From Marinomonas lutimaris (GTDB lineage Bacteria > Pseudomonadota > Gammaproteobacteria > Pseudomonadales > Marinomonadaceae): a stretch of 64,000 nt of DNA. Positions 1-64,000 of the stretch are shown here, piece by piece. The notes beneath the pieces are model-generated. The model was not told the origin of the DNA. It was given only the letters and a program-made list of their open reading frames with translations, and did not search any database. Numbering within the stretch: the first letter of the stretch is position 1; each line of letters starts with the position of its first letter. Position numbers and translations under genes: made by a program. The DNA lies in contig NZ_JAHLLW010000007.1 in NCBI RefSeq assembly GCF_019426345.1, positions 62,001-126,000 of the forward strand, read 5' to 3'.

Positions 1-257
1 GCGTTGGCATCCCATGTTTTTGTGCCCAGCGCACGAAAGTCTGCCGCGTTATCGTAGCCTCTTAAATAACCAATAATTTCCGCAATGGCCGATTTCCAGT
101 AGCTTTTGCGCGTGGTGACGAGAGGGAATTCGCCTTTGCTTACATCATAGGTGAGGTCGGCATTAATAACGGTCAGGCAGCGCTTGCCAGTTCGCTCGTT
201 ACTCACCCATTCACCTTCGTTGACGATGCGGTTGCAAAGATCTAAATACTGTTTCAT
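1..257 (-). CDS. thyA: Thymidylate synthase, N-terminal part (runs off the left edge)
   Basis: Reading leftward from an ATG at 255-257, the frame stays open to the window edge and gives 85 residues beginning [12 protein letters not shown]. The stretch [20 protein letters not shown] followed by [15 protein letters not shown] is typical of the longer thymidylate synthase subgroup found in marine gammaproteobacteria, and differs from the E. coli form. The enzyme methylates dUMP to dTMP with methylene-tetrahydrofolate and produces dihydrofolate. The catalytic cysteine lies outside the window. The neighbouring divergent gene is dihydrofolate reductase, which recycles the dihydrofolate; thyA and folA are commonly adjacent. 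Confidence 0.93.
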
Positions 258-420
258 AAAAAATGCCTTGTCTGTTTTTCCGGATGACGTTTGCTAGTGC
301 AGGTTAAGAAATGCAATCTGGATCGTCATGGGTATAATAAATGTCATTGATTATATCAGAAGCCTTTGCTCTTGGATTGTCAGAGCAAAGAAGAGCCAAG
401 ATTTTTACGCAGGTTGTTTT

Positions 421-930
421 ATGTTGTCACTTATTGTTGCTATGTCTACGAACCGAACCATCGGTATTAATAACTCCTTGCCTTGGCATTTGCCAAATGA
501 TCTTAAATACTTTAAGCAAGCGACGATGGGAAAGCCCATTGTCATGGGACGTAAAACTTTTGAATCGATTGGCAAGCCATTGCCAGGTCGTCGCAATATT
601 GTCATTAGTCGTGATCCAGCTTATCAAGCAGAGGGGATTGATGTGGTGACGACATTGGAAGATGCCATTTCCCTTGGTGAAGATATTTGCTTAGTCAATG
701 GTCAAGAAGAAGTCATGGTAATAGGCGGTGCGCAAATTTATCAACTTGCGCTTGAGCGCGCAGATCGTTTGTACATTACTCATGTGGATGCTGAAGTAAA
801 AGGCGATGCGTTTTTTCCAGAAGTAGATTGGCCATCGTTTACCCTAATAGGTGAAGAAGCGTTCGCCGCTGAAGGACCAAATCCTTACGACTACCGTTTT
901 TCTGTTTACCAAAGAACCAGCGCAGAGTAA
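421..930 (+). CDS. folA: Dihydrofolate reductase
   Basis: A 169-residue protein reduces dihydrofolate to tetrahydrofolate with NADPH. Visible family marks are MLSLIVAMS at the start, GINNSLPWHLPNDLKYFK with Trp22 and the substrate-binding Asp27, GRKTFESIGKPLPGR for NADPH binding, and GGAQIY. The frame is open back to an ATG at 328, but the extra 31 residues have no family counterpart, so the ATG at 421 is chosen. Its ribosome site is weak (a CAGG about 8 bases upstream). The gene ends 6 bases before yjbQ, so the two are probably co-transcribed. Confidence 0.95.
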   Translation: MLSLIVAMSTNRTIGINNSLPWHLPNDLKYFKQATMGKPIVMGRKTFESIGKPLPGRRNIVISRDPAYQAEGIDVVTTLEDAISLGEDICLVNGQEEVMVIGGAQIYQLALERADRLYITHVDAEVKGDAFFPEVDWPSFTLIGEEAFAAEGPNPYDYRFSVYQRTSAE

Positions 931-936
931 TTCATT

Positions 937-1362
937 ATGTGGCAGCAAGTAGAAGTTCAATTGCCAGCGATGCGTCGAGGTTTTCATTTGATCACTGATC
1001 AGGTGGAAGAAGCCCTAGCGAAGCTATCGCCAGTTTCCATTGGTTTGTTGCATGTTCAATTGCTTCACACTTCGGCATCTTTGACGATAAACGAAAATGC
1101 CGATCCTTCTGTTCGCCGAGATATGGAAAAACATTTTTCTCATATGGTGCCAGAAGATCAGCCCTATTATGAGCATATTTATGAAGGCAGCGACGACATG
1201 CCTGCGCACATTAAGGCTAGCATGTTGGGCTCATCCCTGACGATTCCTATTCGGGATAAGAGGCTGTGTTTAGGTATTTGGCAAGGCGTTTATTTAGGCG
1301 AACACCGTGATCATGGTGGGGCTAGGCGGATTGTTTTAACGCTGCAAGGTGAGCCTTGTTAG
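937..1362 (+). CDS. yjbQ: YjbQ/UPF0047 family protein
   Basis: A 141-residue protein of the YjbQ (UPF0047) family, which has been described as having secondary thiamine-phosphate synthase activity; its physiological role is not settled. The conserved [13 protein letters not shown], a DMPAHIK stretch and GEHRDHGG near the C terminus match E. coli YjbQ almost position for position in length and order. It follows folA by 6 bases and is followed by a strong hairpin terminator, so it is probably the last gene of a folA-yjbQ unit. Confidence 0.9.
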
Positions 1363-1423
1363 AGACTCCACGAGCAGGTCTCTATTTATTGTTTAAATAG
1401 ACAGCAGTTCTTCGATAAAAATT

Positions 1424-1454
1424 AAAACGCCGCATTTGAGAATGCGGCGTTTTT
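1424..1454. terminator. Bidirectional intrinsic terminator between yjbQ and the PAS/GGDEF gene
   Basis: A 13-bp perfect stem (1424-1436 with 1441-1453, core ACGCCGCATT) encloses a TGAG loop. It has A-runs on the left and T-runs on the right, so it can stop transcription from both convergent genes. Confidence 0.9.
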
Positions 1455-1471
1455 GTTTTGATAGCTTGAAT

Positions 1472-2695
1472 TTAGTTAACGACGATCTGTTTACAAGAGG
1501 CTTGCCCGTCTTCAACAGCTTGGTTTGCGCTAAGTGCTAGTTCTTCTATCGTTTCACCATCTTCTGGAAAGGCTGCGATACCAATGCAGAAATCCATAGG
1601 ATCTGAATTGCCTTCAAACAAAGCTGAACTTTCACTTTCTGTCGGGTTGATGATGTGTTTTAGCAGGTTTTTCGCATCTTTTACGCTGGTATTAGGTAGC
1701 AACAACAGCAGTTTATCAGGCTCTACTCGTGCTAATACATCGGCCTCGCGTATCTTTTTATAGATATAGCGAGCGGAAGTTTGAATGGCTATATTACGTG
1801 CTTCCATTGGGAGCTTGCTTAGGCGATCATTAGCATCAAGGTTGATTTTCGCCATGGTTAAAGGCGTATATTGACGTTTCGCTAAGCCTAGTTGCTTTTT
1901 AAAATGTGTCAGCGCTGCGCCACGAGTCAATAGCCCTGTTAGTTCATCAAAGGTGGCTTGATTGCGAAGATGTTCTTCTAATGCTTTCTGGTGGCTAATA
2001 TCTACCATGAAGCCAATGATCTTCTTGATGCTACCATCTGGTCCTTTTGTGTAGCTTCTGCCGCGCTCTTTTACCCACAGGTAACGTTGGTCACCAGTCA
2101 AGATTCGATATTCTACTTCATAGTAATCCTGATTTAGCGCGACATGTTCATTGACTATGGTGGCCAATTTTTTTACATCATCAGGATGAACGAGTGCGTG
2201 CCATTCAGTGGTTGAGCGTGGTGTTTTATCAAGTGGATAATTCAATAGTGTCGCAATGGATTTTGAGCAAGATACTAAATCAGACTCAGTTTCCCATATC
2301 CATAATCCCGCAGAAGATTCAGTCAGTGCGAATTTGAGTAGGGTGTTTTCGGCAGCAGAAAGATCCATATGATCAGTATTGTAAACACAGGCCAAAACCG
2401 TTTCGCCAAGATGACGCATCTCAAGCTGCATATTGATTAGCTTATCACCAACACGGATTAAGCTTTCACAGCGTTCAATGCTACCGCTTTTAACCTTGTT
2501 GTTGAGTGTCTGCCAATCTTCTGAAGAGACGGCGTCCTCGCAAAGGGATTCCCATGTGTTGGAAGGTGTCGCATTAAAATTTTCAAATAAAATTTCAAAG
2601 TTGCGATTGTATGATATTAGCTTGCCTGTGCTGCTTTCTATTATAAAAGCGGGCGTTGGCATGTACTTAAACGCGAGTTCGAAAGGCGTGTTCAT
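1472..2695 (-). CDS. PAS domain protein with degenerate GGDEF domain
   Basis: A 407-residue cytoplasmic protein with no membrane segment. Residues about 10-100 look like a first PAS domain (PTPAFIIE, YNRNFEILF). About 125-240 is a PAS_3-type domain (GLWIWETES, WHALVHPDDV, YRILTGDQRYLWV) ending in a PAC motif. About 250-405 is a GGDEF fold (FDELTGLLTR, DVLAR, IGIAAFPEDG). At the active-site position the sequence is R323-V-E-P-D-K instead of RxGGDEF, so both glycines and the catalytic Glu are gone. Diguanylate cyclase activity is therefore unlikely; a sensor or binding role is inferred. Start ATG has a GGAGCG site 6 bases upstream. It lies 22 bases downstream of rlmJ and is probably co-transcribed with it. 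Confidence 0.85.
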   Translation of the reverse strand: MNTPFELAFKYMPTPAFIIESSTGKLISYNRNFEILFENFNATPSNTWESLCEDAVSSEDWQTLNNKVKSGSIERCESLIRVGDKLINMQLEMRHLGETVLACVYNTDHMDLSAAENTLLKFALTESSAGLWIWETESDLVSCSKSIATLLNYPLDKTPRSTTEWHALVHPDDVKKLATIVNEHVALNQDYYEVEYRILTGDQRYLWVKERGRSYTKGPDGSIKKIIGFMVDISHQKALEEHLRNQATFDELTGLLTRGAALTHFKKQLGLAKRQYTPLTMAKINLDANDRLSKLPMEARNIAIQTSARYIYKKIREADVLARVEPDKLLLLLPNTSVKDAKNLLKHIINPTESESSALFEGNSDPMDFCIGIAAFPEDGETIEELALSANQAVEDGQASCKQIVVN

Positions 2696-2717
2696 GACGC
2701 GCTCCTCTATAATATAG

Positions 2718-3560
2718 CTATTCAGGGGTAATCCAAGTTACTTGGTAACCCGCTTCATTATCTTCTGCTAGCAACTTGCTGAGCACTGGCAAAAATTCCT
2801 TGGCTTCTTTTTCTAGAGTCCAAGGTGGATTGACGATAATCATACCGCTTCCTGCCATACCACGCTCTTCTTCTGTGTTTCTAATGCACAACTCAAGCAA
2901 AAGCACATTACGAATATTGGTTGTCTTCACCGATTTTAAGAGATCGTCAGCTTGTCTGCGGTTTAATACCGGATACCAAATGGCATAAGTGCCTTGAGGA
3001 AAGCGTTTGTAACCATCTTCTAATGCTTGAACCACATATTGGTAATCTTTTTTCACCTCATAAGGCGGATCCATTAGAACGAATCCACGCTTTTGCGGTG
3101 GTGGCAACATGGCTTTTACTGCAGCAAAACCATTGTCTTTGACGACATTGGCTTTACGCTTATTTGGAAAAAGCGCCGCTAAAATTGGGTAATCGTTTGG
3201 GTGCAGCTCACATAAGTGTAGTTTGTCTTTTTGACGAACGTAATAATCGACAATCTTAGGGCTGCCTGGGTAAAACTCTAAGGTATCTGTTGGGTTCATC
3301 TCGCGGACGATGTCTAATAGATTTTCCAATGGTTCAGGAAGGTTATCTTCGGTTAGCAGTCGTGCAATACCTGAGTGAAATTCTTTGTTCTTTTGCGCCT
3401 GCTCAGAGTTTAGCGAATATTGACCAATGCCAGCGTGTGTATCCAAATAGAAAAAGGGCGCGTCTTTTTTTATAAAATGGCGACATATTTGACTGACCGT
3501 CAAATGTTTTAAAATATCAGCGTGGTTGCCTGCATGATAAATATGGCGATAGCTGAGCAT
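2718..3560 (-). CDS. rlmJ: 23S rRNA (adenine-2030-N6)-methyltransferase RlmJ
   Basis: A 280-residue enzyme, the same length as E. coli RlmJ, that N6-methylates A2030 of 23S rRNA. It begins MLSYRHIYHAGNHADILKH, the family's N-terminal signature. FYLDTHAGIGQY is the S-adenosylmethionine site, and VLMDPPYEVK contains the DPPY catalytic motif of N6-adenine methylases. FYPGSP and IIVNPPW are also conserved. The frame extends 16 codons further upstream, but the ATG at 3558-3560 fits the family start and has an AGGAA site 6 bases before it. Confidence 0.95.
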   Translation of the reverse strand: MLSYRHIYHAGNHADILKHLTVSQICRHFIKKDAPFFYLDTHAGIGQYSLNSEQAQKNKEFHSGIARLLTEDNLPEPLENLLDIVREMNPTDTLEFYPGSPKIVDYYVRQKDKLHLCELHPNDYPILAALFPNKRKANVVKDNGFAAVKAMLPPPQKRGFVLMDPPYEVKKDYQYVVQALEDGYKRFPQGTYAIWYPVLNRRQADDLLKSVKTTNIRNVLLLELCIRNTEEERGMAGSGMIIVNPPWTLEKEAKEFLPVLSKLLAEDNEAGYQVTWITPE

Positions 3561-3596
3561 TGTTTTTCCTGTGGTAAGATATTGGGTTGTGAATGA

Positions 3597-3635
3597 AAAA
3601 GGCCGCAACGCCTGTATTTGGCAAAGCGGCCTTTT
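3597..3635 (-). terminator. Intrinsic terminator after ilvD
   Basis: AAAAGGCCGC at 3597-3606 pairs with GCGGCCTTTT at 3626-3635, with a 19-base loop. Read leftward from ilvD it ends in a T-run. It lies in the 94 bases separating ilvD from rlmJ. Confidence 0.8.
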
Positions 3636-3654
3636 GCGTATTACTTTTTAGATA

Positions 3655-5499
3655 TTAGTCGATTTGACTAATATCACGTACCGCTCCTTTGTCCGCACTA
3701 GTTGCAAAGTGAGCATACACTTTTAGTGCAGGAGAAACTTTACGTGGGCGCACTTCAACTGGTTTCCATGCGCTCGCGCCTTTAGCATTCATGACGTCGC
3801 GGCGGTTTTGTAGCTCTTCATCGCTAAGCAAAACATTTATCGTACGGTTTGGAATATCGATCAAAATACGGTCACCATTTTCAACTAGACCGATTGCGCC
3901 GCCAGCAGCCGCTTCAGGAGAAACGTGGCCGATAGACAGGCCAGATGTACCACCAGAGAAACGGCCGTCGGTTAGTAGTGCACAGGCTTTTCCTAACCCT
4001 TTAGACTTAATGTAAGACGTTGGGTAAAGCATTTCTTGCATGCCTGGGCCGCCTTTAGGGCCTTCGTAGCGAACAATGACAATGTCACCAGCTTCCACTT
4101 TATCATCGAGAATGTTCTTAACCGCTTCGTCTTGAGATTCCGTTACGTGAGTACGGCCTTCAAACACAAGAATTGATTCGTCTACACCGGCACTTTTTAC
4201 AACACAACCATCAAGAGCGATGTTGCCATAAAGTACGGCTAAGCCACCTTCGAGGGAAAAAGCGTTTTCGATAGAGCGAATGCAGCCTTCTGCACGATCA
4301 CCATCTAGAGAAGGCCAGCGAGTAGATTGGCTGAACGCGGTTTGCGTTGGAATGCCAGCAGGTCCTGCTTTATAAAACTCTATGACCTCAGGAGTCGGTG
4401 AACGCATAATATCCCATGTCTCTAATGCTTCGAGCATGGTTTTTGAATGCACAGTGTTACATTGGTTATGCAAAATCCCTGCGCGATCCAGCTCACCTAG
4501 CAAGGCAAAAATACCACCGGCACGGTGTACGTCTTCAACGTGGTATTTCGGTGAGTTTGGCGCTACTTTGCATAGTTGAGGCACTTTACGAGACAAGCGA
4601 TCAATGTCTTGCATGGTGAAATCAACACCTGCTTCATTGGCAATTGCCAATAAGTGCAAGATAGTGTTGGTTGAGCCGCCCATGGCGATGTCTAAAGTCA
4701 TGGCATTTTCAAAGGCTTCGAAGCTTGCAATAGCGCGTGGTGCCCAGTTTGCTTCATCGTTTTCGTAGAAACGTTTAGTGATGTCTACGATGCGACGACC
4801 AGCATCTAAAAACAAACGGCGACGATCTGAATGGGTCGCTAATGTTGTGCCGTTGCCCGGCAAGCTTAGACCAAGTGCTTCGGTTAAGCAGTTCATTGAG
4901 TTCGCGGTAAACATGCCAGAACAAGAACCACAGGTTGGGCACGCTGAGCGTTCGTATTCGGCAACTTTTTCATCTGTTGCCGTAGGGTCAGCAGCGATAA
5001 CCATGGCATCGACTAGGTCAAGTTTGTTCTCGGAAAGTTTGGTTTTGCCCGCCTCCATTGGACCGCCAGATACAAAAATTACCGGAATGTTTAGGCGCAT
5101 AGCGGCCATTAGCATCCCAGGTGTGATTTTGTCACAGTTAGAAATACAAACCATGGCATCGGCGCAATGGGCATTAACCATATATTCAACAGAATCTGCG
5201 ATCAGATCACGAGATGGAAGGCTGTAAAGCATGCCGTCATGACCCATGGCGATACCGTCGTCGACAGCGATAGTGTTAAATTCTTTCGCTACACCACCTG
5301 CGGCTTCAATTTCACGAGCGACCAGTTGGCCCATGTCTTTAAGATGTACATGACCTGGTACAAATTGAGTGAAAGAGTTGACCACTGCTATGATTGGCTT
5401 TTGAAAATCATCGTCTGTCATTCCTGTTGCACGCCATAGAGCGCGAGCTCCGGCCATATTACGGCCTGAGGTGGTTGTCTTGGAACGGTATATTGGCAT
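3655..5499 (-). CDS. ilvD: Dihydroxy-acid dehydratase
   Basis: A 614-residue iron-sulfur enzyme that dehydrates 2,3-dihydroxy-isovalerate and its methylvalerate homologue in valine and isoleucine synthesis. Landmarks are [27 protein letters not shown], the cluster cysteines in [11 protein letters not shown] and [25 protein letters not shown] and GRFSGGTSG. The start is set at ATG 5497-5499 ([14 protein letters not shown]). An in-frame ATG four codons earlier would sit inside the apparent GTGGGGA ribosome site. It stands alone between its terminator and a divergent EAL-HDOD gene. Confidence 0.97.
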
Positions 5500-5575
5500 T
5501 ATTTTCCCCACAGATTTTTGCTTTATTGTGCTTTATGTAGTTGTCCACATTTAATGAGTCCATGTTACCAAGATT

Positions 5576-5608
5576 ATTGCCTATGCCCAATGGCAATTTT
5601 TAGGCAAT
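5576..5608. promoter_or_regulatory. Repeated ATTGCC/GGCAAT element in the ilvD/EAL-HDOD divergent region
   Basis: ATTGCC at 5576-5581 and GGCAAT at 5592-5597 form an inverted repeat, and a second GGCAAT lies at 5603-5608. The position between two divergent starts suits an operator, but no known regulator motif was recognised. Confidence 0.3.
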
Positions 5609-5660
5609 ATTGAGACACTGTACAAATCAATACTGATACTTTTATTGAAATGGAAACGAT

Positions 5661-6881
5661 ATGGCCGAAAATGTACTATCAGCCCACTCTAATGTCGCAT
5701 TGGCAAGACAGCCAATAGTAGACAGTCGCCTTGCTGTAATGGGGTATGAACTTCTTTACCGCAAAAATATTTTTGCGGCGCAGGCTGATGTCATTGATGA
5801 GGTTGGCGCAACGGCTCAGGTTATTGCTGCTAGTCTTTTTGAGCTTGGTATGGAAAACCTTGTGGGGACAAGTAAGGCGTTTATTAATTTTCCTCGGGCT
5901 TATCTGTTAAGCCACAGTGGTATGCCTATCAATAAAGAAAATATCGTGGTTGAAGTGTTGGAAGGTTCGGGCTTTGATGCCATTTTATTGTCGTCTTTAC
6001 GTCGCTGGGTAAAAGATGGTTGCTCCATCGCATTAGACGATTTTGTGTTTGATAGTAAGTTAACACCTTTTATTGAACTAGCGGACTACATTAAATTAGA
6101 TGTTCAGGCTTTAGGTCGAGATAATTTCCATCAGCAAGTTGAGGCGCTAAGGGGCTTTAGTATTAAAATTATTGCTGAGAAAGTTGAGACGTGGGAAGAC
6201 TATCAATTTTGCCGTTTGCTAGGCGTTGAATATTTTCAGGGCTACTTTTTTGAAAAGCCTGAGCTGGTATCTAGCAAAGCGTCTAAAGTGAACAGCATGA
6301 CACTATTGCGCTTGATGTCATCGCTTTTAAATACTTCTACTTTAAGTGTCGACGATCTAGAGCGAATCGTTAGTCAAGATGCGGGGCTGGTTCATAAGTT
6401 ACTGCGTTATTTGAATTCTCCAGTGACAGGGCTTGTTGCTTCTGTTGATTCTGTGCGTTTGGCTATTATGCTGATCGGTGTGGAGAAACTAAAATCGCTA
6501 ACAAATTTGCTATTAATGTCTGAGATGGTAGGTGATAGACATGTTTTGCTCGAGCAAATCATGGTGCGTGCAAAACATGCTGAGTTGTTTGCCCAAAGCC
6601 GAGGTTATAACAATCAGGATAAATATTTCTTAGCGGGAATGTTATCGATGATTGATGTTTGCACAGGTATGCAATTAGACGAAGTACTTGGTGAGCTGCC
6701 TTTGCCTAGCGAGTTTATCAACGCCATTGTGCACCGATCTGGAAGAGTGGGTAATGCGCTTGATCTGGTTGAGCACTATGGTAACGGTCATACCATCAAG
6801 AATCCTCAAGACTTAGAAGATTTGAAACAGACCTATTTAGACGCGATCAAGTGGACTGACGAGTTTCTTGTTGCTATATGA
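5661..6881 (+). CDS. EAL-HDOD signalling protein (YuxH type)
   Basis: A 406-residue protein of the EAL plus HDOD (YuxH) family. Residues about 12-205 are a divergent EAL fold: ARQPIVD, GYELLYR in place of the EALLR motif, LDDFV, YIKLD and YFQGYFFEKP. Because the first motif is ELLYR and metal-binding positions are altered, cyclic-di-GMP hydrolysis is doubtful. Residues about 210-400 are the HDOD domain (LSVDDLERIVSQDAGLVHKLLRYLNS, SVRLAIMLIGVEKL), a catalytically dead HD fold used in signal output. The start has a GGAAACG site. Directly downstream lies a Csr-type small RNA, but no shared regulation is shown. Confidence 0.9.
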   Translation: MAENVLSAHSNVALARQPIVDSRLAVMGYELLYRKNIFAAQADVIDEVGATAQVIAASLFELGMENLVGTSKAFINFPRAYLLSHSGMPINKENIVVEVLEGSGFDAILLSSLRRWVKDGCSIALDDFVFDSKLTPFIELADYIKLDVQALGRDNFHQQVEALRGFSIKIIAEKVETWEDYQFCRLLGVEYFQGYFFEKPELVSSKASKVNSMTLLRLMSSLLNTSTLSVDDLERIVSQDAGLVHKLLRYLNSPVTGLVASVDSVRLAIMLIGVEKLKSLTNLLLMSEMVGDRHVLLEQIMVRAKHAELFAQSRGYNNQDKYFLAGMLSMIDVCTGMQLDEVLGELPLPSEFINAIVHRSGRVGNALDLVEHYGNGHTIKNPQDLEDLKQTYLDAIKWTDEFLVAI

Positions 6882-6911
6882 CTCTGTATGGTTGAATGAA
6901 TAATCAAGGTT

Positions 6912-6929
6912 TGTAGTCCTTTTCTTACA
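6912..6929 (+). promoter_or_regulatory. GacA-type upstream activating sequence
   Basis: TGTAGTCCTTTTCTTACA matches the GacA box (TGTAAG, six bases, CTTACA): the right half is perfect and the left half has four of six bases. It lies about 150-170 bases upstream of the predicted start of the GGA-rich small RNA, similar to its placement before rsmY/rsmZ in pseudomonads. No response regulator gene is in this window. Confidence 0.65.
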
Positions 6930-7043
6930 TGCCTGTAGGCGTTTCCCGTTTGTTACGTGGCTAAATGTCATATCTCTCTGTAATTTTTGTTTATCTTGTT
7001 GATTTTTAAGTAAATATTTCTGTTTTATCGTTTTTTTGAAAAG

Positions 7044-7071
7044 TTGATATATTTTTTCAAGCTGGTAAATT
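7044..7071 (+). promoter_or_regulatory. Candidate sigma-70 promoter of the small RNA
   Basis: TTGATA at 7044-7049 and TAAATT at 7066-7071 are separated by 16 bases, placing a start near 7078. The surrounding DNA is AT-rich. The exact start is not certain. Confidence 0.4.
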
Positions 7072-7077
7072 GAGTCT

Positions 7078-7334
7078 TATCCAAACGGAATTCATGGATG
7101 AAAAGCGCATGAAGTGCTTATTGATATACCATAGATGGTGTTGAGGATTGAGCTTGGATGTTCAAGAACAATGGATTGTTCAAAGGAATAACGTGGTTTG
7201 ATGGATTGCACCATGCGATAAGGATAGTTTGGATGCTTCATGATGAAGCGAACAGTGATGTTTTAACTCATCGGAAGAGTTGCTTGACAGGATGTTAGCA
7301 AAAAGCAGGGTTGCCAATAGGCGCCCTTTTTTTT
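7078..7334 (+). ncRNA. CsrB/RsmZ-type CsrA(RsmA)-sequestering small RNA
   Basis: About 255 bases without a credible ORF carry 11 GGA triplets between 7087 and 7292. Several sit in hairpin loops, the layout used by CsrB, RsmY and RsmZ to titrate the translational regulator CsrA/RsmA. TCATGGATGA at 7092-7101 matches the high-affinity RsmA/RsmE consensus. GAACAATGGATTGTTC at 7166-7181 is a 6-bp stem with a TGGA loop. GCTTCATGATGAAGC at 7235-7249 is another hairpin. An intrinsic terminator closes the RNA and a GacA-type box lies upstream. Size is closer to CsrC than to RsmZ. The 5' end is estimated; I saw no other reading that explains the GGA density. Confidence 0.85.
7307..7334 (+). terminator. 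Intrinsic terminator of the small RNA
   Basis: AGGGTTGCC pairs with GGCGCCCT around an AATA loop (7307-7327, one bulge and one G-T pair), followed by eight T residues. Confidence 0.85.
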
Positions 7335-7383
7335 GTCTAAAATTTATCATACGTCGATTTTCATCGGTATGAAAGTTAAGCAT

Positions 7384-7413
7384 AAAAAAAGCGACTCAAG
7401 AGTCGCTTTTTTA
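7384..7413 (-). terminator. Terminator for fdxA (bidirectional)
   Basis: GCGACT (7391-7396), CAAG loop, AGTCGC (7401-7406), preceded by an A-run and followed by a T-run. It lies 35 bases beyond the fdxA stop and backs up the small RNA terminator in the other direction. Confidence 0.85.
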
Positions 7414-7447
7414 CATTCTTGGCTTTGAAATTTGCTACACAGTTAAA

Positions 7448-7771
7448 TTAGCGCTCTAAATGCTCTAATTTATCTTCAACACCATCCCACTGAGCGGCAT
7501 CAGGGAGTGCGTCTTTTTTCTCTGCAATGTTTGGCCAGATCAAAGATAAGTCTCTGTTCAATTCTACGAACACTTCTTGGTCTTCAGGCAATTCATCTTC
7601 AGAAAAGATGGCATTGGCTGGACATTCAGGTTCACACAATGCGCAGTCGATACACTCGTCAGGATTGATGGCTAAAAAGTTAGGGCCTTCGTAGAAGCAG
7701 TCCACAGGACAAACTTCAACACAGTCAGTGTATTTGCAGCGAATGCAGTTATCGGTAACGATGAAAGCCAT
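7448..7771 (-). CDS. fdxA: 7Fe ferredoxin FdxA
   Basis: A 107-residue low-potential electron carrier holding one [3Fe-4S] and one [4Fe-4S] cluster. The cysteines fall as in Azotobacter ferredoxin I: Cys9, Cys17 and Cys50 for the 3Fe cluster and Cys21, Cys40, Cys43 and Cys46 for the 4Fe cluster, with non-ligand Cys12 and Cys25. The N terminus [20 protein letters not shown] and the acidic C-terminal half are family typical. fdxA commonly sits beside mutS in gammaproteobacteria, as here (mutS ends the next leftward gene, 161 bases upstream). Confidence 0.96.
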
Positions 7772-7898
7772 TCGACTTCTCCTTACAAGGTATAAAAATG
7801 ATTGCGCACTATTTTAGAGGTATAGGCCATTTGGCGGCAAGCAACAATCGTAAAAAGTCTACATTTATCTGCTATTAGCTTATATCGACAGCAGCTTA

Positions 7899-7927
7899 TA
7901 TCGAGACCTTTTGTAAAGGTCTCGATA
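7899..7927. terminator. 13-bp hairpin after mutS
   Basis: TATCGAGACCTTT (7899-7911) pairs with AAAGGTCTCGATA (7915-7927) around a 3-base loop, 5 bases beyond the mutS stop. There is no T-run, so it may act as an mRNA 3'-end stabiliser or a weak terminator. AGCTTATATCGA occurs twice just beside it (7877 and 7894). Confidence 0.5.
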
Positions 7928-7932
7928 ACGTA

Positions 7933-10584
7933 TTACAGCTGAGATTTTAGTTTGTAAAGGGCGCTAATGGCTTCTAACGGCGTCATATTATCTAAATCTA
8001 GCTCTTCAAGGGCATTTTTCAAGGCATTTTGTTCTGCTTGAGCAAACATATCCACTTGTTGGGGCTGATAGCCATTCTTGCTTTCTTTGATCAAGTGCTG
8101 CTTGGCGTTAACTTTAGTTGAGCTTGAATCTGTCTTGGTTTCTATGGTCTTTGTATCGAGATCAATGCCAGTAACCACTTCTAGCTCTTTAAGCTTTTGC
8201 TTGGCGTGCCCAATAACATCACGAGGAACGCCTGCCAGTTGCGCAACTTGTAAGCCATATGATTGACTTGCTGGGCCTTCATGTACCTTATGTAAGAAGA
8301 CGATTTCATCTTCGTACTCTGTTGCTGTTAAGTGAACGTTGGCCGCGTTTTCTAATTGGTCAGCTAATGTAGTAAGTTCAAAATAATGCGTTGCGAACAA
8401 CACGTAGCATTTTAACTTATTGGCTAAATAGTCGACTGCAGCCCAAGCCAATGATAAACCATCAAATGTACTGGTGCCGCGTCCGACTTCATCCATCAAG
8501 ACCAAGCTGTTTTTGCTGGCGTTATTGAGGATGTTTGCCGTTTCTGTCATTTCCACCATGAAGGTTGAACGACCGCCAGCAAGATCGTCAGATGAGCCCA
8601 TGCGCGTAAAGATTCGATCGACCACTGAAATAGACGCCGATTCAGCTGGCACAAAACAACCTGTATGCGCTAACAATGTGATGAGAGCGATTTGGCGCAT
8701 GTAAGTCGATTTACCACCCATGTTAGGGCCAGTAATCATCAGTAGTGAGCGTTTATCATTCAGATCAAGGTCGTTTGGCACGAAAGGTTCTGAAATAACT
8801 GATTCCACCACAGGATGGCGTCCACCGATGATTTGAATACCACCTCGATTGTGTAATTCAGGGCAGGTAAAGCTAAGCACGTTAGCTCTTTCTGCAAAGT
8901 TGTTTAGTACATCGAGTTGCGCCAAGGCTTGGCTGGTGGTTTGTAGCTCACCTAAAATTTCATTAAGTTGCTCTAGAAGTGCTTCGTAAAGCTCTTTTTC
9001 TCTAGCAAGAGATTTGGATTTAGCACTCAGTGCTTTGTCCTCAAAAGCTTTTAATTCTGGTGTGATAAAACGTTCGGCATTTTTTAGCGTCTGGCGACGA
9101 ATGTATTCCACCGGTGCCTGATCGGAATGCAGACGACTAATTTCGATGTAATAGCCATGAACACGATTAAAACCGACTTTTAATGAGCTGATGCCTGTAC
9201 GGGCCTTTTCGCTGCGCTCCATTTCTGCAAGAAAGTCTGTAGCATTGGTGGATAGCGCTAGAAGCTCATCTAACTCTTCATCGTAGCCTTTGGCAAAAAT
9301 ACCGCCATCACGAACAACCGATGGTGGGTTTTCGACAAGGGCTTTTGCCAACGTATCTGTGACAGTGGGTTGTGCCAGAATGCGCTGATTGAGCTCTTGT
9401 AAGCGTTCAGATGTTGCGTTTGCCAGTAAATTGTTTATTTCTGGTGCAGCTTCAAGGGCAAATCGCAGACGCAATAAATCTCTCGGACGGGCAGAGCGTA
9501 AGGCGACTCGTGACAATATGCGTTCTAAATCGCCGACTTTTTTAAGCGGCGCTTCAAAAACATCATAGGTTTGGTTTTGTTGTAACTCCGCGACGACTTG
9601 TTGGCGAGCCTGAATTTCGTTCAAATCACGAATTGGCGTGTGTAACCAGCGTTTTAACAAGCGGCTGCCCATTGGTGTAGAGCATTTATCGAGAACTTCT
9701 ACGACTGTATTGCTGGTACCGCCAGTAAGGTTGATATCGATTTCTAAGTTGCGTCTAGTCGCTCCATCAATCAGAACCGAATCGTCTTTATGCTCTACCA
9801 TGATGGATTGAATGTGCGGTAAAGCAGAGCGTTGAGTATCTTTAGCGTATTGAAGTAAAGCACCTGCAGACGCAATAGCGGCTGTCATGGCCTCACAACC
9901 AAAACCAGACAAATCTTTGGTGTTGAATTGCTGAATCAATTGGCGGTAACTGGATTCATAATCGAAGTGCCAAGGGCCAAGTTCAGAGATGCCTTTTTCC
10001 AGCTTCAGTGTCTTTCGTGCAGGGAAATCTTCAGAGATCAAAATTTCTCTCGGTGACAAACGCTGTAATTCACTAGAAAGCGCTTCGTGACCATCTACTT
10101 CAAATAAGCAAAAACGGCCACTGGCCATATCTAAATAAGAGAAACCAAAAATATCGAGCCCTTTGCGGGATTGATGAGCAAGTGAAAGCAGAAGGTTTTC
10201 GCGTTTCTCTTCCAGGAATGCTTCATCACTAATGGTACCTGGCGTTACGATGCGAGCGATTTGGCGTTCAACTGGACCTTTGCTGGTGGCTGGATCGCCC
10301 GTCTGCTCAGCCACAACAACGGACTCGCCCATACGAACTAAGCGCGCAATGTAGTTTTCCGCAGCGTGATAGGGAATACCAGCCATAGGAATCGGCATGC
10401 CACCAGAATGACCGCGAGCCGTGAGTGTAATATCAAGCAACTGGGAAGCGCGTTTGGCGTCATCGTAGAAAAGCTCGTAAAAATCTCCCATGCGATAAAA
10501 TAGCAGTTGGTTTGGGTGCTGAGACTTAAGGCCGAAGTATTGGCGCATCATCGGTGTATGATTATCTGCTGGTGTTTTGCTCAT
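7933..10584 (-). CDS. mutS: DNA mismatch repair protein MutS
   Basis: An 883-residue mismatch-recognition ATPase, close to the usual 850-880. [15 protein letters not shown] near the N terminus carries the mismatch-stacking Phe and the Glu of the Phe-X-Glu motif. The C-terminal ATPase has [13 protein letters not shown] (Walker A), [16 protein letters not shown] (Walker B) and FATHYFELT. The open frame begins 39 codons earlier, but the family start is [17 protein letters not shown] at ATG 10582-10584; no clear ribosome site precedes it. It is divergent from pncC with 78 bases between. Confidence 0.97.
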
Positions 10585-10662
10585 TCGGGAAGCTCGATTG
10601 TGATCCAAAAAATAGACGGGTATTCTACGGGATATTTTCCTAGGATTTAAGGGATAATGATA

Positions 10663-11163
10663 ATGAATCAAATGCAAAAAATGACACAAGCTGCGCAACA
10701 AGCCAGCGAACTCTTACAAGCAAGAGGGTTTTTACTCGTCACGGCGGAGTCTTGCTCTGGTGGGTTGATTGGTGCGGTATGCACGGAAATAGCTGGCAGC
10801 TCGTCGTGGTTTTTTGGTGGTGTGATCAGCTATGCCAATGAAGCTAAGATACGCGGTTTGTCGGTAAAAGAAGAAACCCTGTCATCTTTTGGCGCCGTGT
10901 CTGAGCAAACAGTGAAAGAGATGTGTGCTGGCGCCTTACAATTAGGCGGTGACATTTCTGTTGCTGTTAGTGGTGTGGCAGGTCCTGGGGGCGGCTCGCT
11001 AGAAAAGCCTGTAGGCTGTGTTTATATTGGCTGGCAATTACGCGGACAAGAAGCCAAAGTTGAGCGTTTTCAGTTTTCTGGGGATCGTCAAGCGGTAAGA
11101 GAAGCGACTGTTTTAGCTGCTCTTCATGGTGTGGAAGAGATGCTTGAAAGCGGTGAAAAATAA
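10663..11163 (+). CDS. pncC: Nicotinamide-nucleotide amidase (CinA C-terminal domain)
   Basis: A 166-residue single-domain CinA-C protein that converts nicotinamide mononucleotide to nicotinic acid mononucleotide in NAD salvage. [10 protein letters not shown], the [11 protein letters not shown] stretch and [14 protein letters not shown] are the family core. Two in-frame ATGs lie at 10657 and 10663; AAGGGA at 10649-10654 is only 2 bases from the first and 8 from the second, so 10663 is chosen. The cinA/pncC-recA order is classical in proteobacteria, and the LexA box of recA begins one base after this stop codon. Confidence 0.92.
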
Positions 11164-11183
11164 TACTGTTTTTATATACAGTA
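11164..11183 (+). promoter_or_regulatory. LexA (SOS) box of recA
   Basis: TACTGTTTTTATATACAGTA fits the gammaproteobacterial LexA consensus: CTGT, eight AT-rich bases, ACAG, with symmetric TA flanks. It starts directly after the pncC stop codon, 84 bases before the recA start. Confidence 0.93.
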
Positions 11184-11267
11184 TTTCTTGAGATTACCTA
11201 AAAAAAACGATAGAGTTACCAACAACGACAATTAGTCACAACGAAAAGTAGCCACAAGGATTTCATA

Positions 11268-12344
11268 ATGTCATCTATTGCAGACAACAAGAAAAAGGCG
11301 CTGGATGCAGCGCTGTCTCAAATCGAGCGTCAATTTGGTAAAGGCGCCATCATGAAGATGGGCGAAGGTGCCAAGCTTGATATTGATACGGTTTCTACTG
11401 GATCGTTAGGTCTGGATATTGCGCTAGGTGCGGGTGGTCTTCCTTATGGTCGTATTTGTGAAATCTACGGACCAGAGTCCTCAGGTAAAACAACATTAAC
11501 ACTGAGTGTTATTGCAGAAGCTCAGAAGCAAGGTAAAACGTGTGCCTTTATTGATGCTGAACACGCTCTCGACCCTTCTTATGCAGAAAAGCTTGGTGTA
11601 AACATTGCCGATCTTTTGATCTCTCAGCCAGACACGGGTGAGCAAGCGCTTGAAATCGTTGACATGTTGGTACGTTCAAACAGCGTTGACGTTATTATCG
11701 TCGACTCTGTAGCGGCTTTGGTTCCTAAGTCTGAAATTGAAGGCGAAATGGGGAGTTCTTCTGTTGGTGTTCAAGCACGTTTGCTTTCTCAAGCAATGCG
11801 TAAATTGACCGGTTCTATCAAGAACGCCAACTGCCTTGTTATCTTCATCAACCAAATTCGTATGAAAATTGGTGTGATGTTCGGCTCTCCAGAAACGACT
11901 ACGGGTGGTAACGCACTTAAGTTCTACTCTTCTGTCCGTTTGGATATTCGTCGTATAGGCTCAGTGAAGCAGGGCGATGAAGTGATTGGTAATGAAACCC
12001 GCGTTAAAGTAGTGAAAAACAAAATTGCGCCGCCATTTAAACAGGCTGAATTCCAAATCATGTATGGTGCTGGTATTTACCGCATGGGCGAAGTCATCGA
12101 CCTAGGGGTTAAGCAAGGCTTTGTTGATAAAGCGGGCGCTTGGTACGCTTACAATGGCAATAAAATTGGTCAGGGTAAAGCGAACGCAGCTCAATTTTTA
12201 GCTGATAACCCTGAGATGGCGAAAGAAATTGAAGCTAAGATCCGTGAAGATTTATTGCCTAAAACAGTTAAGGCAGACGCCAAACCTAACGGCAAAGAAA
12301 CCGACGTTGAAGCAGACGAAGAAGCAGAACAACTAGATTTCTAA
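11268..12344 (+). CDS. recA: Recombinase RecA
   Basis: A 358-residue strand-exchange ATPase and LexA co-protease. GPESSGKTT at residues 68-76 is the Walker A motif, [15 protein letters not shown] holds Walker B, and [25 protein letters not shown] is the conserved DNA-binding loop region. The C terminus is acidic ([15 protein letters not shown]), as in enterobacterial RecA, where it damps activity. It is preceded by a LexA box and followed by an intrinsic terminator, so it is a single-gene SOS unit. The usual recX partner is absent downstream. Confidence 0.99.
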
Positions 12345-12371
12345 ACTTTTCTAGCAAACATAATACTTTTT

Positions 12372-12399
12372 AAAAGCAGGTCTTGTACCTGCTTTTTTT
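12372..12399 (+). terminator. Intrinsic terminator of recA
   Basis: AAAAGCAGGT (12372-12381) pairs with ACCTGCTTTT around a CTTGT loop, ending in a run of seven T residues. Confidence 0.93.
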
Positions 12400-12506
12400 G
12401 TTTTTGTAGAGAGTACGTTAAAAAATGTAGGTTTGATGGTTTCTTAAGACATATCCCTCTATGATTATTTCTTTAAAGACTTTGCATTAAATAGGACTGT
12501 CACACT

Positions 12507-14099
12507 ATGTTGATTTGGCAATGGGGACTTATTGCATCAAGTGTACTTTTGCTTGTGGTGTTTATATTTGTTTTGTTGAGATACTTTTCTCTGAAGAGAA
12601 AAGTATCAGAGGCGAATGTTGCTGATGAGTCAGAATTTACGAGTCTTAATAATAGCAATAGCAAGCAAGATGCATCAAAAAGTGAAAAAAGGCAGTGGTT
12701 GGCTTTGCTTGAACAGCAGCGAAATATCTGCGCTCAATTGCTTGTTGAGTTGCCGAAGTCTGACTTTCAGGGGCGAGCAGCTTTGTCGTGCTGGGCCATT
12801 TTTTTAGATGTTGAAATACATATCATTGAGCACTCTGTACCTAACGCGAAAGTACTAGAGTTGTTAGAAGCATTTAAAAGTCTTTTGGATAAGGTGGATC
12901 GAGCACAGGAAATTGATGCGCTATTGAAGTCGTTGAAAGTGAATCAGTCTTTATTGAGAGAGTTAAATAAAGTGATTCAGAAGGCGGGTGAAAAAGTATT
13001 TGCCCAAGTGAACATTACATCTGAGTTAAATCTACAGCTCGAAAAGCTTCATAAACAATTAGATAAAGAAGCAGAGCTTGATGAATCGCTTGCCATACTT
13101 CGAGCAGAGATGGCGAGCATGTACGAGTTTGCGGAACGCTTAAAGTTGCATCTCGCGGAAGTGAAGGAAGAAGGTGATAACGCTCTTTATGTCGATGCCT
13201 TAGAGGCGTTTTTAAATGGCGCAGATCAGCCTGACTTCTTACATTCTGTTCGGTCAGAGTTGGATGATAAAGTATCTGATCTCAAACAGTTAGCGGCCTA
13301 CCAGAAAACAATTATAGCCGACTTGAAAGAGCAAGTGCGCAAAGTGAAAATAGATCATGAAGGTGATGGGAAGCATATTGGTGTCTATGATATTTCAATT
13401 GCGCGACTTGAAAAGACACTATTAGAAAGCAGTCGAGTGATTAAGCGTTTAGAAGGCAAGCTTGAAAGTTTACAGGCTATTAGATACAACCTTAATATTG
13501 ACGTGATTAAGCGTGATGAGGCCCTTAAACGAAAAAAAGCGTTACTTGAAGAACAAGGTGAAGGTTTTGCGCAGGGCATTGATATATATGGGGTTATGGA
13601 CGAAGAGCGTAACACCATGAAAAATATGGAAGACTTGCTTCATCAGGATTCGTTTACCGAAGAATCTGATGCTTTTGCCAATGAGCAAGCTTCAAAGTTA
13701 AGCTCTTTGCGTTTAATGGTCAATGAGTCTGAGTTGTATGTAGAAATGCTTGAGCGGGATTTAGATAAAGCGAGAGATTTACGTGAAAATCTTGAGCATA
13801 AATTGCTTCATCCCGAAGCGATTAAAGCGGCGGTAATAGGTGAGGACGAAGAAGATCTTTTAGTCATTCAAGATCAAGAGGAAATTGAAAACCTTCGAGA
13901 AATTAATGAAGAGTTAGAAGAAGAGCGAAAACGTCTAGAAGCAGAATTATTTGACGGACAAGATCAATCTAAAGAGTTTGATCGATTACAGACAAAAATT
14001 GCCGAGCTAGATGAAAAAATAGAATCCGTCCAAAAAAGCTATGTTGAAATGGAAGAGCGTTATCTGACGGCGCTTATGGCAAAAGAGGAGAACTTATAA
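12507..14099 (+). CDS. Membrane-anchored coiled-coil protein of unknown function
   Basis: A 530-residue protein I do not recognise by name. Residues about 5-26 are one hydrophobic segment (LIASSVLLLVVFIFVLL), followed by a basic stop-transfer stretch (RYFSLKRK), so most of the chain probably lies in the cytoplasm. Most of the remainder is rich in Glu, Lys, Leu and Gln with heptad-like spacing, suggesting long coiled coils at about 150-330 and 390-525. No enzymatic motif is visible. It sits at the place where recX often follows recA, but the recA terminator and a 160-base gap argue for its own promoter. A structural or cell-envelope scaffold role is possible but unproven. Confidence 0.75.
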   Translation: MLIWQWGLIASSVLLLVVFIFVLLRYFSLKRKVSEANVADESEFTSLNNSNSKQDASKSEKRQWLALLEQQRNICAQLLVELPKSDFQGRAALSCWAIFLDVEIHIIEHSVPNAKVLELLEAFKSLLDKVDRAQEIDALLKSLKVNQSLLRELNKVIQKAGEKVFAQVNITSELNLQLEKLHKQLDKEAELDESLAILRAEMASMYEFAERLKLHLAEVKEEGDNALYVDALEAFLNGADQPDFLHSVRSELDDKVSDLKQLAAYQKTIIADLKEQVRKVKIDHEGDGKHIGVYDISIARLEKTLLESSRVIKRLEGKLESLQAIRYNLNIDVIKRDEALKRKKALLEEQGEGFAQGIDIYGVMDEERNTMKNMEDLLHQDSFTEESDAFANEQASKLSSLRLMVNESELYVEMLERDLDKARDLRENLEHKLLHPEAIKAAVIGEDEEDLLVIQDQEEIENLREINEELEEERKRLEAELFDGQDQSKEFDRLQTKIAELDEKIESVQKSYVEMEERYLTALMAKEENL

Positions 14100-14117
14100 G
14101 TTCTCCTCTGAGCTGAT

Positions 14118-14150
14118 CTCAACGAATTTAATAAAATTCGTTGAGGCGTT
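14118..14150. terminator. Hairpin between convergent genes
   Basis: CTCAACGAATTT (14118-14129) pairs perfectly with AAATTCGTTGAG (14134-14145) around an AATA loop. The trailing T-run is short (GCGTTTT), so termination strength is uncertain. Confidence 0.7.
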
Positions 14151-14162
14151 TTCACATTGATA

Positions 14163-15752
14163 CTAGATACGGAAACGATCGACTAATTTACTTAGCTGTT
14201 GCACATCGTTAATTAAACGGTTTTTAATGTCGACGGCTTTTTGCGTGTATTCCACGTTTGAAGAAGCCGTATTTGTGACATCATTGACTTGTTCTGCTAT
14301 CTCGCCAGCTTGCTGGTTTTGCTCCTGAATAGAGGCTGATATTTGTTGGTTGGTGTGACTCAATGTATTGATCGATGCAATAATCGCCGTGAACATTTCG
14401 ATGCTTTCTTTTGCTTGTGTTGATACATCTTCGGTCAATTTCTGGGAAGAGCGCATAACCTGTGCCGCATCAGCAGAGCCTTTCTGGATGCGTTCTACAA
14501 CGGTTTCGATCTCTAACGTAGATTCGTGTGTTCTATTTGCCAAACTACGCACTTCATCTGCGACGACAGCAAACCCTCGACCTGTTTCCCCCGCGCGGGC
14601 GGCCTCAATGGCAGCGTTCAGTGCCAATAGGTTAGTTTGTTCGGCAATACCTCGAATAACATTCAGAACATTACCGATGTTTTGACCGTCGGTTTCTAAG
14701 GTAGAAACAACAGACGAAGCTTTGTCCATTTCATTAACGACGTTGTGAAGGGATTTGAGTGTCTGCGATAGATTGGTTTGGCCTTGTGTTGAGCTGGTAT
14801 TGGCTGCAATTGCCATGTCGCCACACTTGCTGGCATCAGCAGATACTTCGCTTAAAGAGCTTGTCATAGCGTTGACGGAATTGGATATCTCGTTGGTGCC
14901 CTGCTGCTGATGTTTGGATAAACGATCAACTTGTTGAAGTGCGTCATCAATTTGTGCGGCAAAACCTTGAGTGGTAGACACAGTACTAGCAACTTGTTTG
15001 ATTACGGAATGGACAAGTTCGATAAATCCATTGAGGTGTTTTGCTACTTCGGCCATTTCGTCTTTTCCTGAGCTGTCGAGACGAGTCGTTAAATTGCCAT
15101 CGGCACTGTTTAAACCTTCTAAAACGGTAATCATTTGACGAAGAGGGCGAATAATCAGACGATTTGCGGCAAAGATAATAAAGGCTGAAATAACTAAAAT
15201 AATGGCCAAACTGATATAGTTTGTTATTTCAATATCATGAATCACAGTCTCTAAATTCTCTGCACTAGATTCAACTTTACTGTCGCCTTCTTCTTCTAAA
15301 ACTTCAATAAATCCCAATAACGTTTCGACATGTTGGTCGAACTCGGCAACGGCATTCATTGAGGTCTCTTTGTTGTCAGAAAGAATTTTTCCCTTTAAGG
15401 TTTCTAGCTTTGCTAAATAATTGTCTAAAGTAGTTAATGCTTGGCTTCCCATTAGTCCAGATGCTTTCATCCTACCTAGAGCTTCTAAGGTGAATTTATT
15501 TGTTTCTATAATTTTATTTCTAGCATCTGCTAATGACAGTTCATTATTGATGAAAGCATCTAGGGTAATTATTTGTGATTGTATACCTATTGTTCCTTCC
15601 ATTGCGCCATCTGCCGCATCCCACGCATTGCCGGTAATGTATTCGATTTCTTTGTCTAATTTTTTTATAGAGACAATGCCGATTATCGAGCTACTGATAA
15701 CGATAAACATGAATAGAAATATACCCAGATAAATCTTAGTTTTTATCGCCAT
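14163..15752 (-). CDS. Methyl-accepting chemotaxis protein
   Basis: A 529-residue chemoreceptor. A first membrane segment covers about residues 8-29 and a second about 178-200. The periplasmic sensor between them (~150 residues) is predicted helical and resembles four-helix-bundle MCP sensors. A HAMP region follows (about 200-255), then the cytoplasmic signalling domain with the conserved tip [22 protein letters not shown] and [12 protein letters not shown]. It signals through CheA/CheW; the ligand cannot be told from sequence. No chemotaxis genes are adjacent, as is common for orphan receptors. No C-terminal CheR-docking pentapeptide is present. Confidence 0.95.
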
Positions 15753-15867
15753 TAACTTTCTCCAGAAATAAGGATGCCATGATCCTTAACTCTAGTAGAT
15801 AAAATTATTTATTTGATATTTTTATGCAGATTTATTTTCTGTCGTTTTGAGATTAAAAATTAAAAAA

Positions 15868-16320
15868 CTAAAATGACAATGGCGCGTTATCTTTAACTTC
15901 TTTCATTACGAAAAAAGTACGCAGTTGTCTTACGCTTGGTAAAGCCAGTAACTGATCACTGTGCAGTTTATTGAAGTCGGCCATGTCCTTGACTCGCACC
16001 TTGAGGAAATAATCAAAATCTCCCGCTACTAAGTGGCAATCTAAAATAAAAGGTAGATTAGCAATAGCACTCTCAAAGGTCGCAAAACTTTCTTGTGTCG
16101 ACCTGTCCAACACCACTCCCACCAATACTAAGGCACTGCGCTCGACTTTTTCTGGGGCAATGATGGCTCGTACTTCGCTAATATAGCCGTCTTTAAAAAG
16201 TTGATGCGTTCTGCGGTGGCAAGTGGCAGGGCTCACGTTGACCTGTTCAGCTAAATCCGCATTGGTTAGACGACCATCTTGCTGCAATAAGCGCAGGATT
16301 TTTTTATCAATCTTGTCCAT
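15868..16320 (-). CDS. Lrp/AsnC family transcriptional regulator
   Basis: A 150-residue regulator with an N-terminal winged helix-turn-helix (MDKIDKKILRLLQQDGRLTN, then LAEQVNVSPATCHRRTHQL) and a C-terminal RAM ligand-binding domain (CHLVAGDFDYFLKVRVKDM). The frame is open 21 codons further upstream, but ATG 16318-16320 matches the family start and has AAGG about 10 bases before it. It points away from the cyanase locus and is separated from it by about 620 bases, so a role in controlling that locus is possible only by proximity. Confidence 0.9.
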   Translation of the reverse strand: MDKIDKKILRLLQQDGRLTNADLAEQVNVSPATCHRRTHQLFKDGYISEVRAIIAPEKVERSALVLVGVVLDRSTQESFATFESAIANLPFILDCHLVAGDFDYFLKVRVKDMADFNKLHSDQLLALPSVRQLRTFFVMKEVKDNAPLSF

Positions 16321-16456
16321 GAAAGTTGCCTTACTATTTTTAAAATCATTGATTAAGTGAAAGACTCTTATGGAAAATATCAAAATAGTGCAATAAGAGG
16401 AATGATTTTTGGCTTATTTCAAAATATCTAACCAAGTAAATCTTTTGTGTTTAGTC

Positions 16457-16464
16457 TTGGTGCA
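16457..16464. promoter_or_regulatory. Possible NtrC half-site
   Basis: TTGGTGCA equals one half of the NtrC palindrome and lies about 155 bases upstream of the sigma-54 promoter. The other half is not recognisable, so this is weak. Confidence 0.2.
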
Positions 16465-16615
16465 GAGGGTGTGTATAAAAAGGGCATTATAGTAAAATTG
16501 GTAGCCGCTTTATTGTGCATTTTAAAGGCATTTGATCTTGTTAAATGGTTATGAATTTATTCTATGTGTTGATTTTAAAGGATAAAATTCTAAGCGTTTT
16601 TTGGGATTCTTTTGT

Positions 16616-16633
16616 TTGGCATTATCTTTGCTA
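16616..16633 (+). promoter_or_regulatory. Sigma-54 promoter of the cyanase operon
   Basis: TTGGCATTATCTTTGCTA has GG at 16618-16619 and GC at 16630-16631 with exactly ten bases between, the diagnostic -24/-12 spacing of RpoN promoters. Transcription would begin near 16643, leaving a leader of about 300 bases before cynS. RpoN control suits a nitrogen-source operon. Confidence 0.65.
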
Positions 16634-16642
16634 AATTATATG

Positions 16643-16944
16643 TTCGTGTAGGTATTTCCTGCAGGAATTTTATAAGTGGCCAATGTCGGTCAACTTAGTC
16701 AATGGCATCGTCGCCCGCTACTAATCCTTTTGGTAGCACTCGGTCAGGCTCCTTTAGAAAGGAAGTTACTGATTAGGGAGGCGTGTCTCTATATTCTCTC
16801 TTTTCTTCTTCCTTCTCAAAAAGCCATTTGATTTTTTCAATGCTGATCGTGTTATTGGCAAAACGTGTTTGCTTATTTATCAGACATAGATTTACGGGGG
16901 CATTTGTTGATTTTTATCTTGGTCTAATTTTTTAGGAGTAAAAA
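16643..16944 (+). promoter_or_regulatory. Long structured 5' leader of the cyanase operon
   Basis: About 300 bases between the sigma-54 promoter and cynS contain several short hairpins: TTCCTGCAGGAA near 16656, GCTAC..GTAGC at about 16718-16738, and TCCTTTAGAAAGGA near 16750. A 24-codon frame starting ATGGCATCG (16702-16776, MASSPATNPFGSTRSG...) also runs through it without a ribosome site. A pyrimidine-rich stretch follows at about 16785-16815. No known riboswitch was recognised. It may be an attenuator or ANTAR-type leader; this is inference. Confidence 0.4.
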
Positions 16945-17385
16945 ATGAAAAAGATTGATGTAACGGAAGCTATTTTTGCCATTAAGAAAGAGAAAAACTT
17001 AACTTGGGAAGCCATTGCTGATGCAGTAGGTATGACAGACGTTTGGATAACATCCGCATGTTTGGGTATGAATAGCTGTACTGCTGAAGTCGCTGAAAAG
17101 CTGGTAGCGTTTTTGGGTTTACCTGCAGAAGCAAAATCCATCCTTATGGAATATCCAACCAAAACCTGGGATCAAGCAATTCCACAAGATCCGCTTATCT
17201 ATCGATTGTACGAAGTAGTCGGCGTTTACGGCCCAACATTAAAAGAAGTGATTCAGGAAAAATTTGGTGACGGCATCATGAGCGCGATTGATTTTTCAAT
17301 GAAGGTAGATAAGGAAGAAAACCCAAAAGGTGATCGCGTGATTTTGACATTGAACGGAAAGTTTTTACCTTATAAATCATGGTGA
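16945..17385 (+). CDS. cynS: Cyanate hydratase (cyanase)
   Basis: A 146-residue enzyme that converts cyanate and bicarbonate to ammonia and CO2, relieving cyanate toxicity and supplying nitrogen. The catalytic triad appears as Arg87, Glu90 and Ser113 (YRLYE..., DGIMSAIDF), each nine positions below Arg96, Glu99 and Ser122 of E. coli CynS. FGDGIMSAIDF and the C-terminal LTLNGKFLPYK are family typical; the N-terminal ~70 residues form the helical dimer domain. The start has TAGGAG about 6 bases upstream. It is followed by an FNT channel gene rather than cynT/cynX, and a sigma-54 promoter stands upstream. Confidence 0.96.
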   Translation: MKKIDVTEAIFAIKKEKNLTWEAIADAVGMTDVWITSACLGMNSCTAEVAEKLVAFLGLPAEAKSILMEYPTKTWDQAIPQDPLIYRLYEVVGVYGPTLKEVIQEKFGDGIMSAIDFSMKVDKEENPKGDRVILTLNGKFLPYKSW

Positions 17386-17462
17386 TATAGATTTCTTGAT
17401 TTAGGGGGTGTTGATTTAGAGCGTTTTGGTTTTTTGCAATTTAAAGATAAGAGGGCGTGAAA

Positions 17463-18275
17463 ATGGCTTATATAGAACCAAGTGAATTTGTCACCAAAAT
17501 GGTCGACGCAGGCGAGCAAAAAGTTTACATGTCGACCAAAGATACCATTATTCGTGCGTTTATGGCGGGGGCGATTTTGGGTTTAGCGGCAATCTTTGCG
17601 ATCACAGTAGCGACTAAAACGGGCAGTCCATTGATCGGAGCAATCCTGTTTCCTGTTGGCTTTATCATGTTGTACTTGATGAAGTTTGATCTACTGACTG
17701 GCGTGTTTACTTTAGTGCCTTTAGCTTTACTGGATAAGCGTCCGGGTGTGACTCCAGCGCAAGTGCTGCGTAACTGGGGGTTGGTGTTTATAGGCAACTT
17801 TGGTGGAGCATTAACTACAGCGTTCATGATGTCGTTTATTCTAACTTACGGTTACTCGACGGACGGCGGCGAGTTGGCTGCAAAAGTAAGCGCTATCGGT
17901 GAATCGCGTACCTTGGGTTATCAATCTCATGGTGCGGGCGGTTGGTTTACCATCTTTATTCGCGGTATGTTGTGCAACTGGATGGTGTCTATGGGCGTTG
18001 TTGGCGCGATGATTTCTACTTCTGCGGGAGCCAAAATGGCCGCCATGTGGATGCCGGTGATGCTGTTCTTCTTCATGGGGTTTGAGCACTCTATCGTTAA
18101 TATGTTCTTGTTCCCATTCTCTATGATCATGGGTGGTGATTTTACCTTCATGGATTATTTGATCTGGAACGAAATTCCAACGGTATTGGGTAACCTTGCA
18201 GGCGGTTTGTTATTGGTCGGTTTACCGCTTTACCTTACCCATGTGAAAACATCTGCATCACGTAAACTCGCATAA
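17463..18275 (+). CDS. Formate/nitrite transporter family channel
   Basis: A 270-residue membrane protein with six predicted helices of the FocA/NirC family, which pass small monovalent anions. The FNT central motif GFEHSIVNMF places a histidine at residue 209, the same number as the gating His of E. coli FocA. The frame could start at GTG 17457, but ATG 17463 has GAGGG 7 bases upstream. The gene follows cynS by 77 bases and is followed by a terminator-like hairpin. Nitrite or cyanate are likelier substrates than formate given the neighbours; this is inferred from context. Confidence 0.9.
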   Translation: MAYIEPSEFVTKMVDAGEQKVYMSTKDTIIRAFMAGAILGLAAIFAITVATKTGSPLIGAILFPVGFIMLYLMKFDLLTGVFTLVPLALLDKRPGVTPAQVLRNWGLVFIGNFGGALTTAFMMSFILTYGYSTDGGELAAKVSAIGESRTLGYQSHGAGGWFTIFIRGMLCNWMVSMGVVGAMISTSAGAKMAAMWMPVMLFFFMGFEHSIVNMFLFPFSMIMGGDFTFMDYLIWNEIPTVLGNLAGGLLLVGLPLYLTHVKTSASRKLA

Positions 18276-18301
18276 CGCTCGTTTTGCTAAACAAAGCTCT
18301 C

Positions 18302-18341
18302 AACTCTGCAAGTATTGGTGCTTGCGGAGTTTTGCTTTATT
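18302..18341 (+). terminator. Hairpin after the FNT gene
   Basis: AACTCTGCAAG (18302-18312) pairs with CTTGCGGAGTT (18321-18331; one T-G pair), followed by a T-rich stretch. It may only attenuate transcription into the downstream kinase gene. Confidence 0.6.
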
Positions 18342-18353
18342 TAAGGGGGGAGG

Positions 18354-20063
18354 ATGAAGGCACTCTGCATCAGCATCGGCAGCGCGACCAACAAGGGTAA
18401 AAAAGACATCAATCAAGATCTCTTGGGTTGTCAGATACCACCAGAACCGCTGTTAACGACCAGAGGTGCCTCGCTTGCTATCGCCGATGGCATCAGTTCG
18501 AGTCAAGTGAGCCAAGCTGCCAGTGAATTTGCCATTACGCGATTTTTCGAAGATTTTTACCACACCTCTGATGCGTGGTCGGTTAAGACATCGGGTGAGA
18601 AGGTCATTAAATCCATCAATGCTGCTCTATATTCTCAAACACAAAACGGCCCAAGCCGATTCGACAAAGACAAAGGCTATGTGTGTACCTTTACCGCTAT
18701 TGTACTTTGCGCCAATGCGGTTCACATCTTTCATTTAGGCGACAGTCGAGTCTATCGACTAGTCGATGGAAAACTCGAGCAATTGACGCAAGATCATCGT
18801 CGCACAGTATCCGTCAGCGAGAGCTATTTGACTCGTGCCTTAGGCATAGAGCCGATTATAGAGCTGGATTATCAAACTGTACCGATGAACAAAGGCGACA
18901 TATTTGTGATGGCGACGGATGGTGTGTATGAATTCGTCACGGCTGAGCAAATGATTACCTGTATTGCCGAGTCTGAGAGTTTGGATCAGGCCGCAGAACA
19001 CCTTATTGCACTGGCTTTGGAAAACGGCAGTGACGATAACCTCAGTATTCAAATCGCCCGAGTAGAGGAAGTGCCAAGTTATCAGCTGGAGGATGTTCAG
19101 CAGGGCGTCAGCCTATTGCCTTTGCCACCGCCATTAAGAGAAAGAATGTCGTTTGATGGCTACGAGATACTTCGTTCTATTTATGTGAGCAGTCGAAGTC
19201 ATGTGTTCTTGGCTCGTGATATGGATAGCAATGAACGTGTGGTGATCAAAACACCGTCGGCAGAATTAAGCGACGATGGGGCGTATCTAGAAAGCTTTAT
19301 GCTGGAAGACTGGATAGCGAAACGGCTGGATAATCCTCATGTGGTCAAAGCCATGGAATCGCCAAGACAACGGCATTTTCTCTATTTGGCGACGGAATAC
19401 ATAGAAGGCCAATCTCTTGCTCAGTGGATGATAGATAACCCTAAACCAACACTAGAACAAACCCGAGACATCATTTCGCAAATCGCCAATGGACTACAGG
19501 CTTTCCATCGTAAAAGCATGATTCATCAAGACATTCGTCCGGCGAACATCATGATCGATAAACACAATACGGTGAAAATCATCGACTTTGGTTCCACCTA
19601 CATCGCTGGCGTGAGCAACACCAAAGGCGAAGAAGTCCTACGGGGCACCATGCGCTATTCCGCACCAGAATACTTTCTTGGTCACGCGGGGTCAGAACGT
19701 TCCGATATTTACGCGCTTGGTGTTATTGCTTATCAAATGTTATCCGGCAATCAATTCCCTTACAGCCCCAAAATAGCCCAAGCCAGAAGCATTGCAGCTC
19801 AACAACGTTTAACTTATCGCAGTGTTATTACCGAAGCCTCTGAACTGCCAGTTTGGATCGACGACGCATTGCACAAAGCATTAAACATAAACCCACTAAA
19901 ACGTTACGAAGAAGTCTCTGAATTCGTCTACGATCTACATCATCCGAATCAAACCTTTCTAGATCGAACTCGACCGCCATTAATGCAACGTAACCCCGTT
20001 ATGTTTTGGCAAGGTGTGTCTTTTGCTTTGTTTCTCGCGATCTTATTCTTGCTGGTCAAATGA
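18354..20063 (+). CDS. Bifunctional PP2C phosphatase / serine-threonine protein kinase, membrane-anchored
   Basis: A 569-residue fusion. Residues about 1-240 form a PP2C phosphatase with its metal-binding motifs (INQD, AIADGISSS, FHLGDSR, MATDGVYEF, DDNLS). Residues about 265-530 form a Hanks-type kinase: VVIKTP for the ATP lysine, HQDIRPANIMID as the catalytic loop (HRD changed to HQD, catalytic Asp kept), KIIDFGS and a retained APE-like PEYF. The last ~20 residues (FWQGVSFALFLAILFLLVK) are one membrane segment. This architecture is known next to nitrate assimilation genes in pseudomonads. Here it follows cynS and an FNT channel, suggesting reversible phosphorylation of the transporter or a nitrogen regulator; targets are unknown. 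GGGGGAGG lies just before the ATG. Confidence 0.9.
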   Translation: MKALCISIGSATNKGKKDINQDLLGCQIPPEPLLTTRGASLAIADGISSSQVSQAASEFAITRFFEDFYHTSDAWSVKTSGEKVIKSINAALYSQTQNGPSRFDKDKGYVCTFTAIVLCANAVHIFHLGDSRVYRLVDGKLEQLTQDHRRTVSVSESYLTRALGIEPIIELDYQTVPMNKGDIFVMATDGVYEFVTAEQMITCIAESESLDQAAEHLIALALENGSDDNLSIQIARVEEVPSYQLEDVQQGVSLLPLPPPLRERMSFDGYEILRSIYVSSRSHVFLARDMDSNERVVIKTPSAELSDDGAYLESFMLEDWIAKRLDNPHVVKAMESPRQRHFLYLATEYIEGQSLAQWMIDNPKPTLEQTRDIISQIANGLQAFHRKSMIHQDIRPANIMIDKHNTVKIIDFGSTYIAGVSNTKGEEVLRGTMRYSAPEYFLGHAGSERSDIYALGVIAYQMLSGNQFPYSPKIAQARSIAAQQRLTYRSVITEASELPVWIDDALHKALNINPLKRYEEVSEFVYDLHHPNQTFLDRTRPPLMQRNPVMFWQGVSFALFLAILFLLVK

Positions 20064-20180
20064 CGTTGTTATTTTTTTTGCTCACCTAGGTCGTCTATTT
20101 TTTTTAAATACTAAATTTCGTTTTCGATGCGATTTCATTGGCGTTATAGTATTTCCACTATTGAGACGAGTATTAAACCT

Positions 20181-20393
20181 ATGAAGCAAGACATAGTGCA
20201 TATTTTAAACACCGACGACTTCTGGCGAGATTATAAACACATGGTCGTAGCAGGCATTCACTTTGCTCGACCACCCGCCGAACAGGAATACGACACAGTT
20301 GCTGTATTCGAAGACCTATACGGTAACTTGTGGGACTTGTTGCAACTCAAAGACAATCATTCAATTTCTAGTCGATTGAAAGCTTTGGTTTGA
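20181..20393 (+). pseudogene. Half-length VOC (glyoxalase/bleomycin resistance) protein
   Basis: The 70-residue product corresponds to the C-terminal half of a VOC-superfamily domain: LNTDDFWRDYKHM, GIHFARPPAEQEYDTVAVFEDL and YGNLWDLLQL. The N-terminal beta-alpha module that should precede it is not found upstream in any frame, so it is either a remnant or a solo half-domain that dimerises. The frame could also open at 20127, but those residues match nothing. No good ribosome site is present for either start. Function is not predictable. Confidence 0.5.
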
Positions 20394-20512
20394 TAAATCT
20401 TTTGCGTTCGCGGATAAAACAGACTGTATTATCAGTTATGAACGCAGCTTTTTTAGACCTGTGTTTGGTTAAAGTAAAATTATAAAAATATTATTAACCC
20501 GAGGAGAAACGG

Positions 20513-20833
20513 ATGTTTATCGCGGTTTATGAATTTGAAATCAAAGAAGGTACAGAAGTTTCTTTTCGTAACTCATGGCTTGAGGTCACAAAAGCGATTT
20601 ATAAAAACTGTGGCAGTTATGGTTCAAGACTTCACACGTCAGATAAACCCAATATTTTGGTGGGTTATGCCCAATGGCCAAGTCGAGAGCAGTGGGAAAA
20701 GATCAGTGACCTTACTGATGAGGGTTACCAGCGTGCACGTAATGAAATGCGCCGTTGCTTAGTTCAATCCAAAACAGTTTACGAACTGGAAGTCTGTGAT
20801 GATTACCTGCAAACCTCTGTAGCATCGGAGTGA
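20513..20833 (+). CDS. Antibiotic biosynthesis monooxygenase (ABM) domain protein
   Basis: A 106-residue small alpha-beta barrel protein. MFIAVYEFEIKEGTEVSFRNSW, then LHTSDKPNILVGYAQWPSREQWE, has the beta-strand pattern and W/P positions of ABM-domain proteins, a family with varied roles including heme degradation and quinol oxidation. The start has GAGGAGA about 6 bases upstream. No catalytic residue set is diagnostic, so substrate is unknown. It appears to be a stand-alone gene. Confidence 0.7.
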   Translation: MFIAVYEFEIKEGTEVSFRNSWLEVTKAIYKNCGSYGSRLHTSDKPNILVGYAQWPSREQWEKISDLTDEGYQRARNEMRRCLVQSKTVYELEVCDDYLQTSVASE

Positions 20834-20893
20834 TATCCGAGGTTTTATAAATGGTTAGCTTTCAATTTTTATTTAATTTAGAAGGATCTTTAG

Positions 20894-22291
20894 TTGAGAC
20901 GCCTATGCAGTAAACTCTTTCGTCTCACGAAAGACGACATCTCTAAATGGACACCTATTGGCCGCCATAATAAACGAGTGAAGAGCCTCATCTTTTTTGG
21001 CGGTTATGCGACACTTTTTTGTAGTGTTATCTGGGGATTATATTATTTGAGTCGAGGAAACTGGCCACATTTTGTTATCAATCTGATTTCAGTCATTACC
21101 GGAGTCACAATACTTGTGCTGGCTTATGGCAACCATCTGCGTAGTGCCGCAATTATTATGTGTCATGCTCTGTTGTTTACGGTGGTTCTCGCTTCTTTGA
21201 GTGATATTCCTATGAATGGTATTCCTCGCTCTGTTCATATGAACTTGCTACCAGTCGTCGCAGCTACCTTTCTTATTTTCCATCGAGAAGGGATTTATCT
21301 ACGTTTGCTTCTACCGATTATTGGTCTGGTTTTTTTTCTTGCTTTGGCGCTTAACGTGATGCCAATTCCCTCGTCTGATTTGGCAGCTCCTATAGAGGGG
21401 CGTTTAGTTGGCGTGTGGATAAACCATATCACTGGAATAGTTGGTGTCAGCATTGTTCTCGCAATGATGCAGGCGAATATGAATGCACGTAGTGCTTTGG
21501 AAAGCGATATGCGCCAAGCGATTGCACGTGGCGAATACCATTTTCACTATCAACCACAGATTGATGAATTTGGTAGTATTTTTGGCGTAGAGGCGCTTTT
21601 GCGCTGGCGCCATCCTACTCGGGGTAGTATCTCTCCAATGGAGTTTATTCCACTCGCTGAGGAAACCGGGCTAATTATTCCCATCGGCGAATGGGGGTTG
21701 CGTATGGCTTGTACTCAGCTAGCAGAATGGGCCAAGTCACCACAGACCTCTCACCTTATTATCGCGGTCAATGTCAGTGCCACGCAATTTCGTCAGCCAG
21801 ATTTCGTTCAGGAAGTGAAGAGTATTTTATTGTTGAGTGGTGCCGCGCCTTCTAAGTTGAAGTTGGAATTGACTGAAACTGCATTGGCTGATGACATCGA
21901 CGTTGTGGTGAAAAAAATGCATGCTTTGAAAGACATAGGCGTCACTTGGTCACTAGATGACTTTGGGACAGGCTATTCTTCGCTAAGTTTACTCAAGCGC
22001 TTACCTTTGGATCAGCTGAAGATTGATAAGTCCTTTGTTAGCGATTTGTTGTCAGATAAACGCAGCTTGGCCATTATTACTACGCTTATTGATCTAAGCC
22101 AAAATTTGAACTTAGCGGTGATTGCCGAAGGGGTTGAAGACGAGAAACAGCTAATGGCGCTGAAATCAATAGGCTGTTTGTCCTATCAGGGATATTTGTT
22201 TAGTCGCCCTCTGCCGATATCAGAACTAAACAATTTGATTATTGGCAACAATGTAACAGGCCACATTAGTCGCCATCCCGAGTCGGTGTAA
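20894..22291 (+). CDS. Membrane-bound EAL domain c-di-GMP phosphodiesterase
   Basis: A 465-residue protein. The N-terminal ~195 residues hold five or six predicted membrane helices forming a sensor of unknown ligand. Residues about 205-450 are a complete EAL domain: VEALLRWRHP (the EAL glutamate), FIPLAEETG, NVSATQF, LELTETAL, LDDFGTGYSSLSLLKRLPL, KIDKSFV, IAEGVED and QGYLFSRPLP. All metal and catalytic motifs appear intact, so hydrolysis of cyclic-di-GMP is expected, in contrast to the EAL-HDOD protein at 5.7 kb. The start is a TTG with AAGGA 8 bases upstream; the next in-frame ATG lies inside the catalytic half of the chain. Confidence 0.9.
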   Translation: MRRLCSKLFRLTKDDISKWTPIGRHNKRVKSLIFFGGYATLFCSVIWGLYYLSRGNWPHFVINLISVITGVTILVLAYGNHLRSAAIIMCHALLFTVVLASLSDIPMNGIPRSVHMNLLPVVAATFLIFHREGIYLRLLLPIIGLVFFLALALNVMPIPSSDLAAPIEGRLVGVWINHITGIVGVSIVLAMMQANMNARSALESDMRQAIARGEYHFHYQPQIDEFGSIFGVEALLRWRHPTRGSISPMEFIPLAEETGLIIPIGEWGLRMACTQLAEWAKSPQTSHLIIAVNVSATQFRQPDFVQEVKSILLLSGAAPSKLKLELTETALADDIDVVVKKMHALKDIGVTWSLDDFGTGYSSLSLLKRLPLDQLKIDKSFVSDLLSDKRSLAIITTLIDLSQNLNLAVIAEGVEDEKQLMALKSIGCLSYQGYLFSRPLPISELNNLIIGNNVTGHISRHPESV

Positions 22292-22352
22292 GTACTCATT
22301 TAATAGTCACTATTTAATATTCACTTCCATTTTTAGTTAAAGGAACAATCAT

Positions 22353-23351
22353 ATGCAGCATGCTCCTCTTTCCGTGCAAGTGACACGCGGCGGTATTGTT
22401 GAAAGCGAACACAGTATTAAGGCGGTTATTGTTTCAAGTAGTGGCGAAGTGGTTGAATCTTGGGGCGATGTAGATACATTGGTTTATCCTCGCAGCGCGA
22501 TAAAAGCCATGCAAGTATTGGCCTTTATCGAGATGGGCGGTGCTGAACGCTTTGCTTTTAGTGATGAGGAAATTGCTATCTGCTGTGCGTCTCATAGTGG
22601 CGAGCCAGAGCATGTGGCAACAGTACAGAGCATGTTGGATAAGTTGGCATCGTCTGAGTTCGACTTTGAATGTGGCTGTCATTGGCCATCCCGCGCTGAG
22701 GCAAGTTATGCGCTAGCAGGCGAAGGAAAAAAGCCGAATCAATTACACAATAATTGCTCAGGTAAACATGCTGGAATGTTGGGGTTAGCGAAATTGCTCG
22801 GTGTTCCATCACAGGGTTACATAGGTATTGATCACCCCGTACAACAGAAAATTGCCGATACCATGGCAGAAATGTGCGAGTACGATTACAGTACAGCACC
22901 TTGGTCGCCAGATGGTTGCTCTGCGCCAACATGGGCGATGCCACTGACCAATCTTGCTTTAGCGTTTGCTAAGTTTGCGAGTCCTGAAAACTTATCGGAA
23001 GAGCGCCAAAAGGCCTGTAAAACCTTATATGATGCTGTAGTGAAACATCCTTTTATGGTGGCGGGAACCGATCGTTATTGCACCGATATGATGACGATAT
23101 TGCAAAAACGTGTGTTCCTTAAAGTTGGTGCAGAAGGTGTTTATATCGCTGCGATTCCTGAGCTAAAACTCGCCATAGCGCTGAAATGTGAAGATGGCGC
23201 GGTTCGAGCGGCGGAGTCCGTAATGACGGCATTATTGGATCATGTTGGCATTACATCTTTCGTTGCGGATGACGTCATGCAGAAATATCGTTCCGTTACT
23301 TTGAAAAATTGGGAAAAGCGTGAAACAGGCCAGATTGTTTGCCGAATTTAA
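22353..23351 (+). CDS. L-asparaginase, Rhizobium etli type II (class 3) family
   Basis: A 332-residue protein of the thermolabile asparaginase family unrelated to E. coli AnsA/AnsB. It would hydrolyse L-asparagine to aspartate and ammonia. YPRSAIKAMQ carries the Ser-x-x-Lys catalytic pair, CCASHSGEP the second serine region, and NNCSGKHAGML and WSPDGCSAPTWAMPL the conserved cysteine/zinc neighbourhood. No signal peptide is seen, so it is cytoplasmic. AAGGAACA precedes the ATG. The downstream YcaQ-like gene starts 25 bases later and may be co-transcribed. Confidence 0.85.
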   Translation: MQHAPLSVQVTRGGIVESEHSIKAVIVSSSGEVVESWGDVDTLVYPRSAIKAMQVLAFIEMGGAERFAFSDEEIAICCASHSGEPEHVATVQSMLDKLASSEFDFECGCHWPSRAEASYALAGEGKKPNQLHNNCSGKHAGMLGLAKLLGVPSQGYIGIDHPVQQKIADTMAEMCEYDYSTAPWSPDGCSAPTWAMPLTNLALAFAKFASPENLSEERQKACKTLYDAVVKHPFMVAGTDRYCTDMMTILQKRVFLKVGAEGVYIAAIPELKLAIALKCEDGAVRAAESVMTALLDHVGITSFVADDVMQKYRSVTLKNWEKRETGQIVCRI

Positions 23352-23376
23352 TAATTGAATAAGGCTTGGCATCAGT

Positions 23377-24588
23377 ATGATTGAACTTAAATCCACCAAA
23401 GATCTAGCTCGCCTTCGTCGTCTTGCTTTGGCATCCCAAGGTTTGTCTCAGGCGAGTCCGTTTGGTAGCGGTTTGGCTGGCGCGCGTAAAGCCATGAGTC
23501 ATTTAGGTTACGTGCAGATTGATACTATTTCTGTGGTGGAGCGGGCGCATCACCATGTGCTGTATTCAAGAATACCTAGGTTCACGCCAGCGATGCTGAA
23601 TAAGATGTTGCTGGATGGGGATGTATTTGAGTATTGGTCTCACGCGGCGGCATTTTTACCTATAGACGATTTTCGTTTTTCCTTGCCTTACAAGCACGCG
23701 ATTAAAAGCGGTCAAACCCATTGGTACAAAGATCCAGATGAAAAACTGATGGCTGAGTTGTTGGCTCGTGTTGCTTCTGACGGACCGTTACGTTCACGAG
23801 ATATCGAAACCAAATCTAGTAATAATGGAGCCGGCTGGTGGGATTGGAAGCCAGCAAAAAAAGCCCTTGAGCAACTTTATATGCAAGGGGATCTCATGGT
23901 TTGTAATCGTGAAGGCTTTCAGAAAACCTACGATTTAACCGAGCGAGTTTTGCCTTCCCATGTTGATACTACAATGCCTAGTTTGGAAGAATTTGCGAAC
24001 CATTTAGTTGATCAGCAATTACGTTGTCACGGTCTTGTTACCTTAAAAGGGCTGACCTATTTACGTCGTAATACAGGGCTTCGCAACGCTGTGAAAAACT
24101 TAGTTGATGAGCGCTTGGTGCAAGGCTTGTTAGAGCTGGTAAAAATCCCTAATGGCGATGTGTTTGTAATAGAACCGGACGCACTGGAACGCCGCTTGCC
24201 TCGATTGAATAATCGTCTATTGATACTCTCGCCCTTTGATAACAGCGTGATTCAGAGAGACCGGCTAAAAAGCCTGTTTCAATACGATTATCAGATTGAA
24301 TGTTATGTGCCAGAGCCCAAACGCCAGTATGGTTACTTCTGTCTGCCACTATTGTTTCGAGGGGAATTTATCGGTCGTATGGATTGCAAAGCCCACCGAA
24401 AAGAACGCCGTCTCGAAATCAAATCACTATACCTAGAAAAACAGAGTTTTGATGATGACATGGTGATTAGCGCCTTCGTTGAAGCCATTAAAGCTTTTAG
24501 CGAATTCCAACAATGTGATTCTGTGATGCTAACATTCGTTGAGCCTAAGCATTTAATGCAAATTCTAATTAATAGATTGGGTCAGTAG
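23377..24588 (+). CDS. YcaQ-like winged-helix DNA glycosylase family protein
   Basis: A 403-residue member of the HTH_42 family, which includes E. coli YcaQ/AlkX and Streptomyces AlkZ, enzymes that unhook interstrand DNA crosslinks. VQIDTISVVERAHHHVLYSR contains the QID motif at the position of the catalytic Q-phi-D residues of YcaQ, and SHAAAFLP and DGPLRSRDIE are conserved. Three winged-helix units are expected over the chain. The N-terminal LRRLALASQGL is typical. Length equals E. coli YcaQ. Activity on specific adducts is inferred from the family. Confidence 0.85.
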   Translation: MIELKSTKDLARLRRLALASQGLSQASPFGSGLAGARKAMSHLGYVQIDTISVVERAHHHVLYSRIPRFTPAMLNKMLLDGDVFEYWSHAAAFLPIDDFRFSLPYKHAIKSGQTHWYKDPDEKLMAELLARVASDGPLRSRDIETKSSNNGAGWWDWKPAKKALEQLYMQGDLMVCNREGFQKTYDLTERVLPSHVDTTMPSLEEFANHLVDQQLRCHGLVTLKGLTYLRRNTGLRNAVKNLVDERLVQGLLELVKIPNGDVFVIEPDALERRLPRLNNRLLILSPFDNSVIQRDRLKSLFQYDYQIECYVPEPKRQYGYFCLPLLFRGEFIGRMDCKAHRKERRLEIKSLYLEKQSFDDDMVISAFVEAIKAFSEFQQCDSVMLTFVEPKHLMQILINRLGQ

Positions 24589-24730
24589 TAAAAAATCCCC
24601 CTCATTTATAATCTTCTTTCAGACGTAACTGACACCAAAGTGACACTGTGGAAAGCCTTTTTGCCTGTTTAACTGAAATGGTCTCAACTAAGACATTGAC
24701 GGATTTCAGTTTCAAAACAGGAGTATCAAA

Positions 24731-26920
24731 ATGGCGCTTTCAATTCACCCTTCGGTTGGTATTGCTCGTTTGGGCAATGCAGATGGCAATGATTTTGTTT
24801 TAAACCCTATCAAAATTGGCGGCTTGCCTTATGAGCATGATGATAATTTGCAGCCAACAACGGAAGTTATTTATTTTAAAGATGAAGCCGGACGTGTTCG
24901 TCGTCAGGGACAGGTATTTAAAGTGTTGGATGAACAGGATCATGAAATAACCTTGGATTCCGCGAACGTTAAAAGCATTGAGTGGAATGTTCATTTAGCT
25001 AATAAAAAGGCAGCATGGTATGCGTTTAGTGAGCTGAACGGAAATTTGCTGTACGGCGAAGCAAATAGCTATAAAAACCGCGGCATTGAGTGGCGAAATC
25101 CCTCTGTGACCAGTGAACCTGAGAGACAAAAGCTGATTATTGACCTAGGCCCTCGCACTGTTTCAGGTAGCTTAAAAAGCGCTGAGTTTGATAAAGACAA
25201 TATCCCGAGCAACTATACGAAAGCATCTTATCCTGGTCCTGTGCTGCAAGGGGAAGATTTTAAGAGCTTAGGCACCTTGTTGACGGATGATAAGGGGCGA
25301 CTCATAGTGCTGGGCGGTTATGGCCGTGCCGGAGGTAATACCGATTTAGAAGGGTATGGCGGTGGTGACGAATGGTTTGACGATATATCTGATGGTCCTG
25401 TTACTTGCGTAGTAACTTACACTGATGGCTCTCCAGCGCAAACAATGAAAGCTTGGGTTGTTGTTGGTTCGCCTGATTTTGCCCCTGAAATTGTTAATAT
25501 TTCTACGCTCAATGACACGTTTTTTGATGTGGGTGTCCGTCATTTCGATTTAGTCCCAAATATGTATGCTCATGGGGAATTTAATAATGGTTTTGTTGCC
25601 AATTTTGAACGAGACATTCAACCCATCATTCATCGTATTAGCCAATACCAGTGGGTTGCCAATGTTCAGTCGATGAGTGGTTTCTTTTCTTATCAGTTTG
25701 ATTACCGCGATAACAGCGATGGCAATAAGCCGAATAGGATGAAGTACTACAATTACTTTCGGCAACTAGATAATAAAGTTATTGGCGATTACGATCAGCC
25801 ACAACAGACTCTTATGAGCTCTTCATCAGAAGGTGAAATGCTACCTATGATGCCTATGAATTCAGGTAGTAATTCGGTGAAAAGTGCTAATGCCTATGAT
25901 TTAACTGACAATGTGGTTGAGAAGTTTCTCGCTTTAGATGCCACACAGATGTTTTTGTTGAAGCAGTGGGCTGAAGGTAAATTTACCTTAGGTGCTACAG
26001 ACGTTTTACTTGTCAATGAAATGGATGCGGCAAGTATTGGCAATTGTGTTGGTCTGCCAATGTGTCCAGGTATTGAAGTGACTTGGAGCTTACAAAACTC
26101 CAAATTGTATGAATCTGCTTATCAGATAAAGCATTTTAAGGGCGATTATTCTCAACAAGGGTTATCACCGAGTCGAGATGAATGTGAAGGTGGAGGTGGA
26201 GGTTGCGAACCGGGTGATTTAACGAAACGTATGGCGTGCCCTTGGCAAGCTGACTTCTTTAATTGCACGGTACAGGTGGTTAATTTCAGTGAACCTAAAG
26301 TGAACAAAGCGACACAGGTAGAAACGTCCTTATCGCTTACGAAGTACAACTGGAAGGATTTGCCCGATGGCGTGAAAGTACCTAAAGAATACCAAGTGTT
26401 AGCGACACAAGATGTGGAAGAGAAAACGCCACTTCCGCCAGCATATTACAGCTATTGGTGGCCACCACAAAGCCCTTGGGATGTATTAACAGGGGAGTTG
26501 GATGTGACAGGCCAACTGAATAGTCACCTTCCTGCTGGTCAACAGATCAATTACGCTCGCGGAATTAATAGCTATGGGCAAATGGTTGAACACTGGTCTG
26601 CTTTAGCTTTTATTCGGGATCGTAATGCAAAAAATGAAGGCTTCCCTTATTTTACGGAATCAGAAAGAAACCATGAGTTGTTTGATTTTAAGGAAGTGGG
26701 AGTTGGGCAAATTAGTGGTAATTCAGAAGATAACGATACCACCATACCGGTGTTTTTTATCAATACTAATAAAGTGTCGTTGGATAAGTTAAAAGGTGAA
26801 ACCGACAAGAAGGAAACGAAAAAAGGCAAACTAATGACACAGTACTTTGAGGAACGAGCGTTTAAACCTGTTCGTACTAAAAATACCCTTCATCGTTCAG
26901 GAACTAGGATGAGGGGATAG
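24731..26920 (+). CDS. lodA: L-lysine 6-oxidase (CTQ quinoprotein) LodA
   Basis: A 729-residue enzyme that oxidatively deaminates the epsilon-amino group of L-lysine, releasing H2O2 and ammonia; in Marinomonas mediterranea it is the secreted antimicrobial marinocine. The chain begins MALSIHPSVGIARLGNA and ends RSGTRMRG, as expected for LodA. Cys512 (in FFNC) and Trp577 (in YYSYWWPP) are 65 residues apart, the spacing of the Cys516/Trp581 pair that forms the cysteine tryptophylquinone in M. mediterranea LodA. No classical signal peptide is present. CAGGAG precedes the ATG. lodB follows two bases after the stop. Glycine-oxidase paralogues exist, but overall similarity favours lysine oxidase. 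Confidence 0.93.
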   Translation: MALSIHPSVGIARLGNADGNDFVLNPIKIGGLPYEHDDNLQPTTEVIYFKDEAGRVRRQGQVFKVLDEQDHEITLDSANVKSIEWNVHLANKKAAWYAFSELNGNLLYGEANSYKNRGIEWRNPSVTSEPERQKLIIDLGPRTVSGSLKSAEFDKDNIPSNYTKASYPGPVLQGEDFKSLGTLLTDDKGRLIVLGGYGRAGGNTDLEGYGGGDEWFDDISDGPVTCVVTYTDGSPAQTMKAWVVVGSPDFAPEIVNISTLNDTFFDVGVRHFDLVPNMYAHGEFNNGFVANFERDIQPIIHRISQYQWVANVQSMSGFFSYQFDYRDNSDGNKPNRMKYYNYFRQLDNKVIGDYDQPQQTLMSSSSEGEMLPMMPMNSGSNSVKSANAYDLTDNVVEKFLALDATQMFLLKQWAEGKFTLGATDVLLVNEMDAASIGNCVGLPMCPGIEVTWSLQNSKLYESAYQIKHFKGDYSQQGLSPSRDECEGGGGGCEPGDLTKRMACPWQADFFNCTVQVVNFSEPKVNKATQVETSLSLTKYNWKDLPDGVKVPKEYQVLATQDVEEKTPLPPAYYSYWWPPQSPWDVLTGELDVTGQLNSHLPAGQQINYARGINSYGQMVEHWSALAFIRDRNAKNEGFPYFTESERNHELFDFKEVGVGQISGNSEDNDTTIPVFFINTNKVSLDKLKGETDKKETKKGKLMTQYFEERAFKPVRTKNTLHRSGTRMRG

Positions 26921-26922
26921 TT

Positions 26923-28041
26923 ATGGATAAATACGATGTCATTGTGATCGGAGGTGGCCCCGCTGGGGCCGCTTGTGCGCTTTCGCTGATGCGGCACCAC
27001 AATAAAAGCGTTTTACTGCTAGAGCGTAGTGATTTTACTCAGCAGAGAATTGGCGAGCAGGTGTCTCATAGTATTTTTGATTTTGTGGATTATCTTGGTC
27101 TTTCTCCAGAGGACTTTGGAGTGGATTGTTTTGTTCCAAACTACGGTAAAATCAGTTACTGGGGAAGTGATATTGCGAGTAGCCACCACAGTTTATTTAC
27201 AGCGCAAGGACAAACCTATCAGCTTGATCGCGCTATGTTTGACGAGACTTTATTGATGGCCGTTGTGGAGCGTGGAGGCACTATTATTCCCCGCTGTAAA
27301 CAAATCAAAGTGGCGCAGCAAGGTAGTGTTTGGCAGGTGCAATTATCACACCCAGCACAAGGCGATTTAGATTTTCAAAGTGATTATTTGATCGATGCTT
27401 CTGGCAGGCAAAGCAAATTAGGGGGGGAATTAGGAATTGAGCGTACTGTGACAGATCAGCTTGTTGGTGTTGGTGCATTTATTCATCATCCGCAGCGGGT
27501 GTTTGAGCAACAACAAAGAATTGAGAGCTGTGAATATGGCTGGTGGTATATGGCGGGGCTGTCTAAAGATCTTGCTGTAGTAACTTGTTTCACTGATGTG
27601 GATCTGATGAAAGAGATGAAGCTCAACCGTCAAGCAATATGGAACACCCATCTTGCCAAGACAAAAGCCATTGCACCCTATTTACAAGGCAGTCATTCAA
27701 CACAAGCCAGACTTTGGGTGAAACAGGCCAATAGTCAGTATTACTCTTCCGCTTTTCCAGAAAGATTTGTGGCAGTTGGTGATGCTGTGGCGTCTTTTGA
27801 TCCAGTATCTTCCATGGGAATTGGATTCGCCATGAGCAGTGCTTGTCATGGTGCCCATGCCTTAATAAGTGCCGAAGAGGGCGTGGTCCAGTATTATCAA
27901 AATGATATCCAACGGATTTTTGATGAGTATTGTGAAATTAAAGACCGTATTTATCAAAAGGAGCAACGTTGGGTGGGCCTGCCTTTTTGGCAGCGTCGCG
28001 CCCTTTTTGCCAGTCTGGAACGAAGTGTTGTGAGCGTGTAA
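26923..28041 (+). CDS. lodB: FAD-dependent LodB, CTQ-maturation flavoprotein
   Basis: A 372-residue flavoprotein required in Marinomonas for generating the quinone cofactor in LodA. VIVIGGGPAGAACALSL is the FAD-binding Rossmann motif, LDRAMFDETLL matches the tryptophan-halogenase/geranylgeranyl-reductase-like monooxygenase fold, and AVGDAVASFDPVSSMGIG is the second FAD motif. It begins two bases after the lodA stop with GAGGGG overlapping the lodA end, so the two are translationally coupled. It converges on an XRE regulator gene 18 bases away. Confidence 0.92.
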   Translation: MDKYDVIVIGGGPAGAACALSLMRHHNKSVLLLERSDFTQQRIGEQVSHSIFDFVDYLGLSPEDFGVDCFVPNYGKISYWGSDIASSHHSLFTAQGQTYQLDRAMFDETLLMAVVERGGTIIPRCKQIKVAQQGSVWQVQLSHPAQGDLDFQSDYLIDASGRQSKLGGELGIERTVTDQLVGVGAFIHHPQRVFEQQQRIESCEYGWWYMAGLSKDLAVVTCFTDVDLMKEMKLNRQAIWNTHLAKTKAIAPYLQGSHSTQARLWVKQANSQYYSSAFPERFVAVGDAVASFDPVSSMGIGFAMSSACHGAHALISAEEGVVQYYQNDIQRIFDEYCEIKDRIYQKEQRWVGLPFWQRRALFASLERSVVSV

Positions 28042-28059
28042 TAGAAATGTTTTATAAGT

Positions 28060-28377
28060 CTATTTTTGTATCTCCTTCACTCGCACTCTTTCCGATTTTT
28101 GGGGAGTGTGTGAGGATGAAGGATGGTCTGAAGGGGCATTTTTAGCATCATCGATTAAGAGGGTCTCAACTGGGATATCGTAAAATTTAGCAATGTGCGC
28201 TGCTGTTCGATAAAGTACATTCATGCCCAATTCCGCACGCTTAATCGAAGACATAGAAACCAACAGCCCTTGTTTAAGACATTGTTCTGCAAATTTTTCT
28301 TGGCTTAAGCCACAGCGTCTTCTTTGTTCTTTTAGCAAACTAACATTTAGTGGAATGCGCCCATCCTTGTTGCTCAT
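28060..28377 (-). CDS. XRE-family helix-turn-helix protein
   Basis: A 105-residue DNA-binding protein. Residues about 10-70 form an XRE/Cro helix-turn-helix (LLKEQRRRCGLSQEKFAEQC, VSMSSIKRAELG, IAKFYDIPVETLLID), followed by a polar tail rich in Ser, Pro and Lys. In larger relatives this HTH is the N-terminal part of a sensor protein, so it may be a stand-alone or shortened form. AAGGA lies 7 bases before the ATG. Its tail-to-tail position with lodB makes it a candidate, unproven regulator of lodAB. Confidence 0.75.
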   Translation of the reverse strand: MSNKDGRIPLNVSLLKEQRRRCGLSQEKFAEQCLKQGLLVSMSSIKRAELGMNVLYRTAAHIAKFYDIPVETLLIDDAKNAPSDHPSSSHTPQKSERVRVKEIQK

Positions 28378-28697
28378 ATGTCATCCTTAATGTTGATGAT
28401 AGTGTTCTAAAGCGTTCAAATAAAATGATCGCAGAAGAGCACAAAGTATAGTCACTCACTGTGAAATTAATAATATGCTCTTTAGGCTGAAAAATAACAA
28501 GTAGTCTACTCACTTCTGGTGGGATGCACAGAAAGACTAAAATGGGATCAGCAAAGTTTGCAGATCGGAAATATTCAACAAGGTACTCGGTGATTATCAA
28601 GAAAATTGGTAATATTTAGTTTTTAAGCTTGGCTGATTTACTAAAGCTAAAAAATAGCGCGGTGAATTGTCTTAGTATCAGCTCTTAGTCGGCATTT
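28378..28697. other. 320-base gap with no gene seen
   Basis: AT-rich sequence between the XRE and Lrp genes, both leftward. An open frame at 28340-28600 on the minus strand overlaps the XRE start and has no recognisable domain. No hairpin terminator or repeat of note was seen; the XRE promoter presumably lies here. Confidence 0.5.
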
Positions 28698-29162
28698 TTA
28701 TTCACTTAAATGAATTTCTGTAGAGGACTTTACCGTTCGCAGCGATACTGAGGTTTGGAATTTTCGGATGTTGGCTTCGGTGTGAAGTACTCGATCAACA
28801 AAGCTTTCATAAGCCTGGATATCTGGCACAGTGACAACCATCATAAAATCGTAGCTGCCAGTTATTTGGTAGCAATGTCTAACTTCTGGGGCTTTGCTCA
28901 CGACGCGCTTAAAAGCGTCATACACATCTTTTCGGTCTCGCTCCATTTCTACTGACACCAGCAAAGTCAGCTTATTCCCGCTCAATTCTGGATTTACAAT
29001 AGAGACATCACCCACAATGATGTTGTCATCTCTCAGTCGTTTTACTCTTTTATGGCAAGCTGGTGGTGATAAGCCTACTTCTTCGGCCAGTTCCACGTTT
29101 GCGATACGATTATTTCGTTGCAAGATGGCTAGGATCTTTCGGTCTATTTTGTCTAGTTCCAT
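28698..29162 (-). CDS. Lrp/AsnC family transcriptional regulator
   Basis: A 154-residue regulator: MELDKIDRKILAILQRNNRI begins the winged helix, LAEEVGLSPPACHKRVKRL is the recognition helix region, and CYQITGSYDFMMVVTVPDI begins the RAM ligand domain. It is divergent from the gate-domain membrane protein at 29310, with a palindrome-rich 147-base gap. Divergent Lrp regulators usually control the neighbouring transporter, often in response to an amino acid. It is distinct from the Lrp protein at 15.9 kb. Confidence 0.92.
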   Translation of the reverse strand: MELDKIDRKILAILQRNNRIANVELAEEVGLSPPACHKRVKRLRDDNIIVGDVSIVNPELSGNKLTLLVSVEMERDRKDVYDAFKRVVSKAPEVRHCYQITGSYDFMMVVTVPDIQAYESFVDRVLHTEANIRKFQTSVSLRTVKSSTEIHLSE

Positions 29163-29187
29163 AAATTTCTCAAAATAATAATTATAC

Positions 29188-29251
29188 GAAATAAAATTTC
29201 TTAATAGCTTTTATATTAGAAATATTTAGGGTTATCAATTATTAAATTGAT
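29188..29251. promoter_or_regulatory. Palindromic sites between the Lrp gene and the gate-domain gene
   Basis: GAAATAAAATTTC (29188-29200) and ATCAAT-N6-ATTGAT (29234-29251) are inverted repeats in the divergent promoter region. Both are AT-rich with dyad symmetry, as Lrp-family operators are. Confidence 0.4.
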
Positions 29252-29309
29252 CGACATATTTCTTCTTATCTCAATAGACTTCATTTATAAATTGTTTGGA
29301 GCAAGATAA

Positions 29310-30287
29310 GTGAATAAACGCATATCCCGTTGGGTTGGACTTTTGTGGAATGGTCTCTGGAAAGAGATCATTGATGTCACATGGACGCTTTATAAGATCA
29401 TGATCCCGATTATTATCGTGATCAAGGTTATTGAAGAGTTTGGTGGTATAGAACTGCTAAGTAACTGGTTGAGTCCTGTTATGTCTTTAGTTGGTTTGCC
29501 CAGTGAGATGGGCTTGGTGTGGGCAACAACGCTCGTTACCAATATGTACGCTGGGCTTGTGGTATTTATGAGTTTAGATGCTGACTTAACCGTCGCTCAA
29601 GTCTCTATTTTAGGAACGTTATTACTGCTAGCACACTCATTGCCAGTAGAAGTGGCGGTGGCTAAAAAAGCCGGAGTAGGTATTGTTGCAACACTGGTGA
29701 TTCGTCTTGGTGGTGGTTTATTAATGGGGTGGATACTTCACCACATTTACCAAAGCGGAGATCTATTAAACACAACTGCGCACACTGTTTGGAAACATAC
29801 ACCAACCAGTGATCCTAGCTATATAGCGTGGGCGCTTGACCAACTTCAAAGTCTTGCGATGATTTTTGTGGTGATCGCTGCGTTAATGACTCTGTTACGT
29901 TTGCTGAAATTACTTGGCATCGAAAAACTCATGGCAATATTGCTTAAGCCGATTTTGTCTGTGCTGGGCATCAGCAGAGAAGCCACCAATTTGACGATTG
30001 TTGGTATCACGCTAGGGGTGTCATTTGGTGGCGGTTTGCTTATTAACGAAGCAAAACGAGGCCATATTTCCCCACGGGATATTTTTGTCGCCATGATGCT
30101 GCTCAATCTACTTCATAGCTTGATTGAAGATACGCTGCTGATTCTGTTAATTGGCGCGGACTTTATGACTATTTTCTGGGGACGGATAGCGTTTGCAGTG
30201 GTAGTGATTGGGATTCTAGTTTTTGCTCTCAAACGAATGGATGAAAGCACTTGTCGTAAGTACTTGTATAAAAAAATTAGCGAGTAA
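29310..30287 (+). CDS. Nucleoside-recognition (Gate) domain membrane protein
   Basis: A 325-residue integral membrane protein with about eight to ten predicted helices and two copies of the Gate/nucleoside-recognition fold (SLVGLPSEMGLVWATTLVTN and SVLGISREATNLTIVGITLG). Related proteins include the spore maturation SpmA/SpmB family and YjiH-type proteins; some take part in transport but substrates are mostly unknown. The start is GTG with GGAGC 9 bases upstream. Divergence from an Lrp regulator suggests an amino-acid-responsive exporter or importer; this is inference. Confidence 0.8.
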   Translation: MNKRISRWVGLLWNGLWKEIIDVTWTLYKIMIPIIIVIKVIEEFGGIELLSNWLSPVMSLVGLPSEMGLVWATTLVTNMYAGLVVFMSLDADLTVAQVSILGTLLLLAHSLPVEVAVAKKAGVGIVATLVIRLGGGLLMGWILHHIYQSGDLLNTTAHTVWKHTPTSDPSYIAWALDQLQSLAMIFVVIAALMTLLRLLKLLGIEKLMAILLKPILSVLGISREATNLTIVGITLGVSFGGGLLINEAKRGHISPRDIFVAMMLLNLLHSLIEDTLLILLIGADFMTIFWGRIAFAVVVIGILVFALKRMDESTCRKYLYKKISE

Positions 30288-30306
30288 CGCTTCTACTGTT
30301 AAAGAT

Positions 30307-30347
30307 AAACAGCATGAAAGTTTAGCGCTTCCATGCTGTTTTTTTTT
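30307..30347 (+). terminator. Terminator after the gate-domain gene
   Basis: AAACAGCATG (30307-30316) pairs with CATGCTGTTT (30332-30341), 15-base loop, then a T-run to 30347. In reverse it has an A-run, so it may also serve the TRAP operon ending at 30383. Confidence 0.85.
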
Positions 30348-30382
30348 GATACCGAATTTAACTTAAATTCAAAGCTATTTAT

Positions 30383-31681
30383 TCAAAGCCCAAACAGCGT
30401 TGGCAAGTATAAGGTGATGATTGGCACGTAGGAGATAAGTGCAAGCAAGCTAAAAAGCACCAAGTAGAAGGGCGCGAGGGCGACGATGACTTTTTCGACT
30501 TTTACCTTGGCAACAGTAGCCCCGACGAATAAGCCAGTTCCGACAGGCGGGGTGATGGTACCGATGGCTAGGTTGAACACCATGACAACGCCGAAGTGCA
30601 CAGGATCGTAGCCAACTTTCATGGCAATCGGTAGCAAGATCGGCGTGAAGATCAAAATCGCCGGCCCAATATCCATAAAGCAGCCAATAACCAGTAATAA
30701 GATATTAATGATCAGCATGACCATGACTGGGTCGTTAGAAATCCCTAGGATCAAAGCGGATATCGCTGCCGGAATACCTGTGAATGCCATGGCAAAGGAT
30801 AAGGTGGCAGATGCTGCTAAAAGCAACATGATGGTGCCAGTAATGTGCGATGTTTCGATTAAGAACTTAGGCAAAGCGCGAAGCGGTGTGGTTTTATGGA
30901 TGAAGAACGCCAAAATCATGGTGTAAATGACTGCAATACCTGAAGCTTCTACAGGCGTCACTACACCCATAACAATCCCACCAATAATAAACACGATGAG
31001 AAACAAACTAGGAATGGCATCAAGAGTTATCTTAATGGCTTCTTTAAAGGGTACTCGATCTGACAATGGGTACTTGCGCTTTTTGGCAATAATAACGGTG
31101 ACTAGCACCAAGCCCAACGCCCAAATAACACCTGCTACAGCGCCGCCTAAAAACAAGGCTGCGACAGACGTACCACCGGAAATTAATGAGTAAATGATAA
31201 AGGCTGTGGTAGGTGGCACCAACATGCCTGTTGGGGCAGAGGCAATATTCACTGCTGCTGCAAAGGATCTGTCATAGCCTTCTTTGGCTTGAATCGGCAC
31301 CATGACGCTACCAATTGAAGTCGACGCCGCAATGGCAGAGCCTGAAATACAGCCAAATAATACGTTACCCGCGATGTTAGTTTGCGCTAAAGAGCCAGGA
31401 ATGCGTCCCGCGAGCAGTTTGGCGAAATTAACCAAGCGAATGGCAATGCCGCCGGAGTTCATAATGACACCAGAGAGAATGAAAAATGGTACGGCTAACA
31501 GAGAAAAACTGTCTAAGCTGGCAACCATTTTTTGCGCGGAAGTAAAAAGCGCCATATCCACAGGCACCATCATGGTAACAGCGGCTAAGGAAGAAGCGAC
31601 TAGGGCAATCGCAAGAGGCAAGCCCAATAACGCCAACACAGAAAAGGTAATGATAAGTACAAGACTCGCTTCACCAGCCAT
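30383..31681 (-). CDS. TRAP transporter large permease (DctM type), rhamnose locus
   Basis: A 432-residue membrane protein with about twelve helices, the channel-forming large subunit of a tripartite ATP-independent periplasmic transporter. SGSAIAASTSIGSVMVP, APTGMLVPPTTAFIIYS and the C-terminal GTITPPVGTGLFVGA are DctM hallmarks. GGGAG lies 7 bases before the ATG, and the gap to the small permease gene is two bases. Given the upstream glycuronyl hydrolase, the likely cargo is an unsaturated rhamnose-containing uronate oligosaccharide (the RhiABC role proposed for such transporters), but this is inferred from context. Confidence 0.92.
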   Translation of the reverse strand: MAGEASLVLIITFSVLALLGLPLAIALVASSLAAVTMMVPVDMALFTSAQKMVASLDSFSLLAVPFFILSGVIMNSGGIAIRLVNFAKLLAGRIPGSLAQTNIAGNVLFGCISGSAIAASTSIGSVMVPIQAKEGYDRSFAAAVNIASAPTGMLVPPTTAFIIYSLISGGTSVAALFLGGAVAGVIWALGLVLVTVIIAKKRKYPLSDRVPFKEAIKITLDAIPSLFLIVFIIGGIVMGVVTPVEASGIAVIYTMILAFFIHKTTPLRALPKFLIETSHITGTIMLLLAASATLSFAMAFTGIPAAISALILGISNDPVMVMLIINILLLVIGCFMDIGPAILIFTPILLPIAMKVGYDPVHFGVVMVFNLAIGTITPPVGTGLFVGATVAKVKVEKVIVALAPFYLVLFSLLALISYVPIITLYLPTLFGL

Positions 31682-31683
31682 GT

Positions 31684-32202
31684 TTATTCTCCCATGCTTA
31701 GTGATTTATCAATGTCTGTCACCGGCACATCGTTTGTCGGTTCTTTTAAAACATCAATCAAGTTCAAAATGGCATACAAAATTAGCAAGACACCGCAGGC
31801 TGGTAACGCTGCGTAGTAACTTCCCATTGGAAGTTGCAGCACAGCCGTAAGCTGTTTAGAGGCAATTTGCATGCTATGTAAACCGCCTAAAATCAGTACA
31901 TAAATACTAAAAATAATAAAACTGATAGGAACCAGCAGCTTAAGAAATTTGCGGAACTTATCGCGCGCAATATCGCGCAGTAAGTCAATGGCCATGTGCG
32001 AGCCACGGCCAGCAGAATAAGCGGCTCCTAGTAGAGACAACCAAACCAATCCTAGTCGCAAAATCTCTTCGGTATAGGTCGAAGGGTCGTTGAATACATA
32101 GCGACTAATGACTTGCCAGCACAACACTCCGACCATACTGATCAATAAGAGTGAGCAGGTTGTCCCTAAAAAAATATCTAGGAAACGTCTTATTTTTGGC
32201 AT
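31684..32202 (-). CDS. TRAP transporter small permease (DctQ type), rhamnose locus
   Basis: A 172-residue protein with four predicted membrane helices. WQVISRYVFNDPSTYTEEILRLGLVWLSLLGAAY holds the DctQ signature (RYVF..P..WTEE-like, with YTEE here) and SHMAIDLL follows. Its ATG overlaps the binding-protein stop by one base (TAATG), showing tight translational coupling in a dctP-dctQ-dctM operon. Confidence 0.9.
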   Translation of the reverse strand: MPKIRRFLDIFLGTTCSLLLISMVGVLCWQVISRYVFNDPSTYTEEILRLGLVWLSLLGAAYSAGRGSHMAIDLLRDIARDKFRKFLKLLVPISFIIFSIYVLILGGLHSMQIASKQLTAVLQLPMGSYYAALPACGVLLILYAILNLIDVLKEPTNDVPVTDIDKSLSMGE

Positions 32203-33188
32203 TACTTTGACTCCGCTTGCTGGCGAATTGCCTGATAAACCTTATATTTTTCCGGATCTGATTTTAGCTCGTCATACATCGGCTGAACGGCCGCTTGGAA
32301 CTCCGCTACATCTGGGTAATAGAAGGTGACGCCAAATTGTTTTTCACTTGTTGCTTTCGCTTCATTGACCGCTTGTGCCCACGCTTGCTTTTGGAACTCT
32401 GTGGATTCTTTCGCGGCTTCTTGAACGGCTTTGCGCTGCGTTGGAGTTAGTCGATCCATTGTCGCTTTAGAGATCAAAACGATGTCAGGCACACGAGAGT
32501 GCACATCGTAGGAATAGTTTTTCGCCACTTCTGCATGACGAGCAATGGTCAAAGCGAACTCGTTGTTTTCCGCACCATCTAATACGCCTTGCTGAATGGA
32601 CGAGTACACATCAGCTTGTCCCATCGCGATAGGCGAGCCACCGAGCATTTTTACCATCTTGATAGAGGTTGGGCTTTGCATGACGCGAATTTTTAGGCCC
32701 TTTAGATCACTCACATTTCGGATAACCTTTTCTGAGGTGTAGAAGCTACGAGCACCGCTGTCGTAATACGTTAGACCTAAAATACCTTGGCCTTTTGAAG
32801 ATTCATAAATCGGCGTGGTGATTTTAGGGTTATCCATTACCTTATAAAAATGCGCTTGGCTATCAAACAAGTAAGGCATAGAAAATACGCCATACACAGG
32901 CGAGAAGCTTTCCATTAGGCCGCCACTGACTTTGGTCATGTCCAGTAGGCCTGCTTGTAGTAGTTCGACCATTTCCCGTTCGCCACCTAGTTGGCTATCA
33001 GGGAAAAAGGTGACGGTGACATCGCCTTTGGTTTTTTGATCGACCAATTCAGCAAATTTTTTCATCGCTTCTACGGTTGGTGTGGCATTACTGGCATAAC
33101 CGAAACGCAAGTTTTCTGCGTAAGCTGACGCGGATGCCACGCCCAAGCCAATAAGTGCTAATGCTGTAGTAAGTAGTTTGATTTTCAT
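32202..33188 (-). CDS. TRAP transporter substrate-binding protein (DctP type), rhamnose locus
   Basis: A 328-residue periplasmic binding protein. Residues 1-24 are a Sec signal peptide (MKIKLLTTALALIGLGVASASAYA, cut before ENL). The mature chain has FFPDSQLGGEREMVELLQ, the GLKIRVMQSPTS region whose Arg usually binds the ligand carboxylate, and DGAENNEFAL. An acidic ligand is therefore expected, consistent with a uronic-acid-containing oligosaccharide. It follows the glycuronyl hydrolase gene by 66 bases on the same strand. Confidence 0.92.
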   Translation of the reverse strand: MKIKLLTTALALIGLGVASASAYAENLRFGYASNATPTVEAMKKFAELVDQKTKGDVTVTFFPDSQLGGEREMVELLQAGLLDMTKVSGGLMESFSPVYGVFSMPYLFDSQAHFYKVMDNPKITTPIYESSKGQGILGLTYYDSGARSFYTSEKVIRNVSDLKGLKIRVMQSPTSIKMVKMLGGSPIAMGQADVYSSIQQGVLDGAENNEFALTIARHAEVAKNYSYDVHSRVPDIVLISKATMDRLTPTQRKAVQEAAKESTEFQKQAWAQAVNEAKATSEKQFGVTFYYPDVAEFQAAVQPMYDELKSDPEKYKVYQAIRQQAESK

Positions 33189-33254
33189 TTTCTTATCCTT
33201 CTTATGTTTATTTTTTTCTTAAGAAATTGATAGCTGAGTTTCCTTTAACCTCAG

Positions 33255-34373
33255 CTAGATATAGCGACGTAAATATTCACTAAGGCATAAAATCGCCATC
33301 GCTTGCCCGTAAGGCATAGAGGTGATTTTGATGTTTTTGTAATACTCTAAATCGTCGCCCATGGCGGTACCAAATGAGGTATTTTGCAGCTCGCCTTGCG
33401 CGTCAATGTTGCCATAGACCGCTTTAATTGCTTTTTCGGCAACAGGTAAGTAGTCACTAGAGAGATAGCGTTTGCGAACGGCTTTTAAAATGCCATAGGC
33501 AAATCCCGCGGAGGCAGAGGCTTCTAGATAAGTGCTGCTATCGTCTAGTAAGGTGTGCCAGAGGCCATCGCTGTGTTGTAGCTCGCTCAGTGCTTTCACT
33601 TGACGTTCTAAAGTTGAAAGTAAGAAACGGCGAATTGGATCGTTCTCAGCTAAATCTAATAATTCGATGAATTCTGGAATGACGATAGTGATCCAGCTAT
33701 TACCGCGGGCCCACAAGGCTTCGGCGAAGTTGTGGTTGCCTTCGAAGGTCCAGCCGTGGAACCACAGGCCGCTTTTGGTATCCATCAGATATTGGATATG
33801 AGTCAGAAACTGGTATTTTGCTTCTTCCACGTAATCCGGTTTGTTGAGCAATTTACCGATTTTAGCGAGCGGTAAAACACTCATCATTAAGGTGTCGTCC
33901 CACATTTGGTTGTGGTTCACGCTGTTATAAACAATGTGCTGAAGACCGCCTTCTTGTACGCGCGGCATTTCGTACATGACCCATTCTGCCCATTCTTCTA
34001 GATAAGGAACCCAAGACTCTTTTGGCGTACGTTCATGCAAACAAGCCAGTGTTAAAAAGGGTGCAACCGTGTTGATATTTTTAGTTGGCGTGCCTTCACT
34101 AAGGCGCTGATCGAACCAATCGTGAATAATTTTGAGAGTGTCTGGGTTATTGGTAATTTGCCAATATTTGAACAAGCCATACAAGCCAATACCATGGGTC
34201 CATTCCCAGCCTGCCCAGCCTTTGGTGTCGATCACTCGGCCATCTTCAAGGCGTAGCAAAAAGTCACCTGTGGTGTCTTCAATGTTGATGAGGTTTTGAG
34301 TCAAAAGATCGATTGTCTCTATGACTTGATTGCGTGAAACAACATGCTTCTTTTGACTTAGTAATTCATGCAT
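33255..34373 (-). CDS. Unsaturated glycuronyl hydrolase, GH88/GH105 family
   Basis: A 372-residue (alpha/alpha)6-barrel enzyme of the YteR/YesR type that removes the 4,5-unsaturated uronic acid from lyase-made oligosaccharides. Marks are WEWTHGIGLYGLFKYW, the catalytic region VNHNQMWDDTLMMSVLPLA, WFHGWTFEG, WARGNSWITIVIPEF and a Tyr/Met-rich C terminus. No signal peptide, so it works in the cytoplasm on imported oligomers. ATG 34371-34373 with AAGGA upstream is preferred over the TTG two codons earlier. In a rhamnose locus the substrates should be rhamnogalacturonan disaccharides or, in a marine bacterium, ulvan oligosaccharides. Confidence 0.88.
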   Translation of the reverse strand: MHELLSQKKHVVSRNQVIETIDLLTQNLINIEDTTGDFLLRLEDGRVIDTKGWAGWEWTHGIGLYGLFKYWQITNNPDTLKIIHDWFDQRLSEGTPTKNINTVAPFLTLACLHERTPKESWVPYLEEWAEWVMYEMPRVQEGGLQHIVYNSVNHNQMWDDTLMMSVLPLAKIGKLLNKPDYVEEAKYQFLTHIQYLMDTKSGLWFHGWTFEGNHNFAEALWARGNSWITIVIPEFIELLDLAENDPIRRFLLSTLERQVKALSELQHSDGLWHTLLDDSSTYLEASASAGFAYGILKAVRKRYLSSDYLPVAEKAIKAVYGNIDAQGELQNTSFGTAMGDDLEYYKNIKITSMPYGQAMAILCLSEYLRRYI

Positions 34374-34518
34374 TTTCAATCCTTTTCTTATTTTTGTACT
34401 TTGTCATCTGCTAACTCAATATAAGCGACAAAGCATTATCTTGAAACGAATGATTTTATTTTATTTCCTATTTAAAATATTTTAATAAAACATTGTTTCT
34501 AAAATATATTTGATCAAA

Positions 34519-34551
34519 AAAATATAGCCTCATTTGAAAGCTATATTTTTT
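34519..34551 (-). terminator. Terminator after rhaI
   Basis: AAAAATATAGC pairs with GCTATATTTTT around an 11-base loop; both flanks are A/T-runs. It lies 28 bases beyond the rhaI stop and divides the leftward arm into rhaEW-rhaI and hydrolase-TRAP units, at least partially. Confidence 0.7.
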
Positions 34552-34578
34552 AATCGCTCGCTCTTTTTATCTGTTTTA

Positions 34579-35871
34579 CTACACAATCCCTGAGCCAGTT
34601 TTATTCGGATCCGATGGACGAGCTTTTGCGATTGCTGCGCGATAGCCGCTAGCACGATAACAGCCGACAGGGTCGATGGCGCCGCCAGCTTGTAAACGCG
34701 CCATTTGCAAAATTACTTCCACATCCAAGTTATAAGCCTGTTTGAGTGTGGCTTGCGCCATCATGGCGTCGTTTTCGTTTTGATAATGGGTTAACGCCTT
34801 ACGATCGACGAGCAAACTCTTCACAAAAGCCCGTTGCACTTCGGCAGCGCTGTACATCAAACTTTCGACTGGATCGGTCACGTTGTGTGATTGATCCAGC
34901 ATGTAAAATGGGCTGTACGCAGGATCTTGGCTGCGGATGTCTGTTAGTTCATTGAAGATCAAAAACAATTGATAAGGATTTATAGAACCGCTGTCCAAAT
35001 CATCGTCGCCATATTTGCTGTCGTTGAAATGGAAGCCGCCTAGCTTGCCGAATTGCGCAAGACGACTGACGATCATCTCGATGTTGACGTTCGGCGCATG
35101 GTGGCCCAAATCCACCAGAGACAAACAACGCTCGCCGGTTTCTTTCGCGGCAAGGTAGCTGCTGCCCCAATCCTGAATCACGGTCGAGTAGAATGCAGGC
35201 TCAAAAATTTTATGTTCCAACAGCATATTCCAGTCGTCTGGCAGGCTGTTGTAGACCTCTTTGATGCTTTCTAAATAATGCGTGAAGCTGTTTTTAAAGT
35301 GTTGTTGGCCGGGGAAGTTGGAGCCATCGCCCACCCAAACGGTTAGTGCTTTAGAACCGAGCTTTTGGCCTAATTCCACCACATCGATGTTGTGAGCAAT
35401 GGCTTGTTCGCGCACTGCTTTGTTGGTATGCGTCAAACTGCCGAATTTGTACGACTCTTCCTGACCAATTTGATCTTGGAAGGTATTGGAATTCATCGCG
35501 TCAAAATGCAAACCGTATTGTTCTGCGTACTGACGAAGTTCCTTTGGATCTTTTGGTCTGTCCCAAGGAATATGCAGAGACACCGCAGGTGTGGCTTGTG
35601 ATAGCAATTGGATAACCGAACAGTCATCGAGCTTTTCAAATATATTGCGTGGTTCGCCTAAGCCCGGAAAACGGGCGAAACGCGTGCCACCTGTGCCTAC
35701 CCCCCAAGATGGAACAGCGACGGTAAATTGCTTAGCTTGTTGCAGAATAGTATCGATTTTAACGCCGGAACGATCCAGCTTTTCTGCCAGCGCACTGTAG
35801 TCGCTAGTAACTGCGGCTTCTTGCTTCGCGTTGTGTTCTTGCAGCAAGTTTTGATCAATTAACTGTTTCAT
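34579..35871 (-). CDS. rhaI: L-rhamnose isomerase, Pseudomonas stutzeri type
   Basis: A 430-residue TIM-barrel metal enzyme converting L-rhamnose to L-rhamnulose. It is the RhaI type, not E. coli RhaA: FTVAVPSWGVGTGGTRFARFPG at the start, SLHIPWDRP, LLEHKIFEPAFYSTVIQDWG with the metal-binding Glu, LVDLGHHAPNVN with a metal-site Asp and His, and GFHFNDSKYGDDDLD with His and Asp ligands. The chain ends KTGSGIV. It follows the aldolase/dehydrogenase gene by 36 bases. Confidence 0.94.
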   Translation of the reverse strand: MKQLIDQNLLQEHNAKQEAAVTSDYSALAEKLDRSGVKIDTILQQAKQFTVAVPSWGVGTGGTRFARFPGLGEPRNIFEKLDDCSVIQLLSQATPAVSLHIPWDRPKDPKELRQYAEQYGLHFDAMNSNTFQDQIGQEESYKFGSLTHTNKAVREQAIAHNIDVVELGQKLGSKALTVWVGDGSNFPGQQHFKNSFTHYLESIKEVYNSLPDDWNMLLEHKIFEPAFYSTVIQDWGSSYLAAKETGERCLSLVDLGHHAPNVNIEMIVSRLAQFGKLGGFHFNDSKYGDDDLDSGSINPYQLFLIFNELTDIRSQDPAYSPFYMLDQSHNVTDPVESLMYSAAEVQRAFVKSLLVDRKALTHYQNENDAMMAQATLKQAYNLDVEVILQMARLQAGGAIDPVGCYRASGYRAAIAKARPSDPNKTGSGIV

Positions 35872-35907
35872 GAGTAATCCTTTTTATTGTTCTTTTTAAT
35901 CAATGCT

Positions 35908-37998
35908 CTAGCGAGTAAACGACGGTGCGTGACCCGCATCGACATTAAGAATATTCCCCGTCGATTTCGACGACGCATCAGACGCAAAGAAGTAAATGGC
36001 TTCGGCAATATCTTCAGGAAAAACATTGAGCTTTAACATGCTGCGTTGTCGATAATGTTCTTCTAAATCATCGGTAGACAGTTTATAAGCGCTGGCTCTT
36101 TCTTCCTTCCATTTGCCTGTCCAGATTTTTGAACCACGCAAAACCGCATCTGGGTTGACCACATTGGAGCGAATACCAAGCGGTGCACCTTCTAGAGCAA
36201 CACAGCGGGCAAGCTGAATCTCAGCGGCTTTGGCAACGCAATAAGCGCTGGCATTTGCACTGGCAACCAAACCATTTTTACTGGCGATAAACACCATGTT
36301 GCCGCCCATATTCTGTTGTTTTAGCAGACTAAAGGCTTCACGAGCAACTAAGAAGTAACCTGTTGATAAGATGCTTTGGTTTTTATTCCATAGAGCAAGG
36401 GTGGTTTCTTCTAATGGTGCAGAAGACGCAATACCTGCGTTGGAAACAACAATGTCCAAGCCGCCAAATGCCACAGCGCAATGTTTTACCGCACGGATAA
36501 CATCGTCTTCGTTAGTCACATCCATCTTGATACTAGACGCGCAATCTTTGCTAAATTCGCTGTTCATATTCGCCTGGGCGGTCTTCAGAGCGTCTTCGTC
36601 TATGTCCATCAGTACGATATTAGCGCCTTCTTTGGCGAGACGTTTTGCTGTCGCAAGGCCAATACCGCCAGCCGCACCTGTGACCAAAGAAATATGACCA
36701 GCCAAGGACTTGGGTTTTGGCATGCGTTGCAGTTTGGCTTCTTCTAATAGCCAATATTCAATGTCGAAAGCTTCTTGTTCTGGCAAGCCAACATATTCGC
36801 TCACACTGTCTGCACCGCGCATGACATTAATGGCGTTAACGTAGAATTCCCCTGCGATTCGTGCTGTAGCTTTGTCTTTGGCGAAAGACAACATGCCAAC
36901 GCCAGGAATCAAATAAATCACTGGGTTAGGATCGCGCATAGCAGGGCTGTTATCGCGTTTGCAGCGGTTGTAGTAACCCGCGTAATCTTCACGGTAGTCA
37001 GCAAGACTCTGGTCTAGTGACTCGATCACTTCATCAAGGTTGTCAGTTTCTGGATTGTAATTGACCACAAATGGACGAATTTTTGTGCGTAAGAAATGGT
37101 CTGGGCAAGAGGTGCCAAGCTTGGCAAGACGGTCTAAGTCTTTCGAATTGACGAACTGTAAAACTTCGTCGGAGGCATTAAAGTGACCGATTTGACGTTG
37201 TTTTTCGCTGGTTTTTCCACGAATCAATGGCATTAAGCTAGAAACCACTTGTTGGCGTTTTTCATCAGGCAAGGTTTTAAATAACTCGCCACTAAAGGCC
37301 GCTTTGCCTGCGCTTTGTTGTTCCAGCCATGTTTGTGCTTTGTTAATAATGTTCAGCGAGTTTAGGTAGCAATCTTTGTTGCCATTTGACCAAGTAAATA
37401 AGCCGTGACTTTCTAGTACGACACCTTTTAGGTGTGGGTTTTCGGTGGCGATTTTGTGTAAATCCATGCCCAGCTGAAAACCTGGACGGCGCCAAGGAAG
37501 CCAGCCAATCTCACCGTTAAAAATCTCTTCTGTAAGTTGTTTGCTGTTTTTACTTGCCGCAATAGCAATCACGGCATCTGGGTGAAGGTGATCCACATGG
37601 AGGTAAGGTAAATACGCATGAAGTGGTGTATCTATACTGGCGGCGCGGGAGTTTAGGTTGTAAGTACAATGCGGAAGGTAAGCGACCATCTCATCTTCAA
37701 ACTCAAGCCCGCGATAAAGAGGTAAAAGTTGGTTTAGCTTATCCATATAAAGCGTTGAAAAACCATCTAACCCCATAGAACCAATATCGCCGCCAGAACC
37801 TTTTACCCATAATACGGTGGTCTTTTCTCCAGTAAGAGGGTCGTCCATTTGCAGCTTTGCTGAGGTATTACCGCCACCATAATTGGTCACGCGCATGTCA
37901 GAACCAAGCAAGTTTGATCGATATTGCAATAATTCGGGTTCAGTCAGAAGGGACGCGTCAGCATCGTTCCAAAGATTGGGTAGTAAGTTAGTAGACAT
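35908..37998 (-). CDS. rhaEW: Bifunctional rhamnulose-1-phosphate aldolase / L-lactaldehyde dehydrogenase (RhaEW)
   Basis: A 696-residue two-domain enzyme. The N-terminal ~400 residues are a class II aldolase fold (NYGGGNTSAK, VKGSGGDIG, HVDHLHPDAVIAI with the zinc histidines). The C-terminal part from about residue 430 is a short-chain dehydrogenase with VTGAAGGIGLATAKRL for NAD and SAYCVAKAAEIQ carrying the catalytic Tyr and Lys. It splits rhamnulose-1-phosphate into DHAP and L-lactaldehyde and oxidises the aldehyde to L-lactate, as shown for related RhaEW proteins. It is the first gene of the leftward arm, divergent from the DeoR-type regulator. Confidence 0.9.
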   Translation of the reverse strand: MSTNLLPNLWNDADASLLTEPELLQYRSNLLGSDMRVTNYGGGNTSAKLQMDDPLTGEKTTVLWVKGSGGDIGSMGLDGFSTLYMDKLNQLLPLYRGLEFEDEMVAYLPHCTYNLNSRAASIDTPLHAYLPYLHVDHLHPDAVIAIAASKNSKQLTEEIFNGEIGWLPWRRPGFQLGMDLHKIATENPHLKGVVLESHGLFTWSNGNKDCYLNSLNIINKAQTWLEQQSAGKAAFSGELFKTLPDEKRQQVVSSLMPLIRGKTSEKQRQIGHFNASDEVLQFVNSKDLDRLAKLGTSCPDHFLRTKIRPFVVNYNPETDNLDEVIESLDQSLADYREDYAGYYNRCKRDNSPAMRDPNPVIYLIPGVGMLSFAKDKATARIAGEFYVNAINVMRGADSVSEYVGLPEQEAFDIEYWLLEEAKLQRMPKPKSLAGHISLVTGAAGGIGLATAKRLAKEGANIVLMDIDEDALKTAQANMNSEFSKDCASSIKMDVTNEDDVIRAVKHCAVAFGGLDIVVSNAGIASSAPLEETTLALWNKNQSILSTGYFLVAREAFSLLKQQNMGGNMVFIASKNGLVASANASAYCVAKAAEIQLARCVALEGAPLGIRSNVVNPDAVLRGSKIWTGKWKEERASAYKLSTDDLEEHYRQRSMLKLNVFPEDIAEAIYFFASDASSKSTGNILNVDAGHAPSFTR

Positions 37999-38104
37999 CG
38001 TTTAACCTCAAGTTCCGTCTTTTTAATGGCCTAAAGCGTTGTTTTATGGCTATTAATCAAAGACTTTAAATTTATTTTTGTTATGCACAATCAGCGGGTT
38101 AGAA

Positions 38105-38186
38105 TGATCGATAGCGTTCATACTAGAACAAAAATAATCATTTTCAAGCATTTTTTATCTTTTTACATATATTTTGATCGATAGTG
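38105..38186. promoter_or_regulatory. Direct repeats in the divergent rhamnose promoter region
   Basis: TGATCGATAGCG (38105-38116) recurs as TGATCGATAGTG (38175-38186), starts 70 bases apart, within the 237-base region between rhaEW and the DeoR-type regulator. GATAAT and ATTATC half-sites follow near 38189 and 38216. They are good candidates for the operator of the DeoR-type repressor, possibly with looping. Confidence 0.5.
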
Positions 38187-38235
38187 CTTGATAATGATTG
38201 AAAATAAATTATATTGATTATCGAGGATTTAATCG

Positions 38236-39018
38236 ATGCACGAAATTGAAAGGCATAGAGTGATCTTGTCTGAAGTTGAAGCTCGACCTATTGTGACGGT
38301 AGCGCACCTAGCCGACGTGCTAGGCGCTTCAGAAGCAACGGTTCGAAGAGATATCAGCTTTTTAGACAAGCAAAAGAAACTACGTCGGGTGCGAGGAGGG
38401 GCGGAAGCCATTAATCCTCCTTCTGATGTGAGTTTATTGGGAAGGCCTTACTCGGTTAGTCAAACGATTAACATGGACATAAAGCGTTGTATTGCGAAAG
38501 CGGCGGTGGATTTATTATCGGACAATATGTCAATAATGATCAGCGGCGGCACAACGACAGCGGCTATGTCTGAGTTTATGCGTGGCTTAAAGCTGCAAGT
38601 GCTGACCAATTCGTTTTCCATTGCTGATCAGTTGATTAAAAAGAGTAAGTGCAGCGTTACCGTGCCGAGCGGAAAAATCCATCGGGAACAGAATATTATT
38701 TTGAGTCCGTTTCCAGATGATATTTCCAACCACACCTACGCTGATGTTCTTTTTATCGGTGCATATGGCATTAATTCTCACGGTGTGATGGAGACAGATC
38801 CACAAATCGTACAAGCGGTAATGAAATTGATAAATCGAGCAGATCAGCGGGTGCTTTTGGTTGATAGTACAAAATTTCAAAACCGATCAAGTATGATCAT
38901 TTGTCCTCTTTCACAGATAGATATCGTCATCACGGACGATGGAATAGATAACAAGAGTAAAGAAGTGATCAAAGCGGCAGGCTGTCGTTTGATCATAGTA
39001 GAAAAACAAAAACAATAA
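38236..39018 (+). CDS. DeoR-family regulator of rhamnose use
   Basis: A 260-residue repressor. Residues about 1-55 form the DeoR winged helix (RHRVILSEVEARPIVTVAHL, ATVRRDISFLDKQKKLRRVRGGA) and the rest is the sugar-phosphate-sensing DeoRC domain (ISGGTTTAAM, VLTNSFSIADQL, DVLFIGAYGI, VLLVDSTKF). The likely inducer is a rhamnose catabolite. It heads the ABC-transporter arm and is divergent from rhaEW, the usual place for a local pathway regulator. A comparable DeoR-type RhaR occurs in rhizobia. Confidence 0.9.
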   Translation: MHEIERHRVILSEVEARPIVTVAHLADVLGASEATVRRDISFLDKQKKLRRVRGGAEAINPPSDVSLLGRPYSVSQTINMDIKRCIAKAAVDLLSDNMSIMISGGTTTAAMSEFMRGLKLQVLTNSFSIADQLIKKSKCSVTVPSGKIHREQNIILSPFPDDISNHTYADVLFIGAYGINSHGVMETDPQIVQAVMKLINRADQRVLLVDSTKFQNRSSMIICPLSQIDIVITDDGIDNKSKEVIKAAGCRLIIVEKQKQ

Positions 39019-39080
39019 ACCGCGTCTCGGATACGACAACTTCTTGTTGTGTGACGATGAGCGCGCTCTTGGAGATAATT

Positions 39081-40076
39081 ATGAAAAACAAACTCATCAC
39101 GGCATGTGTGTTGGCTTCTGCAACTTTATTTGCTTCTGGTACGTATGCAGCGGATCAGGTTCGAGTGGCGTTGTTAGTGAAGGCGTTAGGTATTGGCTTT
39201 TTCGAAGCGGCGTACCGCGGTGCAGAAGAAGCCAAGAAAGAGTTAGGCGATGTGGAGGTTATTTACACTGGGCCAACTTCGACCACAGCGGAAGGCCAGA
39301 TTGAAATCATCAACTCACTGATCGCGCAGCGTGTTGATGCGATTGCCGTGTCTGCAAACGATGCGGATGCCTTGGTTCCTTCCTTGAAAAAAGCTCAACA
39401 ACGTGGCATTAAAGTCATCTCTTGGGATTCAGGCGTAGGCAAAGAGGGACGCCAAATTCACTTAAATCCTTCCAGTAATAGCCTAATTGGCGAAATGAAC
39501 GTACAGCTTGCGGCTGACGCCATTAAAGCCAAAGACAAAAAGTCCGGTACTTTTGCCATCCTGAGCGCAACGCCAACCTCGACCAACCAAAATATTTGGA
39601 TTGGTGAGATGAAAAAATCTCTCAGTAAATTCCCTAACTTAAAACTTGTTGATACCGTTTACGGTGATGACTTAGCGGATAAGAGTTTCCGTGAAGCAAC
39701 AGCCTTGATCAAAAATCACCCAGATCTAGATGTCATCGTGGCACCAACTACCGTTGGTATTTTGGCCGCAGCGCAAGCTGTTAGCGACATGGGCTTAACG
39801 GGCAAAGTCTATGTGACAGGTTTGGGCTTACCTTCTGAATTAGCAGGTCATGTGCACAGCGGTGCGATTCATAGCTTTGCAATCTGGAACCCAATCGATC
39901 TTGGTTATTCAGCAACCATGCTGGCGTACAACCTTGTGAAAGGCAAAGGTACGAAAACCGAGATTCCAATGGGTCGTATGGGTACGCTTGAAGTAGATAA
40001 AAATGGCGACGGCGCAATGGCGAAGCCCTTTATCTACGATGCTTCAAACGTTGATGAATTCTCTTCTATTTTCTAG
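39081..40076 (+). CDS. rhaS: Rhamnose ABC transporter substrate-binding protein
   Basis: A 331-residue periplasmic binding protein of the RbsB/type I fold. Residues 1-23 are a signal peptide (MKNKLITACVLASATLFASG, cut after TYA). The mature chain has VRVALLVKALGIGFFEAAYRGA, SANDADALVPSLKKAQQRGI and YVTGLGLPSELAGHV, typical of the rhamnose-binding RhaS of rhizobia. The ATG at 39081 with GGAGATA 6 bases upstream is preferred over an ATG ten codons earlier because it begins the signal peptide. Transporter ATPase and two permeases follow. Confidence 0.9.
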   Translation: MKNKLITACVLASATLFASGTYAADQVRVALLVKALGIGFFEAAYRGAEEAKKELGDVEVIYTGPTSTTAEGQIEIINSLIAQRVDAIAVSANDADALVPSLKKAQQRGIKVISWDSGVGKEGRQIHLNPSSNSLIGEMNVQLAADAIKAKDKKSGTFAILSATPTSTNQNIWIGEMKKSLSKFPNLKLVDTVYGDDLADKSFREATALIKNHPDLDVIVAPTTVGILAAAQAVSDMGLTGKVYVTGLGLPSELAGHVHSGAIHSFAIWNPIDLGYSATMLAYNLVKGKGTKTEIPMGRMGTLEVDKNGDGAMAKPFIYDASNVDEFSSIF

Positions 40077-40085
40077 TGGCTATTG

Positions 40086-40172
40086 ACCCCCTCCCAACCT
40101 CCCCCTTAGCAGGGGGAGGAGCTAAGAGCTTTTGTTCTTTCTACTTATGAAGGGAGGGCTAGGATGGGGGGA
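40086..40172. repeat. GC-rich palindromic repeat (REP/MITE-like), full copy
   Basis: CCCCCTCCCAACCTCCC at the left is mirrored by GGGAGGGCTAGGATGGGGG at the right, and an inner CCTCCCCCTTAGCAGGGGGAGG forms its own hairpin. A related half-copy lies at 47501-47541. It sits between rhaS and the ATPase gene, where it could lower downstream expression relative to the binding protein. Confidence 0.65.
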
Positions 40173-40220
40173 CTCGTTCAATAATTTCATAATGAACCAA
40201 TAACAATAAGAGCTGCCGTT

Positions 40221-41720
40221 ATGAACAATGCAATTTTCAGTCTAAAAAAGGTGAGTAAGGTTTTCCCAGGTGTGAAAGCGTTGGATGGTGTCGACCTTCA
40301 TCTTTATCCTGGCCAAGTGACTGCTTTGGTCGGTGAAAACGGTGCAGGTAAATCGACGCTGGTAAAAACCATGACTGGCATTTATCAGCCGGACGGTGGG
40401 GAGATTATTTTTAACGGTAAGCCTGTGCAGTTTCATTCCCCTCACGATTCTCATGCTTTAGGCATCACTGCGATTCATCAGGAAACCGTGTTGTTTGACG
40501 ATTTGACGGTGGCGGAAAACATTTTCCTAGGGAACTATCCGCTGACTAAACGCTTTTCAATAGATTGGGCTGCGATGGAGACGAGGTCACAAGAAATTCT
40601 GTCGTCAATCAATGCTCACATGAACCCTAATCAAATCTTACGCGAATTAAGTATTGGCCAAAAACACATGGTCGGTATCGCTCGCGCTTTGTCTGTTGAT
40701 GCCAAAGTGGTGATTTTAGATGAGCCAACAGCGGCCTTGTCTCATCATGAAATTCACGAGCTCTATGAGCTGGTAAATACCTTAAAAAGCCAAGATAAGG
40801 CGATTCTATTTATTACCCACAAGTTCGATGAGATTTTTACTTTGGCTGATCGCTACACCGTGTTTCGTGATGGTTGTTACGTAGGTGAAGGTTTTATTAA
40901 AGACACCAACGAAGCGCAGCTGGTGGAGATGATGGTGGCGCGAAGTATCGAAGCCACTTATCCGAAAAAAGACGTAGAAATTGGCGAGACACTATTAGAA
41001 GTGAGTAACTTATGTCACACAACCGAGTTCGCCAATATTAGTTTTAGTTTGAAAAAGGGCGAGATTCTTGGCGTCTATGGCTTGGTGGGTTCTGGTCGAA
41101 CCGAGGTCATGCAAGCCTTGTTTGGCACGACGGATCATGTGACTGGCACGGTCAAAATGAATGGTCAAGAAGTGATCATTCACTCACCGAAAGAAGCTAT
41201 CGATAACGGCATTGTGTATGTTCCAGAAGAGCGTCAAAAACAAGGTATCGTGTTGGAATTGCCTATTTATCAAAACGTTAGCTTACCGCAAATGGAACGT
41301 TTAGCGAAACACGGACAAATCGATCAAGAAAGTGAAATGGCGCTGGCTCGTCAATATTGTGAGCGCTTGCAAGTGAAGGCGTCTTGTTGGGACGAGAAGG
41401 TGATGAACCTCTCGGGCGGCAATCAGCAAAAAGTCGTTATTGCTAAATGGCTCGCCACCAACCCGAAAGTCATCATTTTAGATGAGCCAACCAAAGGCAT
41501 CGACATAGGGTCGAAAGCGGCAGTACATGAATTTATGTCTGAACTGGTGGATTCAGGTTTGGCTGTGATTATGGTGTCGTCGGAGTTACCGGAAATTCTC
41601 GGCATGTCAGATCGTATTTTGGTGATGAACGAAGGTCTAATTGTCGGTGAATTATCACGTGCTGACGCGACGCCAGAGAAGGTGGTTTCGCTTGCGACGG
41701 GAGGAAGTGTGACATGTTAA
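40221..41720 (+). CDS. rhaT: Rhamnose ABC transporter ATP-binding protein
   Basis: A 499-residue double ATPase of the carbohydrate-uptake CUT2 family. The first domain has VGENGAGKSTLVKT (Walker A), LSIGQKHMVGIARAL and VILDEPTAALSHHE. The second has the altered Walker A GLVGSGRTE, the signature LSGGNQQKVVIAKWLA and ILDEPTKGIDIG. One functional and one degenerate nucleotide site is usual for this family. Its stop overlaps the start of the first permease by seven bases. Confidence 0.93.
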   Translation: MNNAIFSLKKVSKVFPGVKALDGVDLHLYPGQVTALVGENGAGKSTLVKTMTGIYQPDGGEIIFNGKPVQFHSPHDSHALGITAIHQETVLFDDLTVAENIFLGNYPLTKRFSIDWAAMETRSQEILSSINAHMNPNQILRELSIGQKHMVGIARALSVDAKVVILDEPTAALSHHEIHELYELVNTLKSQDKAILFITHKFDEIFTLADRYTVFRDGCYVGEGFIKDTNEAQLVEMMVARSIEATYPKKDVEIGETLLEVSNLCHTTEFANISFSLKKGEILGVYGLVGSGRTEVMQALFGTTDHVTGTVKMNGQEVIIHSPKEAIDNGIVYVPEERQKQGIVLELPIYQNVSLPQMERLAKHGQIDQESEMALARQYCERLQVKASCWDEKVMNLSGGNQQKVVIAKWLATNPKVIILDEPTKGIDIGSKAAVHEFMSELVDSGLAVIMVSSELPEILGMSDRILVMNEGLIVGELSRADATPEKVVSLATGGSVTC

Positions 41721-42721
41721 AACGTTTTGTTTACTCCCGCGAAGGTGTGCTGAGCATTATTGTATTGGTGATGTTTTTCGGGGTTGGAGTGATCAGTCCA
41801 GATTTTATCAGCTTGTCTAACAGCATCAGTATTTTTAACGATACGTCGATTTTGATCATGCTGGCGTTAGGCCAAATGTTGGTGATTTTAACTCGTTGTA
41901 TTGATCTCTCGGTTGCAGCCAATGTGGCGTTTACTGGCATGTTTGTGGCTATGGTGAATCAGTATTTTCCTGAGATCAGCATGGTGTTGTTGATTTTATT
42001 ATCCTTGCTGATAGGTGCCTTGTTAGGCGCTATTAATGGCTTGTTTGTTTGGTTATTAAAAGTACCTTCTATCGTCATTACGCTCGGCACCATGAGTATT
42101 TACCGTGGTGCGACTTTTTTATTATCGGATGGCGCTTGGGTAAACTCTCACCAAATGAGTGAGTCTTTTATTGCACTGCCTCGTTTTGAAATCCTCTCTA
42201 TGCCCGTGTTGGGTTGGATGGCGGTCGTGGTGATTATTCTGGCGTTTTGGGCGATGAAATTCAGTGTTTGGGGACGTAATTTCTATTCTGCTGGCGGTAA
42301 TCCAATGGCCGCTTTTTATTCTGGTGTGAACGTCGGTAAGGTGCAGTTTTACGCTTTTCTAGTGTCCGGCACGCTATCTGGTTTGTGCGGGTATTTGTGG
42401 GTGTCGCGCTTCGCTGTGGCGTATGTGGATGTAGCAAATGGCTTTGAACTGCAAGTGATTGCAGCCTGCGTAATCGGCGGCGTCAGTATCGTCGGTGGTT
42501 TGGGAACCGTGGTGGGTTGTGTGATTGGCGCCTTGTTTATTGGCGTGGTGAATAACGCCTTGCCTATTATTGGTGTATCGCCTTTTTGGCAAATGGCCAT
42601 TTCAGGTTTGGTGATCATTATCGCGGTTATCGCTAATGCCTCGTCCGATAAAGACAAAGCGCGAATCATCCTACGTAAACCAGATAAATCTATTGATTCG
42701 GCTCAGCCACAATCACATTAA
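41714..42721 (+). CDS. rhaP: Rhamnose ABC transporter permease 1
   Basis: A 335-residue inner-membrane permease of the RbsC/CUT2 family with about eight to ten helices. MLALGQMLVILTRCIDLSVAANVAFTGM and PSIVITLGTMSIYRGATFLLS contain the EAA-like and family motifs, and GGVSIVGGLGTVVGCVIGAL is the typical C-terminal glycine-rich stretch. It overlaps the ATPase gene by 7 bases and is followed 16 bases later by a second permease, so the transporter uses a permease heterodimer. Confidence 0.9.
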   Translation: MLKRFVYSREGVLSIIVLVMFFGVGVISPDFISLSNSISIFNDTSILIMLALGQMLVILTRCIDLSVAANVAFTGMFVAMVNQYFPEISMVLLILLSLLIGALLGAINGLFVWLLKVPSIVITLGTMSIYRGATFLLSDGAWVNSHQMSESFIALPRFEILSMPVLGWMAVVVIILAFWAMKFSVWGRNFYSAGGNPMAAFYSGVNVGKVQFYAFLVSGTLSGLCGYLWVSRFAVAYVDVANGFELQVIAACVIGGVSIVGGLGTVVGCVIGALFIGVVNNALPIIGVSPFWQMAISGLVIIIAVIANASSDKDKARIILRKPDKSIDSAQPQSH

Positions 42722-42736
42722 GAGAAAGAGGCTTTT

Positions 42737-43756
42737 ATGGACACAGCAATAAAAAAATCAGCCACGCCAGATGCTTTATTAACCGGTAGATTACAAAAGT
42801 TTTTTCGCTGGGAAAGCTTTTTGATTCTGATTGTCGTTTTGGTCTGTGTGATGAATTCGTATTTATCGCCTTACTTTTTAGACCCTTGGAATTTATCTGA
42901 CGCAACCTTTAATTTTACTGAAAAAGCCCTAATCGCTTTGCCCATGGCGATGCTGATTATTGCTAAAGAAATTGATATTTCCGTGGCTGCGATCATCTCG
43001 CTTTCCAGTACCTTGATGGGGTTAGTCGCACAAATGGGCGCACCCGTTTATGCGGTCGCATTTGTTGGTATTTTAGCGGGTGCGGCTTGTGGTCTGTTTA
43101 ACGGCGTCCTGGTGACGCATTTCAAGATTCCGTCTATTGTGGTGACAATCGGTACCATGAGTTTATTTCGTGGTATCAGCTATATCTTGTTGGGTGACCA
43201 AGTCGTGCGAGATTACCCTGATGGCTTTGAGTTTTTTGGCCAAGGCTATGTTTACTGGGTGTTTTCGTTCGAGCTAGTGTTGTTTGCCTTCTTTGCCTTA
43301 GTGTTTTATTGGTTGTTACATCGCACCACATTTGGCCGTTACACCTACGCGATTGGCAATAATCCGACGGCGTCTTATTACTCGGGTATCAAGGTCGATA
43401 AGCATCGTTTGATCCTGTTTACCTTGGTCGGTGTGATGTCCGGAGTGGCGTCGGTGCTGTTAACGTCTCGTTTGGGCAGTACGCGTCCGAGTATCGCAAT
43501 GGGGTGGGAACTCAGCATTATTACCATGGTGGTTTTAGGGGGCGTGAGCATTCTTGGCGGCAGCGGTACTATTGCTGGCGTGGTGTTGGCGGTGATTCTA
43601 ATGGGCTTGGTCACCTTTGGCATGGGCCTGCTGAACATTCCTGGCATTGTGATGACGATTATCGTCGGCGTGATGTTGATTACGGTTGTGAGTTTGCCGG
43701 TACTGATTACTATGTATAAAACTTCCCTTAAACGAAAAGAGGCAAAAGCGTTATGA
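42737..43756 (+). CDS. rhaQ: Rhamnose ABC transporter permease 2
   Basis: A 339-residue RbsC-family permease, parallel in layout to the preceding gene: LIALPMAMLIIAKEIDISVAAIISL, PSIVVTIGTMSLFRGISYILLG and LGGVSILGGSGTIAGVVLAV. AGAAAGAGGC lies 6 bases before the ATG. Its last four bases overlap the start of the mutarotase-kinase gene (ATGA), giving translational coupling. Which permease corresponds to RhaP and which to RhaQ is assigned by order only. Confidence 0.9.
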   Translation: MDTAIKKSATPDALLTGRLQKFFRWESFLILIVVLVCVMNSYLSPYFLDPWNLSDATFNFTEKALIALPMAMLIIAKEIDISVAAIISLSSTLMGLVAQMGAPVYAVAFVGILAGAACGLFNGVLVTHFKIPSIVVTIGTMSLFRGISYILLGDQVVRDYPDGFEFFGQGYVYWVFSFELVLFAFFALVFYWLLHRTTFGRYTYAIGNNPTASYYSGIKVDKHRLILFTLVGVMSGVASVLLTSRLGSTRPSIAMGWELSIITMVVLGGVSILGGSGTIAGVVLAVILMGLVTFGMGLLNIPGIVMTIIVGVMLITVVSLPVLITMYKTSLKRKEAKAL

Positions 43757-45462
43757 GATATGCCTCAGTGATGTATTTACACAAAGGCGGTGAAGAAGAA
43801 TACAAGAAGCGTCATGATGAACTCTGGCCAGAGCTTGCTGAGCACCTTAAACAGCATGGCATTCGCAATTATTATATTCATTTGGATGCTAATGAGAGTG
43901 ACCGAAACGCAAACCGACTTTACGCCACCTTTGATGCGGACGATCTGGACTCGGAAGCCTTGGCTGATCATCCGATTATGCAGCGCTGGTGGGAGTACAT
44001 GGCTGACATTATGGAAACCAAAACACCATCGTTTGAGCCTGTTGCCGATGCTTTGGAAGAGGTGTTTCGCTTTAATGTGTTGCAGCCTGATAAAACTCGC
44101 GTGGTGGCGGTTTTAGATATCGGCAAAACCAATATTAAAATTTGCTTGATGGATGGACAAACTGGCGCCTTATTGCATATTGAAAAACGCGTTAATGGTG
44201 TGGTTGATACGCCGCCATATCCACATGTGGATGTGGATTCAATATGGCAATGGATCAAAGACACCCTTGCCGATTTAGTCCAGCGCTACTTTATTGCCAG
44301 CATTGCGATTACCACGCATGGGGCGACTATTGCCTGTATGAAAGGCGATGAACTCGCCTTGCCCATTCTGGATTATGAATACGATGGTGTGTCTGAGTTA
44401 AAAGAAGAATACGACGCTGCACGCCCAGATTTTAGTGAATCTTTTAGCCCAAGATTGCCCCAAGGTTTGAACTTAGGCGCGCAGTTATTTTGGCAACAAA
44501 AACGCTTTACAGATGAGTTTGCAACAGTCGACTCATTACTTTTGTATCCGCAATATTGGGGCTTCAAATTGAGCGGTAACAAAGCAGCCGAAGTGACTTC
44601 GTTAGGGTGTCATACCGATCTTTGGAATCCTAATAGCTGCCAGTTTTCTAGCTTTTGTGAACAGCAAAAATGGGCAGAGCGCTTTCCTGAAGTCATAGAG
44701 ACAGGCGCGAAACTGGGGGCTATCTTGCCAGACTTAGCGAAAGAAATAGGCTTGCCTGCGAGCTGTGTTATTTTCAATGGTATCCATGATTCCAACGCCT
44801 CGCTGGTGCCTTATATCGGACAGCCGATGGAAAAGCTTACCGTGGTGTCTAGTGGCACTTGGACGGTCATCGCCACTATTAATGGCAAGCTGGATTCATT
44901 ACAAGAAGACAAAGACATGCTCGCCAATGTGGACGCTCTCGGTCGCGCCACACCGACAATTCGCTTCATGGGTGGACGAGAATGGGAACAACTGCGCAGC
45001 GACAGCAAAGCCACCTTGAGCGATGTGAGCTTTATTTTAGAACACGGTATTTTGGCGATTCCTGCCTTTGCCAAAGGCGGCGGGCCCTTTGCCCGCTGCG
45101 AAGGGCGTATTATTAACCGTGGTTTGGAATTAACGCCCGCTCAGCAGTCAGCTTTGGCCGATGTGTATGTGGCTTTGATGACGGATTATTGTTTAGACCT
45201 GATGGACAGCAGCGACACCGTGATTGTCGAAGGCGCGTTTAGCAATAACATCAACTTCCTTACCTTATTGGCCTGCATGCGCAGCCAAAATGAAATCTAC
45301 GCCTCTCGGGATGTTACCGGCACCTCCGGCGGCGCTGCATTGCTTTCTAACAAAAGCCTAAAACTAAAAGGCCGCCTCAGTCTCGCCCTGTGTGATGCAA
45401 ACATAAAACCTTTGCTTAATCTTTATCGTCAGCAATGGCGGGATTTAGTGGGGGAGTTGTAG
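43753..45462 (+). CDS. L-rhamnose mutarotase / L-rhamnulokinase fusion
   Basis: A 569-residue fusion of two normally separate enzymes. Residues 1 to about 108 are an L-rhamnose mutarotase (RhaM/RhaU): MRYASVMYLHKGGEEEYKKRH, LWPELAEHLKQHG, MQRWWEYMADIM and LEEVFRF. From about residue 115 an FGGY-family sugar kinase follows: VVAVLDIGKTNIKI (phosphate 1), TTHGATIACM, NGIHDSNASLVPYI, VSSGTWTVI and GTSGGAALLSN. The kinase is of the RhaK type that phosphorylates L-rhamnulose. The last 96 bases are repeated downstream of the toxin-antitoxin pair at 46198-46293. Confidence 0.9.
   Translation: MRYASVMYLHKGGEEEYKKRHDELWPELAEHLKQHGIRNYYIHLDANESDRNANRLYATFDADDLDSEALADHPIMQRWWEYMADIMETKTPSFEPVADALEEVFRFNVLQPDKTRVVAVLDIGKTNIKICLMDGQTGALLHIEKRVNGVVDTPPYPHVDVDSIWQWIKDTLADLVQRYFIASIAITTHGATIACMKGDELALPILDYEYDGVSELKEEYDAARPDFSESFSPRLPQGLNLGAQLFWQQKRFTDEFATVDSLLLYPQYWGFKLSGNKAAEVTSLGCHTDLWNPNSCQFSSFCEQQKWAERFPEVIETGAKLGAILPDLAKEIGLPASCVIFNGIHDSNASLVPYIGQPMEKLTVVSSGTWTVIATINGKLDSLQEDKDMLANVDALGRATPTIRFMGGREWEQLRSDSKATLSDVSFILEHGILAIPAFAKGGGPFARCEGRIINRGLELTPAQQSALADVYVALMTDYCLDLMDSSDTVIVEGAFSNNINFLTLLACMRSQNEIYASRDVTGTSGGAALLSNKSLKLKGRLSLALCDANIKPLLNLYRQQWRDLVGEL
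45367..45462 (+). repeat. Direct repeat, upstream copy (3' end of rhamnulokinase gene)
   Basis: These 96 bases encode the last 31 residues and stop of the kinase. They match 46198-46293 at 85 of 96 positions; eight of ten changed codons are synonymous. Confidence 0.9.
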
Positions 45463-45636
45463 TTTTAGCTGTGTGACAAAAGGCTACAAACAATGTCTCA
45501 CTTTGACACTGGCGCGAATATATATTTCCTATTTTTCAACCTATACTTCTTTGAGTAAGAACAATAAGGTGTTGTTGACAGGTGCTTTAAACTAGTGCTA
45601 ATAATGCTATGTTGATTTTTAATATGTGGTGATTTA

Positions 45637-45897
45637 ATGAAATTTTCCGAAGATGTGGTGCCTCTTTCTGATCTCAAGATAAATCCTGGGAAAGTAGTTA
45701 GCAGGACGAAAGAAACACACAGGCCTATCTTGTTAACAAGCCGAGGTCGTGGTGTTGCCGTTGTTCAGAGCTTAGAAGAGTATGAAAAAGCCGCAGAAGA
45801 ACTTGGTTTTCTTCGTGCTGTTTATCAAGGTTTGGAAGAAGCTCGTGATGGTAATACGGTTTCACTTGAGGACGCGAAGAAAAGTTTAGGGATTTAA
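45637..45897 (+). CDS. Phd/YefM-type antitoxin
   Basis: An 86-residue antitoxin that would bind its promoter and the partner toxin. MKFSEDVVPLSDLKINPGKV..RTKETHRPILLTSRGRGVAVVQSLEEYE is the Phd/YefM DNA-binding fold, and the acidic C-terminal tail (GLEEARDGNTVSLEDAKKSL) is the toxin-neutralising part. The toxin gene begins 5 bases after the stop. A truncated near-copy of its 3' two-thirds lies at 47320-47481. Confidence 0.92.
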   Translation: MKFSEDVVPLSDLKINPGKVVSRTKETHRPILLTSRGRGVAVVQSLEEYEKAAEELGFLRAVYQGLEEARDGNTVSLEDAKKSLGI

Positions 45898-45902
45898 TTA
45901 AC

Positions 45903-46193
45903 ATGGAAGTGAGAATCGCTAAGTCTGCACTTGCTGATTTGCAGACTATTAAGCAATATTATTTGGAACAGGATGTTCCTCAAGTTGGTATCGAATATGT
46001 CTCGTCGATTATAGAGAGATTCGAAATAGTAAAAGCACACCCATACTCTGGTCGTATTGTGCCAGAATTTAACCAGTCTACGATTCGTGAACTCGTTTAT
46101 CCACCATTTAGAATTGTTTATCAATATCAGGATGAATTTATAACGCTGATTAGAGTGTGGCGAAGTGAAAGACTTTTGGTGCTTGTTGAATAA
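45903..46193 (+). CDS. RelE/ParE-family toxin
   Basis: A 96-residue toxin of the RelE/ParE superfamily: VRIAKSALADLQTIKQYYLEQ, ERFEIVKAHPYSGRIVPEF, IRELVYPPFRIVYQY and LIRVWRSERLL. The IRELVYPPFRIVY motif points to the ParE-like branch, whose members mainly poison gyrase, but the RelE branch (ribosome-dependent mRNA cleavage) cannot be excluded. The gene looks intact and is paired with the Phd-type antitoxin. It ends four bases before the downstream copy of the kinase 3' end. Confidence 0.9.
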   Translation: MEVRIAKSALADLQTIKQYYLEQDVPQVGIEYVSSIIERFEIVKAHPYSGRIVPEFNQSTIRELVYPPFRIVYQYQDEFITLIRVWRSERLLVLVE

Positions 46194-46197
46194 AAAG

Positions 46198-46293
46198 AAA
46201 GGCCGCCTCAGCCTCGCCATGTGTGACGCACAAATAAAACCTCTGCTCAACCTTTATCGTCAGCAATGGCGGGACTTGGTGGGAGAGTTGTAG
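46198..46293 (+). pseudogene. Displaced 3' end of a rhamnulokinase gene (direct repeat, downstream copy)
   Basis: In-frame remnant KGRLSLAMCDAQIKPLLNLY... ending VGEL and a stop codon, matching the kinase end at 45367-45462. Weak similarity continues beyond the stop (ACTAACAAAGTCTTATTCTGATACTGA compares with bases near 45488-45516). It has no start or upstream kinase sequence and is not expressed as a gene. Confidence 0.88.
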
Positions 46294-46400
46294 GCTTATA
46301 TTCAAATTAAAAAACCACTAACAAAGTCTTATTCTGATACTGACAAGAACAATTTATTAGGTGTTGTTAGTGGTTTTCTATAGTTTTGTAGATGGAAAAG

Positions 46401-46496
46401 TTACACCAAACGAATTTCGAGTTTCTTACCCAGAGCGGTAGCAAAACGCTCAAGAGTTGGAACAAACGCTAGATGTGCTTTCAAAGTAATAATCAG
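46401..46496 (-). pseudogene. C-terminal remnant of an HTH antitoxin
   Basis: On the minus strand the last 31 codons before a stop at 46401 read LIITLKAHLAFVPTLERF then ATALGKKLEIRLV, the typical end of XRE-type (HigA-like) antitoxins. No helix-turn-helix precedes it and no start is present. It is a degraded toxin-antitoxin component. Confidence 0.6.
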
Positions 46497-46517
46497 TTTC
46501 CTAGATATTGAGCATTT

Positions 46518-47255
46518 TTAATTTTTTAAGAGAAGGTTCTTGAATGTTATTCTGTGGAGATCCTTTAGCTTGTTGCAAAAATCACCTATATCATCTTCAA
46601 GTAGTTTAGATGCTTCGACTGCATTTTGAGAGCAAAATAATACTTTTACGCTGTCTTTAATTTTCTGATTTATGTTTATTGATGCTGCATATAAAGAATA
46701 GCATTCATTTTCAACTTCATCGTTATCTATTAGTATTGAAAATGTTTCAAGCTCAAGGTCAATCTTACTAAATTTATAAATCAGGATGTTTAAAAGTTTG
46801 AGTTTTTCAAATTCTAGTTTTTTTAGGATTTTTTGTACTTCTTGATCTTCATATTCTTTTTTTTCTTTAACTGTATAGTGGCCAAATTTTTCATAATCAT
46901 CCATGAGATTGAAGAGCTGATATTTGAACTCTGTGGTTGTATATTCAATTAAATCGTGACAAAAACTAAGTAATCTATTTCCTGAATCAATTGAAAGCTC
47001 AAGTCTTTTTTGATGTTTAAGATCTATTAGCCACTCATTGCCTTTTATCCAACCAAAAGTAAGCAGACCGATAGTGCCTAGTCCGGCAAGAAGTGCTCCT
47101 ATCATGCTCCAAAAATTTGTTGCATCTTCCCAAGTTAGAGCAAGTGAAATTATTGCTCCGAGTGCAGCACCTGTCATTAGAGTCAGCCCTTCACAAAGAA
47201 GGAAATCAATGATGTGTTTAGCTACTGTCTGTTTTGTAGATGATTTTTTATCCAT
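46518..47255 (-). CDS. Hypothetical membrane protein with long helical tail
   Basis: A 245-residue protein I do not recognise. Two hydrophobic segments lie near the N terminus (about 24-46, EGLTLMTGAALGAIISLAL, and 52-72, FWSMIGALLAGLGTIGLLTFGW). The rest is charged, Lys/Glu/Leu-rich and probably helical. The gene is clearly more AT-rich than its neighbours and sits among toxin-antitoxin remnants, which suggests horizontal acquisition. Function, including any defence role, is unknown. Confidence 0.6.
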   Translation of the reverse strand: MDKKSSTKQTVAKHIIDFLLCEGLTLMTGAALGAIISLALTWEDATNFWSMIGALLAGLGTIGLLTFGWIKGNEWLIDLKHQKRLELSIDSGNRLLSFCHDLIEYTTTEFKYQLFNLMDDYEKFGHYTVKEKKEYEDQEVQKILKKLEFEKLKLLNILIYKFSKIDLELETFSILIDNDEVENECYSLYAASININQKIKDSVKVLFCSQNAVEASKLLEDDIGDFCNKLKDLHRITFKNLLLKN

Positions 47256-47319
47256 TTCTCCGTTTTCCTTTCCACTTTTGTCGGTAGATATTAAGACAAT
47301 AAGTGATTAAGGCCTAATT

Positions 47320-47481
47320 TCACCACGAGGTCGTGACGTTGCGGTCATTCAAAGCTTAGAAGACTACGAAAAAACTGCGGAAAAACTTGGCTTTATTCGT
47401 GATGTTTATCAAGGTTTGGAAGAAGCTCGTGATGGTAATACGGTTTCACTTGAGGAAGCGAAGAAAAGTTTAGGGATTTAG
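47320..47481 (+). pseudogene. Truncated phd antitoxin copy
   Basis: An in-frame 53-codon fragment plus stop (SPRGRDVAVIQSLEDYE... ending LEEAKKSLGI) duplicates 45736-45897 of the intact antitoxin. The last ~77 bases differ at one position apart from the stop codon's final base, whereas the first part is more diverged. It has no start codon and no toxin gene after it. Confidence 0.85.
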
Positions 47482-47500
47482 GTGTTACCAGTACAAATTA

Positions 47501-47541
47501 ACCCCTCCCTAACCCCCCCTTGGAAGACATAAGGGGAGGAG
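47501..47541. repeat. GC-rich palindromic repeat, half copy
   Basis: ACCCCTCCCTAACCCCCCCT followed by AAGGGGAGGAGA repeats the inner hairpin of the element at 40086-40172. It lies between the phd remnant and the lldD stop and could also act as its transcript end. Confidence 0.55.
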
Positions 47542-47564
47542 ACTGCTCTTTTTAAAACGGAAAG

Positions 47565-48713
47565 CTAAGACCTAAACCGCAAGTTCTCTTTTGTTAGTTG
47601 ATCAATTGATGTTTTGCCCATGAGTTTCATGTCTCGTTCGAGTTCGGCTTTCATTAGACCGAGTGCGCGTTCTACGCCAGGCTGTCCTGCGGCAGCGAGT
47701 GGATACAAGTACATGCGGCCTATGCCGACGGCTTTTGCGCCGAGGGATAAGGCTTTGAGTACGTGGGTGCCGCGCTGTACGCCGCTGTCAAAGATGACAT
47801 CGATTTCATCACCCACTTCATCGACTATTTCCGCTAGCTGATCGAAAGAGCTGCGGGAGCCGTCAAGTTGGCGTCCGCCATGGTTGGAAATGATCACGCC
47901 AGTGCAGCCAATTTCTACCGCTTTTCGAGCGTCTTCTCGGCTCATGATGCCTTTTAAGCAGAACTCTCCATCCCAGAATTTCACCATTTCTGCCACGTCG
48001 TCCCAGTTCATTGATGGGTCGAGCATGTTGGTAAAATAGTCACCAATCGAAGTGGCGCCTGAGCCCATGTCTATGTGTTCTTCAAGCTGCGGCAAACGAA
48101 ATTTCTCGTGGGTGACGTAGTTAATGCCCCACATGGGTTTAAGAACAAATTGCAGCATGCCTTTTAGGTTTAATTTAAAAGGAATGGCGAATCCTGTGCG
48201 AAGGTCGCGTTCTCGGTTGCCGCCAGTAATGGAATCGACCGTTAACATCATGACTTGCACGCCTGCATCTTTGGCGCGTTGCATCATGGCGCGATTCAGT
48301 TCGCGGTCTTTATGAAAGTAAAATTGATAGACCTGAGGTGTGGTGGTTTGCTTGGCAATTTCTTCCATGCTCACCGTTCCAAGGGACGACACGCCAAACA
48401 TGGTGCCGTACTTTTCGGCGGCATTGGCAACAGCTCTTTCACCGTCGTGATGAAATAATCGTTGTAAGGCAGTCGGCGAACAGTAGATTGGCAGGGCGAG
48501 TTTTTGTCCCATGACGGTAACGGACAAATCTACGTCTTTTACGCCAGTCAGGACGCTGGGCACTAGGTCACAAGTTTCAAATGCGGCCGTGTTGCGGCGG
48601 TAAGTTGTCTCGTCGTCGGCACCACCATCAATGTAATTGAAGATCGGGCTTGGTAGGCGTTTCTTGGCTAGGGTGCGAAAGTCTTGGAAGTTATGGCAGT
48701 CTTTGAGACGCAT
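47565..48713 (-). CDS. lldD: L-lactate dehydrogenase (FMN, quinone-linked)
   Basis: A 382-residue FMN-dependent alpha-hydroxy-acid dehydrogenase that oxidises L-lactate to pyruvate at the membrane. The active-site stretch SNHGGRQLDG gives catalytic His278 and substrate-binding Arg281; FNYIDGGADDE, SPTALQRLFHHDGE, TVDSITGGNRERDLR and FDSGVQRGTHVLKAL bind FMN. Other acids such as mandelate or glycolate are used by relatives. Position downstream of the rhamnose genes, whose pathway yields L-lactate, supports lactate. A divergent LysR gene starts 114 bases upstream. Confidence 0.88.
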   Translation of the reverse strand: MRLKDCHNFQDFRTLAKKRLPSPIFNYIDGGADDETTYRRNTAAFETCDLVPSVLTGVKDVDLSVTVMGQKLALPIYCSPTALQRLFHHDGERAVANAAEKYGTMFGVSSLGTVSMEEIAKQTTTPQVYQFYFHKDRELNRAMMQRAKDAGVQVMMLTVDSITGGNRERDLRTGFAIPFKLNLKGMLQFVLKPMWGINYVTHEKFRLPQLEEHIDMGSGATSIGDYFTNMLDPSMNWDDVAEMVKFWDGEFCLKGIMSREDARKAVEIGCTGVIISNHGGRQLDGSRSSFDQLAEIVDEVGDEIDVIFDSGVQRGTHVLKALSLGAKAVGIGRMYLYPLAAAGQPGVERALGLMKAELERDMKLMGKTSIDQLTKENLRFRS

Positions 48714-48827
48714 GGATTCAGCTCCTTTTATTTTTTATTAACTATAGACTGTGTTCTATTTATAATAAATACGACATAAACTAATAAACTCTTTCTTAAA
48801 ACGTCTTAATAAAAAAGGGGGTGGATA

Positions 48828-49727
48828 TTGAATGCAGCCGATTTAACGCTTTTTGTGAATGTAGCCGATGCCGGCTCGTTTAATAAAGCGGCGCAGCAAG
48901 CAGGGTTGTCGACACCAGCCTTAAGTAAGCGCATTAGTAAGCTTGAACAAGATCTTGGTGCGCAGCTAATTCATCGTACTACGAGACGACTCAGTCTGAC
49001 CGAAGCGGGGGAGAGCTTATACGTTCACGCCAAAAATATTGAAGGCCAAGTGAGCGATGCCATTGCTTCTGTGTCGGCATTTAGCCAAGGCTTAACGGGC
49101 ACGATAAAAATGTCTGTACCGACGATTTCTGGGGAGTTGCTATTGGCTGAAGCAGTGGCGGATTTTTGTCAAAAATATCCGAATATTACCGTGGATATGC
49201 GCCTTGAAAATGACTTTGTCGATCTGGTTGGTGAAGGATTGGATCTGGCGATTCGTACTGGCAAGCTCGAAGATTCAAGCCTGATTGCTAAGCCTTTGAT
49301 TCAATCAAATTGGGTGGTTTGTTGCTCGCCAAGTTATATCGAGCGATATGGTGAAGTCAGTGACCTAGAGGCCCTGAGAGACCATAATTGCTTGGCTTAT
49401 ACCTACCAAGCACAAGGCTCTTTTGATTGGCGCTTTACTCGAAGTAACATCGAAGAAAGTGTGCGCATCAGCGGTAGTTTCGCCACGAATAACGCCCAAG
49501 CTTTACGCAAAGCCGCTTTGGCAGGCTTCGGCATTGTTTATGTGCCGCGCTGTTGTGTGTATGAAGATTTGCAACAAGGCAAGCTAGTCACCATTTTACC
49601 TGATTATCAACCGCGCCGACTGGGGGTTTACGCCATTTATCCTTTTACTAAATACCTGCCAGAAAAACTGAGGTTATTAATAGAGCATATAAAGCAGGCG
49701 TATCAGGATAAGAAAGAATATTTTTAA
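48828..49727 (+). CDS. LysR-family transcriptional regulator
   Basis: A 299-residue regulator with an N-terminal helix-turn-helix (DLTLFVNVADAGSFNKAAQQ, LSTPALSKRISKLEQDLGAQ) and a periplasmic-binding-like effector domain. The start is a TTG with GGGGGTGG 5-6 bases upstream; no ATG is available before the HTH. It is divergent from lldD and is its likely regulator. It belongs to the DsdC/CrgA-like group by its RTTRRLSLTEAGE stretch, but the effector is unknown. Confidence 0.9.
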   Translation: MNAADLTLFVNVADAGSFNKAAQQAGLSTPALSKRISKLEQDLGAQLIHRTTRRLSLTEAGESLYVHAKNIEGQVSDAIASVSAFSQGLTGTIKMSVPTISGELLLAEAVADFCQKYPNITVDMRLENDFVDLVGEGLDLAIRTGKLEDSSLIAKPLIQSNWVVCCSPSYIERYGEVSDLEALRDHNCLAYTYQAQGSFDWRFTRSNIEESVRISGSFATNNAQALRKAALAGFGIVYVPRCCVYEDLQQGKLVTILPDYQPRRLGVYAIYPFTKYLPEKLRLLIEHIKQAYQDKKEYF

Positions 49728-49810
49728 AAGGTCGTTTATAGAAGGTGCTTTTCATTTATCTGTTTTGTCCTTATTCTTAATTTTTTAGTGGTTTTATGAT
49801 GGGAGCTCTT

Positions 49811-50053
49811 ATGTCTGGTCAAGGTTCTGGCGGCAATGTAATTGCTGCACTTTGTAATGTTTTTATTCCTGGATTAGGTCAATTGGTCCAAGGCCGAATC
49901 TTTATGGCATTGTTCTTTTTTGTGGCAACTGCTGTGAGTTATGCCTTGGGCGCGACCGTTATTTTATTTTTCATGTGGTTGATTGGAGCGGTATTTCATC
50001 TCTGGTCTATCATTGATGCTGCGCGTTTTTCTCGGTTTCGTGTGGGTTTATGA
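49811..50053 (+). CDS. Small membrane protein, TM2-like
   Basis: An 80-residue protein with two hydrophobic stretches. IAALCNVFIPGLGQLVQGR followed by FFFVATAVSYALG resembles the N-terminal part of the signal-peptidase-like protein encoded 54 bases downstream (LSPGFGHVYAGDLKKG), sharing a P-G-x-G-x-x-x-x-G turn. Three in-frame ATGs exist (49796, 49799, 49811); GGGAG at 49801-49805 favours 49811. Function unknown; the pairing suggests a shared membrane complex. Confidence 0.65.
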   Translation: MSGQGSGGNVIAALCNVFIPGLGQLVQGRIFMALFFFVATAVSYALGATVILFFMWLIGAVFHLWSIIDAARFSRFRVGL

Positions 50054-50106
50054 TACGCAGTTAAGTTGATTGCAGGCAAACAGTAATAATTGAAGGGAAT
50101 CAATAC

Positions 50107-50910
50107 GTGATTAAGAAAAGAAAGCCTATTGTGGCATTACCATTATCAATCCTATCGCCGGGCTTTGGTCATGTGTACGCAGGCGATCTTAAAAAAGGTT
50201 TATGCCTGTTTTTTCTGCAAATCAGTGGACTTTTTGTATTTGGAAAGCTTGGTTGGCTATCGACAGCTTATGGCATTTGGCTTTTGATTCTATTTTTGCT
50301 GTGCCTGTATTTGTACGCCATGTTCAGTGCTGTGCGACTCGCTTTAGCTAATAAAGCCTACGAATTGAAACCTTATAACCGTTGGTATTGGTATCTGGCT
50401 ATTTGTGCTTTAGTACTAGCGCTTGGTCAAACTCTGATGTCTTATCGTGGCTCTTGGTTGGGCTTCGAACTCTATAACGTCCCCTCTCGCTCTATGATGC
50501 CGACGCTTCAGCCTGGTGATTACATTGCCGTTGACACACAAGATCAGTCTTTAAATGTTGGCGATGTGGTGGTATTGCCTTATCCCAATAATAGACAAGT
50601 GTTATTTACGAAGAGAATCGTTGCCTTAGGGAATGACAAGGTCTCGATTAAAGATGGTCAAGTTATGTTAAACGGTAAGCCTGAATTTGCTGCTTCAGTT
50701 GATGAGAGTTTCAGACGCAGTGATGTCTCTATTTCTATGCCAGAAAGAGTTGTGCCAGAAGGCCAAGTATTTGTGTTGGGTGATTGGCGAGACAATAGTA
50801 ACGACAGCCGTTATTGGGGCACTGTTCCTGAATCTGATGTGATTGGTATAGTCACCTATATTTGGCTTTCAAAAGAGTTTAGTCGAATTGGTAATAAGAT
50901 TAAGCAGTAA
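50107..50910 (+). CDS. Signal peptidase I-like protein with extra N-terminal membrane segments
   Basis: A 267-residue protein. The N-terminal ~115 residues hold three or four predicted helices and a TM2-like PGFGHVYAG turn, not found in classical LepB. The C-terminal part is a type I signal peptidase: PSRSMMPTL gives catalytic Ser129, LFTKRIVAL gives general-base Lys169, and GDWRDNSNDSRYWG is box E. All catalytic residues are present. The start is GTG with AAGGGAA upstream. It is unlikely to be the housekeeping LepB, which normally lies beside lepA and rnc; it may serve a subset of substrates. Confidence 0.82.
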   Translation: MIKKRKPIVALPLSILSPGFGHVYAGDLKKGLCLFFLQISGLFVFGKLGWLSTAYGIWLLILFLLCLYLYAMFSAVRLALANKAYELKPYNRWYWYLAICALVLALGQTLMSYRGSWLGFELYNVPSRSMMPTLQPGDYIAVDTQDQSLNVGDVVVLPYPNNRQVLFTKRIVALGNDKVSIKDGQVMLNGKPEFAASVDESFRRSDVSISMPERVVPEGQVFVLGDWRDNSNDSRYWGTVPESDVIGIVTYIWLSKEFSRIGNKIKQ

Positions 50911-50954
50911 TAGATTTAAATAAAAAAATTTGAATCTAAAAATAAGGAAATCAA

Positions 50955-51617
50955 ATGAGTGGTAATATTTGGGATGTTTTTATTCAAGCAAGAGAATCAG
51001 CTAAAAGTGAAAAATACCCAGAAGCGTTGGCTCAGTATGAGTATTTTTTTGATCATGCCTTAGCTGAAGATGTTTCATTAAGTGGTGTTCGTGCATCTTA
51101 TTGTTTGTCTGAATGGGCAGCTCTCGGAGAGAAACTGCCAGAGGCCAAAATACATTTAGAAGTGAGGAGAGGCAAAGCGCTAAGCTTGTTCGAAGAAACA
51201 AAGAGCCTTGATTATTTCCGCGATTATGTCTCCATTTGCCGAGCGCTAGATTGCGATGATGTTATTTCAACATTCGAGCGCTATTCTCAAGCCGACAAGC
51301 CATTGGCTGCGATGGTATTTTCTTCACTGGATGAGCTTCTCATTGATGCTGAACGTTGGGACCTTTGTAAACCGTATGTAGAACGTTGGTTGAATAAATA
51401 CGACCTTTTGGTCCGCGCGCTTGATACGGATATGACATTGAGTAAATCCATAATCGAGGTATTTAAGGAGAACTTGATAACGGTGGTTAATCGTACTTTA
51501 GTGATGTTACATCAGTGCGAGGAAGGAGATAAAAAATCGGCGTTCTTTAATCATGTATCCAATAGCTTAGATGAGCTAGGCTTTTCTGAACTAAAAGCCA
51601 AAATGGTTGTACTGTAG
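50955..51617 (+). CDS. Hypothetical helical (TPR-like) protein
   Basis: A 220-residue cytoplasmic protein I do not recognise. Its helices show TPR-like spacing at the start (ARESAKSEKYPEALAQYEYFFDHAL), and many Leu/Glu-rich helices follow. AAGGAAATC lies before the ATG. It follows the signal-peptidase-like gene by 44 bases and is closed by a strong terminator, so the three genes 49811-51617 probably form one unit. Confidence 0.6.
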   Translation: MSGNIWDVFIQARESAKSEKYPEALAQYEYFFDHALAEDVSLSGVRASYCLSEWAALGEKLPEAKIHLEVRRGKALSLFEETKSLDYFRDYVSICRALDCDDVISTFERYSQADKPLAAMVFSSLDELLIDAERWDLCKPYVERWLNKYDLLVRALDTDMTLSKSIIEVFKENLITVVNRTLVMLHQCEEGDKKSAFFNHVSNSLDELGFSELKAKMVVL

Positions 51618-51651
51618 TTTTTATTTAGAAAGATAGAATAAGAATTAATGA

Positions 51652-51684
51652 AAGGAAGAGATGGCGTAAATCTCTTCCTTTTTT
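51652..51684 (+). terminator. Terminator between convergent units
   Basis: AAGGAAGAGAT (51652-51662) pairs with ATCTCTTCCTT (51670-51680), 7-base loop, followed by T residues. Confidence 0.9.
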
Positions 51685-51699
51685 AAATGGCATAAAACG

Positions 51700-52275
51700 T
51701 TAGAACTGTTTTTTAAGTAGACGATCTAGTGAAAAATGAGCCCCACCGAACGCAGCGATTAAAAATGCGCCTGCAGTCCAGAAAATAGAAGCCAGTTCTG
51801 CTTTTAGTTGTACTGAAGTAAGAAAAGCGCCACCGCCATCTGCTAAGCGTTTTATGCCATTTGGAGTAAAGAAATCACTACCAGAGTTCAGCGCATCTAT
51901 GCCTGCTTGAGTTAATAAAGCATCGCCATAAGGATGAGCGAAATGGAACCATAATGTGATGGCTAACATGACAGCATTTGCCAGAGCGATTGGTCGAGTT
52001 AGTAAACCCACCGCAATGAACATACCGCCAAAAAATTGCATCCCCGCCAACATTGGTGACCAAAGCCAACCTGGATAGAAGCCTAAGTTTTCAACAAAGC
52101 CGACTTGAGCAAAGGGAGCTATGATCTTTGGCCAGCCCTCAACAACAAGCATTCCGCCGATAACAATACGAAACAGTACCCAGCCAAATGGTTGAGCAAA
52201 GGCATTGTAGAAGCTGCTCATAAATGGCAAATAAAGGTTATTTTTTTCGTTTTTAAAAACAGGTGATTTAGACAT
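51700..52275 (-). CDS. DoxX family membrane protein
   Basis: A 191-residue protein with four predicted membrane helices. FGWVLFRIVIGGMLVVEGWPKI, PMLAGMQFFGGMFIAVGLLTRPIAL and WFHFAHPYGDALL fit the DoxX/DoxD-like family, named after a thiosulfate:quinone oxidoreductase subunit but mostly of unknown role, in some cases linked to oxidative stress. The frame opens 18 codons earlier; ATG 52273-52275 is preferred because GAGGG lies 6-7 bases upstream. Confidence 0.82.
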   Translation of the reverse strand: MSKSPVFKNEKNNLYLPFMSSFYNAFAQPFGWVLFRIVIGGMLVVEGWPKIIAPFAQVGFVENLGFYPGWLWSPMLAGMQFFGGMFIAVGLLTRPIALANAVMLAITLWFHFAHPYGDALLTQAGIDALNSGSDFFTPNGIKRLADGGGAFLTSVQLKAELASIFWTAGAFLIAAFGGAHFSLDRLLKKQF

Positions 52276-52416
52276 GCTATCCCTCTCGACTTTAGTGGTT
52301 TCCATAAATGAAAGAGTAGCATTAGCCATTTTTATGGCAGCTGATTTGGATCAATATATTGTTATTAAAAGAAGCGAGCAGACTAATATAGAAGTAGAGA
52401 ACAGATAGCCAAAAGG

Positions 52417-53394
52417 CTATCTGTCTAACAAATGTAGATTGGCGCAGTTCTGCGAGATATCACCATTAAGCGCATTGATCAGGTTGTCCACAGCACAAGT
52501 AATCATAGCAAGGCGTGTTTCTGCCGTTGCTGAGCCGATGTGCGGAAACAAGACTGCATTGTCGAGTTTACAAAGCGGTGAGTCACCAGGTAGTGGCTCG
52601 ACTTCAAAGACGTCTAAACCCGCCGCGCGAATAGTGCCATTGTTTAAGGCGTCGACAAGAGCCGCTTCGTCAATCACTTTGCCACGGGAACCATTAATGA
52701 AAATGGCGCTTTTCTTCATCATGGCGAATTCTTTTGCACCAATCAAACGTTCGGTTTCCGCGGTTAGCGGCGTCATTACACAGACGAAGTCGGATGTTTT
52801 CAGCAGTTCTTCCATCTCCATATAGGTGGCATTTAAGTCTTGTTCGGCGTCTAGTTTGCGGCTTCGGTTGCTGTACTGAATCTTCATATCAAAACCAAAA
52901 TGCCCACGCTTAGCAATCGCATAACCAATGCGTCCCATGCCAATAATGCCAAGGGTTTTACCATGAATATCTGTACCGTATAAGTTTTCACCTATATTGC
53001 TGGTCCAGCGACCTTCTCGCACCATGTTCGATAGTTCAACAGCGCGTCTAGCTGTGCACATTATTAGAGTAAACATGGTGTCGGCGGTGGTTTCGTTTAG
53101 TACGCCTGGTGTATGCATTAAGGGAATGCCACGTTCGGTGAGATAATTTAAATCATAAAGATCTGTGCCGACGGAAATTGTTGATGCGGCTTTTAGCTTG
53201 GGTGCAAGGCTCAATAGCTCTGAGCTCATTTTGGTGCTGGTGCCAATTAAGCCTTCCGCGTCAGCAAGAGCGGCGATAAAAGCAGCTTTGTTATCTTCAT
53301 TGATGCCATTAAAGAAGATGACATTAAATTGATCATCGAGTCGCTGGCGCTCTGCTGCTGGAATGTCTCGGTATAAAATGACTTTTTTCTTCAT
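52417..53394 (-). CDS. 2-hydroxyacid dehydrogenase, probably 2-ketogluconate 6-phosphate reductase
   Basis: A 325-residue D-isomer-specific dehydrogenase of the GhrB/KguD branch. GKTLGIIGMGRIGYAIAKRG is the NAD(P)-binding motif, NGSRGKVIDEAAL contains the substrate Arg region, LDVFEVEPLPGDSPL the Glu and LFPHIGSATAETRL the catalytic His. Its gene follows the sugar kinase by one base. In pseudomonad kgu operons a kinase of this type and this reductase convert 2-ketogluconate to 6-phosphogluconate, which is the proposed role. Glyoxylate/hydroxypyruvate reductase is the alternative. Confidence 0.8.
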   Translation of the reverse strand: MKKKVILYRDIPAAERQRLDDQFNVIFFNGINEDNKAAFIAALADAEGLIGTSTKMSSELLSLAPKLKAASTISVGTDLYDLNYLTERGIPLMHTPGVLNETTADTMFTLIMCTARRAVELSNMVREGRWTSNIGENLYGTDIHGKTLGIIGMGRIGYAIAKRGHFGFDMKIQYSNRSRKLDAEQDLNATYMEMEELLKTSDFVCVMTPLTAETERLIGAKEFAMMKKSAIFINGSRGKVIDEAALVDALNNGTIRAAGLDVFEVEPLPGDSPLCKLDNAVLFPHIGSATAETRLAMITCAVDNLINALNGDISQNCANLHLLDR

Positions 53395-53395
53395 T

Positions 53396-54355
53396 TTATG
53401 ACTCCTGTTCTAACTGTCTTAGTATGGCTCTAGTTGGCAAGCCTTCGCTGTCGCCACGAACTTGCACAGTTAAAGAGCCTAGCAGATTGCCCCGGCGAGC
53501 GGCTTGTTCCATTGTTTTTCCTTCAAGCAACGCAGATATCACGCCAACGGCAAAGCTATCTCCCGCTCCAACCGTATCGACCACTTTTGATACAGGAAAG
53601 CCAGCGACGGTGCCAGATTCACCATTACTGGTTTTAAAGTATGCGCCTTTGCTACCGAGTTTGACGATAACCGTTTTGACGCCATGCTGGAGATAAAAGT
53701 CTGCAATCACTTCAGGTTGGTCGCTACCCGCGAGGATTTTGCCTTCTTCTATGCCTGGTAGAACGATGTCACTGGCAAAGGCAAACTCATTAATAGTGGC
53801 GACCATGGTTGCTTGATCAGGCCATAGGGAAGGGCGCAAGTTGGTATCAAATGAAACGCTGCAGCCTTGTTTTTTGGCGAGTTCTAACGCGTGTTTCGCT
53901 GCGTCTCGCATCGATACTGATACGGCTGCAGAGATGCCAGTAAGATGCAAATGTGCGCCCGCTTTGAATAAGGTGTTGTCGATGTCAGTAGTGCTTAATG
54001 TTGACGCAGCAGAGTTACGACGGAAGTACTCTACTTTAGGATCGCTGCCATCGGTGACATTGGATTTCAGCATAAAGCCAGTGGCGTGATTGGTACTTTC
54101 AGAAATCCAGTCCGTACGAATGTTCTCTTTGCTGATCGCTTGGCGAATAAATTGACCAAAACTGTCTTTACCGACTTTGCTAATGTAGCTGGCTTCAAAA
54201 CCTAAACGTGCCATACCAATAGCAACGTTAACTTCCGCCCCAGCTAAAGAGCGATGGAATTCTTCTATGTCAGCAAGTTGGCCAGGTGTGTTGGCCACAA
54301 ACATGGCCATGGCTTCACCAAGAGTGACAAAAGAGTGTGTTTGTTTTGTTTCCAT
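53396..54355 (-). CDS. PfkB-family sugar kinase, probably 2-ketogluconokinase
   Basis: A 319-residue ribokinase-fold enzyme. VTLGEAMAMFVANTPG and GGAEVNVA-like GAEVNVAIGMARLG are the N-terminal substrate region, SFDTNLRPSLWP the middle, and KVVDTVGAGDSFAVGVI holds the catalytic Asp and anion hole. It could phosphorylate 2-ketogluconate (KguK) or 2-keto-3-deoxygluconate (KdgK). The next gene is a KguD-like reductase and the regulator resembles PtxS, so the former is favoured. Spacing to the TRAP permease gene is 27 bases. Confidence 0.78.
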   Translation of the reverse strand: METKQTHSFVTLGEAMAMFVANTPGQLADIEEFHRSLAGAEVNVAIGMARLGFEASYISKVGKDSFGQFIRQAISKENIRTDWISESTNHATGFMLKSNVTDGSDPKVEYFRRNSAASTLSTTDIDNTLFKAGAHLHLTGISAAVSVSMRDAAKHALELAKKQGCSVSFDTNLRPSLWPDQATMVATINEFAFASDIVLPGIEEGKILAGSDQPEVIADFYLQHGVKTVIVKLGSKGAYFKTSNGESGTVAGFPVSKVVDTVGAGDSFAVGVISALLEGKTMEQAARRGNLLGSLTVQVRGDSEGLPTRAILRQLEQES

Positions 54356-54382
54356 AATGGATGATTCCTTCTTGATTTTCTC

Positions 54383-55642
54383 TTAGATCAATAACATAAA
54401 TGGCATAAATATAACGGCAACCAGTACTAGTATAATGACAGAAATATATGGCATAACCGCTTTGAATGACTTGTCTATGGACAGTTCACCGATGGCGCTT
54501 GCTATTAACAAACACAAACCATAAGGCGGTGTAATTAAACCAATGGATAAAGTGATGATAACGACTATGCCAAGCTGAACAGGGTCGACCCCTAATGTAA
54601 GTGCTACAGGGTAAACAACAGGCACAAACAGCACCATGGCAGGAATGGCATCCATGAAGGTACCGACAAATAGAAAGAAGGCCACAATAATGAATAGGAA
54701 TAAGTATTCATTGCTGCCCATTCCACTGAAAAATCCCGATACCATCGCGTTGATTTGGTAATAGCCGAGAAACTCCCCGAGAGCTGAGGCCGCAGCTAAA
54801 GCGAAGAGTGATAAACAGCTTAGTTTTAATGTTTCGGTAAAAATCTTTGGCAAATCTTTTAGGCTGATGGATTTATAGTAAAACGCGCTGACGAAGTAAG
54901 CATAAACGGCGGAGAAAGCGGCCGCTTCTGTTGGAGTGAAGACACCAAAAACAATACCGCCAATAATGATAAGAGGCGTGATCATTGCTGGAATGGCATC
55001 TTTTGTTAATGCTATAAATTCCGTACGACTGATTTTTTCTGCTTTTGGTAAGTTGTCACGTTTGGCAATAATACTAATGACAAACATCATTCCAAGTCCG
55101 ATCAGAATTCCGGGAACCATGCCGCCGATAAACAATTGTCCAACAGAGGTGTTGGTTAATCCGCCATAAATTACCATCGTAATACTAGGTGGAATAATGC
55201 CTCCAATGGTAGAAGAAGCCGCGGTAACCCCAACTGACATTTCGCGACTGTAGCCTTTGTTTATCATGTTAGGTATGAGGATTTTACCTACGCCAGCAGT
55301 ATCGGCGGTAGACGATCCGCTTACACCAGCAAACAACATAGATACCAACACGTTTGCGTGACCAAGTCCGCCCGGTTTACGACCGACTAAGGCGATAGAA
55401 AAGTTGATAAGTCGATGAGATATCTGGCCGCTGTTCATGATGTTGGCTGTTAGTACAAAGAGTGGCACAGCGAGCAACACATAAGAGTTCAGGCCGTAGA
55501 ACATCTTCATTGGGATCATGGTCGTTGGCGCGCCAGTCATGGTGCCGATACCCACTAAAGACGCGATGCCGATAGAGAAGGCAATGGGTATCCCAAGAAT
55601 AATAAGACCAACAAACAGTAAGGTGATTAGCGCGAGTTCCAT
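54383..55642 (-). CDS. TRAP transporter large permease (DctM type), sugar-acid locus
   Basis: A 419-residue permease with about twelve helices: VPLFVLTANIMNSGQISHRL, FAGVSGSSTADTAGVGKILIP, AASSTIGGIIPPSITMVIYG and GLITPPYGLCLLIAS. ATG 55640-55642 with AAGGGGG upstream is chosen over the earlier frame opening. It overlaps the small permease gene by 16 bases. With the binding protein it would import a sugar acid using an ion gradient. Confidence 0.92.
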   Translation of the reverse strand: MELALITLLFVGLIILGIPIAFSIGIASLVGIGTMTGAPTTMIPMKMFYGLNSYVLLAVPLFVLTANIMNSGQISHRLINFSIALVGRKPGGLGHANVLVSMLFAGVSGSSTADTAGVGKILIPNMINKGYSREMSVGVTAASSTIGGIIPPSITMVIYGGLTNTSVGQLFIGGMVPGILIGLGMMFVISIIAKRDNLPKAEKISRTEFIALTKDAIPAMITPLIIIGGIVFGVFTPTEAAAFSAVYAYFVSAFYYKSISLKDLPKIFTETLKLSCLSLFALAAASALGEFLGYYQINAMVSGFFSGMGSNEYLFLFIIVAFFLFVGTFMDAIPAMVLFVPVVYPVALTLGVDPVQLGIVVIITLSIGLITPPYGLCLLIASAIGELSIDKSFKAVMPYISVIILVLVAVIFMPFMLLI

Positions 55643-56124
55643 GAAGCCCCCTTGAAGCAAGATAATGTTTTTGCTTCGTTGTAGATGTTATCCACCAGAT
55701 AAACACTGGAGCTAATAAAGGTGATTGGCATAATGAGCCATACATAGCCTTGTCGAAATTCAGGGATACTGATCCAGCGCGAGTTCCAAAATGCTTGAGT
55801 GATTTCAACGCTGTATAGCGAGCAGAATAAACAGAAAATCAACATGATAAGATTCTGAATGATCACTAAAACCGAGCGCTTATCGCCTTGGAAATAATGT
55901 GTGAGAACGTCAAAACCAAAGTGTTTGTTTTCTTTTACCATGACTGCTGTGCCAAGGAACATGGCCCAGATAAAAGAATTCACGGCGATTTCTTCCGTCC
56001 ATAACACCGAAATACCTAGGTAGCGAGTAACTACTTGAATCAAGGTCGCGGCGAGGAAAATCACCAGTAGCAAAACGCCTAAACTGATTTGGAGTCGAGC
56101 AATAAAATTAGTCAGTATTTTCAT
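55627..56124 (-). CDS. TRAP transporter small permease (DctQ type), sugar-acid locus
   Basis: A 165-residue protein with four predicted helices. IQVVTRYLGISVLWTEEIAVNSFIWAMF is the DctQ signature with WTEE, followed by KENKHFGFDVL. It lies 54 bases after the binding-protein gene and overlaps the large permease gene. Confidence 0.9.
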   Translation of the reverse strand: MKILTNFIARLQISLGVLLLVIFLAATLIQVVTRYLGISVLWTEEIAVNSFIWAMFLGTAVMVKENKHFGFDVLTHYFQGDKRSVLVIIQNLIMLIFCLFCSLYSVEITQAFWNSRWISIPEFRQGYVWLIMPITFISSSVYLVDNIYNEAKTLSCFKGASWNSR

Positions 56125-56178
56125 ACCATATATCCTTGATGCTCCGAGGCGTCCTCGGAGCTAGGCTAGCAGAGAGCG

Positions 56179-57174
56179 TTATTTAGTCTGACGGATGGTT
56201 TCAAGAACCTCTGTCATACCATTTTTCGCCGCCCACTGATCTTGGATAGAGCGTGCTTTTTCAATGAAAGGAGTGCGGTCTAACGTATTAACGATGGCAC
56301 CATCATCAATGGCTTTTTGCTTGTAAGTCGACTCTTCACTGTATAACGCTTGGCGTTCCGCTTGAGTCGCTTCTTTCACTGCTTGGTTGAAGGCTGCGCG
56401 CTGTTCATCATTGAAGCTTTCCCAGACTGAATTTCGCACTAGCAATAGACGAGTGGTGTAGTCGTGACCGGTTTCAGAAATGTATTTGCCATTTGCTGTT
56501 TTGTGGTGCTCCATTGGAACGAAGTAGGGATAAGCGTTTTCGGCCGCATCAACCACATTGCTTGATAGTGCTTGGTAAAGTTCAGCCCAAGCTACAGAGG
56601 TTGGAACTGCGCCGATTTCTTTCCAGTATTGAGATACCACACCGGATGTTTGGGTACGGATTTTCATGCCTTTTACGTCTGCAAAGCTATTAACCGGTTG
56701 CTTGCCATACCAGTGACGCACACCGGCGGTCCAATAAGCGGCGACACGGTACTTTTCACCAGACTTGGTATAGATGATGTCGGCAATATCCTTACCTACT
56801 TTGCCATCAACCACTTTTTCCCAATGGCTGTAATCGTTAAACAAGTACAACAAAGAGAACAGGTCCACTTCTTCAATACCTGATGATGTCATAAAGCCAG
56901 GTGAAACCAGAACCATGTCCGCGCCGCCAAGTACCAGTTTTTCAACCAATTCATTTTCATTGGTACCAATGGTTCCTGCGTGTACTTCTACATTGAAAAG
57001 GCCTGATTTATCAGCGACTTCTTTCAGTTTCAGCATGCCTGTTTGGTATGGGCTAGAAAGGTTGGTTTGGTTGTGGGCAGCAACGATTTTAATCGTGTCA
57101 GATTTGGTTGAATCATCACTGCATCCAGCGAGAGAAATGGCAGCAGCGGTTAGCAGAGTAAATAGTTTTTTCAT
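56179..57174 (-). CDS. TRAP substrate-binding lipoprotein (DctP type), sugar-acid locus
   Basis: A 331-residue binding protein. Its N terminus is a lipoprotein signal: MKKLFTLLTAAAISLAGCSDD, with Cys18 in an LAGC lipobox, so it is membrane-tethered rather than free as most DctP proteins are. FADVKGMKIRTQTSGVVSQYW carries the ligand-carboxylate Arg, and VDAAENAYPYF is conserved. It is the first gene of the operon below the palindromic operator at 57239. Likely ligand is a sugar acid such as 2-ketogluconate. Confidence 0.9.
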   Translation of the reverse strand: MKKLFTLLTAAAISLAGCSDDSTKSDTIKIVAAHNQTNLSSPYQTGMLKLKEVADKSGLFNVEVHAGTIGTNENELVEKLVLGGADMVLVSPGFMTSSGIEEVDLFSLLYLFNDYSHWEKVVDGKVGKDIADIIYTKSGEKYRVAAYWTAGVRHWYGKQPVNSFADVKGMKIRTQTSGVVSQYWKEIGAVPTSVAWAELYQALSSNVVDAAENAYPYFVPMEHHKTANGKYISETGHDYTTRLLLVRNSVWESFNDEQRAAFNQAVKEATQAERQALYSEESTYKQKAIDDGAIVNTLDRTPFIEKARSIQDQWAAKNGMTEVLETIRQTK

Positions 57175-57238
57175 GGTAACTCCATTATGGATCGATTTTT
57201 ATGATTATGGTGATCACACTTTAGGCAAAAGACGATAT

Positions 57239-57256
57239 CATGGAATCGATTCCATG
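57239..57256. promoter_or_regulatory. Palindromic LacI-type operator
   Basis: CATGGAATCGATTCCATG is a perfect 18-base palindrome with a central CG, the form of GalR/LacI-family operators. It lies 65 bases upstream of the TRAP binding-protein start and downstream of the LacI-type gene at 57343, the probable repressor. Confidence 0.8.
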
Positions 57257-57342
57257 GATAGCCTTCGCCAATCGCTTTTAAAGAATTTTATGGCTATTTT
57301 TTGTTCAATTTGATTTTGTCTAAAGGCTGTTTTGTGAAAGCG

Positions 57343-58359
57343 TTAAGTGGAATGACGAACAATGAGCTCAGCTTTGAGTTTGATGTGTTGTGGGGCTTCG
57401 TTGTTACCTTGAACTCTAGCAAGCAATCGCTCGCAAGCGGTTTGACCTATGAGTTGCGTTGGCTGGCGCATGACTGTTATGCCGCCTTCGAATAGTTGTG
57501 CCCATTCTGGGTCGTCTATGCTGATTAAACCAATTTGCGTGCCGATGCGAATGTCTAGCTGCTTCAAGGCTTTCGCTGTACTCATCATGGCAACACCGTT
57601 GGTGGTGAAGATGGCTTTTTTGTGCTTTGGGTGAGCGGCGATGAAGTCTGTAATGACCTTGACTAATAAGCTGACGCTCATCTTTTCGATTTCAATGACA
57701 TCGCAGGTTATGTTGTCGTTTTCTTTGGCGAAAGCTTGAATGGCGTCGACCCTTGCTTGGCGAGGATCAATTGCGATGGATTCGGTAACCACTAAAATAG
57801 ATTCATAAGTTTGGGCTTGTAGGTGTTCGCAAGCCTCTTTTGCTGCGGCTTCGTTGTCGAGTCCGATCGTATCGAAGCCGAGGGAAGTATTGATCCTATC
57901 AACCAATACCAAAGGACAGGAAATGCGCTTTAAGTTGCTGACTTGTTTTTGTGCCATGCCAGCCGTGTTGACGATGATGCCATCGACTCGGTGGGCTTCG
58001 AGCAAGGATAAATAACTGTCTTGTAAGTCTTTTTTGTTATCTGTATTACATACCATCAGCATGTAGCCTTCACGGCGACAAACGTGCTCTATTCCTTGTA
58101 ACACATCGATAGAATAAGGGTTGGTCACATCTGCGAGTAATAATCCGATCAGTTTTGAGTGTCCAGCTCTGAGCATGCGAGCCGAATGGTTAGGACGAAA
58201 ATCAAGATGAGCAATGGCTTGCGCGATTTTTTCTCGCAACTCTTCTGATAATTTGTCTTGTTCCCCGTTAAGGTAACGTGAAACACTGGTCTTACCCACT
58301 TTGGCGTATTTTGCCACATCTGAAATGGTGGTGAAGCTTTTGTTATTTTTCTTCAGCAA
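57343..58359 (-). CDS. LacI-family regulator, PtxS/GntR-like
   Basis: A 338-residue repressor. Residues about 10-60 are the LacI headpiece (TTISDVAKYAKVGKTSVSRYL, FRPNHSARMLRAGHSKLIG) and the rest is the periplasmic-binding-like effector domain (LLADVTNPYSIDVLQGIEHV, VDGIIVNTAGM, LISIDDPEWAQLFEGGITVMRQP). It resembles PtxS, the 2-ketogluconate-responsive repressor of pseudomonads. It is on the same strand as, and just upstream of, the TRAP-kinase-reductase operon. Confidence 0.88.
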   Translation of the reverse strand: MLKKNNKSFTTISDVAKYAKVGKTSVSRYLNGEQDKLSEELREKIAQAIAHLDFRPNHSARMLRAGHSKLIGLLLADVTNPYSIDVLQGIEHVCRREGYMLMVCNTDNKKDLQDSYLSLLEAHRVDGIIVNTAGMAQKQVSNLKRISCPLVLVDRINTSLGFDTIGLDNEAAAKEACEHLQAQTYESILVVTESIAIDPRQARVDAIQAFAKENDNITCDVIEIEKMSVSLLVKVITDFIAAHPKHKKAIFTTNGVAMMSTAKALKQLDIRIGTQIGLISIDDPEWAQLFEGGITVMRQPTQLIGQTACERLLARVQGNNEAPQHIKLKAELIVRHST

Positions 58360-58493
58360 TGTGTTGTCTCAATGGCTAGATTAACGGAAAGAACATCCAT
58401 ACGCGCAAATAAAGAGGTAGGCGTTTTTCCGTACTGTAAACTATGATCCTAGCGGGACGCAATTATAGACAGTCTTTTAATAGCAGGAGCACT

Positions 58494-59567
58494 ATGAAAA
58501 TTTTCAGCTGCCAGCAATGTGGACAGACGGTGTTATTTGAGAACACTCATTGCGAGCAATGTTCTTCATCATTAGGTTTTTTGCCAGATCAATTGGTGAT
58601 TAGCGCGTTAAAGACAGTTGATAATGCTTGGTATGCGATGGCTGATAAATCCATTCCTGCAAAGCGTTGGTATTACTGTGAGAACCATCAGCACCAAGTG
58701 TGTAACTGGTTGGTAGAAGAGGGTGGCAGTACGTTTTGTGTTGCGTGTGAATTGAATCGCCATATTCCTAATTTAGGTAAAATAGAGGAGCGTCAGGCGT
58801 GGCAGCAGTTAGAATTTGCTAAGCACCGGTTGGTGTATTCTATATTGCGTCTTGGCTTGCCTTTGATCAGCAAAAAAACGGAGCCAGAAGATGGTTTGTC
58901 GTTTGATTTTATTTCTGAAAATAACGTGGTGCCAGAAGATGTGAGCGCCATGACAGGCCATGCTTCTGGACAAGTGACTATTAACGCTGCAGAGGGCAAT
59001 TCGGTTGATCGTGAGCAAATGCGCGAGGACATGAAAGAGTCTTATCGAACCGTTATAGGTCATTTTCGCCATGAAATTGGTCATTATTATTGGGATCAGC
59101 TGGTTTTTGATGATGAACAGGTTTTAGCCGATTTTAGGGCTATTTTTGGCGATGATCGTGCCAGTTACGCCGATGCGTTAGAGGCTCATTACAAAACGCC
59201 AAACCCAGATTGGCAGCAGTCTTTCGTGAGTGTGTATGCGTCTTCACATGCTTGGGAAGATTGGGCAGAAACTTGGGCGCATTACCTGCATATTGTCGAT
59301 ACCCTGGAAATGGCCAGTGATCTTGGTTTGAGTCTGCAGCCTGTTGGTTCAAATCGACAAAATCTCGCTGTAATGGTGAATATTGATCCTTATCGACACG
59401 ATAATTTCGATGAGATTCTTGCGCAATATGTGCCGCTAACTTTTGCAGTAAACAACCTAAACCGTGGCATGGGGCAACCGGATTTGTATCCTTTTATCTT
59501 GGTTCCAGCGGTACGTGATAAGTTGGCTTTTATTCATCGTTTATTGATGGCTTATCAAACTGAATAA
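58494..59567 (+). CDS. Zinc-ribbon metallopeptidase family protein
   Basis: A 357-residue protein of the putative zinc-binding metallopeptidase family. The N terminus is a zinc ribbon (CQQCG, CEQCSSSLGF), and CENHQHQVCNWL..CVACELN suggests a second zinc site. FRHEIGHYYWDQL at about residue 205-220 is an HExxH catalytic motif, and SHAWEDWAETWAHYLH supplies a downstream Glu/His. No signal peptide, so cytoplasmic. ATG 58494 with GGAG 5 bases upstream is preferred over the frame opening at 58443. Substrate unknown. Confidence 0.82.
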   Translation: MKIFSCQQCGQTVLFENTHCEQCSSSLGFLPDQLVISALKTVDNAWYAMADKSIPAKRWYYCENHQHQVCNWLVEEGGSTFCVACELNRHIPNLGKIEERQAWQQLEFAKHRLVYSILRLGLPLISKKTEPEDGLSFDFISENNVVPEDVSAMTGHASGQVTINAAEGNSVDREQMREDMKESYRTVIGHFRHEIGHYYWDQLVFDDEQVLADFRAIFGDDRASYADALEAHYKTPNPDWQQSFVSVYASSHAWEDWAETWAHYLHIVDTLEMASDLGLSLQPVGSNRQNLAVMVNIDPYRHDNFDEILAQYVPLTFAVNNLNRGMGQPDLYPFILVPAVRDKLAFIHRLLMAYQTE

Positions 59568-59663
59568 CGGGTAATTAAAGTAAAACTGTCTGATATGTGG
59601 CTGGTGGATTGCCAGCAGCTGTGTATTTTAACGACTAATTCATGGCGACAAATAAGGCGATCC

Positions 59664-59695
59664 GTTATCATGCTCTGCAATGGGAGCATGATAAC
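59664..59695 (+). promoter_or_regulatory. 12-bp hairpin in the leader of the DUF6172 gene
   Basis: GTTATCATGCTC pairs perfectly with GAGCATGATAAC around an 8-base loop, ending 34 bases before the start codon. It lacks a T-run, so it is more likely an operator or mRNA leader structure than a terminator. Confidence 0.45.
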
Positions 59696-59729
59696 CTCAG
59701 CTCCTGATCTTTAATCCTTTAGGATCCCA

Positions 59730-60074
59730 ATGAAAAAGACCTTTAAGTTATCTCACCCAACCATCAAATACCCACGCCTAATCGAAGCAACGAAAAACGA
59801 AGTTAAAAAATATTTAAAAAGAGAGCGCAATAAAAAATTGCCAGAATACGCTGACTTTTGGGGATTTGATTGCCGCTTTGGTCAAACCGAAGCCTTGGCT
59901 GAAGAGATTCATGTTGCTCAAATCAATGAAAAAATCAGCTTTGCTGAAAGCAAAGAGTGGACTGAGTTCTACCTTGAAATTCTAGCCACGCCAGCACAAC
60001 GTACAAAACGGGATGATGCTGACGAGCAAGAAGATGAATATCTAGAAAGTGAAGAGCACGACGAAGATCGATAA
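59730..60074 (+). CDS. DUF6172 family protein
   Basis: A 114-residue basic-then-acidic protein. MKKTFKLSHPTIKYPRLIEA, NEVKKYLKRERNKKLPE, FWGFDCRFG and FYLEILATP match the DUF6172 family, whose function is unknown. The last ~20 residues are almost all acidic. The first half is rich in Lys/Arg, so nucleic-acid or ribosome binding is conceivable. It is closed by its own terminator. Confidence 0.8.
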   Translation: MKKTFKLSHPTIKYPRLIEATKNEVKKYLKRERNKKLPEYADFWGFDCRFGQTEALAEEIHVAQINEKISFAESKEWTEFYLEILATPAQRTKRDDADEQEDEYLESEEHDEDR

Positions 60075-60099
60075 GCAATGCGATTTGATCACAAATATT

Positions 60100-60133
60100 A
60101 AACGCCAGATCATATCTTGATCTGGCGTTTTTG
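60100..60133 (+). terminator. Terminator after the DUF6172 gene
   Basis: AACGCCAGATCA (60101-60112) pairs with TGATCTGGCGTT (60118-60129), followed by five T residues. Confidence 0.92.
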
Positions 60134-60345
60134 TTTTCAGCCTAGTGCTTTGTGTATTGTTCGCAACTAAGTAAAAATCTTATCTCATTTCAAGATCTTG
60201 TTTCCTTTTTCCTGACTCTTTAATCACTTGTTCGCGTACTGCGTGGCCTTATCATTAAGAGATCGCAGGCCCCTTTTTTCATTTGCCTGCTGACTATTTT
60301 TAGAGACCTTTGTGCAAAGGTAATATTTAGGTTGGAGATAAAGTG

Positions 60346-61161
60346 ATGAGTAACGACGCGAGCGGTTTAATTGATAGTTTGTTTGAGCGTATTAATATTG
60401 CTGAGAAAAACACAGGTGAGCGGGACAAAGAAGCAGAAGCGCAGATTAACAAACACCTTGTTGCGAATCCAGCTGCTCCTTATTACATGGCGCAAACTAT
60501 CATCATGCAAGAAGCCGCGTTAAAGCAGTTAAATACTCGGGTAGAAGAGCTAGAGCGTAAAGCGTCGGCAAAGCCTAATTCTGGTGGATTCTTGTCTGGG
60601 TTATTTGGTGGCGAGCAGGGTGCTTCACAAGAGTCAGTGAAACAAGGTTCAGGTTGGGGGAGAGGTAATTTCTCTCAACCAGGCTTTCAACAGCCCAGCA
60701 ATCAACAGGCAGGCAATCAAGCTTATAACCAACAGCGAGGTACTGGGCGAGGTAGTAGCTTTTTAGGTGGCGCCTTGCAGACCGCCGCTGGCGTGGCTGG
60801 TGGCATGGTCGTTGGGAATATGTTGATGAACATGTTTAGCCATCATTCCGAAGCGGACATGGCCAATGTTATTAATGAAACGCCTGCGGCCTCTGATCTT
60901 GGGCAAGAGCCAGATATTGGACCCGCATCAGATTCTGGGCAGGAGAGTTTCGCCGATAGCGGTGGCGCAGACCAAGGTGGATTCGGTCAGGCGGGTTTTG
61001 ATCAATACGGTGAGAGTTTGGACCCTAATCGAGGCTTTGGGCAGGCAGGTTTCGATCAAGCTAATATGGATCAAAGTGACATTGATTCTGGCGGTGTTGA
61101 TCAAGGTGGATTTGACGACATGGGCGGCTTTGATGATTTTGGTGACGATGACTTTATTTAG
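60346..61161 (+). CDS. DUF2076 domain protein
   Basis: A 271-residue protein. Residues about 5-75 (LIDSLFERINIAEKNTGERD, AAPYYMAQTIIMQEAALKQL) are the DUF2076 helical region, seen in periplasmic or membrane-linked ligand-binding proteins of unknown function. A glycine-rich hydrophobic patch (FLGGALQTAAGVAGGMVVGNML) follows at about 148-168. The C terminus (about 195-271) has degenerate repeats built on GGFGQAGFDQ and D-x-GG units, very acidic. ATG 60346 with GGAGATA 8 bases upstream is chosen over the GTG one codon earlier. Confidence 0.8.
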   Translation: MSNDASGLIDSLFERINIAEKNTGERDKEAEAQINKHLVANPAAPYYMAQTIIMQEAALKQLNTRVEELERKASAKPNSGGFLSGLFGGEQGASQESVKQGSGWGRGNFSQPGFQQPSNQQAGNQAYNQQRGTGRGSSFLGGALQTAAGVAGGMVVGNMLMNMFSHHSEADMANVINETPAASDLGQEPDIGPASDSGQESFADSGGADQGGFGQAGFDQYGESLDPNRGFGQAGFDQANMDQSDIDSGGVDQGGFDDMGGFDDFGDDDFI

Positions 61162-61182
61162 TCATAAGCTCTAATAAGTAAA

Positions 61183-61211
61183 GAGACCAGATTAATTTCG
61201 AATCTGGTCTC
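61183..61211. terminator. Hairpin between convergent genes
   Basis: GAGACCAGATT (61183-61193) pairs with AATCTGGTCTC (61201-61211). The T-run is better in the leftward direction, so it chiefly serves the multicopper oxidase gene. Confidence 0.7.
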
Positions 61212-61230
61212 TCAGTGAGAATTTTATGCT

Positions 61231-62586
61231 TTATGTCACTTCAACAAAACTCATAAAGCCTGTTTTTAAGTGTTCGATAATATGGCAGTGATACATCCAG
61301 CGCCCAGGGTTATCGGCAACTAGCGCAGCAAACACGGTTTCGTTTTGACCAAGTAAAACCGTATCCGTATGAAATGGTGTGATGTCTTTTTTATTCGATT
61401 TTAAAACCGTGAAAGTATGACCATGTATGTGAATCGGATGGTGATATTGGGTTAAATTCGACAGCTCGAAAATGTAGGTTTTGCCGCGCTCTAATGTGGC
61501 AAGAGGATCAGGAATGTGGCCTTTTGACATGCCTTCCCACGAACGACGATTCATTGTCCAGAAGTTGTAGCTGACTTCGCCATCTTTCTCAATCGGCGTT
61601 ATGTTCGCGTTCCACTCGAAAGCAAATTTAATGGTTTCTGCGTTATCTAAATCTGGTGCGGGAATTGGGTTGAGTGGCAGCTTAGGTAAGCTGCGGTCTT
61701 TAAGTTGGCTCGCCACGGCTTTGATGGTCACCATGGGTTTACCCTTGTGTTTAAAGGTGACGGTTTCTCCAACTTTGCTAGGCGCGATTACACCAAGGTC
61801 AAGGCGCATGCCAGGCGCTGTCATATGTTGGGTTAAGGCTACGGGTTCGGCGATTGGGTTACCGTCTATGGCGATGATTTGCGCTGCGGGATCGGTTGAG
61901 TTTATTTGATACATCACTGTGTTATCGACGTTCAAGAAGCGCACTCGAATCGCGCCGCCGGCAGGCACGTCATAAGTTGGATGTATTTGACTATTAACGG
62001 TCATCACTCGTCCCGGTGTGCCCATACGAAAAGCATTTTGTGGCGTCGTCAACGCGGTAAAAGAGCCATCGTCTTTGATGTGCCAGTTCTTCATACAAAG
62101 CACCAGATCTTCATCAAAGTCTGGCTTCTCGGCTTCATCCACAATCAATGCGCCAACCAATCCTTTACCAAGCTGTTCGACGCTGTTCATATGCGGGTGA
62201 TACCAGAAAGAACCCGCATCGGGTGGCGTAAACTCATAGTCGAAGGTTTCGCCGGGCATGATTGGAGGTTGGCTTAAAAACGGCACGCCATCCATTGCAA
62301 TCGGGATTCTCATACCATGCCAATGAATGGTCGTCGGCTCGTTTAACTTGTTGATCACACGAATACGAACTGGCTGATGTTGTTTGGCGCGAATCACAGG
62401 TGCAGGGTAACCGCCATTAAAGCAAAGCGCTGGCGTGCTGCCGCCAGAAACAATGTTTACATCGGCTGGCGCGACGATCAATTCATAGTCGAAACCAGCA
62501 GACGGCGTAGCAGCAAGAACGACTCTAGGCAGTGTACTTGTCATGGCTACTAAAAGGCTGGATTTTATAAAATTACGTCGGTTCAA
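61231..62586 (-). CDS. Multicopper oxidase, Tat-exported
   Basis: A 451-residue periplasmic copper enzyme. MNRRNFIKSSLLVAMTSTLP is a twin-arginine signal (RRNFIK). The four copper-ligand motifs are present: TIHWHGMRI, FWYHPHMNS, YHHPIHIHGHTF and MYHCHIIEHLKTGFM. The last includes the type 1 Cys and the axial Met position. It could oxidise Cu(I), phenolics or other substrates; there is no Met-rich region typical of CueO. No copper-resistance genes are adjacent. The LysR gene lies 30 bases upstream on the same strand. Confidence 0.92.
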   Translation of the reverse strand: MNRRNFIKSSLLVAMTSTLPRVVLAATPSAGFDYELIVAPADVNIVSGGSTPALCFNGGYPAPVIRAKQHQPVRIRVINKLNEPTTIHWHGMRIPIAMDGVPFLSQPPIMPGETFDYEFTPPDAGSFWYHPHMNSVEQLGKGLVGALIVDEAEKPDFDEDLVLCMKNWHIKDDGSFTALTTPQNAFRMGTPGRVMTVNSQIHPTYDVPAGGAIRVRFLNVDNTVMYQINSTDPAAQIIAIDGNPIAEPVALTQHMTAPGMRLDLGVIAPSKVGETVTFKHKGKPMVTIKAVASQLKDRSLPKLPLNPIPAPDLDNAETIKFAFEWNANITPIEKDGEVSYNFWTMNRRSWEGMSKGHIPDPLATLERGKTYIFELSNLTQYHHPIHIHGHTFTVLKSNKKDITPFHTDTVLLGQNETVFAALVADNPGRWMYHCHIIEHLKTGFMSFVEVT

Positions 62587-62616
62587 AACGGTTTTTCCTG
62601 TGCATGCTGTGAATGG

Positions 62617-63486
62617 TTATTCACCATGATTATTTTGTTTAATCATCTGAGTGAAAGCGTCTAAAGCGGGAAATTGACCACCATCATTGCGCCAAATAAA
62701 ACGGTTTTCAATCGTTTCTAATTCTGCGAACTCATATCCGACTAATCCCATGCCCGATTGATATTGTTCGTAAATGCCTTTTGGAACGAGTGATATGCCG
62801 CTTCCAGCACTGACGCAGCCAATAATGGTGCCGTAGCTGGCGATACTGGTGATGGGCGCTTTTACCTTGTTTTGATTGAGCCAAGTTGCTAATGCGGCTC
62901 GATATGGACAAGGTTCCGGCCACATGAAGATGGCTTTTTCTTCTATATTCCTCACGGACTTGATGGGGTCAGCAGAGGCGGAGGAAATGAGCACCAGATC
63001 TTCATTAAAGAAAGTAGTGCTGTCTAAAAAAGGTCGGTTAATATCAACGGCGACAATGGCGCCATCCAGTCTGTGATGCTGTATATCGTCTACAAGTTGT
63101 GACCAAGTCCCCGTTTTAAATTGCAGCTCAACGTTTGGGTGCTGCGCGTGAAACTTTGTCAACATCGGCGGTAAACGACTGGTTGCTGAGGATTCAATGG
63201 CGCCAATGCGCAGTAGGCCAGAGGGTTCAGATGTTGGATCAACGGCTCGTTTGGCTTCTTCTGTTAGCACTAAAATCTTCTCGGCATAAGTGAGAAACAC
63301 TTCTCCAGCAGGCGTAATGCGTAGGCCGCGCCCTTGTCGGTAAAACAGCGATACCTTTAACTCAGCTTCAAGTGCCTTAATTCTCGCGGTTACATTTGAG
63401 GGAACGCAGTGTAATGCAACAGACGCTTGCGCAACACTGCCAAGATTGGCGACTGTTTTGAACATTCGAATTTGAGCGAGTTCCAT
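62617..63486 (-). CDS. LysR-family transcriptional regulator
   Basis: A 289-residue regulator with an N-terminal helix-turn-helix (LAQIRMFKTVANLGSVAQAS, VPSNVTARIKALEAELKVSL) and an effector domain (LLRIGAIESSATSRLPPML, SYGTIIGCVSAGSGISLVP). Two adjacent ATGs are possible (63487 and 63484); the second has better spacing from TTGGAA. It is divergent from the EamA-family transporter gene at 63598, its likely target, and upstream of the multicopper oxidase. Confidence 0.9.
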   Translation of the reverse strand: MELAQIRMFKTVANLGSVAQASVALHCVPSNVTARIKALEAELKVSLFYRQGRGLRITPAGEVFLTYAEKILVLTEEAKRAVDPTSEPSGLLRIGAIESSATSRLPPMLTKFHAQHPNVELQFKTGTWSQLVDDIQHHRLDGAIVAVDINRPFLDSTTFFNEDLVLISSASADPIKSVRNIEEKAIFMWPEPCPYRAALATWLNQNKVKAPITSIASYGTIIGCVSAGSGISLVPKGIYEQYQSGMGLVGYEFAELETIENRFIWRNDGGQFPALDAFTQMIKQNNHGE

Positions 63487-63597
63487 CATTCATTCCAAGT
63501 GAATACTGACCTCAGTATTCGTTAATTGTTGTATCGAGCCTTTCTCTTAATACTAACTCCTTCTTTGATGGCAAGTGAACGCACAATAGGGGGATGT

Positions 63598-64000
63598 ATG
63601 AAAAAAGTGAAAGGAAAGGTGGCCATTGCGGCGATGTTTGTGGTGCTGTGTTGGGCCTATTCACCGATTGGTATTCATCTCGGTCTTGCATCATATTCGC
63701 CCGGTCAGTTAGCGCTATTACGCTTTATCATCGCCTCGATTTTTATGGGAATAGTAGCGATTTATCAGGGTGTGCAAGTGCCTAAATTTAAGGATATTCC
63801 CTTGTTGTTTGTGCTTGGTTTTTTTGCCGTGGCCTTGCATCACATTGCGTTAAATTTTGGACAACGAGGTGTGAGTGCGGGGGCGGCGAGTGTGTTAGCG
63901 CAATCGACGCCGATTTTTACCGTAATTATTTCGCGCTGTGTGTTAAAGGAGCGAATTAATTTATGGCGTTGGTGCTGTGTATTCTGCGGCATGATAGGCG
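63598..64000 (+). CDS. EamA/DMT-family transporter (runs off the right edge)
   Basis: From ATG 63598 the frame stays open to the window end, giving 134 residues beginning MKKVKGKVAIAAMFVVLCWA. The pattern of helices with SPGQLALLRFIIASIF, HHIALNFGQRGVSAGAASVL and AQSTPIFTVIIS is that of the EamA drug/metabolite transporter family. GGGGG lies upstream of the start. Substrate unknown. Divergence from a LysR gene 111 bases away suggests it is LysR-controlled. Confidence 0.9.
   Translation, partial: MKKVKGKVAIAAMFVVLCWAYSPIGIHLGLASYSPGQLALLRFIIASIFMGIVAIYQGVQVPKFKDIPLLFVLGFFAVALHHIALNFGQRGVSAGAASVLAQSTPIFTVIISRCVLKERINLWRWCCVFCGMIG

Follow-up and report, generated by a model that had tools for sequence, protein, structure and literature searches.

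The question raised by this locus is what occupies the 566-base intergenic gap (6882-7447) between a plus-strand gene for an EAL-HDOD protein (5661-6881; Pfam EAL and HDOD) and fdxA (7448-7771, minus strand; NCBIfam NF045490, 172.5 bits, cut-off 135) in the window, by which we mean the whole 64-kb stretch of DNA analyzed here. A first-pass annotation, made from the letters, had placed an unannotated small RNA of the CsrB/RsmZ type in this gap, which it correctly located after the EAL-HDOD gene and measured at 565 bases. On the basis of the analyses below, the plus-strand segment 7079-7334 is a small RNA of approximately 256 nt that would sequester CsrA, a reading to which we give a probability of about 0.93. 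Its 5′ end is predicted from the -10 element and a conserved ATCCAAAC start, approximately 200 bases past the EAL-HDOD stop codon, and its own terminator closes 113 bases short of the fdxA stop codon. The convergent fdxA gene is a position marker shared with Pseudomonas rsmZ, and mutS (7933-10701, minus strand; TIGR01070, 1163.5 bits) is the next marker of the rsmZ neighbourhood. A second, bidirectional terminator hairpin, evident from the sequence (7385-7412), serves fdxA and possibly backs up the terminator of the RNA.

Eleven GGA triplets lie within 206 bases (7087-7292), at positions 7087, 7096, 7145, 7156, 7173, 7185, 7203, 7222, 7231, 7273, and 7290. When all 205-base segments of the 64 kb are compared, the RNA locus is the density peak on either strand: the plus strand has a mean of 2.0 GGA per segment (sd 1.5) and reaches its maximum of 10 at this locus alone, and the maximum on the minus strand is 9. 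Of 2000 dinucleotide shuffles of the transcript, 9 had at least 11 GGA and 3 had at least eight AGGA, ATGGA, or ACGGA motifs. The RsmE-type consensus [AU]CANGGANG[AU], which we take to be the RsmA/RsmE-type recognition pattern, is found exactly at 7092-7101, with three further occurrences on the plus strand and two on the minus strand of the window. It falls within a TTCA-TGGA-TGAA hairpin (7091-7102, plus strand) in which 86% of cells are paired in alignment A1 (described below) and one pair shows a two-sided change; this hairpin is absent from both the RNAalifold consensus and the single-sequence minimum-energy fold. The hairpin GAACAA-TGGA-TTGTTC (7166-7181, plus strand) has compensatory change in four of its six pairs and 83% of cells paired, with one inner pair broken in 11 of 20 sequences. 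In another, GCTTGAC-AGGA-TGTTAGC (7282-7299, plus strand), one pair changes from C-G to A-U in 7 of 20 sequences. The RNA ends in an intrinsic terminator at 7308-7334 of the plus strand, GGGTTGCC-AATA-GGCGCCC followed by eight T, which is visible in the sequence and in the fold and whose helix (helix 12) is paired in 97% of cells; a simple consensus terminator scan found nothing at this position, probably due to a bulged T. The GGA cluster of 11 triplets in about 205 bases, the exact consensus, the 6-bp stem with its TGGA loop, and the terminator had all been read correctly in the first-pass annotation, though the consensus has its five other occurrences in the window. Folding, which that annotation had proposed as a check, yields local hairpins and the terminator, and the predicted transcript (7079-7336) folds better than 200 of 200 shuffles (z -3.2). 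In the single-sequence ensemble, four of the 11 GGA are wholly unpaired (P > 0.9 for all three bases; 7087, 7173, 7203, 7290), four are mostly paired (7096, 7222, 7231, 7273), and three are mixed.

Conservation was analyzed in 56 genomes, 35 of which are Marinomonas, including that of the window; all 35 contain fdxA. The RNA was extracted from 34 of the 35 genus loci, with four 5′ ends set by hand; the locus dropped (L022) is on a contig that ends 192 bases from fdxA. One locus with an over-long end (L031, 384 nt) was excluded from the shuffle counts. Each RNA in the 33 counted loci contains 8-17 GGA on the sense strand and no more than two TCC, and in most of these loci the GGA count is above nearly all of 300 shuffles. 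The excess is modest in L019 and L029, where the count is reached by 47 and 30 of 300 shuffles, and counts in L009 and L010 are not above shuffles (reached or passed by 131 and 64 of 300). The RsmE-type consensus is present in 24 of the 34 RNAs and lies within the first 40 nt in 20.

Alignment A1 comprises 20 of the 34 transcripts, the more similar ones, with 14 left out, and it contains invariant GGA columns. RNAalifold predicts 55 pairs from this alignment, 20 of them with compensatory change. In a 65-pair structure, 22 pairs show two-sided compensatory change compared to 7.1 +- 1.8 in shuffles (none of 500 as high), a control that leaves relatedness in place. The same structure has 92.9% of cells paired versus 41-45% in slid controls, a figure that is flattered because the structure was drawn from the same sequences; the two-sided changes are better evidence. 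In this fold, local hairpins follow one another along the RNA, and six of the 12 helices have GGA in their loops; one long-range helix (CCAAAC/GTTTGG, 98% of cells paired) encloses approximately the 5′ three fifths of the molecule. The first-pass annotation had set in advance that loss of the GGA loops in other Marinomonas would count against it; with the invariant columns and compensatory changes, this comparison gave no refutation. In L021, L024, L025, and L029 (genomes G013, G004, G032, and G009), GGA motifs run past the first T-run to the terminator shared with fdxA, which suggests a longer RNA in this group.

Upstream of the transcript, a promoter was recognized by scan and genus comparison at 7044-7071 of the plus strand (TTGATA, 16 nt, TAAATT, with an extended -10 TG). 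The promoter scan by itself is at chance level (two found versus 1.8 expected), and a TTG element with an extended -10 is usual across the 34 genus loci. Further upstream is a GacA/UvrY-box-like upstream activating sequence, TGTAGT-N6-CTTACA (6912-6929, plus strand), whose sequence TGTAGTCCTTTTCTTACA has two mismatches to TGTAAGN6CTTACA. Sites with at most two mismatches number 134 in the whole genome versus 147 for the reversed control. As a result of this lack of enrichment, the box is not evidence by itself, and it is its conservation that counts. The best upstream site in all 34 genus loci has one to four mismatches, a count made without a shuffle control. Measured from the conserved ATCC, the start of the box falls between -164 and -168 in 32 loci and at -176 and -177 in the other two. 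The near match to the GacA box reported in the first-pass annotation therefore gains from its fixed geometry, but is not significant alone.

A second TGTAGG half-site, identified by alignment, follows on the plus strand at 6934-6939 and precedes a conserved YTTTGTT-TGT stretch. In 33 of 34 loci a similar half-site begins 22 or 23 bp after the first box does, as judged from a search with a loose pattern over the 18-24 bp range only, without a shuffle control. The linker contains an IHF-like site on the minus strand (6992-7004) with eight of the nine specified bases of WATCAANNNNTTR, the IHF consensus that we assumed for scoring. Sites with at least eight of nine bases are conserved in 26 of 34 genus linkers, compared to 10.0 expected from shuffles, with 21 of these 26 placed between -86 and -88. 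The csrC gene of M. mediterranea MMB-1 (see below) has its box at -167, the same position as in the genus fdxA loci, and the box starts at -179 to -191 in four Pseudomonas rsmZ loci. For rsmZ of P. aeruginosa a box at -196 has been reported (PMC4950607), and the same source refers to work in P. protegens in which IHF binds the A+T-rich promoter of rsmZ.

A narrower form of the box, TGTARKN6CYTACA, was picked after the box of the window was known. It occurs at three places in the genome (one forward and one reverse in the control), namely the box at 6912-6929, a site upstream of csrA, and C9:65669. The last was considered as a csrC locus and rejected, given that its surroundings are not GGA-rich. 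This palindromic box, TGTAGGCATATTCCTACA (L138 1501-1518; G000 C9:65669-65686), has no GGA-rich RNA alongside. It is intergenic, flanked by a chemoreceptor-like gene and a LysR-type gene, both named by eye, and is a possible direct target of the regulator.

To extend the comparison, a covariance model (R1) was built from 20 of the 34 extracted Marinomonas transcripts. It matches all 35 Marinomonas genomes, including each of the 15 without a sequence in the model (best E of each <=9.6e-10). The match is at the fdxA locus in 33 of the 35; of the exceptions, G021 has a copy there that was seen only in a separate scan (32.8 bits), and the fdxA contig of G019 does not extend far enough for a verdict. 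The genome search was run under strict filters that scored 36 of 852 first-look candidates, such that a diverged second copy could escape; two copies found by the separate scan did escape it, that of G021 at the fdxA locus and the nearer of the two in G029. Under these filters R1 gives one match and no second copy in the genome of the window. Likewise, BLAST of MMB-1 csrC against this genome returns the window's locus alone at a significant E (2.4e-4).

Copy number varies elsewhere in the genus. At least five of the 35 genomes (G003, G005, G014, G016, G029) have two copies in tandem beside fdxA, at L035 (1092-1342 and 1580-1828), L030, L031, L033, and L034. In four of these genomes a separate box, at -165 or -166, precedes the upstream copy; none was found for G005. 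There are also R1 matches off the fdxA contig, at C18:99249-99493 in G012, C5:59213-59467 in G019, and C3:8099-8353 in G021. These are dispersed second copies, like MMB-1 csrC, with the exception of G019, in which the fdxA contig is cut too short.

Two RNAs of this class have been described in the genus. In M. mediterranea MMB-1, csrB and csrC are expressed at high levels that drop strongly when ppoS or ppoR is mutated; PpoS/PpoR is a BarA/UvrY-like two-component system that controls CRISPR-Cas expression and phage resistance (PMC8523701). The published intervals (csrB, 755,847-756,302; csrC, 3,922,203-3,922,857) are read-counting intervals rather than mapped ends (PMC8523701). We identified genome G010 as MMB-1 because fdxA matches its minus strand from 756305, which puts the end of the published csrB interval at the fdxA stop codon; because the published csrA1 box has one exact copy in it; and because an R1 match falls inside the csrC interval. 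With neither sequence in the model, R1 recovers both published RNAs, csrC at 3922437-3922689 (100 bits) and csrB at 756049-756279 (30.5 bits). An orthologue of the window RNA is therefore already in print as M. mediterranea csrB, and the novelty implied by the first-pass annotation is correspondingly lower. In our literature search, PMC8523701 was the only paper with both Marinomonas and CsrB, and its main text gives no hint of the locus shared with Pseudomonas rsmZ, the words "ferredoxin" and "fdxA" having no occurrences in it.

The window RNA shares with MMB-1 csrB the genus, the fdxA-adjacent locus, GGA motifs, a GacA-like box, and a terminator. However, MMB-1 csrB is much diverged by its R1 score and ends in the terminator shared with fdxA. 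MMB-1 csrC is nearer to the window's group by model score, but is located away from fdxA. While MMB-1 has both RNAs, one copy was found in the window's genome. RNA copies may have replaced one another, with the window RNA at the csrB locus yet csrC-like. MMB-1 csrC has a peculiarity of its own (L153 604-1096, minus strand): the hairpin that closes its first unit lacks a T-run, and a further GGA-rich stretch (RF00166, E 0.049) comes before a proper terminator, so that csrC has the look of two units fused into one.

Rfam, the check recommended first in the initial annotation, gives no match at gathering score in the whole window, and RsmZ (RF00166, gathering 44 bits) does not match the window. 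CsrB (RF00018, gathering 71 bits) has no match at E<=10 in the window's whole genome; the E. coli CsrB/CsrC model of this family is longer, at 356 positions, and the likeness of the window RNA to E. coli CsrB/CsrC would lie in a common mechanism. In a permissive scan of 6000-8500, the best member of the CsrB/Rsm clan is RsmY (E 0.079). AgrB, STnc50, BTnc231, Phe leader, and other families that scored above RsmY were set aside, being mostly centred on the terminator hairpin at 7382-7412; the bidirectional hairpin (7385-7412) accounts for the weak AgrB and STnc50 matches. Relatives score better. In permissive scans of 16 relatives' loci, nine have a clan match at E<=2; the unrelated families BTnc231, RefA1, PhrS, and MicX score in a like range in these 16 loci, so that only the best clan matches were used. 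RF00166 matches several of these relatives, all below gathering (best 35.1 bits, L020, E 1.5e-4), and one Marinomonas locus (L028) matches RF00018 end to end (E 2.4e-6, 35.8 bits, gathering 71). The Rfam check thus returned no family at gathering score, but did return sub-threshold clan matches in relatives. We class the RNA with CsrB/RsmZ and regard it as orthologous by position to csrB of M. mediterranea and to rsmZ of Pseudomonas. It is not placed in RF00166 or RF00018, since it falls below the threshold of each. R1 recovers relatives missed by Rfam and is usable for annotation.

The link to rsmZ is one of genomic position and architecture. We take rpoS to be the upstream neighbour of Pseudomonas rsmZ, and a figure legend names it in the rsmZ region of Pseudomonas. 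In its place the window RNA has the EAL-HDOD gene. In 31 of 35 genus loci this gene lies no more than 1400 bases upstream of the RNA (two of the four misses have flanks of just 192 and 766 bases), and it was found there in none of 19 same-order loci. On the other side, rsmZ adjoins fdxA in Pseudomonas (PMC4353343, PMC9788540). In our set, Rfam found RsmZ in four of 20 fdxA loci, approximately 60-90 bases beyond the fdxA match and on the opposite strand. Applied to 96 non-Marinomonas fdxA loci, R1 gave 30 matches at E<=1, and 25 of these fall on the expected strand and no further than 500 nt from the 3′ end of fdxA, in a zone that makes up approximately 6% of bases. One of the 25 (L040) is just a terminator palindrome, and the 96 loci are not all distinct: L044 and L074 are probably one genome, and neither matched. 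R1 overlaps RsmZ in three of the four loci confirmed by Rfam and has no match in L079, where Rfam finds RsmZ. The R1 alignments to Pseudomonas include large deletions, and the orthology consequently rests on position and architecture, not on residue-level similarity. Like the window RNA, RsmZ/PrrB (RF00166) is convergent with fdxA-mutS, has a distal GacA box, and is GGA-rich; its matches in the four loci span 119-134 nt, compared to approximately 256 nt for the window RNA.

A related arrangement is reported for Alcanivorax dieselolei, in which a CsrA-related RNA, CsrR2, lies beside a ferredoxin gene; the authors note the fdxA-rsmZ parallel and report six unpaired GGA (PMC9788540). We liken CsrR2 to the window RNA by the ferredoxin-gene position and that description only. 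Five Halomonadaceae-type fdxA loci (L122, L131, L103, L068, L115) also carry stretches rich in GGA, 8-14 per 220 bases, on the same strand. A box accompanies three of them (L122, L131, L103), and R1 matches none of the five.

The genome also encodes protein partners for such an RNA. It contains three CsrA genes that score over cut-off, the best of which is preceded by a GacA-box-like palindrome (C64:199287), as is csrA1 of MMB-1 (PMC8523701). A UvrY/GacA-like regulator gene adjoins uvrC (258.5 bits, below the cut-off of 280), and a BarA-like hybrid kinase scores 678.7 bits, below the cut-off of 890, with the next best at 433.7. Despite these sub-cut-off scores, both are clearly the best matches in the genome. 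The mechanism that we infer for this species, including CsrA binding, titration, IHF action, and signals, would begin with a BarA-like kinase of the PpoS type that activates a UvrY/GacA-like regulator of the PpoR type. The regulator would bind the 6912-6929 box and perhaps also the second half-site, IHF would bend the A+T-rich linker, and sigma-70 RNA polymerase would start at approximately 7079 from the extended -10. The transcript is predicted to fold into successive short hairpins that carry GGA in their loops and at the junctions between them, up to the intrinsic terminator. It would hold several CsrA dimers, in turn freeing CsrA-repressed mRNAs.

Sequence-level features of the class are found here: multiple GGA in loops or single strands, a box upstream, and genes for CsrA, UvrY-like, and BarA-like proteins. 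On sequence grounds, an extended -10, fixed geometry, and a terminator also argue for an independent transcript. The CsrB/RsmZ-type assignment, as proposed in the first-pass annotation, is supported and by far the best reading because of the compensatory hairpins, the recovery of csrB and csrC by R1, the fdxA synteny, the promoter geometry, and the UvrY-like, BarA-like, and CsrA genes.

Other explanations fit this evidence less well. As the RNA converges with fdxA, it could act mainly by base pairing, for example on fdxA mRNA, with its GGA incidental; read-through past 7334 could overlap the fdxA 3′ end, and antisense pairing is discussed for the fdxA-adjacent RNA of Alcanivorax (PMC9788540). 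Yet the RNA stops at a terminator of its own, 113 bases short of the end of fdxA, the conserved parts are GGA motifs and self-complementary hairpins, and MMB-1 csrC belongs to the same family and lies away from fdxA, all of which make this account improbable. It seems rather more improbable still that the segment belongs to a neighbouring protein gene, as its 3′ UTR or leader, and is no independent RNA. Such a UTR would suit a segment downstream of the EAL-HDOD gene in the same direction, but not one that starts approximately 200 bases from the stop codon with its own conserved promoter geometry and with similar units that have their own box in tandem and at another locus; nor would it suit a leader of the next gene, fdxA, which is on the other strand. 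The weakest proposal is that of a chance GGA cluster or coding remnant on either strand, to which we give almost no credence. A 67-codon antisense frame does exist at 7180-7383 and 9 of 2000 shuffles contain 11 GGA, but compensatory changes preserve RNA pairs and the unit is present in 35 of 35 genomes. That frame was rejected as coding, being interrupted by stops or frameshifts in nine of nine relatives examined (33 other genus loci carry the RNA), and the proposal as a whole is already refuted by conservation.

As a CsrB/RsmZ-type RNA, the window RNA is well supported; it belongs to a known class in which it is nothing out of the ordinary, and its mechanism is textbook. With this analysis the BarA/UvrY-Csr circuit of this genome gains its missing RNA, and the unit is found in all 35 Marinomonas genomes examined, mostly at the locus common to Pseudomonas rsmZ. 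In the literature searched we found no earlier report of the fdxA/rsmZ synteny of Marinomonas csrB, of the rigid -167/-87 promoter geometry with its second half-site, or of changes in RNA copy number within Marinomonas. The RNA is also a handle on defence regulation in marine bacteria, because the same two-component system, PpoS/PpoR, controls CRISPR-Cas in M. mediterranea (PMC8523701).

A more speculative scenario, which we consider unlikely as a whole, is that the Marinomonas RNA and rsmZ descend from a common fdxA-linked CsrA sponge, to which Marinomonas added a two-site activator (TGTAGG-type sites 22 bp apart, IHF, and an extended -10) and an EAL-HDOD neighbour that might affect RNA turnover. 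This neighbour (5661-6881) has ELLYR in place of the EAL signature, which we take as the norm in EAL enzymes. In E. coli, the EAL protein CsrD acts on CsrB turnover; a CsrD-like part for the EAL-HDOD protein in RNA turnover would be a mere idea by analogy.
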